A stretch of 32,500 bases of DNA from contig JAGAVG010000071.1 in assembly GCA_017942035.1 (NCBI GenBank), positions 1 to 32,500 of the forward strand. Direction: 5' to 3'. Every line of letters starts with the position of its first letter. Within the stretch, counting starts at the first letter, position 1. The DNA comes from a bacterium (GTDB lineage: Bacteria; Cyanobacteriota; Vampirovibrionia; Gastranaerophilales; Gastranaerophilaceae). A program made the position numbers and the translations under genes. Of the stretch, positions 1-32,500 are shown piece by piece. Below the pieces are notes generated by a model, which saw only the letters and a program-made list of their open reading frames with translations, made no database searches and was not told the origin of the DNA.

Positions 1-390
1 CGGGGTTGAGAAATTGAACCAATAAAATTTTTGTTGAAAATTTTATTGGGTTAGCCATAGGCATACTTATCCGTAAGCTCGCATTACACATGCTCGCAAA
101 CGGCTAAGCAAATTCCCCTTACCGCCGCCATTTAATCGTGAAAGCTTTGGAATGATTTGCTAATTTTAAAAATGACGGGGTTGAGAAATTGAACCAATAA
201 AATTTTTGTTGAAAATTTTATTGGGTTAGCCATAGGCATACTTATCCGTAAGCTCGCATTACACATGCTCGCAAACGGCTAAGCAAATTCCCCTTACCGC
301 CGCCATTTAACCGTGAAAGCTTTGGAATGATTTGTAAATTTTAAAAATGGCGGGGTTGAGAAATTGAACCAATAAAATTTTTGTTGAAAA
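1..390. repeat. Tandem 175-bp repeat, about 2.2 copies, running off the left edge
   Basis: Copies start at 1, 176 and 351 with an exact 175-bp period. Copies 1 and 2 differ at about four positions, all near the end of the unit. Copy 3 is only the first 40 bases and stops one base before the stop codon of the prepilin gene. Each full unit holds a perfect 13-bp stem (19-31 with 37-49 in copy 1) around a 5-base loop, then a GC-richer stretch with TTAGCC and GGCTAA about 45 bases apart. The third copy keeps only the left arm of the stem. I see no open frame in it. The array may continue to the left. Confidence 0.9.
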
Positions 391-391
391 A

Positions 392-1243
392 TTATTTCTT
401 AACTTTTTTGAAATAATCGGGATTGCTCAACGCCTCATAAGTACAAGTGACATCAGGATTTGATAGACAATTTGTATTTCTATTACCGATATATGGAAGT
501 TCATCACCGACAGGTGCTAAAGTTCCTGACGGCAAAATTTCAAACATAAAAAGGTCAACACCGCCCTTGTTCGGCTTCTTCTTCCATCCGTTAATATCTA
601 TAGTAACAAGAATTTTACCATACCCGTCACCATAATCAAAATAAACAAAAGTTCCATCATTCAATGCAAACATCCCATCGTTAATCAACAAATTGCTTCC
701 ATAATTAGTATATGTCTTAGAGATAAAACCTTGTAATACACCAGCATTAGGGAAACTATCAATGGGGAAAATTGTTTTATCACAACTTGTTGACATGTAT
801 TGTATACATATCGAAGATTTAATTATGTATTTATTGCAAACTTTGGTAAAATCAATTACATCTGGATATGATCCGCCAAAATCTTCAAAAAAGACTCTTT
901 GCGTTACTTGAGCCATAACAGAGTAACTTTTTTTAAAACTTTCTCTTAAAACGGAACTTTGATGATTAGTAATGACTGCCGGCAGCGTCATCGCCGCCAC
1001 AATTCCAATTATTCCGAGAGTGATTAAAACTTCGGCCAAAGTGAACGCGTTTTTGCTTTTTACCCTCTCTCTTTGTGAGAGGGTTGAATTTGTTAGTGAG
1101 CAGTATGCGAACTTACAAATTCGGGAGAGGGTTTTATGTAACGATTTTGACCCCTCACCCTGCCCTCTCCCACAAGGGGCGAGGGTATGTAATGACGATA
1201 CCGGCTTGCCTTCCTGACCTCTTGACATCTGTTCTTCTATCAT
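392..1243 (-). CDS. Type IV prepilin-like protein 1 with a 66-residue repeat-derived leader
   Basis: This is a secreted pilin or pseudopilin precursor of 283 aa. The leader of about 66 residues ends ...KSKNA, followed by the class III signal FTLAEVLITLGIIG with Glu at +5 and a hydrophobic N-helix. Prepilin peptidase should cut before F67, leaving about 217 residues; position -1 is Ala rather than the usual Gly. The mature part is Cys-rich and carries the family motif DINGWKKKPNKGG-DLF near the C-terminus. I chose the start at 1243 because AAGGAGG lies six to seven bases upstream; an in-frame ATG at 1285 has no such site and lies inside the conserved UTR. Leader codons come from a dispersed palindromic repeat (1061-1187). 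Which pilus or secretion system it serves cannot be told, since no assembly genes are present. Confidence 0.85.
   Translation of the reverse strand: MIEEQMSRGQEGKPVSSLHTLAPCGRGQGEGSKSLHKTLSRICKFAYCSLTNSTLSQRERVKSKNAFTLAEVLITLGIIGIVAAMTLPAVITNHQSSVLRESFKKSYSVMAQVTQRVFFEDFGGSYPDVIDFTKVCNKYIIKSSICIQYMSTSCDKTIFPIDSFPNAGVLQGFISKTYTNYGSNLLINDGMFALNDGTFVYFDYGDGYGKILVTIDINGWKKKPNKGGVDLFMFEILPSGTLAPVGDELPYIGNRNTNCLSNPDVTCTYEALSNPDYFKKVKK
1061..1187. repeat. Palindrome-rich dispersed repeat inside the prepilin 1 leader
   Basis: This block is made of short inverted pairs: CCCTCTC with GAGAGGG, AATTTGT with ACAAATT, and CCCTCACCC-type stretches facing CCCTTGTGGG-type ones. The same block, in the same frame and almost identical, recurs in prepilin 2 at 22310-22643, where further repeats split it. 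Its three-fold length and lack of stops in this frame keep the prepilin reading frame open. Confidence 0.8.
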
Positions 1244-1459
1244 ATTAATCCTCCTTTTCAGGCTTAAACTACTCTTTAAATTCATGCACCATAATTTATA
1301 TTTTGGTGCGAATAGGCCTGAAACTCACTAAAACATACCTTCTCAAAATTCAAAAATTTCACAAAAAACGACAAATGACCACTTGAAAATTGGTGGAAAA
1401 TATTGTATAATAGGGCTATAAAAAACTCGCATCAAAATATAAAATTTGGTGCGTTTTTT
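1244..1459 (-). promoter_or_regulatory. Conserved prepilin upstream module (promoter, long 5' UTR, palindromes), copy 1
   Basis: On the minus strand a promoter reads -35 TTGATG (1430-1435), a 17-bp spacer and -10 TATTAT (1407-1412). The -35 overlaps the right arm of an imperfect A/T-rich palindrome (GCACCAAA facing TTTGATGC). About 100 bases downstream a second palindrome with arms GCACCA and TGGTGC lies at 1286-1309, just before the ribosome site. The whole block matches the regions before prepilins 2 and 3 almost base for base. The transcribed leader would be about 155 nt. Confidence 0.8.
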
Positions 1460-1473
1460 GCATAAAATTACAT

Positions 1474-1556
1474 CAAAAAATGTTAGGCAAGCATGTCCAG
1501 CCTACAAATCTCAATAGGTCATCTTGGACATGTTCCGGAATCTCATTGCCCAACAT
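1474..1556 (-). terminator. Long stem-loop followed by a T run, ending the proC operon
   Basis: On the minus strand ATGTTGGGCAA (1546-1556) pairs with TTGCCTAACAT (1480-1490). Inside it CATGTCCA (1525-1532) pairs with TGGACATG (1492-1499). Six T residues follow. It sits downstream of the HicB-like gene and just before the prepilin 1 promoter module, so it should insulate the two. Confidence 0.65.
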
Positions 1557-1561
1557 AAAAA

Positions 1562-1837
1562 CTAAGGGCAAAGATTTTCCCAGTCCGGTTCCTCTTCATA
1601 TTCATCCGGTTCAATTATTTTCTCATCTGTTTCCAGCATAACTGTCAGGGTAAGTTTTAATTGTTCTTTATAATGCGCACGGGCTTTTTCTATCGTTTTT
1701 GCGCAGAAAGTAAAACTCGGAATTTCTTTAATATCAATATAACAATATGGATTCCCCTCAAAATCCAAATCTGTTCCCTCAATCAGAGTCCAATTTAAAT
1801 TTAAATAGTAATCTAAATCTTTCTTATTTTCTGACAT
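1562..1837 (-). CDS. HicB-like antitoxin-fold protein, without an adjacent HicA
   Basis: This 91-aa protein resembles the HicB/UPF0150 family. It has an early YYLNLNWTLIEG strand region, then PYCYIDIKEIPSFTFCAKTIEKARAHYKE, which matches the family pattern of a partial RNase H-like fold (a Y-x-(A/I)-x-(I/V)-x-E-(I/L)-P-x-F strand pair and a following helix). The C-terminus is acidic and has no visible DNA-binding domain. It is the last gene of the proC-truB operon, 19 bases after the GerMN gene, with a weak AAGG upstream. No HicA-type toxin (about 60 aa, with a conserved His) is next to it, so it may be a stand-alone HicB-fold protein rather than a toxin-antitoxin member. The family call is from pattern memory and is moderate. 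Confidence 0.6.
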   Translation of the reverse strand: MSENKKDLDYYLNLNWTLIEGTDLDFEGNPYCYIDIKEIPSFTFCAKTIEKARAHYKEQLKLTLTVMLETDEKIIEPDEYEEEPDWENLCP

Positions 1838-1856
1838 AAGCTACAAACCTTAAAAA

Positions 1857-2471
1857 TTAACCGTCCAGCGAATTTTCATTTAGAGGCTGAGTAAGCATCA
1901 ACCCTTCACCGCCCAAAACATCTACCTTTCGGCCTTCTATATATAAATATACAGGTTTTGTTGTGTTGTTTCTTGCTGTTTTTATAAGCTGATAAACTCT
2001 TTTATAAAGGCTGTCAGCGCCTCCTCCGGTTTCAAAACGGGAATTGAGGTTGATGATAACTTTATCGGGCTGGTCTTGAACATAAATAACTTCGGTTCCT
2101 GATGGAATTTCAGAGTATACTCCGCGGTTTCTCTCCGTTGTAACAGGGCCTGCCACGAGTGATTTAATTGCAAATTTAATCTTGCTGCCATCTACCTCTT
2201 CATCATACTGGCGTTTTACGGCTCTGTATAATTCTTCTTTGTTTGCGTTCTGGCCGATAAAGAAAACATTTACGTAAACTTTTTGAGCTGGTTTTTCAAT
2301 GTCAGGGTTTTCATCTTCCGGTAATTTTGCCGGTTCTTCTTGACCTTGAATAATCTCTCCGTGTGTATCCGTAATTTTATCCAAATAAAATAACTTCAGC
2401 GCCGTGAGACAGCATATCATAAACATTACTACACCTACGAGAGCCAAAAAATTTCTTTGATTTTTACGCAT
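1857..2471 (-). CDS. Membrane-anchored GerMN-domain protein
   Basis: This is a 204-aa protein with one N-terminal membrane segment (about residues 8-28), an acidic Pro/Glu-rich linker (about 40-62) and a GerMN domain (about 65-190). Domain hallmarks are VNVFFIG at the start, SLVAGP (104-109), the NLNSRF strand (141-146) and YIEGRKVDVLGGEGL near the end. The GerMN fold occurs in spore germination GerM but is also widespread in non-sporulating bacteria, including cyanobacteria, where it is an extracytoplasmic domain possibly linked to the cell wall. It lies 11 bases after the DUF2993-like gene, with AAGGA before the ATG. Nothing here suggests sporulation, so the role is open. Confidence 0.82.
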   Translation of the reverse strand: MRKNQRNFLALVGVVMFMICCLTALKLFYLDKITDTHGEIIQGQEEPAKLPEDENPDIEKPAQKVYVNVFFIGQNANKEELYRAVKRQYDEEVDGSKIKFAIKSLVAGPVTTERNRGVYSEIPSGTEVIYVQDQPDKVIINLNSRFETGGGADSLYKRVYQLIKTARNNTTKPVYLYIEGRKVDVLGGEGLMLTQPLNENSLDG

Positions 2472-2482
2472 AATTATTTTCC

Positions 2483-3352
2483 TTATCTTATAGTATCTTT
2501 CAAAACCGTTACACGGCCTTTCAAAACTACCATATCGTTTTCTATTGAAACATTTTGAATGTTCAATTTTGTATCTTTATTGTCTATTATATCCAAAGAA
2601 TAGTCAAGCGGGTTTATATAATTTAAAATTTTTGCCATTTTACTTACATCCATATTGAAATTAGAGTTTAAAATTTTTGTGTCTGTAAAGGCAATTTCGC
2701 CGTTTTTAACTTTCAAATCAGAAGAAATTACAACTTCCTGATATTTTTTTACAAAAGGAATTGAAAATTTTATAACGTATAAAAATCTGTTATTTTTAAT
2801 TCTTACGTAAGTTGAAGAAATTCTAAAAAGTCCAGAATCTTTTCCTATCGCATTTAAATCCGCAACTACTTTTTGGTAATCTTTTGACGAAATCATTTTA
2901 TTTATGTCATCCTGACTAAATTTCGCGGTGAAATCAACAGGAAAATTTTCTTTAAAAATAACTTCTTTTGAATTTTTAGGGTTTGGTGCAATATAGTTAA
3001 AATCACAAATGGTATGGGCATTAAGTTCCGAAATATAAACGTCTCCGATACTTACATCTTTGCCGGATACGCTCATTGATTTAAATCTACCCTCTTTCAA
3101 GTCTTTGCCGCTGAAGGATTTAACTTTAACTTTTAAATCTGATGTTTCTGAATTTTTCTTAATTTCTTTTTTTACAATTGTTTGGGCAACTTTTTGAGAA
3201 GCAAAATTACTACCCGAAACTGTCGAGAAAAATCTTGAAACTCCGTTTGACAAATCGTAAGGTTCTGCGCATAAATCCGCAGCACAATCACTTCCTAATG
3301 CCGGAATATTCATAAATGCAAGCAAACCTAAAACCAATAAAACCTTTTTCAT
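2483..3352 (-). CDS. Secreted DUF2993/LmeA-like lipid-binding protein
   Basis: This 289-aa protein begins with a clear signal peptide (MKKVLLVLGLLAFMNIPALG) and a short Cys-containing stretch. The rest is the DUF2993 pattern: repeated beta strands with VKVKSFSGKDLKEGRFKSMSVSGKDVSIGDVYISELNA (written here in outline from residue about 74), and a later strand pair around residues 178-215. Known members (mycobacterial LmeA, cyanobacterial DUF2993) are lipid-binding proteins of the envelope. The ATG overlaps the truB stop by one base (TAATG), which indicates translational coupling. The family assignment is fairly good; the ligand is unknown. Confidence 0.75.
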   Translation of the reverse strand: MKKVLLVLGLLAFMNIPALGSDCAADLCAEPYDLSNGVSRFFSTVSGSNFASQKVAQTIVKKEIKKNSETSDLKVKVKSFSGKDLKEGRFKSMSVSGKDVSIGDVYISELNAHTICDFNYIAPNPKNSKEVIFKENFPVDFTAKFSQDDINKMISSKDYQKVVADLNAIGKDSGLFRISSTYVRIKNNRFLYVIKFSIPFVKKYQEVVISSDLKVKNGEIAFTDTKILNSNFNMDVSKMAKILNYINPLDYSLDIIDNKDTKLNIQNVSIENDMVVLKGRVTVLKDTIR

Positions 3353-4239
3353 TATATGAACACTTTCTTAACTTTTATTTTCTCTTCTTCAATCTGCGCA
3401 ATCGCACAAATATTTTCAACGTCCTTATTATAAATCAAAATCACAAAACTGCCATTTTCAACCCCGATTTTATCTTCAAAAACGTTATCAAAAGTTAACA
3501 TCTGCCCAAATTTTATTTTGTCAAATCCTTTATCATCTACTGTAAATATCGGTAAATCAAGCATTTTAAGCGGATTGATTAAATTTTCCTGAACAATTGA
3601 GACATCCGTTAAATCTTCAAGTTTGACAGAATTTTCAACGGAAAATTTTCCGGCCTGAACCCTCTCTAATCCGACAAGATGTCCGCCGCAAAGCAATTTC
3701 TCACCTATATCGTAAGCGATTGAGCGGATATATGTGCCTTTTGAACATTTTATATAAATTTCTGCAACCTGTTTTTCGTAATCAAAAGATTTCAGTTCAA
3801 TTTTTTCAATTGTAACATTTCGCGGTTTAATCTCGACATCTTGCCCTGAACGCGCGTATTCATAAAGTTTTTTACCCTTAACCTTTATCGCTGAATATAT
3901 CGGAGGCATTTGAGAAATCTCGCCTTCAAAATCTTTCAAAGCGTCTAAAAGTTCAGCTTCCGTAATCTTTTTGTCATAAGTTTTTAAAACTTCACCTTCT
4001 ATGTCGTAAGTTGTCGTTGAAAATCCGAATTTTAGGGTTGCAAGGTAAGCTTTTTCATCATTTAAATATTCAATCAAACGCGTTGCCTTACCGATACAGA
4101 CTGGAAGAACACCTTTTGCAAAAGGATCCAGAGTTCCGGTGTGGCCGATTTGTTTTATCTTAAGAACTTTTCGCAATCGGGAAACAACGTCATGAGAGGT
4201 TATCCCCTCCGGCTTATAGACATTCAAAAAACCAAACAA
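3352..4239 (-). CDS. truB: tRNA pseudouridine-55 synthase
   Basis: TruB converts U55 in the T-loop of tRNAs to pseudouridine. The catalytic motif HTGTLDPFAKGVLPVCIG is present, with the nucleophile Asp38 when counted from the start chosen here. KCSKGTYIRSIAYDIGEKL and the GHLVGLERVQAGKF motif also match. The longest frame starts at a TTG at 4284 without a ribosome site, deep inside proC. The TTG at 4239 follows GGAGG by eight bases, lies just after the proC stop, and gives a standard N-terminus (FGFLNVYKPEGITSHD). I therefore prefer 4239, a 295-aa protein. It is followed by the DUF2993-like gene with a one-base overlap. Confidence 0.93.
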   Translation of the reverse strand: MFGFLNVYKPEGITSHDVVSRLRKVLKIKQIGHTGTLDPFAKGVLPVCIGKATRLIEYLNDEKAYLATLKFGFSTTTYDIEGEVLKTYDKKITEAELLDALKDFEGEISQMPPIYSAIKVKGKKLYEYARSGQDVEIKPRNVTIEKIELKSFDYEKQVAEIYIKCSKGTYIRSIAYDIGEKLLCGGHLVGLERVQAGKFSVENSVKLEDLTDVSIVQENLINPLKMLDLPIFTVDDKGFDKIKFGQMLTFDNVFEDKIGVENGSFVILIYNKDVENICAIAQIEEEKIKVKKVFI

Positions 4240-4240
4240 G

Positions 4241-5074
4241 TTACTTTCCTCCAAGTTCAGAGGCTTTTTTTGTTGTTTGCTCAATTACGTCATAGAAAAG
4301 TTTTTCAGAGTTTTCATCATTCATAACTGTAACGCCGACGTGGGTACAGCCGCCTTTTGTCGCAACGTTATCAATAAGAGTCTGAACAGAAAGTTCACCT
4401 CTGTTGAACACCATTTTTGCAGAACCCAAAGCGGTTTGAGTTGCAAGCATTAAGGATTTTTTATAATCAAGCCCTAATTTTTCTCCGGCTTTTGCCATGT
4501 CCTCAATAACTTTGTAGAAAAACGCCGGTCCTGAACCTGAAATTGCCGTTACAATGTCAATCTGACTTTCTTCAACTTCAACACATTTACCGATGTTTGA
4601 AAGAAAATCCATCACGAATTTTACATCATCTTCAGACGCGTATTTGCCCTTGCAAACTCCGCTCATGCCCTCGCCAACAAGCGCCGGAGTGTTTGGCATA
4701 ACCCTTACGACACGATTTTTGCCGATTATAGCTTCAATTTTTGAAGTTTTAACACCGGCAGCGATTGAAACAACAAGTTTGTTTTCTGTCAATTCACTTT
4801 TTATTTCTTCCAGAACTTGTCCAGCGTAATTCGGTTTTGTAGAAATAAAAATTACATCAGACTGGATTGCAAGCGCTCTGTTGTCTGACAAAACGGTTAT
4901 TCCCAAACGCGATTGTGCAAGTTCTGCAATTTCACAGTTGACTTCTGACCCTGTTATATTGTCTTTTGAAAGAAATCCGCTTCCAAGAACACCTTTAATA
5001 ATTGCACTTGCCATCTTACCGCATCCGATAAAACCGATTTTTAAATTTTTATTACATCCGCAAAAATTGTTCAT
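4241..5074 (-). CDS. proC: Pyrroline-5-carboxylate reductase
   Basis: ProC reduces pyrroline-5-carboxylate to proline with NAD(P)H, the last step of proline synthesis. The 277-aa protein has the N-terminal Rossmann motif IGFIGCGKMASAIIKG (13-28), the MPNTPALVGEG motif, and the C-terminal dimerisation/active region with AISGSGPAF and LATQTALGSAKM. The usual substrate loop SPGGTT reads ATKGGCTHVG here, a real deviation, although the flanking residues fit. It has about ten extra N-terminal residues with three Cys/Gly positions (NNFCGCNKN). It is the first gene of a five-gene operon, preceded by GGCAGG and read away from rpmH. Confidence 0.95.
   Translation of the reverse strand: MNNFCGCNKNLKIGFIGCGKMASAIIKGVLGSGFLSKDNITGSEVNCEIAELAQSRLGITVLSDNRALAIQSDVIFISTKPNYAGQVLEEIKSELTENKLVVSIAAGVKTSKIEAIIGKNRVVRVMPNTPALVGEGMSGVCKGKYASEDDVKFVMDFLSNIGKCVEVEESQIDIVTAISGSGPAFFYKVIEDMAKAGEKLGLDYKKSLMLATQTALGSAKMVFNRGELSVQTLIDNVATKGGCTHVGVTVMNDENSEKLFYDVIEQTTKKASELGGK
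4248..4252 (-). promoter_or_regulatory. Ribosome-binding site that decides the truB start
   Basis: GGAGG lies within the last codons of proC, eight bases before the TTG at 4239. No comparable site precedes the upstream TTG at 4284. Confidence 0.75.
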
Positions 5075-5101
5075 AATTATTTACCTGCCCTCTTATTCAT
5101 G

Positions 5102-5130
5102 TTGACTAATTATTTTTTTTACATTAACAT
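5102..5130 (+). promoter_or_regulatory. Likely rpmH-rnpA promoter
   Basis: TTGACT (5102-5107), 17 bases, then TAACAT (5125-5130), about 40 bases before the rpmH start. Confidence 0.5.
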
Positions 5131-5171
5131 AAAAATTATACGACAAATAAAAGCAAAAAGGAATAAAGAAA

Positions 5172-5324
5172 ATGAGACGTACACTAGAAGGAACAAAAGT
5201 AAAAAGACAAAGAGTAAGCGGATTTAGAGCAAGAATGGCAACTCCGGGCGGACAAGAAGTTATCAACAGACGCCGCGCTAAAGGTCGTCATAAATTGGCT
5301 ATCACAGGTTCTAAAAGAGCTTAA
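5172..5324 (+). CDS. rpmH: 50S ribosomal protein L34
   Basis: This 50-aa basic protein reads [20 protein letters not shown] then [23 protein letters not shown], the conserved L34 pattern (RTL-G-T-R-KR...GFRARM.T..G..V..RRR.KGR..L). It is a small component of the large ribosomal subunit. It lies directly before rnpA, the usual bacterial order. The reading frame is short and easily missed, but there is no doubt about its identity. Confidence 0.97.
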
Positions 5325-5368
5325 GTTTTGTTAATCAAATGAAAAGCGGATAATTTCGGGTATAAATT

Positions 5369-5773
5369 ATGCTGAAAAAACAATTCAGATTGAAAAGTAA
5401 ATCCGCATTTAATGCAACATATAAAGTTAAAAACTCCACCCACAAAGGTGGAGTAACTTTGTTTGCGGGGATAAAAAAAGATGAAAAGCCATCAGGTAAA
5501 ATTGATGCTACTTTACAGCAACCGGCAAAGTGTGATAAAAAAACGACAAAGGTCGGATTTGTCGTAAGTAAAAAAACACACAAACGCGCAGTTAAAAGAA
5601 ACAGACTGAAGCGCTTGATGCGAGAAAGTTACAGACTGCTTTTGAAATCAGGAAATGCCGGTAATTCTCAAGAATATTTATCCCTGATTTTCGTCGGCCA
5701 TTCAAACGCTGTGGGCAAAGATTTTAAAGAAATACAAAAGTGTGTAAAAACACTTATTGACGGGTTAAAATAA
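5369..5773 (+). CDS. rnpA: Ribonuclease P protein component
   Basis: RnpA is the protein subunit of RNase P, which trims the 5' leader of pre-tRNAs. The 134-aa protein has the N-terminal LKKQFRLKSKSAFNATYK and the RNR motif region VGFVVSKKTHKRAVKRNRLKRLMRE, which is diagnostic. A lysine-rich insertion of about 25 residues (about 36-60) sits between the first strands, making it slightly longer than usual. It follows rpmH by 44 bases. The genes often found next (yidD, yidC) are absent. Confidence 0.95.
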   Translation: MLKKQFRLKSKSAFNATYKVKNSTHKGGVTLFAGIKKDEKPSGKIDATLQQPAKCDKKTTKVGFVVSKKTHKRAVKRNRLKRLMRESYRLLLKSGNAGNSQEYLSLIFVGHSNAVGKDFKEIQKCVKTLIDGLK

Positions 5774-5774
5774 T

Positions 5775-6299
5775 ATGATTTTTGAAGGAACATTTGTAAA
5801 TGATATCTTAATGCAAAAAGATACCCGTCCTTACCCTGTGATGCCTCAGGAAACCTCCGGAATTTATACAGGAACGGATACAATTTACAGATATTCTTTG
5901 AAAAGTTCTGATTACCCGACAATAACAATAGATGAGCCGATTTTTGACGGACATGGAAACGTCCTCCCACCCGGACATTATGAATTGGCACTTTCTGACG
6001 ATAGAAATTTTCTGCTTGTCATTGAAACAAAAGAACTCAGAGCCGTAATTCCCGTGATAAAAATTGAAGAAGATATGACGGAAGAAGAAAGACTAAAAAA
6101 TAAGTCTTACCGTAAGCAACTGAAAAAAGAGGCCGAAGAACGCAAAAAGATTAACGCAAAACGAGCCAGAGCCGGCATGCCGCCGGATGTTCCGGAAGTG
6201 TACATGAAAGCAACTTTTGAATATGTCAAAGAAGGCGACTATTACCTTATCCGCTACGAAAACGGAACCTTAAAAGCCTGGGGCGTAATTAAAGGATAA
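5775..6299 (+). CDS. Conserved-looking protein of unknown function after rnpA
   Basis: I do not recognise this 174-aa protein. It starts one base after the rnpA stop, so it is almost certainly co-translated with rnpA. The N-terminal half is predicted mostly strand, with a GHGNVLPPGHYELALSDDRNFLLVIE stretch (about 58-83) that looks like a small beta domain. A highly charged helix follows (about 98-130, TEEERLKNKSYRKQLKKEAE and onward), then a final strand segment ending YYLIRYENGTLKAWGVIKG. There is no signal peptide and no membrane segment. It may be a lineage-specific cytoplasmic protein; the function is unknown. Confidence 0.75.
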   Translation: MIFEGTFVNDILMQKDTRPYPVMPQETSGIYTGTDTIYRYSLKSSDYPTITIDEPIFDGHGNVLPPGHYELALSDDRNFLLVIETKELRAVIPVIKIEEDMTEEERLKNKSYRKQLKKEAEERKKINAKRARAGMPPDVPEVYMKATFEYVKEGDYYLIRYENGTLKAWGVIKG

Positions 6300-6325
6300 T
6301 TAAAACTTGTGAGGTCTAATTTTCA

Positions 6326-6341
6326 TCATTACGAGCGAAAC
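6326..6341. repeat. Degenerate copy of a dispersed TCATTGCGAGCGAA-type repeat
   Basis: TCATTACGAGCGAAAC lies in the 215-bp gap 6300-6514 and resembles GTCATTGCGAGCGAAGC inside the prepilin 3 leader (26809-26825). At 6370-6392 the same gap also holds an A/T-rich stretch ending ATTTGGTGTATTTTTTTG that resembles the outer edge of the prepilin module. Confidence 0.45.
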
Positions 6342-6447
6342 TTGACAATCTTTGCAAGAATTTATTAAGGCATTTGGGTACTAAAATTTGGTGTATTTTT
6401 TTGCCTTAAATTATCAGAATATTAATATTTATAAAGTTTTTTGTTTT

Positions 6448-6477
6448 TTGAAACAAGCTCTGGTAGAATTTTATTAT
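6448..6477 (+). promoter_or_regulatory. Likely promoter of the secreted coiled-coil gene
   Basis: TTGAAA (6448-6453), 18 bases, TATTAT (6472-6477). The gene starts at 6515 after AAGGAG. Confidence 0.5.
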
Positions 6478-6514
6478 ACTGGTTTGTTATAGCTTTAAAT
6501 AAGGAGATTAATTT

Positions 6515-6889
6515 ATGAAAAAAGTTTTATCTTTAACTACATTAGTTCTTGCAATTAGCTGTTCGACTGTTTTAGCGGATGGCAATGCTTTTACGCCTAT
6601 AGATTTTGAAACTTCAAATGTCAGCTCAAAACCTGCCGCTGCAGCAACAACATCTCAGGCCGGCAACACTCAATTGCAAAATGCCATTCTTCAACTTGAC
6701 AATGCGCAGGTTGAAGTTAGAAACGAGCTTTTGAACTACAAGTCTCAATATTCAGATATTGACGCTCAATATCAGACTATCAGAGCAGAAAGAAAAGCTC
6801 TTAAAAAACAGGTAACAACTACAGAAAAAAGAATTAAAAAAATCGACAAACAAAAAGAAAACATTAGAAAAAATATAAATCAGGTTTAA
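6515..6889 (+). CDS. Small secreted coiled-coil protein, unknown function
   Basis: This 124-aa protein has a signal peptide (MKKVLSLTTLVLAISCSTVLA, probable cut before DGNAF). A low-complexity Ser/Ala/Thr linker follows (about 35-52), then a continuous heptad-like helix (about 53-122) that becomes very lysine-rich at the end. It stands alone between two divergent or convergent units, with its own promoter and a bidirectional terminator. It could be a periplasmic or surface spacer protein. I recognise no family. Confidence 0.75.
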   Translation: MKKVLSLTTLVLAISCSTVLADGNAFTPIDFETSNVSSKPAAAATTSQAGNTQLQNAILQLDNAQVEVRNELLNYKSQYSDIDAQYQTIRAERKALKKQVTTTEKRIKKIDKQKENIRKNINQV

Positions 6890-6914
6890 TTTAATTCGAT
6901 TTTATTTTTACAAT

Positions 6915-6942
6915 AAAAAGGACTTATTCAAAAGTCCTTTTT
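6915..6942. terminator. Bidirectional rho-independent terminator
   Basis: AAAAAGGACTT (6915-6925) pairs with AAGTCCTTTTT (6932-6942) around a 6-base loop. It separates the convergent coiled-coil and EamA genes. Confidence 0.85.
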
Positions 6943-7854
6943 TTATTTATTATTTATACATCTGTCAACTTTTCTGGTAGTTTGGGAAATAATTACCGCT
7001 GATATCATGAAAATACAGCCTAAAATTTCTCTAGCAGTCATTGTTTCACCCAGAATGATTGCTCCGCCCGCTACAGCGAAAATAGATTCCATGCAAAGAA
7101 TTAGTGATGCAATCACAGGTTTTGTATACTTTTGACCGAAAATTTGTAGGGTATAAGCAACTCCGCAGGTTAAAATTCCCGCATAAAGAAGGGGAATTCT
7201 GCAATCAACAAAACCCTGAATAGTGATTTTATCAAAACAAAGCATTAAAGGGAATGAAAGAATTCCGACGGTAAAAAATTGAACGCAGGAAATTTTTACG
7301 GCATCAATATGACGCGCAAAATGGTTTACGACAAGGATATGCACCCCATAGAAAAATGCACCGATTAACAGCAGCAAATCATAAAAATCAAATCCGGACA
7401 ATCCACCTTTGAAACATAAAAGATACAACCCGACAAGTGCAAGCACTACACTAGCGGTTACGTTTTTTGAAAGCTTTTGGCCGAAAAATATTGAAATTAA
7501 AGGTACATACACAATATAAAGTGATGATATAAAACCGGCTTTTCCGGCTGTAGCCTTAATCATTGCGTACTGCTGGATTGACATGGCAGTAAACAATGCC
7601 AGTCCGCAAAGAAATCCAGCTTTTGCAAGAATGGCGTGTTGAAAATGTTTTAATTTTTCCGTTCGGTTATCTTCTTTTAAAAATTTTGAAATATATATTA
7701 CAGGCAAAAGGCTTATTCCGCCTAAGAAACTTCGTACACAATTAAAGCTGAACGGCCCGACATGTTCCATTCCGGCTTTTTGCGCAACAAAAGAAACTCC
7801 CCATATTAAAGCAGTCAGAAGTAATGCCGTATTTGCCATAATCCTTTTGTTCAT
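6943..7854 (-). CDS. EamA-type (DMT superfamily) transporter
   Basis: This 303-aa integral membrane protein has about ten hydrophobic segments in two halves, each an EamA repeat. The first half starts NTALLLTALIWGVSFVAQKAG, typical of the family, and the second starts FYDLLLLIGAFFYGVHILVVNHFARH. The C-terminal GETMTAREILGCIFMISAVI motif is also characteristic. Members move metabolites or amino acids by exchange or efflux; the substrate cannot be inferred. A GAGGAAA site precedes the ATG. It is 43 bases downstream of the CoA-transferase genes on the same strand and could be in their transcript. Confidence 0.9.
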   Translation of the reverse strand: MNKRIMANTALLLTALIWGVSFVAQKAGMEHVGPFSFNCVRSFLGGISLLPVIYISKFLKEDNRTEKLKHFQHAILAKAGFLCGLALFTAMSIQQYAMIKATAGKAGFISSLYIVYVPLISIFFGQKLSKNVTASVVLALVGLYLLCFKGGLSGFDFYDLLLLIGAFFYGVHILVVNHFARHIDAVKISCVQFFTVGILSFPLMLCFDKITIQGFVDCRIPLLYAGILTCGVAYTLQIFGQKYTKPVIASLILCMESIFAVAGGAIILGETMTAREILGCIFMISAVIISQTTRKVDRCINNK

Positions 7855-7897
7855 GACATTTTTCCTCTTTATATGTAATATACAATATTATTATATA

Positions 7898-8575
7898 TTA
7901 TTCCATGTTTTTCAAATGCGGACTTATGGAGAAATCCGCGCCGGTAGAAGATTTAATCTCGTCAAGTGTAAACATTGGATTAATTTCGGTTAAGAGTAAC
8001 CCTTTGTTTGTAACTTCAAACACGCATCTTTCGGTAATAATCAAATCAACTTCTTTATACGCAGTTAAAGGTAATGTGCACTTTTTGACAATTTTTATCT
8101 GACCCTTTGATGTGTGTTCCATTGCTACAATAACTTTTTTTGAGCCGACAATCAAGTCCATTGCTCCGCCCATACCCGGTGCAAATTTATTCGGAATAAG
8201 CCAGTTTGCCATACTTCCTTCTTCATCAACCTGAAGCGCCCCTAAAACTACAGCGTCGATATGTCCGCCTCTCATCATTGTAAAGGCCATTTGTGAATCG
8301 TAAAAGCAAGCGCCTTCTCTTGCCTCAACACAAATTCCGCCGGCATTTATGATTTTGTCGTCCTTAGTTTCTTCCGTTGCATTTTTTGAAACCCCTAAAA
8401 ACCCGTTTTCCGACTGAAACATTATTTGCATCTGTTCAGGAACATAATTGGCAACCGCAGTCGGAAGTCCGATACCCAGAGTTACAACATCGCCTTTTTT
8501 GAACTCTTTTGCCGCACGCTTCCCAACGATTTCTTTTATTTTATCTTTTGATAATTCTTTGTTTGCCAGTTCCAT
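7898..8575 (-). CDS. ctfB: CoA-transferase family I, beta subunit
   Basis: This is the catalytic subunit of a two-subunit 3-oxoacid/butyrate-acetoacetate CoA-transferase, which moves CoA between an acyl-CoA and a free acid. The 225-aa protein contains the SENG motif (55-58), whose Glu56 forms the covalent CoA thioester in this family. GIGLPTAVANYVP, AMDLIVGSKKVIVAMEHTSK and GLLLTEI also match. It follows the alpha subunit with a three-base gap. The exact acid pair (acetoacetate, butyrate, propionate) cannot be told; atoA and scoB are equivalent names. Confidence 0.92.
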   Translation of the reverse strand: MELANKELSKDKIKEIVGKRAAKEFKKGDVVTLGIGLPTAVANYVPEQMQIMFQSENGFLGVSKNATEETKDDKIINAGGICVEAREGACFYDSQMAFTMMRGGHIDAVVLGALQVDEEGSMANWLIPNKFAPGMGGAMDLIVGSKKVIVAMEHTSKGQIKIVKKCTLPLTAYKEVDLIITERCVFEVTNKGLLLTEINPMFTLDEIKSSTGADFSISPHLKNME

Positions 8576-8578
8576 ACT

Positions 8579-9226
8579 CTAACCCTTTTTTACAACAATA
8601 TAGTCAATAAACAATCCCGGAATAACCACTTCATTCGGGTCAAGACATTCTACAAGTTCATCGGCCTGAACAATAACAGTGTCAGCCGCCGTTGCCATAA
8701 CCGGATTTACGTTGCGGGTTGTTCCGTGAAAAGAAACGTTTCCGAATTTGTCAACTTTTGTTCCGTAAATAACCGCAAAATCAGCCCCTAATGGTTTTTC
8801 AAAAATAAATTTTTTACCATCAACTTCCATGATTTCTTTTTTGCGTTCAATAATAGTGCCGATTCCGGTTTGGGTAAGAATTCCACCCAAACCTGCGCCT
8901 TTTGCTCTGATTTTCTCAACAAAAGTTCCCATTGGCACAAATTCAACTTCCAATTCTCCCGAATACATTTGACGGCCCGTCTCAGGATTTGTCCCTATGT
9001 GTGTCGTTATAACCTTTTTAACCTGTTTATTTGCAATTAATTTACCTTTATCAGCATCAGGATAAGAAGTATCGTTGCAAATTAGCGTAAGGTTTCGCTT
9101 GTTCTGCTCAACTATTTCTTCAAGAATTTCTTCGGGTGTTCCACAACTCAAAAACCCCCCAACCATAATCTTCGATCCGTCTTTTATAAAACTTGCGGCT
9201 TCTTTTGCCGAAATTATTTTCTTCAT
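8579..9226 (-). CDS. ctfA: CoA-transferase family I, alpha subunit
   Basis: This is the partner subunit of the 3-oxoacid-type CoA-transferase, 215 aa. It has GGFLSCGTPEEILEEI (the family G-G-F-x-x-x-G-x-P motif near the N-terminus), the ERKKEIMEVDGKKFIFEKPLGADFA region (abridged: residues about 130-153) and KVDKFGNVSFHGTTRN-NPVMATAAD. The two subunits form the active enzyme and are almost certainly one operon. A promoter TTTACA-17-TAGAAT lies just upstream. In an anaerobic gut bacterium this pair could serve butyrate or acetoacetate metabolism; no thiolase or other pathway gene is adjacent. Confidence 0.92.
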   Translation of the reverse strand: MKKIISAKEAASFIKDGSKIMVGGFLSCGTPEEILEEIVEQNKRNLTLICNDTSYPDADKGKLIANKQVKKVITTHIGTNPETGRQMYSGELEVEFVPMGTFVEKIRAKGAGLGGILTQTGIGTIIERKKEIMEVDGKKFIFEKPLGADFAVIYGTKVDKFGNVSFHGTTRNVNPVMATAADTVIVQADELVECLDPNEVVIPGLFIDYIVVKKG

Positions 9227-9245
9227 AATAAATACCTTTACAAGA

Positions 9246-9274
9246 ATTCTAGCATAAAGATTGCATTGTGTAAA
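9246..9274 (-). promoter_or_regulatory. Likely promoter of the CoA-transferase operon
   Basis: On the minus strand TTTACA (9269-9274), 17 bases, TAGAAT (9246-9251), about 20 bases before the ctfA start. Confidence 0.55.
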
Positions 9275-9290
9275 ATTATTAAATTACGTA

Positions 9291-9318
9291 AAAAAGCCCC
9301 GATTACTCAGGGCTTTTT
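9291..9318 (-). terminator. Rho-independent terminator of the zinc-ribbon gene
   Basis: AAAAAGCCC and GGGCTTTTT arms around a 10-base loop, with a T run on the minus strand. Confidence 0.8.
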
Positions 9319-9338
9319 CATTAATAAAACTCAATTTA

Positions 9339-9620
9339 TTATGCTTCGCCTTCTTCTTTATGTGCAAAGCATTCTTTACAATAAACTTCTTTACCAGGAA
9401 TAGGCTTGAACGGGACTTGTGTTTGAGCGCCGCATTTTGAGCAGACAGCATCATACATTTTTCTTTGCCTTCTGTTATTCTGTCTTCTTTTTTTTCTACA
9501 TTCAGGACATCTTTTAGGTTTGTTTACAAGTCCTTTTTCTGCATAAAATTCTTGTTCACCCGCTGTAAAGATAAATTCAGCCTGACAGTCTTCACAGATG
9601 AGTTTTTCGTCTTGGTACAT
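9339..9620 (-). CDS. Double zinc-ribbon protein (zf-Tbcl type)
   Basis: This 93-aa protein holds four CxxC pairs: CEDC near the start, CPEC after FYAEKGLVNKPKR, CSKC, and CKEC near the end. They form two probable zinc ribbons separated by a basic stretch (KKRRQNNRRQRK). The pattern C-x-D-C-x-x-x-F-x-F-T-x-x-E-Q-x-F-Y-x-x-(K/R)-G matches a family of small bacterial zinc-ribbon proteins of unknown role. An in-frame ATG at 9650 exists, but AGGAGA (9628-9633) is seven bases before the ATG at 9620, and family members begin near this point. DNA, RNA or protein binding is possible; nothing here decides. Confidence 0.85.
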   Translation of the reverse strand: MYQDEKLICEDCQAEFIFTAGEQEFYAEKGLVNKPKRCPECRKKRRQNNRRQRKMYDAVCSKCGAQTQVPFKPIPGKEVYCKECFAHKEEGEA

Positions 9621-9650
9621 CTTTTTGTCTCCTAGTTTTAGTATCCTCAT

Positions 9651-9871
9651 AAAAGAAATCTATTGGATATCTTTCTCTTAATCACCTGATTATACAACAT
9701 TTTTAAAAATAATGCAAGCAGGCATTTAAGAAGATTGGAAGACCAGAGGTCAATCTGACGTTCAGGGTGACATATATAGGTAATTTTAGGTGTAAACTTG
9801 TATATAAGTCCTTATCATTTCTGGTTGTATGAATAAAATTTTGTAGTACAATCAGTTCAAAAGGATGGATT
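9651..9871. other. Intergenic stretch with a partial repeat and a weak promoter
   Basis: There is no gene here. TTCAGGGTGACA (9761-9772) is one end of the TGTCA...TTCAGGGTGACA repeat family seen complete at 12081-12167. A possible promoter for the downstream small ORF is TTGTAT (9825-9830), 16 bases, TACAAT (9847-9852). Confidence 0.5.
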
Positions 9872-9946
9872 ATGTACGAATTAAATCAAGTAAATGAGGT
9901 TGCGGATTTAATCGTAAACCTTCTAAAGTTATGGAGTACTTTATAA
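9872..9946 (+). CDS. Possible 24-residue leader ORF coupled to the nucleotidyltransferase
   Basis: AAGGA lies six bases before ATG 9872, and the frame (MYELNQVNEVADLIVNLLKL plus WSTL) ends in TAA sharing its last A with the ATG at 9946 (TAATG). That arrangement fits translational coupling. It could be a real small protein, a leader, or the truncated N-terminus of a lost gene. I recognise no family. Confidence 0.4.
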   Translation: MYELNQVNEVADLIVNLLKLWSTL

Positions 9947-10608
9947 TGACAATCAATATTGATGAATGGTTGAATTTAGCAATAGAAAAACTGCAAAAAG
10001 TTTTTAAAGAAAAGTTACTTTTTGTTGGACTTCAAGGAAGTTATAACAGAGGTGAAGCAACTGATGAAAGCGATATTGATTTGGTTGTTGTTTTAGATGA
10101 ATTAAGTATTGAAGATTTAAAAGAGTATCGAAAAATTATAAATGAAATGCCAAACAATGAACTTGCTTGCGGTTTTATATCAGGGAAAAAGGAACTGCAA
10201 AATTGGTCTAAAGCTGATTTATTTCAATTTTTCTATGATACAAAATCTTTAGTTGGAAACTTAGAAGATATAATCCAACCGCCAAGTATTGAAGATATCA
10301 AAAAATCAATCAAAACAAGCTCTGAAACCTTATACCATGCGGCTGTTCATAGTTTTGTGCATTCTGCTAATTACGCAGAAGATTTGCAAAATCTATACAA
10401 AATGACATTTTTTATTTTGCAGGCTAAATATTTTATTGAAAATAATATTTATGTAAAAACAAAAAATGAATTAGCTGAATGTTTAGATGGCACAGATAAA
10501 GAAATTTTGGATATTTGCATAAATAAAAAACAAATTGATTCTACAAATAAAATTGCAATTGAAAGTCTTTATAAAAAACTTATTGATTGGACTTCGCAAA
10601 ATATTTAA
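9946..10608 (+). CDS. MNT-type nucleotidyltransferase-domain protein
   Basis: This 220-aa protein has the minimal nucleotidyltransferase motif LFVGLQGSYNRGEATDESDIDLVVVLD, i.e. G31-S32 followed by the metal-binding pair D43 and D45. A mainly helical C-terminal half follows (about 115-218), consistent with a HEPN-like or kanamycin-NTase-like helical domain, but I cannot identify catalytic HEPN residues. Proteins of this kind transfer nucleotides to proteins (MNT antitoxins) or to small molecules such as aminoglycosides. The ATG at 9931 is in frame, but GGAG (9933-9936) and the TAATG overlap point to 9946. It stands at the left end of an A/T-rich accessory stretch. Confidence 0.72.
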   Translation: MTINIDEWLNLAIEKLQKVFKEKLLFVGLQGSYNRGEATDESDIDLVVVLDELSIEDLKEYRKIINEMPNNELACGFISGKKELQNWSKADLFQFFYDTKSLVGNLEDIIQPPSIEDIKKSIKTSSETLYHAAVHSFVHSANYAEDLQNLYKMTFFILQAKYFIENNIYVKTKNELAECLDGTDKEILDICINKKQIDSTNKIAIESLYKKLIDWTSQNI

Positions 10609-10708
10609 TTGTAATTGCAATATATGATTTAGAGCAGAATATTTGAGTATTAATAGCAAAAAATATTTTTATTGTTTTTTATTAATAAAAGATTAGAATA
10701 ACATAATC

Positions 10709-12028
10709 ATGTTTACTGATATTAAAACAATAAATTCTAATAATCCTAAAAATAAACAGGTATCATTTACAAACATATCTGCCTTCAATACTGTTGCAAA
10801 CATTGAATCCAACATTTTATTAAATAAAGGTATCACTGATATTGGTGGTTTCGTAGTTCCTCAAGCAATAATGTCAAATAACAAGGATGAATCTATTGAA
10901 AGAGTTTTTAAATCCGCTCTATATTTTTTGATGACATTCGCATCTCCAATAATTTTATTGCCTCTTTTCAATAAAAAAGCTCTTAAACATTTTAAAATTA
11001 CAGAAAATTTTAAAAATGAAGAAAAAAAGATTTTAGAAGTTTCTAAAAAATATCTTTCCAAAGATGGTGAATACTTAAAAGAAGGTATAAAACTAAAATC
11101 GCAAGAATTATTTGGAAACAAAAATGGTTTTAACTCTATTTTAGAACGATATGGAAATGATACCGAAAAATTACGGAAAGATTTAATAAATGCTCATACA
11201 GCAATTCATTTTACTGATTTTTTAACAACAAATCTTATGGTAGCTTCTATCCCTTGGCTTGGAAATATATTAACTCAATATAGAACAAAACGTTCGGGTT
11301 ATTCAGGGGCATATAAAATTGCCGATGAAGAATTTACAAAAAAAGCTGCTCAGGAAAGAGATAAAACAAAAAAAATAAGACTGGCAGCAACTGCCGGACT
11401 TGCAATTCTGCCATCAATAATTCTTCCGCCGCTTATTAAAAAAGGTATGCTATATGGTCCAGCAAGCAAAAACAAAATTTATAAATGGTTTAATAAACAC
11501 GCCGAAAACTTTGATTATAAGAAGGCGATTTATATGAGCAGATTAACAGCACTTGCAATGTGGATTACTAGTGACTATCTGCCATACCAGCTAGCCTGCC
11601 GAGATAAATACGAATATAAAGATACAGTTATTAGAGGCACCAGTATAGGACTTGTATTCTGGGGCGGCGATTTAGTTTTAAAGAAATTATTTGCAAAGAT
11701 TTCAGATAGGTTATTCAAAACAAATTTGATGAATAAAGAAAAAAATAGACCATATACAATATCAGAACTAAAAAATTACAAAAATATTGATAGTTTGAAA
11801 AATATATCCGAAAACATTATGAGGCGCACCCAAAAGGCATCAGTCGGATTATATATATTCAACTTAGCATTAATCATGGCAACTCTTGGTTTTGGATTAC
11901 CGATAACTTTAAATAAAATATTAAAAGCTCGAATTGAAACTGATAAAAAAGATAACCCCAAAAATAATATTGACGTAAACTTATCAAACAAACCAAGTAT
12001 TTCAGATTTTTTAAATAAAATTAAGTAA
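10709..12028 (+). CDS. Multi-pass membrane protein of unknown function
   Basis: I do not recognise this 439-aa protein. Hydrophobic segments lie at about residues 67-87, 168-190, 223-243, 277-297, 306-325 and 379-400, and a lysine-rich soluble stretch occupies about 88-165. The N-terminus contains QVSFTN (17-22), resembling the short GIAF motif in two other small unknown proteins of this window. The C-terminal tail is Asn/Lys-rich. No clear ribosome site precedes the ATG. Base composition is lower in GC than the housekeeping genes, and the neighbours are repeats and unknown genes, so it is probably accessory or lineage-specific. Confidence 0.65.
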   Translation: MFTDIKTINSNNPKNKQVSFTNISAFNTVANIESNILLNKGITDIGGFVVPQAIMSNNKDESIERVFKSALYFLMTFASPIILLPLFNKKALKHFKITENFKNEEKKILEVSKKYLSKDGEYLKEGIKLKSQELFGNKNGFNSILERYGNDTEKLRKDLINAHTAIHFTDFLTTNLMVASIPWLGNILTQYRTKRSGYSGAYKIADEEFTKKAAQERDKTKKIRLAATAGLAILPSIILPPLIKKGMLYGPASKNKIYKWFNKHAENFDYKKAIYMSRLTALAMWITSDYLPYQLACRDKYEYKDTVIRGTSIGLVFWGGDLVLKKLFAKISDRLFKTNLMNKEKNRPYTISELKNYKNIDSLKNISENIMRRTQKASVGLYIFNLALIMATLGFGLPITLNKILKARIETDKKDNPKNNIDVNLSNKPSISDFLNKIK

Positions 12029-12080
12029 ATCTATAAGTTTTGTAGTGAGTAATTTGGAATTGAGATTTCCTACCCTTTTT

Positions 12081-12167
12081 TGTCATGCTGAACTCGTTTC
12101 AGCATCTTGTAATAGTGGCATTATACGGCTATCATAGACAAGACCCTGAAATAAATTCAGGGTGACA
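12081..12167. mobile_element. MITE-like element with 29-bp terminal inverted repeats
   Basis: The left arm 12081-12109 starts TGTCATGCTGAAC and ends TTTCAGCATCTTG. The right arm 12139-12167, read on the other strand, starts TGTCACCCTGAAT and ends TTTCAGGGTCTTG. The arms match except at a few positions and enclose about 29 bases. A second element of the same style lies at 16065-16158. There is no coding capacity, so any movement would need a transposase elsewhere. Confidence 0.7.
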
Positions 12168-12322
12168 TTTTACTTTTTGCTACTGTACAAAATCAGTCGG
12201 TTTGATTATTTTGAGCTGGGAGTTTTGATTATAGTAATAATTTCTTAACAAACTGGCAAAAATTTATTTTAGAGGTTTTGTGTTATTGTAATAAGTATTT
12301 TAGAAAGGACGGAAAACAAATA

Positions 12323-12673
12323 ATGAATACCATAAACAATAATAAAGGAATTGCTTTTCAAGCACAACTAAAAATTACAAAGAAAACTCCTTTTGATTTA
12401 AAAAAATCTGATAAACCTTTTATTAAACTTTATAAGCATGATGCCGCAAAAATCGGAAATAAAAAAGATATTGTTGTTGTAAATATTGAAGATCCTCTAT
12501 ACCCAGAAAGTAATAATTGTATGGAGATAACAACTAAGTTTATAAGAAAAGGCAAATGTATAGAAAATGACTGTTATGAAAATTCTTTTAGAACTAATGA
12601 AGAAAAGCAGGAATATATACGAAACATTGTTGAACATTTTCTAACTGAGTTACAAAAGAAATATAATAAATAA
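12323..12673 (+). CDS. Small protein of unknown function with N-terminal GIAF motif
   Basis: This 116-aa protein is mostly charged. It begins MNTINNNKGIAFQAQLKITK, with a GIAF motif at 9-12, followed by a strand-rich part with KKDIVVVNIEDPLYPESNNC, several Cys residues and a C-terminal helix (NEEKQEYIRNIVEHFLTELQ). A TTG at 12278 is in frame, but AAAGGACGGAA upstream of the ATG at 12323 supports the shorter form. There is no signal peptide. It stands alone between repeats. I recognise no family. Confidence 0.6.
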   Translation: MNTINNNKGIAFQAQLKITKKTPFDLKKSDKPFIKLYKHDAAKIGNKKDIVVVNIEDPLYPESNNCMEITTKFIRKGKCIENDCYENSFRTNEEKQEYIRNIVEHFLTELQKKYNK

Positions 12674-12719
12674 GAAAAATTTATTATATTACATTTTACT
12701 TTTAACAGGGATGTTGTAG

Positions 12720-12739
12720 GTTGGCATTACTATGCCAAC
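12720..12739. other. Perfect hairpin downstream of the small gene
   Basis: GTTGGCAT (12720-12727) and ATGCCAAC (12732-12739) around TACT. It could act as a weak terminator, although no long T run follows. Confidence 0.4.
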
Positions 12740-12764
12740 AATTAAATTTTGTCTGATTAATGTC

Positions 12765-12889
12765 TTGAATTTGCTTCACGCTCACAGAGTTTCGCTTTTC
12801 GCACACTTGTGCGTTTCGCTCAATCTGCTCGCTATCCGGACTCGTTTTACTCCGTCCGTACGCAAATCCGCTAAATCCGACCTACATAA
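12765..12889. repeat. Dispersed repeat block also found in the prepilin 2 leader
   Basis: The block is rich in CGCTT/GCGTTTCGCT motifs. CTCCGTCCGTACGCAA (12850-12865) and CGCTATCCGGACTCG (12830-12844) recur exactly, on the other strand, inside prepilin 2 at 22338-22353 and 22452-22466. In prepilin 2 they are separated by an inserted second repeat. Here the block abuts a broken regulator gene. Confidence 0.75.
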
Positions 12890-13060
12890 CTGGTTGAAAA
12901 TTATGCAAAAGTTTTCGGCGTTGATGTAACAGAAATGCTTGATATAACGCACATTAAAACAACAGACGAACTATTATCAGACATCTATTCAATGCTTGAA
13001 TCCGCAAGCGAAGAAGAAATCTTAATGGCTCATAAGATTTTGAAAGGCTTGTTGCATTAA
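12890..13060 (+). pseudogene. C-terminal remnant of an XRE-type regulator-like gene
   Basis: The open frame from 12890 to the TAA at 13058 encodes about 56 residues: LVENYAKVFGVDVTEML, then TTDELLSDIYSMLESASEEE and ILMAHKILKGLLH. The A-K-x-(F/L)-G-V-D-V-x-E-(M/L)-L stretch is the usual end of a Cro/C1-type helix-turn-helix domain. No start codon or helix-turn-helix core precedes it; the upstream part is replaced by the dispersed repeat at 12765-12889. An independent small gene is possible but unlikely. Confidence 0.5.
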
Positions 13061-13140
13061 TCGAGTTTCTTGTTCTAAAGATATTTCAAATTGTTTAGCC
13101 TCTATGTGATTTTTAAAAATCATGTTAGACTTTATTAAAT

Positions 13141-13536
13141 TTAATCTCTAATTGAAAAAATTATAGATGTAATAATATCAAAAACTTTTATATTCTGCGT
13201 TTTTTCATCATATGAAAATAAAATATAAGCAAAATTATCATCAAGCAAATAAATATCTTTTCCATGAGTAGTTTTATATATTTGGGATTTTTGACTCAAA
13301 ATTACATTTGGTATTATGATTTTTTCCATATCGTTTAAAATTTGTTTTAATCGCGAATGTTCGGATATTGCTTCAGCGCGTACAGCTTCATGAAACAAAG
13401 TATTACTGTGAACAAAATTTTCTTTTTGAGAACTGTTCAAAATAGAAGATATTTTATTATAATCTACATTTGTTGATAACTCCCACTCTTCTTTAAGATG
13501 ATAATTATTTTTTGCATATAATTCTATTATAGTCAT
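13141..13536 (-). CDS. Protein of unknown function, 131 aa
   Basis: I do not recognise this protein. It has a good ribosome site (AAAGGAGA, about five bases before the ATG). The N-terminal half is helical and polar (TNVDYNKISSILNSSQKENF, HEAVRAEAISEHSRLKQILN). The C-terminal half looks like beta strands (KTTHGKDIYLLDDNFAYILFSYDEKTQNIKVFDIITSIIF, residues about 88-127). There is no signal peptide. It may belong to the accessory block to its left. Confidence 0.6.
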   Translation of the reverse strand: MTIIELYAKNNYHLKEEWELSTNVDYNKISSILNSSQKENFVHSNTLFHEAVRAEAISEHSRLKQILNDMEKIIIPNVILSQKSQIYKTTHGKDIYLLDDNFAYILFSYDEKTQNIKVFDIITSIIFSIRD

Positions 13537-13750
13537 TATGTCTCCTTTACGATATATATTTTTTACACATTCTCTTAATTTCTCTTGGATTATATTTATA
13601 TTATAAGGTATCCCTTCGTAAAATTTGAAAAAATAAACAAAAAATTAATATTTGAAAGATTATTAGAAAATTTCTTAGTCCCCACGTAGTCCCCAAGAGG
13701 GATATTGGACGTATATTTACGGAAATGTTTATATGTCCAAAACTCACTAA

Positions 13751-13776
13751 AAAAGCCACCTTTCAAGGTGGCTTTT
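13751..13776 (-). terminator. Terminator of tRNA-Ser
   Basis: AAAAGCCACC and GGTGGCTTTT arms around TTTCAA, with a T run on the minus strand, six bases after the tRNA 3' end. Confidence 0.85.
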
Positions 13777-13781
13777 AAATT

Positions 13782-13868
13782 AGGAGGAGGTGGGATTCGA
13801 ACCCACGGTACGCGTGAACGTACGACAGTTTTCAAGACTGCTCCAATCAACCGCTCTGGCACTCCTCC
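13782..13868 (-). tRNA. trnS: tRNA-Ser(UGA)
   Basis: The minus strand folds into a complete serine tRNA: acceptor GGAGGAG with CTCCTCC, D arm CCA/TGG, anticodon stem GCAGT/ACTGT around CTTGAAA (anticodon TGA), a long variable arm built on GTACG/CGTAC, and T arm GTGGG-TTCGAAT-CCCAC. CCA is not encoded. The discriminator base, complement of 13782, would be U, whereas G is usual for bacterial tRNA-Ser. A terminator follows directly. Confidence 0.95.
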
Positions 13869-13913
13869 AAGTTTGGTCACTGGATATTTACAATTCTATT
13901 TGCTAAAAATTTA

Positions 13914-13943
13914 TTGTCAATACTACATTTTTCATGTTACAAT
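13914..13943 (+). promoter_or_regulatory. Likely dapF promoter
   Basis: TTGTCA (13914-13919), 18 bases, TACAAT (13938-13943). An in-frame ATG at 13934 lies upstream of the expected transcription start, which supports the start at 13964. Confidence 0.5.
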
Positions 13944-13963
13944 TTCTCCGAAGTGAGGTTATT

Positions 13964-14809
13964 ATGAAAGAAAATTTTATAAAAGTTACAAAAATACAAG
14001 GCTGCGGCAACGATTTTGTCATTGTTGATTACAATGAATTTGAAAAGACCGGCATGCTAATGTCCGATTTTGCGAAAAAAATCTGCGACAGAAATTTTGG
14101 TATCGGCGCTGACGGGCTAATCATTCCCGATGTTTGCAACTGTTCTTCTGACGCTGATATTGCCTGGTATTTTTACAATTCCGACGGATCAACCGCCCAA
14201 ATGTGCGGCAATGGCATGAGATGTTTTGCTCGTTATTGTTATGATAAAGGTTTGGTTAGTAAAAAACAGTTTTCCGTGAAAACTTTAGCCGGAATTATCA
14301 AGCCGGAAATTCTTGTTGACGGCAATATTAGGGTTAACATGGGAATTCCAATTCTTGAAGATGAAAAAATCCCTTTCAAGGGCGAAAGAAAGCTTTTCGC
14401 TGTCGATAGAGATTTTGAGATTACTCCCGTTTCTATGGGAAACCCTCACTGTGTAATCTTTACGGAAGAAAATCCGTTTGAAATGGCTAAAAAATACGGT
14501 CCTACAACCGAAAAACACGAATACTTCCCGCAAAAAACAAATACCGAATTTGTTAAAATTGTTTCCAAAAATGAAATTGATATGTGCGTTTATGAGCGTG
14601 GGTGCGGCATAACCCTTGCCTGTGGAACAGGAGCTTGTGCAAGTTTGGTTGCCTGTGTTTTAAATAACTTAACAGAAAATACAGTCAAAGTTAACCTTCC
14701 GGGTGGGGCTGTAACCGTTGAATGGCAAGGAACTAAGGAAAATCCAAATAAAAATATTTTCCTTATCGGACCGGCAAATTATGTATTTAACGCAAATTAC
14801 ATGTTGTAA
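13964..14809 (+). CDS. dapF: Diaminopimelate epimerase
   Basis: DapF interconverts LL- and meso-diaminopimelate, supplying peptidoglycan cross-links and lysine. In the 281-aa protein the two catalytic cysteines are visible: Cys81 in STAQMCGNGMRCFARY and Cys220 in ERGCGITLACGTGACAS. The N-terminal TKIQGCGNDFVIVDY and the MGNPHCVIF motif also fit. The start at 13964 is preceded by GAGG at five bases; the ATG at 13934 would fall inside the promoter. It is followed by the rpsF operon, which has its own likely promoter. Confidence 0.95.
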   Translation: MKENFIKVTKIQGCGNDFVIVDYNEFEKTGMLMSDFAKKICDRNFGIGADGLIIPDVCNCSSDADIAWYFYNSDGSTAQMCGNGMRCFARYCYDKGLVSKKQFSVKTLAGIIKPEILVDGNIRVNMGIPILEDEKIPFKGERKLFAVDRDFEITPVSMGNPHCVIFTEENPFEMAKKYGPTTEKHEYFPQKTNTEFVKIVSKNEIDMCVYERGCGITLACGTGACASLVACVLNNLTENTVKVNLPGGAVTVEWQGTKENPNKNIFLIGPANYVFNANYML

Positions 14810-14831
14810 AATTTGCTGTGTTCATGATAAT
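14804..14831 (+). promoter_or_regulatory. Possible rpsF operon promoter
   Basis: TTGTAA (14804-14809), 16 bases, GATAAT (14826-14831), about 40 bases before rpsF. It overlaps the dapF stop codon. Confidence 0.4.
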
Positions 14832-14868
14832 ATGAATTCATACACTAAATTTAAAAGGAGAAATATAA

Positions 14869-15171
14869 ATGAAAACTTATGAATTATTAGCTGTATTTAA
14901 ACCTAATTTAGATGCAGAAGAAGTAGATAAAGCTATTGCAAAACTTAACGATACGATCGTTGAATTTGGCGGAAAAGTTGAATCTACAGACAAAATTGGA
15001 AGAAAAAAATTGGCTTACGAAATCTCTAATTTCAGAGATGGTTTTTTCGTAACATTAAACTTGAATATTCCATCTGATAAAGTTGCTGAATTCAAAAGAC
15101 AATTGAGACTTACTGACAGCATTTTAAGAACAATGTTTTTGGAAGTTTCTGCAAAATCAGCAGTGAAATAG
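14869..15171 (+). CDS. rpsF: 30S ribosomal protein S6
   Basis: This 100-aa protein begins MKTYELLAVFKPNLDAEEVD and contains GGKVESTDKIGRKKLAYEIS and FRDGFFVTLNL, the S6 signature. S6 binds S18 on the platform of the small subunit. It has a strong AAAGGAG site and is first in the rpsF-ssb-rpsR operon. Confidence 0.97.
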   Translation: MKTYELLAVFKPNLDAEEVDKAIAKLNDTIVEFGGKVESTDKIGRKKLAYEISNFRDGFFVTLNLNIPSDKVAEFKRQLRLTDSILRTMFLEVSAKSAVK

Positions 15172-15200
15172 GTAACCTGAAAGAAAGTTGAGGCTAAATC

Positions 15201-15608
15201 ATGTCAATGGCAAAGGCAGTAGTTACAGGAATAGTTTACAGAGCTCCGGAAGAACGTTTTACACAAAATAATGTAAGCGTTTCAGCTTTTGTAATGAATA
15301 TAAGCGAAAGAGATGAAATTCTGCTTAGAGTTCTGTCAAAAAGACAGGCATTGAGTGATATCGTTTCAACTATTTCAAAAGGCGATAAAGTCCTTGTTGA
15401 AGGGCGTCTTCAAACTGCAACAGTTAAAATGGATGACGGTTCTGAAAAAAGAATTTACGAAATCGACGCTGCTGCTATTGAAAAAATGGGAGCAGGTTCT
15501 GCAGGTGAAGTTAGTTCAAGTTCAAACTACGGAACTGAAGAAATCGTTAAATTTGAATCCGATGATTTTTCTAACGAATTAATCGGAGAAGATGAAATTC
15601 CGTTTTAG
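15201..15608 (+). CDS. ssb: Single-stranded DNA-binding protein
   Basis: SSB coats single-stranded DNA and recruits repair and replication partners through its tail. The 135-aa protein has an OB-fold core (about 1-95) with VVTGIVYRAPEERFT, ISKGDKVLVEGRLQTATV and RIYEIDAAAIE. A short Ser-rich linker and an acidic tail ending DEIPF, the conserved partner-binding tip, follow. It is shorter than most SSBs (150-180 aa) because the linker is short. GAGG precedes the ATG by seven bases. Its place between rpsF and rpsR is the usual bacterial arrangement. Confidence 0.95.
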   Translation: MSMAKAVVTGIVYRAPEERFTQNNVSVSAFVMNISERDEILLRVLSKRQALSDIVSTISKGDKVLVEGRLQTATVKMDDGSEKRIYEIDAAAIEKMGAGSAGEVSSSSNYGTEEIVKFESDDFSNELIGEDEIPF

Positions 15609-15746
15609 CGCGAGTGAGCTTAGGGCGAAGGCTGGTGTCAGCTTGCGTCGAGCAAGATGAGCAGAGCCGTAGACCCGTTAAACGCGAACGAGCAAGACAT
15701 AAAAAATCAAGTAGTAAATAATTAAGGCTAGAAAGGCAAAATAAAA
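15609..15746 (+). repeat. Dispersed repeat inserted between ssb and rpsR
   Basis: The gap starts right after the ssb stop and contains GGGCGAAGGCT (15623-15633), CCGTAGACCCG (15667-15677), TAAACGC and ACGAGCAAGA (15688-15697). The same words occur in the same order inside the prepilin 2 leader at 22368-22444. It is GC-richer than its surroundings. The last 40 bases, with the rpsR ribosome site, are ordinary. Confidence 0.75.
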
Positions 15747-15980
15747 ATGGCAAGACAAGATATGAAAGACAGCAAAAAGAAAAAAAATTGTAGTCTTTGC
15801 GGCGATAAAATCGAATCAATTGATTACAAAGATGCTGCTAAATTGAAAAGATACTTAACTGAAGCAGGAAAAATTATTCCTCGCAGAATTACCGGTAACT
15901 GCGCTAAGCACCAGAGAATGATTGTTAGAGCAATCAAACGTGCTAGAGAAGCCGCTATCATCAGCTATGTATTTGATTAA
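15747..15980 (+). CDS. rpsR: 30S ribosomal protein S18, zinc-binding type
   Basis: This 77-aa protein has the S18 core with [24 protein letters not shown] and [17 protein letters not shown]. Cys15, Cys18, Cys52 and His55 form a likely zinc site, so this is the metal-binding (C+) form of S18. It ends the rpsF-ssb-rpsR operon and is followed by a strong terminator. Confidence 0.96.
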
Positions 15981-16000
15981 TTTATAAAAAATACTAATTT

Positions 16001-16036
16001 AAAAATCCGCTTTGAATTTTTTCAGAGCGGATTTTT
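16001..16036 (+). terminator. Rho-independent terminator of the rpsF operon
   Basis: TCCGCTTTGA (16006-16015) pairs with TCAGAGCGGA (16022-16031, one G-U), flanked by A5 and T5. Confidence 0.85.
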
Positions 16037-16064
16037 GTTGTAATGGCGGATGCTAAAGTTGACA

Positions 16065-16158
16065 TGTCATGCTGAACTTATTCAATTTTTTCTGGTAGAC
16101 TAAAGTCTACCCTACGATTTATCTTAGTGCCTTTTACTGAAATAAGTTCGGAATGACA
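16065..16158. mobile_element. MITE-like element carrying a nested GGTAGACT palindrome
   Basis: The ends are inverted copies: TGTCATGCTGAACTTATTCA (16065-16084) against the complement of 16138-16158 (TGTCATTCCGAACTTATTTC plus A). The ends resemble those of 12081-12167. At 16094-16111 it carries the palindrome GGTAGACT-AA-AGTCTACC, which recurs in the prepilin 3 leader (26831-26848). The rest of the 16041-16349 gap shows only short repeated words (CTTATCGTCTTAGTG-like) and the clpB promoter. Confidence 0.65.
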
Positions 16159-16301
16159 TGGCTGTATCAAGTAACATCTTATCGTCTTATCGTCTTAGTG
16201 TCCTAGTGCCTTTCTTTACCCTCCAGTCCTCCAGATTACTAAAATAATAGTAGGAGTCTACCAGTCGAATTGAATTCCTGATTTATCACTTATTTAAACG
16301 A

Positions 16302-16328
16302 TTGCTAAAGTTTGTAAATTGTTATAAT
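16302..16328 (+). promoter_or_regulatory. Possible clpB promoter
   Basis: A perfect -10 TATAAT (16323-16328) with a weak, closely spaced -35 TTGCTA (16302-16307). No heat-shock operator (CIRCE) is visible. Confidence 0.45.
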
Positions 16329-16349
16329 TAGAGAAAATGGGAGAAATTT

Positions 16350-18986
16350 ATGTTATTAACAGATCATGTTCAAGCAATCGTTAAATCGGCGAAATCAATT
16401 GTTACGGCGAGGAATTACCCGAAACTGGAACCGGAACATATAATGCTTGCTTTGATGCTTGATGGGAATGATTTGCCCAAAATTCTTTTGGAACGTGTAG
16501 GACTTGAAAATCCTGAGATTAGAGAGAGTTTAAACTCATACCTTTCTAAACGTTCATATATTGCGCGCGGAAAATATTCGATTATACCGGCTTCTGCGGC
16601 TACAACGCATTTGTTTAATGTTGCTGAGCAAGAGGCGGAAAAATACGGTGATGAGCAGGTTAGTATTGAACATTTATTCCTTGCTCTTTTTAGAGAAAAC
16701 AACAAGGTTTTGAATTATTTATGGGAAAAATATAACGTAAATAAAATTGAACTTTACGAAAATATGTCAAAAGAAGTTGCAAACATTACAACTGTGGAAC
16801 TGACGGTTGAGCCAAATGATAAGGAACTTCCGAAATCTTCTAAGAAATCTTTAAGCGGAACTGAAAATAAACAGCCGAATAAAGAAGATGCTGCCATAAA
16901 AGATGCACTTGAAAAATACACAACAGATTTGACGGCTAAAGCTATAGATGCAAAACTTGATCCTGTATTTGGCAGAGATGCTGAAATTCGACGATTAATC
17001 CAAATTTTAAACAGACGTTCAAAAAATAATCCGGTAATTATTGGAGAACCCGGAGTCGGGAAAACGGCTATTATTGAAGGATTAGCATTAAGGATTGCGG
17101 CAGGAGATGTTCCGGACAGTCTTAAAAATGATAGGATTATGGCGCTTGATATGGGTGCAATGCTTGCCGGAGCGTCATATCGGGGGGAGTTTGAAGAGCG
17201 TTTGAAACTTGTGTTAAAAGGTATCGAAAAAAACAGTGATGATTTGATGCTTTTTATTGACGAGATTCATACAATAATGGGGGCTGGTGCGTCGGAAGGG
17301 TCATCCGGTGCCGGAGATTTAATAAAACCAATGCTTGCAAGGGGAAATGTCCGTGTAATCGGTGCCACGACAATTGATGAATACAGACAATATATTGAAA
17401 AAGATAAAGCTTTGGAAAGACGTTTTCAAACAGTTGCGGCGGATGAACCTTCCATTGAAACAACAGTAAGCATTTTACGCGGTTTAAAGGATAAATATGA
17501 AGCTTATCACAAAATAAAGATTTTAGACAGCGCACTTGTTGCCGCGGCGAAACTTTCAGCCAGATATATTCCTGACAGAAACCTTCCGGATAAAGCGATT
17601 GACTTGATTGACGAGGCCGCATCTATGGCAAGGATTGAGATTGAAACTTTGCCGGAAGAAATTGATATACTTTTGAGAGAAAAAACAAGATTGGAAATTA
17701 ACAAAAAAGTTCTTGAAAGTGACGGCAGCGAAAATCTTAAATCAAAAATTGAAAAAATAGATAAAAAGCTTTCCGATATTAGCGACAAAATCCAAAAATT
17801 GAAGTCTCAATGGGAGGAAGAAAGAAAAAAAATTGATAAATTCGGTTTTATAAAAACAAACATTGAAAAAATTAAAAAACAAATGGAACTTTCAAAGCAA
17901 AACCCGGATACGATTGCGTCTTTGCAACAGAAATTAAAGCAGTTACAGGATATGGAAACTAAGTTGAAAAAAGCCGCAGGTAATAAAAAATGTTTGTTAA
18001 AAGAAGAGATTTCTCAAGATGATATCGCAAATATTGTTGCAAAATGGACGGGAATTCCGGTCAATAAGCTTGTTGAAGAAGAGAGTGAAAAACTTATTTC
18101 AATGGAAGACATTTTGCACAAGAGGATTGTCGGACAGGATGAGGCGGTTAAAAAGTTATCAAATGCGATAAGACTTTCGCGTTCTGGCTTGAAAGACCCG
18201 AAACGTCCGATTGGAACATTCCTCTTCTTAGGCCCGACAGGAGTTGGGAAAACTGAACTGGGTAAAACACTCGCAGAAGTTTTGTTTAACGATGAAGATG
18301 CACTTATCAGAATTGATATGAGTGAATTTATGGAGAAATCTTCTATATCAAGACTTGTCGGTGCAACAGCGGGTTATGTGGGGTATGAAGAAGGCGGACA
18401 GCTCACGGAGGCGGTCAGAAGAAAGCCGTATTCGGTTATTCTTTTTGATGAAGTTGAAAAAGCGCATCCGGATGTGTTTAACCTTATGCTGCAAATGTTT
18501 GACGACGGCCGTTTGACAGATGGTCAGGGAAGGCTTATTAATTTCAGAAACACCGTCATAATTATGACAAGTAATCTTGGTGCTGAATATATTATTGATG
18601 AGAATTTGTCTGATGAAGAGAAATCTCAAGCACTTGATAAAGCTTTAAAAGGGCATTTCAAGCCGGAATTTTTAAATAGAATTGATGAGATAATAAAATT
18701 CAACTCGATTTCGTTTGAAGATTTGGTTCAGATTGTCGAAATTCAAACCGCAAACTTGAAAAAACGTGTTCAGGATTTGGAAATAGAATTGAATTTAACA
18801 GACAAAGCCAAACAGTTTATTGCAAAAGAAGGTTATGAGCCTCTATATGGTGCAAGGCCTTTAAAACGTGCGATAAGAGAATTTTTGGAAATTCCGCTTT
18901 CCATGAAATTGATTGAAGGGGAATTCTCAAAAGGTGATAGGATTACGGCCGATGAAAACGGCAGAAAAATAAAATTTTCAAAATAA
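16350..18986 (+). CDS. clpB: ClpB-type AAA+ disaggregase
   Basis: ClpB works with DnaK to pull proteins out of aggregates. The 878-aa protein has an N-terminal Clp repeat domain (about 1-145) and a first AAA+ module with Walker A GEPGVGKT (232-239) and Walker B LMLFIDEIH. A long coiled-coil middle domain follows (about 435-545), then KWTGIPV, a second AAA+ module with Walker A GPTGVGKT (628-635), and the C-terminal YGARPLKRAI. The long middle domain marks ClpB rather than ClpC or ClpA. The linker at 148-185 is longer and more Lys-rich than usual. GGGAG precedes the ATG. A glyoxalase-fold gene follows 12 bases later; dnaK is 4.4 kb away on the other strand. Confidence 0.94.
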   Translation: MLLTDHVQAIVKSAKSIVTARNYPKLEPEHIMLALMLDGNDLPKILLERVGLENPEIRESLNSYLSKRSYIARGKYSIIPASAATTHLFNVAEQEAEKYGDEQVSIEHLFLALFRENNKVLNYLWEKYNVNKIELYENMSKEVANITTVELTVEPNDKELPKSSKKSLSGTENKQPNKEDAAIKDALEKYTTDLTAKAIDAKLDPVFGRDAEIRRLIQILNRRSKNNPVIIGEPGVGKTAIIEGLALRIAAGDVPDSLKNDRIMALDMGAMLAGASYRGEFEERLKLVLKGIEKNSDDLMLFIDEIHTIMGAGASEGSSGAGDLIKPMLARGNVRVIGATTIDEYRQYIEKDKALERRFQTVAADEPSIETTVSILRGLKDKYEAYHKIKILDSALVAAAKLSARYIPDRNLPDKAIDLIDEAASMARIEIETLPEEIDILLREKTRLEINKKVLESDGSENLKSKIEKIDKKLSDISDKIQKLKSQWEEERKKIDKFGFIKTNIEKIKKQMELSKQNPDTIASLQQKLKQLQDMETKLKKAAGNKKCLLKEEISQDDIANIVAKWTGIPVNKLVEEESEKLISMEDILHKRIVGQDEAVKKLSNAIRLSRSGLKDPKRPIGTFLFLGPTGVGKTELGKTLAEVLFNDEDALIRIDMSEFMEKSSISRLVGATAGYVGYEEGGQLTEAVRRKPYSVILFDEVEKAHPDVFNLMLQMFDDGRLTDGQGRLINFRNTVIIMTSNLGAEYIIDENLSDEEKSQALDKALKGHFKPEFLNRIDEIIKFNSISFEDLVQIVEIQTANLKKRVQDLEIELNLTDKAKQFIAKEGYEPLYGARPLKRAIREFLEIPLSMKLIEGEFSKGDRITADENGRKIKFSK

Positions 18987-18998
18987 AAGGAGAAAAAT

Positions 18999-19370
18999 AT
19001 GAGATTTTTACACGCAATGATAAGAGTTAAAGATATAGAAGAATCTTTAAGATTTTATAGAGATTTTTTGGACTTGAATTTAACTTATACGGTAGATTTA
19101 AGCGACTGCCGGTTGTATTATTTGAGTGATGAGGATGGTCAGACACAGATTGAATTGACCGCAAACTTTAAAACTCCTCACGAGGGTTATGACAACGGAA
19201 ATTGCTTCGGACATTTTGCGTTTGGGATTGATTCTTTTGAAGAATTCAGCACAAAAATGAAAGAGTTCGGATATGAATACACCTACGAACCGTATTATAT
19301 GCCGGAAGTTGATGCGTATATTGCGTTTTTAAAAGATCCGGACGGAAATGATATTGAAATTATAAAATAA
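18999..19370 (+). CDS. Glyoxalase I-like VOC-family protein
   Basis: This 123-aa protein has the two beta-alpha-beta-beta-beta modules of the vicinal oxygen chelate fold. Metal ligands of glyoxalase I can be placed at His5, Glu52 (TQIELT), His72 (FGHFAFG) and Glu120 (NDIEII), so all four are present. The DPDGNDIEI motif at the end is typical of lactoylglutathione lyase, which detoxifies methylglyoxal. GloA is a reasonable but unproven name. It has an AAAAGGAG site and is probably co-transcribed with clpB. Confidence 0.85.
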   Translation: MRFLHAMIRVKDIEESLRFYRDFLDLNLTYTVDLSDCRLYYLSDEDGQTQIELTANFKTPHEGYDNGNCFGHFAFGIDSFEEFSTKMKEFGYEYTYEPYYMPEVDAYIAFLKDPDGNDIEIIK

Positions 19371-19385
19371 TAATAAAAGATTTAA

Positions 19386-19417
19386 GGGGCCGTTTTATTG
19401 TTTAATAAAACGGCCCC
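19386..19417. terminator. Strong bidirectional hairpin
   Basis: A perfect 14-bp stem, GGGGCCGTTTTATT with AATAAAACGGCCCC, around GTTT. It lies between convergent genes; no clear T run follows on the plus strand. Confidence 0.75.
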
Positions 19418-19433
19418 TAACTCAAATATCTCT

Positions 19434-19862
19434 TTAATTTACCCAGAATTGCGACATTGCATAGACTTTTTTAGGATTATCTTTTGAATAGACTTTGATA
19501 ACGTAATTTCCGGATTCTCCTAAGACGATGTAATCAGTGTAATAATACTGCTGTTCATCTTTAAGCCTTATCAAGTCACCCCAAACAAGCTCATATCCCA
19601 GCCTTTCATATTTCCCGAGTTTTATAATCTGGATATAAAAAAATCGAGAATGATTTTTTTCAGGTATTGTTATTAAATAATATATTCTCTCATGAGGGTT
19701 AAAGGTATCGCAAAATTCGGCGACGTTATCCGGATTTATAGGATTTTTGTTGAATAAAATCAGCGGTTTTTCACGTTTTACAAACGGCCATTCTATTGCA
19801 AATGCACTGTTTTGAAAGCTTAGAATTAATAATAAAATAAAAGCCGTGAGAAATTTTTTCAA
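19434..19862 (-). CDS. Small secreted protein of unknown function
   Basis: This 142-aa protein starts with a signal peptide (KKFLTAFILLLILSFQNSAFA, cut likely before IEWPF). The rest looks like a single beta-rich domain, with ERIYYLITIPEKN, GYELVWGDLIRLKDEQQYYY and GNYVIKVYSKDNPKKVYA strand pairs. It starts at TTG. AGGA, part of the stop region of the upstream TPR gene (GGATAA), lies eight bases before it, so translation is coupled to the TPR gene. It may be an extracytoplasmic partner of that protein. I recognise no family. Confidence 0.7.
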   Translation of the reverse strand: MKKFLTAFILLLILSFQNSAFAIEWPFVKREKPLILFNKNPINPDNVAEFCDTFNPHERIYYLITIPEKNHSRFFYIQIIKLGKYERLGYELVWGDLIRLKDEQQYYYTDYIVLGESGNYVIKVYSKDNPKKVYAMSQFWVN

Positions 19863-19867
19863 AGTAT

Positions 19868-21928
19868 TTATCCTAATATTTTAATCTTTTCTTTTGCGGA
19901 ATTTATTGTTTCTTCATCAGCATTTTGCGCATAATTTACAAAAAGCTTGTAATTTTTGACCGCTTCCGCATTATTGCCGTCCTTTTCATAAGCGATAGCA
20001 AGCGCATAATATGCGTATGCGTAAGAAGGATCAATATTTATTACTCTGTAAAAACTTTCTTTCGCGTTAGCAATATTGCTGCTATCAGCGTATGCAAGCC
20101 CTAAGTTAAACCAGCCGTCTGCGTATGAAGGGTTTACAAAAATTGCTTTTTTATAAAAATTAATCGCGTTTTCACTATCATTTTTAAGCTTATAAGAGTT
20201 TCCGATTTTCAAAAGTGTCACATCATCACTCGGGAAAAGTTTTAGGGCCTCTTGATAATTTTTTATAGCATCATCATATTTTTTATTAGAAAAATTATCA
20301 TCGCCAACCTTAATTAACTGCTCGCTTTTTTCTTTATCGGCTTTATCATAAGATCCGAACATATCCATCGAAAGGTTCACAGAAGGCAAATCACCTCCGG
20401 TTTGAACGAGTGACGCAAACTCTCCTGCACCTGCCGCCGCAGTTGAGGCTATGAATTCTGCGTATTCACTGCTATATAATGTTTTTTCCGGAGAAAGCGC
20501 TATAGCCTTTTCATAATTTTCAGCGGCCTTGTCATAATCCTTCATTGCTCTGTAACATTTTGCCTGCCCGTAATATGCGTAGCTGTCATTTGTTCCTTTT
20601 TTAACCGCCTGATTAAAATAACTCAAGGCTTTTTCATAATTCTTTTCATTCAAATATATCTGGCCTTGAGATAAAAGGGCCGAAACCAGATTATTTTTAA
20701 CAGAAATATCATTTTTTACTTTTAAAAGTTCCGTATACAAAACTATTGCAAGATCATATTTTTTGAGAGCATGCAAACTGATTGCCTTGTTATATTTTGT
20801 GTTGTAATCATCCTTATTTACCAGAAGAATCTGGTCATAATACTTAATTGCATTCTCGTAATCTTTCTTTAAATGATAACTTTGCGCAAGATTTTTTTTC
20901 AAATCAATGTCATTACCATTCATTTCAACGGCTTTTTCAAAATTTGAAATTGCCATATCAAGGTTGTTTAACTTTTTATAAACAATTCCGCGATTTTTAT
21001 ACGCAAGGTAATTTTGCGGAAACTTCCGGATATAAATATCAAACTGCTCTATCGCTTCTTTGTTTTTGTTCATATCAGCAAGAAGATTTCCATAATCGAA
21101 TCTCATAGCGTCAAAATCAGGCTGAAGTTTAAAAATTGTTTGATACTCATCATACGCTTTTTCGTTTTTCTCCAATTCCTGATAATCGAGAGCCAGCGTA
21201 ACATGCGCCGTTATATTATCGTCATTTGAAGGCATGCCTTTTTCAAGAATTTGCGCTGATTTTTCGTAATTTTTGGTCTGATAAAGTGCAATTCCGTAAT
21301 TAACATAATCTTTAAATTCTGCGGGATTTGAATTATAAAGATTATCAAACTGCTCAATCGCTTTTGCCGGTTCATTATTTCCCAAATAAGCCGCCGCAAG
21401 ACTTTCGCGCGCTTCCGTATGTTTTGAATATACACTTAAAAATTTATTATAACTTTCAATTGCGGATTTGTAATCTTTCAATTGATATTGCGCATTTGCA
21501 ATATTCAGATAGTTATATTTATAATCCGGAAACAATTCAAGCGCCCTGTTGTATGCTTTAAGGGCATTTTCGTAATCTCCCTTTGTTTCCTGAATACTTC
21601 CGATACTAATATAAATGAATGCATCATCAGGCTTGAGAGAAGAAACTTTGCTGTATGTTTCAAGAGCCTTGTCATACTCGCCGAGTTCGGAGTACGCACC
21701 TGCAAGTTTTGTGTATAATGTCGCATCATCCCCAACAATTTCAATCGCTTTTAGTATGCTTGAAACAACTTCCTGAAAATTTTGCTGATATTCAGCCGCA
21801 CAAGCCTGCTGATAATACGTATTTGCCTGAGCAGATGAATATGCGTCAGCCGGAATATTCGAAAATGACAACGCCAAAATTGATAATATAATTAATTCTT
21901 TTTTAATTTTCCCGCCCTCAAGTTTCAT
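19868..21928 (-). CDS. Large extracytoplasmic TPR-repeat protein
   Basis: This 686-aa protein has an N-terminal hydrophobic signal (about 10-29, IILSILALSFSNIPADA). Nearly continuous tetratricopeptide repeats follow, each with the A-x-x-x-Y-x-K-A-(I/L)-x-L-x-P pattern; I count at least fifteen. A non-TPR interruption lies at about 493-540 (Ala/Gly- and Ser-rich, with MDMFGSYDKADKEKSEQL). TPR arrays are protein-binding scaffolds; in the envelope they often act in outer-membrane or pilus assembly. The ATG has no strong ribosome site. The small secreted gene follows after five bases. Confidence 0.88.
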   Translation of the reverse strand: MKLEGGKIKKELIILSILALSFSNIPADAYSSAQANTYYQQACAAEYQQNFQEVVSSILKAIEIVGDDATLYTKLAGAYSELGEYDKALETYSKVSSLKPDDAFIYISIGSIQETKGDYENALKAYNRALELFPDYKYNYLNIANAQYQLKDYKSAIESYNKFLSVYSKHTEARESLAAAYLGNNEPAKAIEQFDNLYNSNPAEFKDYVNYGIALYQTKNYEKSAQILEKGMPSNDDNITAHVTLALDYQELEKNEKAYDEYQTIFKLQPDFDAMRFDYGNLLADMNKNKEAIEQFDIYIRKFPQNYLAYKNRGIVYKKLNNLDMAISNFEKAVEMNGNDIDLKKNLAQSYHLKKDYENAIKYYDQILLVNKDDYNTKYNKAISLHALKKYDLAIVLYTELLKVKNDISVKNNLVSALLSQGQIYLNEKNYEKALSYFNQAVKKGTNDSYAYYGQAKCYRAMKDYDKAAENYEKAIALSPEKTLYSSEYAEFIASTAAAGAGEFASLVQTGGDLPSVNLSMDMFGSYDKADKEKSEQLIKVGDDNFSNKKYDDAIKNYQEALKLFPSDDVTLLKIGNSYKLKNDSENAINFYKKAIFVNPSYADGWFNLGLAYADSSNIANAKESFYRVINIDPSYAYAYYALAIAYEKDGNNAEAVKNYKLFVNYAQNADEETINSAKEKIKILG

Positions 21929-22036
21929 ATAACAATCATATTTTACCAGAAAATAAAAACTGTGTAAAGTTTTTATAGTAATATTCTCTTTCTTGCTAAA
22001 GCATCCCGCACATTCTCAAAATGGCAAAATCAACAC

Positions 22037-22253
22037 AAAAAAATACACCAAATTTTATATTTTGATGCGAGTTTTTTATAGCCTTATTATACAATATTTT
22101 TGAGCACTTTTCAAGTGGTGTTTTGTCGTTTTTTAATGATTTTTTGAATTTAAAGAAGGTATGTTTTAGTGGATTTCAGGCCAACTCGCACCAAAATATA
22201 AATTATGGTGCATGAATTTAAAGAGTAGTTTAAGCCTGAAAAGGAGGATTAAT
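22037..22253 (+). promoter_or_regulatory. Conserved prepilin upstream module, copy 2
   Basis: -35 TTGATG (22062-22067), 17 bases, -10 TATTAT (22085-22090). The small hairpin CACTT-TTC-AAGTG overlaps the expected start region. The second palindrome, arms GCACCA and TGGTGC, is at 22188-22211, and AAGGAGG is at 22241-22247. The expected 5' UTR is about 155 nt. It matches copies 1 and 3 along its whole length. The remaining 21929-22036 shows nothing notable. Confidence 0.8.
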
Positions 22254-23333
22254 ATGATAGAAGAACAGAGGATTAGAGGACAAGAAGGCAGGCAAGAAAC
22301 GTCATTAAATACCCTCACCCCTTGTGGAAGAGCGAAATTGCGTACGGACGGAGCGCGAGGAGGCAGAGGGCGAAGGCTTGTCGACAAAATGGCAAAGCCA
22401 TTGCAGGCGACAACCGTAGACCCGCTAAACGCCGACGAGCAAGAAGCAAAGCGAGTCCGGATAGCGGAACAGCGAGGGCGGATAAGTCCACAAGGACTAA
22501 AAGCCCGAGTCTGTGGAGCTTGGAGCAATTTCAAGACAGGGCAGGGTGAGGGGTCAAAGTCATTACATAAAACCCTCTCCCGAATTTGTAAGTTCGCATA
22601 CTGCTCACTAACAAATTCAACCCTCTCACAAAGAGAGAGGGTAAAAAGCAAAAACGCGTTTACTTTGGCCGAAGTTTTAATCACTCTCGGGATAATCGGC
22701 GTAGTGGCGGCGATGACTTTGCCGAACTTTATTTTTAATTACAAAACAAAAGTCATTGTGACCAAGCTTAAGCGCAATCAAAGTATTATGTCGCAGGCGT
22801 TCAAGAGGGCTATAGCAGAAGAAGGTGAAATCAGCGGCTGGGGCTTGGAAACAGATACAAAAGAAAGTGTAGAGCTTATTGCATCTAAAATAAAACCTTA
22901 TCTTAAAATTATTGACGATTGCGGAACCGAAAGATGCGAGTCATACACTCAAGAATATTACCATATTGATCAAAAAACACAACAATCCCAGGGAAAAGTT
23001 AAAGATTTTGGCAGTGATATATTTTATAAATTTAGACTTGCAGATGGTACAGAATGGTTTATTCGTTCTTCTGTTGCTATATACTTTGATATAAATGGGA
23101 AAAAGGGGCCAAATTCTTTAGGTAGAGATATTTTTCAATTTCATCCGTTAGTAGATGGAACTGCAATTGCTGCCGGTATGGGGCAAGATCCAAAAAGTCA
23201 TGGTTGGCCATATTGTAACCCAGATGCCGGGCAGGGGTGGTATTGTGCCGCATGGGTTATTTATAAAGAAAACATGGATTATCTTAAATGTGCTGATGAA
23301 TTGGAATGGAATGGGAAAACAACATGTAAATAA
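22254..23333 (+). CDS. Type IV prepilin-like protein 2 with a 135-residue leader
   Basis: This is a secreted pilin or pseudopilin precursor of 359 aa. The leader is about 135 residues, then FTLAEVLITLGIIG with Glu at +5; cleavage would fall after Ala135, leaving about 224 residues. The mature part contains the family motif YFDINGKKGPNSLGRDIF and several Cys near the end. The leader equals that of prepilin 1 except for an in-frame insertion of about 69 residues. That insertion is Arg/Ala-rich and has the composition of translated repeat DNA. AAGGAGG lies six bases before ATG 22254; the ATG at 22212 is inside the second UTR palindrome region and is rejected. The gene is followed by a terminator shared with dnaK. 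Confidence 0.85.
   Translation: MIEEQRIRGQEGRQETSLNTLTPCGRAKLRTDGARGGRGRRLVDKMAKPLQATTVDPLNADEQEAKRVRIAEQRGRISPQGLKARVCGAWSNFKTGQGEGSKSLHKTLSRICKFAYCSLTNSTLSQRERVKSKNAFTLAEVLITLGIIGVVAAMTLPNFIFNYKTKVIVTKLKRNQSIMSQAFKRAIAEEGEISGWGLETDTKESVELIASKIKPYLKIIDDCGTERCESYTQEYYHIDQKTQQSQGKVKDFGSDIFYKFRLADGTEWFIRSSVAIYFDINGKKGPNSLGRDIFQFHPLVDGTAIAAGMGQDPKSHGWPYCNPDAGQGWYCAAWVIYKENMDYLKCADELEWNGKTTCK
22310..22643. repeat. Nested dispersed repeats in the prepilin 2 leader
   Basis: The outer block matches 1061-1187 on the other strand. Inside it sits a second repeat whose ends (22338-22353 and 22452-22466) match 12765-12889. Inside that sits a third (22368-22444) matching the ssb-rpsR gap. The frame stays open throughout. 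Confidence 0.8.
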
Positions 23334-23336
23334 CAT

Positions 23337-23375
23337 AAAAAAGCAGATTTCTATTTTTCAGAAACCTGCTTTTTT
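23337..23375. terminator. Bidirectional terminator between prepilin 2 and dnaK
   Basis: AAAAAAGCAG-A-TTTCT (23337-23352) pairs with AGAAA-C-CTGCTTTTTT (23360-23375). Confidence 0.8.
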
Positions 23376-23394
23376 ATTAAATATTCTCTGTTAA

Positions 23395-25236
23395 TTATTC
23401 CTTAACATATTCTGCATCAATAACATCATCATCTTTCTTTTCATTTTCTGATGATGCGCTTTCAGAGTTTGCACTCTGAGCTGAGGCATCTTCTTTTTGT
23501 ACTGCTTCATAAGCTTTTTGAGAAATGCTGAACATTGTCTGCTGCAATTCATCTGACAATTTTTTCAATTCATCTGATGATTTGTTTTCATCAAGAGCTT
23601 TTTGCAAAGCTTCTCTTTGTTCATCCAATTTTGATTTGTCAGCGGCATCAATTTTACCTTCGAAATCTTTAACGATTTTTTCTGCTGAACCGATTAAGCT
23701 TGTTGCATTGTTTTTAATTTCAGCTTCTTCTTTTTTCTTTTTATCTTCAGCGGCGTTGGCTTCAGCTTCTTTAACCATTTTGTCGATATCAGCTTCTGTT
23801 AAGTTAGAAGAGTTTGTGATAGTAATTTTCTGTTCTTTATTAGTTGCCTTATCTTTTGCTGAAACGTTAACAATACCGTTTGCGTCGATATCGAATGTAA
23901 CTTCAATTTGCGGCAAACCTCTCATTGCAGGCGGAATACCATCAAGTCTGAACATACCTAAAGATTTGTTATCTTTAGACATTGGTCTTTCACCTTGAAG
24001 GACGTGGATATCAACGGCTGTCTGGTTGTTTTCGGCAGTTGAAAATACTTGTGATTTAGAAACTGGAATAGTTGTGTTTCTAGGAACCAAAGGAGTCATA
24101 ACACCGCCTAAAGTTTCAATACCCAAAGTCAAAGGAGTTACGTCTAACAAGACGATATCTTTAACTTCACCAGCCAGAACACCAGCCTGAACTGCGGCAC
24201 CAACGGCTACAACTTCATCAGGGTTAACTGATTGGTTAGGTTCTTTACCTGTGTATTCTTTTACAAGCTGTTGAACAGCAGGGATACGAGTTGAACCACC
24301 GACTAATACAACTTCATTGATGTCATTTTTAGTAATTCCGGCATCTTTTAGAGCGTTTTCAACCGGAGTTTTACATCTATTTAACAAATCACGGCTCAAT
24401 TCTTCAAATTTAGCTCTTGTTAAGTTCAAATCCAAGTGTTTAGGGCCGTTTGCATCTGCTGTAATGAATGGAAGGTTGATATTTGTTTCCATTACAGAAG
24501 AAAGTTCGCATTTTGCTTTTTCTGCGGCTTCTTTAACACGCTGCATAGCCTGTTTGTCACCTTTAAGGTCGATGCCTTCCTGTTTTTTGAATTCTTCACA
24601 AATCCAATCCATAACTTTCTGGTCGAAGTCGTCCCCGCCTAAGTGAGTATCACCTGATGTTGAAAGAACTTCATGAACACCGTCACCGATTTCAAGGATT
24701 GAAACATCGAATGTACCACCGCCTAGGTCAAATACCAAAACTTTTTCTGCTTTATCTTTTTCAAGACCGTAAGCTAAAGCAGCGGCAGTCGGTTCGTTTA
24801 CGATACGGAGAACGTCCAAACCTGCGATTTTACCGGCATCTTTTGTTGCTTGTCTTTGAGCATCGTTAAAATAAGCCGGAACTGTGATTACAGCGGATGT
24901 AACTTTTTCTCCAAGATAATTTGAAGCATCATCAGCAAGTTTTCTCAAAATCATTGATGAAATTTCTTGCGGAGTGTAATCTTTATCGCCTTCGATTTTT
25001 ACTTTATAATCTTCACCCATGTGTCTTTTAATAGATGCGATTGTTTTATCAGGATTCAAAATTGCCTGACGTTTTGCAAGCTGTCCGACAAGTCTTTCAC
25101 CTGTCTTCGAAAAACCAACGATTGAAGGGGTTGTTCTTGAACCTTCTGCGTTGGCAATAACGGTAGGTTTTCCACCTTCCATAACGGCAACTACTGAGTT
25201 TGTAGTACCTAAGTCAATACCAATTGTTTTTGCCAT
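23395..25236 (-). CDS. dnaK: Hsp70 chaperone DnaK
   Basis: DnaK is the ATP-driven Hsp70 that holds and refolds unfolded proteins. The 613-aa protein has [18 protein letters not shown] at the N-terminus, the phosphate loop [16 protein letters not shown], the linker region [20 protein letters not shown], a substrate-binding domain and a helical lid ending [12 protein letters not shown]. All standard landmarks are present, so the gene is intact. Neither grpE nor dnaJ is adjacent, and no CIRCE operator is seen upstream. Confidence 0.97.
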
Positions 25237-25365
25237 AATTTTTGCCTTTCTTTATAACTTTTTACTCTTAACTTTTCTATATTATTGTTATAACACTGTT
25301 TTTTTAAATTCTTAGAAAAATAAACAAAAAATTAATATTTTAGAAATGCATTTTTGTAAAAATAG

Positions 25366-26454
25366 TTACTCTAAAAAATCCGCAAGGATAATATTGCTTA
25401 CAAGAACTCCTTCAATACTCAGTTTGTAAAAGTTTCCGTCTTTTAGAATGTGACCGCTTTTTAAATATTTGGAAAGTATCGTTGAATATTTTTTTTCAAA
25501 ATCTATATCATATTTTGAATTAATATTTATTAAATCAATCCCTTTCATTTTTCTAAAACCGAGAAATATTTCTTCTTCAAGCTGTTCTTGTTTGGTTAAT
25601 TTATGAGAATAAAAAGGTTCGCATGGATTTTGAATGTAATCTTCAAGAACGGCACTATTTGAATATCTGTATCCGTCTGTATATCCATGTGCGGCCAGCC
25701 CGAAACCATAGTAGGAATTATTATCCCAATAGTTTGTGTTGTGTTTTGAATTGCAGCCATTTTTTGAAAAATTACTTATTTCATAATGCTCAAAATTCTT
25801 TTCAAAAAGTGTTTTTATTGCATCAAGATACATGTCTGCCTGAAGGTCACTGTCAGCAATATTTTTAGGCGGATTTTTATAGAAAAAACACCCTTCTTCT
25901 ATTTTTAATCCGTAAAGTGATATGTGCTGGATATCGAGTTCTGCGGCTAATTTTAAATCATTAACAAAACTCTCGCAGCTCTGATTTGGAAGCCCGTAAA
26001 TAAAATCAAGGTTAATATTCTCAAATCCTGCACTTTTTGCGAGTTTTACGACATTTATAACTTGTTTTGAATTATGAATTCGGCCAATGTTTTTTAAAAT
26101 TTCATCATCAAAACTCTGACATCCGATACTTAAACGATTAATCCCAATTTTATGTAATGATTTCAAATATTTTTCATCTACAGTTTCCGGATTAAGCTCA
26201 AAAGTTGTCTCGTAAAAATCTTCTCTGTTAAAAATGTTTACTAAATCCTCAACCTCATGAATTTCCAATAATGAAGGAGTTCCGCCGCCAAAATATAAAG
26301 TTTCAATTTTCTCACCTTTATATTTTGATTTAATCTCTTTTTTTAACGCATCAAGATATCCCGATTTTTTTTCAATACAAGGAAATGAAACGAAAGAACA
26401 ATACTTGCATTTCTGCTTACAAAAAGGAATATGGATATAAACATTTTTTACCAT
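25366..26454 (-). CDS. hemW: HemW-like radical SAM protein
   Basis: The 362-aa protein has the radical SAM cluster motif C12-x3-C16-x2-C19 in HIPFCKQKCKYCSF, the LYFGGGTPS motif and INLDFIYGLPNQ. HNTNYW and the later GFGLAAHGY motif match HemW. HemW is a heme-binding protein once mistaken for oxygen-independent coproporphyrinogen oxidase (HemN). The short N-terminus before the first Cys (11 residues) fits HemW rather than HemN. No ribosome site is obvious before the ATG. It lies upstream of dnaK on the same strand, 129 bases away. Confidence 0.88.
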   Translation of the reverse strand: MVKNVYIHIPFCKQKCKYCSFVSFPCIEKKSGYLDALKKEIKSKYKGEKIETLYFGGGTPSLLEIHEVEDLVNIFNREDFYETTFELNPETVDEKYLKSLHKIGINRLSIGCQSFDDEILKNIGRIHNSKQVINVVKLAKSAGFENINLDFIYGLPNQSCESFVNDLKLAAELDIQHISLYGLKIEEGCFFYKNPPKNIADSDLQADMYLDAIKTLFEKNFEHYEISNFSKNGCNSKHNTNYWDNNSYYGFGLAAHGYTDGYRYSNSAVLEDYIQNPCEPFYSHKLTKQEQLEEEIFLGFRKMKGIDLININSKYDIDFEKKYSTILSKYLKSGHILKDGNFYKLSIEGVLVSNIILADFLE

Positions 26455-26534
26455 AAATTTATTTTACTATAAAAGGCAATAATTTTAACCCTGTCAAGGA
26501 TAATCGTCCTTAATCTGCTTTGGTAAATTTGGTA

Positions 26535-26747
26535 AAAAACGCACCAAATTTTATATTTTGATGCGAGTTTTTTATAGCCTTATTATACAATATTTTTAGA
26601 CACTTTTCAAGTAGTTGTTTGTCGTTTTTTGATGATTTTTTGAATTTTAAGAAGGTATGTTTTAGTGGATTTCAGGCCCACATGCATCAAAATATAAATT
26701 ATGGTGCGAAAATTTAAACGTCAGTTTATGGCTGGAAAGGAGACAGG
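26535..26747 (+). promoter_or_regulatory. Conserved prepilin upstream module, copy 3
   Basis: The first palindrome (26541-26564, arms GCACCAAA and TTTGATGC) overlaps -35 TTGATG (26558-26563); 17 bases, then -10 TATTAT (26581-26586). The second palindrome (26684-26707, GCATCA facing TGGTGC) lies before the ribosome site AAAGGAG (26737-26743). Confidence 0.8.
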
Positions 26748-27602
26748 ATGCTAGAATATAAAATTATGGAAGGCAAAAATTTGAAAGAGGATAATATGAT
26801 AAAAAATAGTCATTGCGAGCGAAGCAGTAGGGTAGACTTTAGTCTACCAGAAAAATTGGATTGCCAATTTGCTGATCGTCGTAAAACGGCGTTTACTTTG
26901 GCTGAAGTTCTAATCACTCTCGGAATAATCGGCATTGTGGCGGCGATGACGTTGCCGGCGTTGATTGGTAAGTATCAGAAATTGCGCAATGCTACTCAAT
27001 TAAAGGTTACTTATTCAATCATTTCGCAGGCTTTTAAACAAGCTGAAGCTGATTATGGAGATTCAAAGTTTTGGTTTTCTGATATGTATGGCAAAACTTC
27101 CGGGAGTGAAGCTTATCTCAATGAGCTGGCGGATAAATATTTTTTACCTTATGTTAAAGTCGCAAAAGACTTCGGTTATCAGTCATTAAATAATATAAAA
27201 TATGGCAATTTATACTACCTAAATAAAACAAAATTTACAAATGCACCATATACTATGTCACGCATTGTAATTTTATCTAATGGTACTCTTGTATGGTTTA
27301 CTATTACCGGAAACTGTACTATCGGCAGTGACGGGCATTGTGCTTCAGATTGGTGGTTTACAGGTTTTCGAGTATATTTGGACATTAACGGAATGAAAAA
27401 ACCAAACACTCTCGGCAAAGATGTTTTTGTATTAAATTATCAACTGTATAATACCAACGATTCCAGTTATGCAAAATTATTGCTTTATGGAGCAGGTAAT
27501 TCAGAAGATGGATTAAAAGAGAACTGTTCTTTAAATGGATCTGGGCTTTCTTGTGGTGCACTAATTCAACACGACAATTGGAAAATTAATTACGATTGGT
27601 GA
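26748..27602 (+). CDS. Type IV prepilin-like protein 3 with a palindrome-encoded leader
   Basis: This is a secreted pilin or pseudopilin precursor of 284 aa. A leader of about 48 residues ends RRKTA, then FTLAEVLITLGIIG with Glu at +5. The mature part of about 236 residues contains YLDINGMKKPNTLGKDVF, the family motif, and conserved Cys residues near the C-terminus. Leader residues SHCERSSRVDFSLPEKLD are encoded by two dispersed repeats (26809-26825 and 26831-26848). AAAGGAG lies five bases before ATG 26748, which aligns with the start of the other two genes. A second ATG at 26796 also has AGAGG before it and would shorten the leader to 32 residues. The body differs from genes 1 and 2. Confidence 0.85.
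   Translation: MLEYKIMEGKNLKEDNMIKNSHCERSSRVDFSLPEKLDCQFADRRKTAFTLAEVLITLGIIGIVAAMTLPALIGKYQKLRNATQLKVTYSIISQAFKQAEADYGDSKFWFSDMYGKTSGSEAYLNELADKYFLPYVKVAKDFGYQSLNNIKYGNLYYLNKTKFTNAPYTMSRIVILSNGTLVWFTITGNCTIGSDGHCASDWWFTGFRVYLDINGMKKPNTLGKDVFVLNYQLYNTNDSSYAKLLLYGAGNSEDGLKENCSLNGSGLSCGALIQHDNWKINYDW
26809..26848. repeat. Dispersed repeats inside the prepilin 3 leader
   Basis: GTCATTGCGAGCGAAGC (26809-26825) is followed by the palindrome GGTAGACT-TT-AGTCTACC (26831-26848). The palindrome and about 15 flanking bases match 16085-16115 on the other strand. Confidence 0.75.
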
Positions 27603-27627
27603 ATTAGATTATCAGTTACTATGATAC

Positions 27628-27655
27628 TTTACTTTAATTCTTGATGAAATATAAT
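27628..27655 (+). promoter_or_regulatory. Likely tpiA promoter
   Basis: -10 TATAAT (27650-27655) with a weak -35 TTTACT (27628-27633) at 16 bases. AAAAGGAG precedes the tpiA ATG. Confidence 0.5.
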
Positions 27656-27691
27656 TTAGATGTAATTTGCGACTAAAAAAGGAGAAAAATT

Positions 27692-28492
27692 ATGTCAAGA
27701 AAACCTATTATTGCAGGAAACTGGAAAATGAATTTATTACAATCTCAAGCAAAAGAAGTTTTTGAAGGGGTTAAAGATTTTTGTAAAGATTACACTGCTC
27801 AAGAATTGCCAACAGTAGTTATAGCTCCTGTTTTCACATCTATTTCAGCAGTTGAATCAGTAAAATGTGATTGCGGATGCGGCGGAAAGAAAATTTCTAT
27901 TGCCGGTCAAAACTGCCACTGGGAAAACTCAGGCGCTTATACCGGTGAAATTTCTGTAGAAATGTTGAAAGATGCCGGATGCGATTATGTTATCATCGGA
28001 CACTCTGAAAGAAGACAATACTTCTCTGAAACTGATGAAATGATTAACAAAAAAGCAAAAGCAATTTTAGCTGGCGGTTTAATCCCTATTATCTGCTGCG
28101 GTGAAACTCTTGAACAAAGAGAATCAGGTGTTACAGATTCTTGGATTTCAGGACAAATCAAAGCTGCATTAGAAGGAATTTCTTCTGAAGATGTAGCTAA
28201 ATCAGTTATCGCTTACGAACCAATCTGGGCTATCGGAACCGGTAAAACTTGTGATTCAGATGAAGCAAACAGAGTTATCGCTATGATTAGAAACACCGTT
28301 AAAGAAGTTGCAGGTGCTGAAGCCGCTGATTCTATCAGAATTCTTTACGGTGGATCTGTTAAACCAAACACTATCGCTGAACAAATGTCTAAATCAGACA
28401 TCGACGGCGCTTTAGTAGGCGGTGCATCTTTGAAAGCTGAAAGCTTTAACGAAATTATTGCAAACACAATGAAAGTTGCTGTTAACGCTTAA
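27692..28492 (+). CDS. tpiA: Triosephosphate isomerase
   Basis: TpiA interconverts dihydroxyacetone phosphate and glyceraldehyde-3-phosphate in glycolysis. In the 266-aa protein the catalytic residues are all present: Asn10 and Lys12 (AGNWKMN), His104 (IIGHSERR) and Glu176 (AYEPIWAIGTGK). LYGGSVKP and DGALVGGASL bind phosphate. One oddity is a Cys/Gly-rich insertion at about 59-67 (CDCGCGGKK) on a surface loop before the GQN strand. The gene is transcribed alone, with its own promoter and terminator. Confidence 0.97.
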   Translation: MSRKPIIAGNWKMNLLQSQAKEVFEGVKDFCKDYTAQELPTVVIAPVFTSISAVESVKCDCGCGGKKISIAGQNCHWENSGAYTGEISVEMLKDAGCDYVIIGHSERRQYFSETDEMINKKAKAILAGGLIPIICCGETLEQRESGVTDSWISGQIKAALEGISSEDVAKSVIAYEPIWAIGTGKTCDSDEANRVIAMIRNTVKEVAGAEAADSIRILYGGSVKPNTIAEQMSKSDIDGALVGGASLKAESFNEIIANTMKVAVNA

Positions 28493-28515
28493 TTTCTTTA
28501 AGTTAAAAGTATATT

Positions 28516-28540
28516 AAAAAGGCCCGAAAAGGGCCTTTTT
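28516..28540 (+). terminator. tpiA terminator
   Basis: AAAAAGGCCC and GGGCCTTTTT arms around GAAAA. Confidence 0.9.
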
Positions 28541-28574
28541 GTTTGCAAAATTATTTATAAATATTATACAAAAC

Positions 28575-28608
28575 AAACCATGCCGACAAAATTCAGTTAG
28601 CATGGTTT
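28575..28608 (-). terminator. Hairpin downstream of the Pro/Glu-rich gene
   Basis: AAACCATGC (28575-28583) pairs with GCATGGTTT (28600-28608). A T-rich tract follows on the minus strand. Confidence 0.55.
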
Positions 28609-28630
28609 ATTTTATATACTTTTATAGTAT

Positions 28631-28879
28631 TTATTTAGCTTCAGCCGGTTGTTTAGGTTCTTCCGGTTTTTCTTCGGCTTTTACTTCCGGTTGAGCCGGA
28701 GTTTCAGGCTTTTGTATCATAGCTGCATTATAATTTGCAAGAGCTTCTGCTCCTTTTTGTTCTTGAACAGCCGGCTGATTTTCAGCGACAGGAGGTTCTG
28801 CGGGTTTATTTTCTACATTTTGTGCTTGCTGTTCTACGCCTCTAAATGCGATGCCATTCATACATATCGGTCTAATCAT
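28631..28879 (-). CDS. Small Pro/Glu/Ala-rich protein with N-terminal GIAF motif
   Basis: This 82-aa protein starts MIRPICMNGIAFRGVEQQAQ and is otherwise low-complexity, rich in Pro, Glu, Ala, Lys and Gln; it is probably disordered. The GIAFRG motif (9-14) matches GIAFQA in the gene at 12323. AAGGAG precedes the ATG. It lies after the terminator of the murA unit, so it probably has its own promoter. There is no recognisable family and no signal peptide. Confidence 0.6.
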   Translation of the reverse strand: MIRPICMNGIAFRGVEQQAQNVENKPAEPPVAENQPAVQEQKGAEALANYNAAMIQKPETPAQPEVKAEEKPEEPKQPAEAK

Positions 28880-28925
28880 AATCTTTTTTCTCCTTACTAC
28901 TTACTTCTATTTAAAAAATTCTCAA

Positions 28926-28968
28926 TAAAAAAAATTGCCTTTTTTTATACTTTTGTAAAGGCAATTTT
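28926..28968 (-). terminator. Terminator of the murA unit
   Basis: On the minus strand AAAATTGCCTTT (28957-28968) pairs with AAAGGCAATTTT (28931-28942), followed by a run of T. Confidence 0.75.
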
Positions 28969-28973
28969 AAATT

Positions 28974-29312
28974 TTATTTATTTTGATTTGGGCTTTCGTA
29001 TTCAATACCCATTTCTTTTAGTGTTCTGATAAAGTTCTGGGCGCATATTTTCTGAGCCTCAGGAGGTACAATTCTCAGGATTTCTACGGTTTTTGATATT
29101 ACCGGATCTTTATCGTACCAGCGGTTATTTGCGTTAACCGGCTTAACCATTGCGTAAAATTTATCAACTGTTTCTTTTGAAACTTTTTCCTCAATTTTTT
29201 GTAAAAAAATCTCTGCTTGAGCTCTCAATTCAGTTTGATAATTCTTCAAAAGCTCAATTACTTCTAATAGCAGCGGGTCGTGATCGTACCAGCGTTTATA
29301 AGTAGGACTCAT
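28974..29312 (-). CDS. Duplicated RWYDxDP-motif protein of unknown function
   Basis: This 112-aa protein is made of two related units. Unit 1 starts RWYDHDPLLLEVIELLKNY (residues 7-25) and unit 2 RWYDKDPVISKTVEILRIV (64-82). Each is followed by an amphipathic helix containing A-Q-x-x-x-x-x-x-(I/L). The gene overlaps the end of murA by 17 bases, with GGAGGG inside murA eight bases before the ATG, so the two are translated together. It is cytoplasmic by sequence. I do not recognise the family; an internal duplication with a sharp tryptophan-tyrosine-aspartate signature is distinctive. Confidence 0.75.
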   Translation of the reverse strand: MSPTYKRWYDHDPLLLEVIELLKNYQTELRAQAEIFLQKIEEKVSKETVDKFYAMVKPVNANNRWYDKDPVISKTVEILRIVPPEAQKICAQNFIRTLKEMGIEYESPNQNK

Positions 29313-30615
29313 TATGCATTCCCTCCGTTAGGTCGATAGGCTCCTGTTCATTTTTGCGCTCTATCTTTCCTCCTAACAATCTTATCTTATTTTCAAAATT
29401 TTCGTATCCTCTATCTATATGATGTAAGTTTTCGATTGTTGAAGTTCCGTCAGCCATCAATGCTGCAACTACTAAAGATGCTCCGGCTCTCAAATCGCTT
29501 GCGGCAAGAGTAGTGCCGGTAAGCTTTTTAACCCCTTTTATAATTGCATGATTTCTGTCCTGATGAATGTCAGCACCCATTCTGCGGAGTTCCGGAACCT
29601 GCATAAATCTATTTTCATACAGACTTTCGGTAATAATTCCGACACCATCCGCAGTTGTCAAAAGCGTCATAGCCATTGACTGCAAATCCGTCGGAAATCC
29701 CGGATACGGCTGGGTTACGAAATTTATTGACTGGAGTTTGTTTTTACAGCTTACTTCCAAAGAATTTGGCTCAACAAGCTTAATATTTGCACCCATTTTT
29801 AACAATTTATCAGTAAAGAATGTCAAATGAGCAGGGAAAACGTTTTTAATCAAACCTTTTCCGCGGGTTGCAATGATTGCGCTCATGAATGTTCCAGCCT
29901 CAATTCTATCCGGAATGGTTGTATATTCAATTCCATGGAGTTTTTCAGGTTTAACCCCGTTGATTACGATTTCTGATGTTCCGGCACCGATAATATCAGC
30001 ACCCATTGAGTTCAAAAAGTTTGCAAGGTCAACGATTTCAGGTTCCTGAGCGGCATTTTGAATTCTTGATGAGCCTTGTGCCAAAACTGAAGCAAGCATC
30101 AAGTTTTCTGTTGCGCCGACAGACGGAATATCCAGATATATTTCAGCTCCGGTTAACTTCGGAACTTTTGCATGCACATATCCATTTTCAATTTTAATCT
30201 TAGCACCCAGCGCCTCAAGACCTTTTATATGAAAGTCAACTCTTCTTTCGCCGATAGCGCATCCGCCGGGCAGTGCAACGATTGCCTCTTTACATCTTGA
30301 AACCAGAGCTCCAAGAACAATAAAAGACGCTCTCATTTTGCTTACCAGTTCGTATTTAGCCGTAATATTTGTGATATTCACAGCATCAATCGTTACGGAT
30401 TTTTCTTCCTTGTTATACTCCGTTTTCGCACCTAATTGAGCAATAACGTTCAACATAATCTCTACGTCTGTCAAATCCGGTACGTTATATATTTTTGTTT
30501 CGCCTTTTGCTAGAATTGCGGCGGCCATTAATTTTAAAACTGAATTTTTAGCGCCTCCAATTGAAACTTCACCTTTTAAAGGTGTTCCGCCTTTTATATA
30601 ATATTTCTCTGTCAA
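29296..30615 (-). CDS. murA: UDP-N-acetylglucosamine 1-carboxyvinyltransferase
   Basis: MurA adds enolpyruvate from PEP to UDP-GlcNAc, the first committed step of peptidoglycan synthesis. In the 439-aa protein GGAKNSVLKLMAAAIL holds the conserved Lys23-Asn24. Cys119 in LPGGCAIGERRVDFH is the active-site residue that fosfomycin targets, so this enzyme is predicted fosfomycin-sensitive. DRIEAGTFM, FPTDLQSM and DLRAGASLVVAALMA are also present. The start is TTG, four bases after GGAGG. A promoter TTTACA-17-TATTAT lies upstream (30658-30686). Confidence 0.96.
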   Translation of the reverse strand: MTEKYYIKGGTPLKGEVSIGGAKNSVLKLMAAAILAKGETKIYNVPDLTDVEIMLNVIAQLGAKTEYNKEEKSVTIDAVNITNITAKYELVSKMRASFIVLGALVSRCKEAIVALPGGCAIGERRVDFHIKGLEALGAKIKIENGYVHAKVPKLTGAEIYLDIPSVGATENLMLASVLAQGSSRIQNAAQEPEIVDLANFLNSMGADIIGAGTSEIVINGVKPEKLHGIEYTTIPDRIEAGTFMSAIIATRGKGLIKNVFPAHLTFFTDKLLKMGANIKLVEPNSLEVSCKNKLQSINFVTQPYPGFPTDLQSMAMTLLTTADGVGIITESLYENRFMQVPELRRMGADIHQDRNHAIIKGVKKLTGTTLAASDLRAGASLVVAALMADGTSTIENLHHIDRGYENFENKIRLLGGKIERKNEQEPIDLTEGMHNESYL

Positions 30616-30657
30616 TTTTCCTCCGGAAAATACGTTTTCCTAATACCTACTAATATA

Positions 30658-30686
30658 ATAATACAACTATAATTCCTTTGTGTAAA
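30658..30686 (-). promoter_or_regulatory. Likely murA promoter
   Basis: On the minus strand TTTACA (30681-30686), 17 bases, TATTAT (30658-30663), about 43 bases before the murA start. Confidence 0.55.
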
Positions 30687-30761
30687 TAAATTAAATAATG
30701 TAAAGAAAATTTATATAGAAAAACATTTTTGCCTGTTCCGTTGAGTCAAAAATAAACTATG

Positions 30762-30809
30762 TTACAGTTTGTACGGATAATCATCTTTTAACTCCCACCG
30801 GACACAGTC
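30762..30809 (-). pseudogene. Tiny prepilin C-terminal remnant
   Basis: The minus strand ends WELKDDYPYKL-stop, nearly the same as WEFKEDYPYKL-stop of the neighbouring remnant at 30885. Only about 15 codons can be traced; upstream sequence is unrelated and includes the hairpin CCGGAC-ACA-GTCCGG (30798-30812). It looks like the last codons of another prepilin gene. Confidence 0.55.
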
Positions 30810-30884
30810 CGGCCTTACGTGTTGCCGGTTTTGGTTAAATCCTATCAACTTTCGTATGATGGGATGGCTGGGAATTGTTTTTAC

Positions 30885-31139
30885 TTACAATTTATATGGA
30901 TAATCTTCTTTGAATTCCCATCCGTCATGCATTAATAACCCGCTGCAATATGCCGAATTAGATTTACATTCATTTAGAAGATCCGTTCTGGATGTAAAAG
31001 TTTCGCCAACAAAACTACAAAAATATTTTTGTTCATTTCCACAGTGATTTATACTAACACTACCACCATTACATAAAAGAAAAATAAAAATATCTTTTCC
31101 ACGCTGGTTTGGTTTCTTTTCTCCATTGGCACCAAAATA
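30885..31139 (-). pseudogene. 3' fragment of a prepilin-like gene joined to the promoter-module palindrome
   Basis: The minus strand encodes YFGANGEKKPNQRGKDIFIF, then a Cys-containing stretch (about 50 residues), and ends CSGLLMHDGWEFKEDYPYKL-stop. The motif NGxKKPN..GKDIF is the conserved C-terminal part of prepilins 1-3. There is no start codon, signal or N-helix, and a stop lies in frame just upstream. Directly upstream (31128-31160) comes the same palindrome and AAAAAACGC flank found at the outer edge of the three prepilin modules. The gene body between promoter palindrome and C-terminus is missing. Confidence 0.75.
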
Positions 31140-31177
31140 TAAAATTTGGTGCGTTTTTTGTTAAATTTTATTATAAA

Positions 31178-31204
31178 AAATGTTGGGGTAGAAACCCAAC
31201 ATTT
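31178..31204 (-). terminator. Hairpin with T run before the prepilin remnant
   Basis: AAATGTTGGG (31178-31187) pairs with CCCAACATTT (31195-31204); T residues follow on the minus strand. It resembles the AACATTTTTT end of the terminator before prepilin module 1. Confidence 0.6.
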
Positions 31205-31240
31205 GTGCTTTCTGTTAATTAGATAAATAATATAGTAATA

Positions 31241-31273
31241 AAACCAAGGAGCCTTTTTAAAGGCTCCTTGGTT
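31241..31273 (-). terminator. Terminator of the repeat-type surface gene
   Basis: AACCAAGGAGCCTTT (31242-31256) pairs with AAAGGCTCCTTGGTT (31259-31273), with a T-rich tract after it on the minus strand. Confidence 0.85.
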
Positions 31274-31288
31274 CATTTATTCTATTTT

Positions 31289-32500
31289 TTACGGTAGTTT
31301 TTGCGGGTTACCATTCTGGTTGTATCGTTTGAGGTAGATCGTATCGCCGTTTTTAATTGTTATTGTTTTTATGTAGTAAACTGTTCCATTACATGTACTG
31401 TTCACCACTTGTCCGTTACAGCCTTCATTTGCTCTACCGTATTGATCAAATGTGTAGTAACCGCCACTAAGCAATGAGCCTTGGCTACCATTTGGTCCAC
31501 CGAGTTCACCGTTGAGATAGAAGCTTGGTGTTGGGCAACCTCCTGTATTATATTGGCTACATTGTGCAGTAGTGCCTGTATAGTGATGTGTTAGGTCGCG
31601 GAATTGTATCTGAATAGGGCTTGCAGGAATATTTACATAAGTACAAACCTTTGATTCATTGTAACTTCCAAATGAGCCATGTTCTATAGTTGGATTTTTT
31701 GCCCAGATGTTGGTTGGATCAGCAGAGTTCCATCTCCATTCAACGCTCTGAGTTTCATTCATAGTACCGTTTTCTGTACATATTTGGAATTTTTTACCTG
31801 TTGTTCCGCCTGTTGGGTTAATATATGCCATTACTCGACATTTGTCACCTGTTACTGTTAATTTACCGGTTTTAGTCTTGATTCCAGTATCTCCATTTTC
31901 GAATCTACAAGAACCCTCCATTACTGAGATTCCTTGGAATGTACCTCCGCTTGCTTCTGCGGCAGATACATTAACCTGAGAACCTGTTGTTATTTCTTTT
32001 GATTTGTGTGCAGTCGTACCATCTGTTGTAACTCCATCAATAGTCAATGTACCGACTGAATTAGTTACCCAGAATTCTACTGTTGTTTTTGATGTTGTAG
32101 CTTCTTCAAAGTAAGCCAGATATGTACAATCTTTTGTACCTGCGGCTTTTACCGCTATGCTTGCATTCGTCAATTGTGCACCTTGTACTAATTCACAATC
32201 ACCGTACATCTTACGCCATGCTTTGAACTTGTAGCCATCGTTAGCCGTTACTCTTGAACCTATTGTGAAACCAATTTCTAGTTCTGAACTAGGGTTGCTT
32301 ACTGTTCCTTTACCTCCAAATGCGGCAAAGGTTACTTTTATTTTCTTAACATCAGGTTCATTCTTCGTATATCCTGCATTAAAGCCACAATCCCCCTCTA
32401 CTTTACTTATATTCAATTCCGCGGAACTTAAGTCGGCACTTTCTGTTGAACAGTTCTCTCCGCCTTTTACTACGCTCCAGCCGTTAAATGTCCAGCCTTC
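31289..32500 (-). CDS. 3' part of a large repeat-type, probably secreted protein
   Basis: The frame is open from the right edge, so the start lies outside; 403 residues are visible. An apparent start at 32416 is a TTG inside the continuing frame and is not credible. The N-terminal part shows three divergent units built on a G-(Y/W/G)-x-F-x-(G/A)-(W/I) strand followed by G-x-C and a later C-x-x-(V/L/M)-A-Y: EGWTFNGWSVVKGGENC, GYKFKAWRKMYGDCEL and GGTFQGISVMEGSCRF. This resembles divergent InlB B-repeat (Flg_new-type) domains of surface proteins. The last 190 residues are a Cys-, Asn- and Gly-rich domain that I do not recognise. A terminator follows. The protein is probably a surface adhesin-like one. 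Confidence 0.7.
   Translation of the reverse strand, partial: EGWTFNGWSVVKGGENCSTESADLSSAELNISKVEGDCGFNAGYTKNEPDVKKIKVTFAAFGGKGTVSNPSSELEIGFTIGSRVTANDGYKFKAWRKMYGDCELVQGAQLTNASIAVKAAGTKDCTYLAYFEEATTSKTTVEFWVTNSVGTLTIDGVTTDGTTAHKSKEITTGSQVNVSAAEASGGTFQGISVMEGSCRFENGDTGIKTKTGKLTVTGDKCRVMAYINPTGGTTGKKFQICTENGTMNETQSVEWRWNSADPTNIWAKNPTIEHGSFGSYNESKVCTYVNIPASPIQIQFRDLTHHYTGTTAQCSQYNTGGCPTPSFYLNGELGGPNGSQGSLLSGGYYTFDQYGRANEGCNGQVVNSTCNGTVYYIKTITIKNGDTIYLKRYNQNGNPQKLP

Follow-up and report, generated by a model that had tools for sequence, protein, structure and literature searches.

A predicted set of about 110 invertible promoter segments in front of prepilin genes in a Gastranaerophilales genome

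Results

The window, a stretch of 32,500 nucleotides from contig JAGAVG010000071.1 (assembly GCA_017942035.1), contains three copies of a non-coding module that occurs about 110 times in the 1.99-Mb genome of a gut relative of the cyanobacteria. Each copy is very probably an inverton of ~120-140 bp placed before a prepilin gene, and together the copies would switch about 110 pilin-like surface proteins on and off. The copy number, the gene association, the two orientations, the hybrid sites, the invariant boxes and a linkage break in one of the sites can be read directly from the DNA, that is, from the stretches around the module copies and the contig ends. From these we infer ongoing switching, an enzyme that performs it and a role in phase variation.

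The module and its sites

The regions before prepilins 1, 2 and 3 of the window align end to end with ~89-92% identity. All three contain TTGATG-17-TATTAT and two palindromes (22045-22068 and 22188-22211 in unit 2), and the homology starts sharply at A6-CGCACC. An earlier note on this DNA had described such a shared module, and the likeness is indeed far beyond chance, a pattern for a 40-nt core giving 106 matches in the genome as compared to 0 for the reversed-pattern control. A promoter-based pattern gave 111 matches. The whole-genome search that the note had proposed thus raises its copy number from three to about 110. The two palindromes, present in all three regions as claimed, are separated by ~120 bp. 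One is an inverted repeat of the other, with 22 matches in 24 positions (consensus). We call them site L, GCACCAAAT-TTTATA-TTTTGGTGC, and site R, GCACCAAAA-TATAAA-TTATGGTGC, both 24 bp long, so that the segment is flanked by inverted repeats as in an inverton. Their 6-bp cores (positions 10-15), which are inverted relative to each other, are constant in 66-67 of 67 units.

In unit 2, site L (22045..22068, plus strand) has 9-bp arms around the core TTTATA and an A-tract in its outer flank, and site R (22188..22211, plus strand) has the core TATAAA, inverted compared to L, and no T-tract outside. The predicted invertible promoter segment between them (22069..22187) is in the common orientation. 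Prepilin 2 follows (22254..23333, plus strand), with a long leader and an N_methyl motif; its probable start was placed by the AAAAGGAGG before the ATG. In unit 1, site L (1429..1452), site R (1286..1309) and prepilin 1 (392..1243, probable start placed by the ribosome site) are on the minus strand, and in unit 3 site L (26541..26564), site R (26684..26707) and prepilin 3 (26748..27602) are on the plus strand. A 175-bp tandem repeat (two full copies and a part) fills the contig end directly after prepilin 1, at 1-393.

The prepilin genes

Module copies with enough downstream sequence are essentially all found before a prepilin gene (FTLAEVLITLG motif), the exception being the end of contig C29. 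The earlier proposal of a shared control for a set of prepilins was right in this respect, and the set comprises about 110 copies. By the exact motif pattern the genome has at least 125 prepilin genes, as compared to 0 to 52 in five relatives. Their N-terminal prepilin motif marks the controlled genes as coding for surface or export proteins, the kind of gene that is subject to phase variation. Among the 36 units where an automatic rule found both ribosome site and ATG, the leaders, 9 to 135 residues long, were open and in frame in 35, and the genes therefore look intact and usable.

The leaders also carry in-frame interspersed repeats (window 22254-22660 and 1045-1243, and other units), for example CTCTCACAAAGAGAGAG and GTAGGGTAGACTTTAGTCTACC. 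The latter is a dispersed palindrome, which occurs between genes as well as within prepilin leaders (window 16082-16115 and 26827-26860). Some prepilins that have no module (L173, L178, L179, L181 and L207) have tandemly repeated leader units (FTLAEVF-SHFAG-RRK...), which are copies of the cleavage-site motif ahead of the real one.

Promoter direction

The promoter scan placed the best promoter of the segment, TTGAAA-17-TATAAT with a score of 11/12, on the strand that faces away from the prepilin. It is located at 22086..22114 on the minus strand in unit 2, at 1383..1411 on the plus strand in unit 1, and at 26582..26610 on the minus strand in unit 3. Both boxes are exact in 91 of 92 distinct segments, and the upstream half of the spacer is variable, with 35 forms. 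By consensus, then, there is a promoter inside the segment that points out of it, as in invertons. The gene-facing TTGRTG-17-TATTAT, present in every copy, is weaker, 8-9/12. The earlier note had TTGATG-17-TATTAT driving the prepilins, which is probably wrong, the strong promoter pointing away from all three window prepilins. The sequence that the note took for a 155-nt UTR lies for the most part upstream of the flipped promoter.

Outside L there is an A-tract in 79 of 85 flanks, and outside R a T-tract was found in 0 of 87. A transcript leaving through L would, because of the A-tract, form a hairpin followed by a U-tract, and the consensus L hairpin (-11.4 kcal/mol, then U6, z -4.25) suggests that L together with its outer A-tract acts as an intrinsic terminator. 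The R hairpin is weak, -7. In unit 2 the terminator-like element, L with the outer T-tract on the minus strand, covers 22038..22068, and its arms are weaker than in the consensus. As the strong promoter faces away from the prepilin and towards this putative terminator, the common orientation, including all three window copies, is probably OFF; the assignment of ON and OFF follows from promoter consensus. The opposite assignment, in which the common orientation is ON, had been implied by the promoter chosen in the note, and was reversed by the promoter scan and the conservation of the boxes.

Both orientations in the assembly

Among distinct junctions, 90 on the L side were in the common orientation and 4 inverted, and on the R side 67 were common and 2 inverted, plus that of contig C27. 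These belong to five or six units. The only complete inverted copy, C77:56946-57112, lies within a contig of 83 kb, is flanked on either side by unique DNA and is not a fold-back; an intact prepilin reads leftwards from its R, and a unique ychF region lies beyond its L. The distance from its -10 box to the ATG is 82 nt. The outer arm of its R is L-like, and the junction is not a clean L/R hybrid.

The other inverted junctions are at contig ends. Contig C1 ends with leader, R and inverted segment, running for 134 nt with no competing branch, and C27 ends shortly past an inverted R-side junction of the same kind. The end of C47 has an inverted L-side junction and is not a fold-back. Contigs C29 and C82 end in a unique flank, L, the segment, L again and the same flank, and thus show both junctions of one unit; these hairpin ends could come from a mixed population or from a fold-back chimera. 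Where the arms could be distinguished (C1, C29 and C82), the sites were hybrids in which the inner arm came from one site and the outer arm from the other. A fold-back artefact as the sole cause of the inversions is ruled out by C77 and C47, and is possible for the hairpins of C29 and C82.

Both orientations are thus present, as in an inverton, in different units, and one unit is seen in both states only at the C29 and C82 hairpin ends. Since only about 5% of the units are inverted, flipping could be rare or a thing of the past. Exact 141-mers within modules were common to contig ends, the pattern that would be expected from an assembler with k = 141.

Exchange of segments between genes

The mean identity of the module was 88.6% (67 complete units). 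Fourfold sites in the conserved prepilin N-terminus were 49.4% identical, and the alignable bodies ~29% identical at the amino-acid level, so the claim in the note that the module is conserved above the gene bodies was confirmed. The similarity of the modules and that of the pilin bodies were uncorrelated (r = -0.01). The two halves of the segment had correlated distances (Mantel r = 0.25, p = 0.002). The same held for the leader and the DNA between R and the ribosome site (r = 0.65), but not for the segment and that DNA (r about 0). Column 160, in the inner arm of R, showed no association with leader type (eta2 0.01). The association became significant at column 172, in the outer arm (eta2 0.20), and stayed so beyond it; a few segment columns before R reached nominal significance (eta2 <=0.13). 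The linkage break in R, and the lack of correlation between module and pilin similarity, show that segments are exchanged between genes and that the boundary is the middle of R.

Site-specific exchange fits this movement. Linkage inside the segment is also low, and gene conversion may therefore contribute to the homogeneity. The note had considered spread by duplication and conversion; copying or conversion holds in part, as segments reassort between genes, and recent duplication alone is excluded by the fourfold-site divergence, synonymous sites just downstream being near saturation. A mobile unit with conserved flanks or a conserved 3' end was also rejected, the flanks on both sides being mostly unrelated between units.

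Candidate recombinases

The genome encodes XerC/D-like proteins and two phage-type tyrosine recombinases, one of them with a serine-resolvase-like N-terminus. A further five frames, of 456-618 aa, code for serine recombinases. None of the genome's tyrosine and serine recombinases could be linked to the L and R sites. A tyrosine recombinase of 181 aa, consisting of the catalytic domain only (L222 1432-1977, G000:C69:88232-88663), is a candidate invertase. It scored 48 bits against models of tyrosine-type DNA invertases, far under the curated cut-off of 222, and similar proteins are found in G001 (L220) and G003 (L221), genomes without the module. The 9-6-9 layout of the sites makes a tyrosine enzyme the more likely type.

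Relatives and databases

The full-length module was found in 0 of 58 relatives, two of them of the same genus. In 287 other genomes of the family the promoter pattern, at two mismatches, gave 0-2 matches each, about the control level. GTDB contigs and IMG/VR gave no match to the module in a search that possibly left out the species itself. One window protein has its closest named relatives in Candidatus Gastranaerophilales genomes. Inverted repeats before prepilins were seen in 2 of 16 cases in G001 and 1 of 4 in G002, as compared to 2 and 0 in shuffles, which is chance level. In G003 there were 6 in 20, and these look like interspersed repeats.

G003 is a relative from the same family with 52 or more prepilin genes. 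The 5' sequences that its loci (L146-L165) have in common are different ones. Runs of 8-14 G occur in 11 of 20 sampled upstream or leader regions, and in none of 70 units of the window genome. Such poly-G runs are likely a slipped-strand switch, which suggests that members of the family have made their prepilins switchable by different routes.

Discussion

We propose that L and R are recombined by a site-specific enzyme, more likely a tyrosine recombinase, and that the segment would flip because the 6-bp cores of the two sites are identical in inverted orientation. In the ON state TTGAAA-17-TATAAT would face the gene, and transcription would pass R and then cover a leader of ~80 nt and the prepilin. 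In the OFF state the same promoter would face away and run into L, where hairpin and T-tract would terminate the transcript. Recombination between units would swap segments and help to keep the copies alike. It is conceivable, if on the whole doubtful, that a single recombinase both flips the segments and swaps them among the ~110 pilin genes, with a handful ON at once and the promoters kept near-identical.

Duplicated gene 5' ends, homogenised by gene conversion of the RecA type, would give the low linkage inside the segment, with the rare inversions as by-products or assembly fold-backs, and two inverted cases are indeed hairpin contig ends. We consider this unlikely. The inversions in C77 and C47 are not fold-backs, C1 runs inverted for 134 nt without a competing branch, the linkage break is confined to 12 nt in the middle of R, and the cores are constant; the near-saturated synonymous sites downstream exclude recent duplication as the only cause.

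A fixed shared promoter and 5' UTR, where one regulator binds two operator palindromes and co-regulates the prepilins, would explain why nearly the same palindrome is found at the -35 and again ahead of the ribosome site, and why every copy has a promoter of 8-9/12 that faces the gene. It is quite improbable, as inverted copies exist, the stronger and invariant promoter points the opposite way, the linkage break falls in the middle of R, and a symmetric operator has no need of constant, inverted, asymmetric cores. The palindromes, for which the note had suggested a regulator, behave as recombination sites and not as operators.

The ~110 dispersed copies with terminal inverted repeats could also be taken for a MITE-like or promoter-carrying mobile element with L and R as its ends, and the window has lone and half sites that fit this. 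A lone L site (31129..31152, minus strand) directly abuts the 3' portion of a prepilin (~30885-31128, minus strand), with the promoter segment and the prepilin 5' end absent, and a half L site (6382..6402, minus strand) stops near the middle of the palindrome and is followed by unrelated DNA. Such an origin is nevertheless very improbable, because complete copies are not spread over varied sites but lie in the same place before prepilins each time, the conserved sequence runs past R into the leader, and what is seen outside the prepilin loci is limited to lone or broken L sites. One more complete lone L site, L187 (G000:C6:22106-22129), has neither promoter segment nor a prepilin signature after it.

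That the 5' UTR is a structured cis-regulatory RNA, also suggested in the note, is hardly credible in spite of the strong non-coding conservation and a possible hairpin before the ribosome site, and the RNA element was rejected: the UTR folds no better than shuffles (z = -0.6), it matches no Rfam family (a tRNA is the only Rfam hit in the window), the check for compensatory changes found none in the R hairpin (C-G 48, U-G 17, C-A 2), and the same palindrome is present at L, upstream of the proposed start site.

If the segments are invertible, this would explain how a gut bacterium keeps more than 125 pilin-like genes, and the choice of pilin in single cells could be tested with existing metagenome reads. 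The loci also serve as a warning, as they fragment assemblies.

Promoter inversion itself is well known. Our text searches of the literature found nothing that links invertons or promoter inversion to Gastranaerophilales or prepilin families, and no report of a small genome with ~110 near-identical invertons that all precede members of one protein family. In Bacteroides fragilis, the enzyme Mpi acts in trans and inverts promoters at 13 or more sites (PMC5903667, PMC11892184). In a gut community of 125 strains, the largest group of invertons with shared inverted repeats comprised 72 members in total, and the genome richest in invertons of any kind had 181 (PMC11892184). The segments described here are similar to these in that a promoter lies between short inverted repeats, scattered before genes for surface structures, with an apparently common enzyme. 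They differ from those of Bacteroides in number, with ~110 near-identical copies in a single genome of 2 Mb, in that all of them precede genes of one protein family, in belonging to a Gastranaerophilales lineage, and in that the segments reassort between genes.

The promoter of a surface gene is also flipped by small tyrosine recombinases in Escherichia coli, where FimB and FimE act on fimS. A small tyrosine recombinase likewise flips promoters or leaders of surface genes in the RecV switches of Clostridioides difficile (PMC5903667). The genome studied here resembles both in having its 181-aa catalytic-only tyrosine recombinase, but that protein is only a candidate, with relatives in module-free genomes and 48 bits against a cut-off of 222.

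For type IV pilins, DNA rearrangement is known from Moraxella bovis and from pilE/pilS of Neisseria, where the coding sequence itself is inverted or converted. Pilin inversion in the former and pilE/pilS variation in the latter are cited in PMC11868660. As in these bacteria, DNA rearrangement would vary type IV pilin-like proteins in the present genome, with the difference that here the promoter would flip and each gene is complete.
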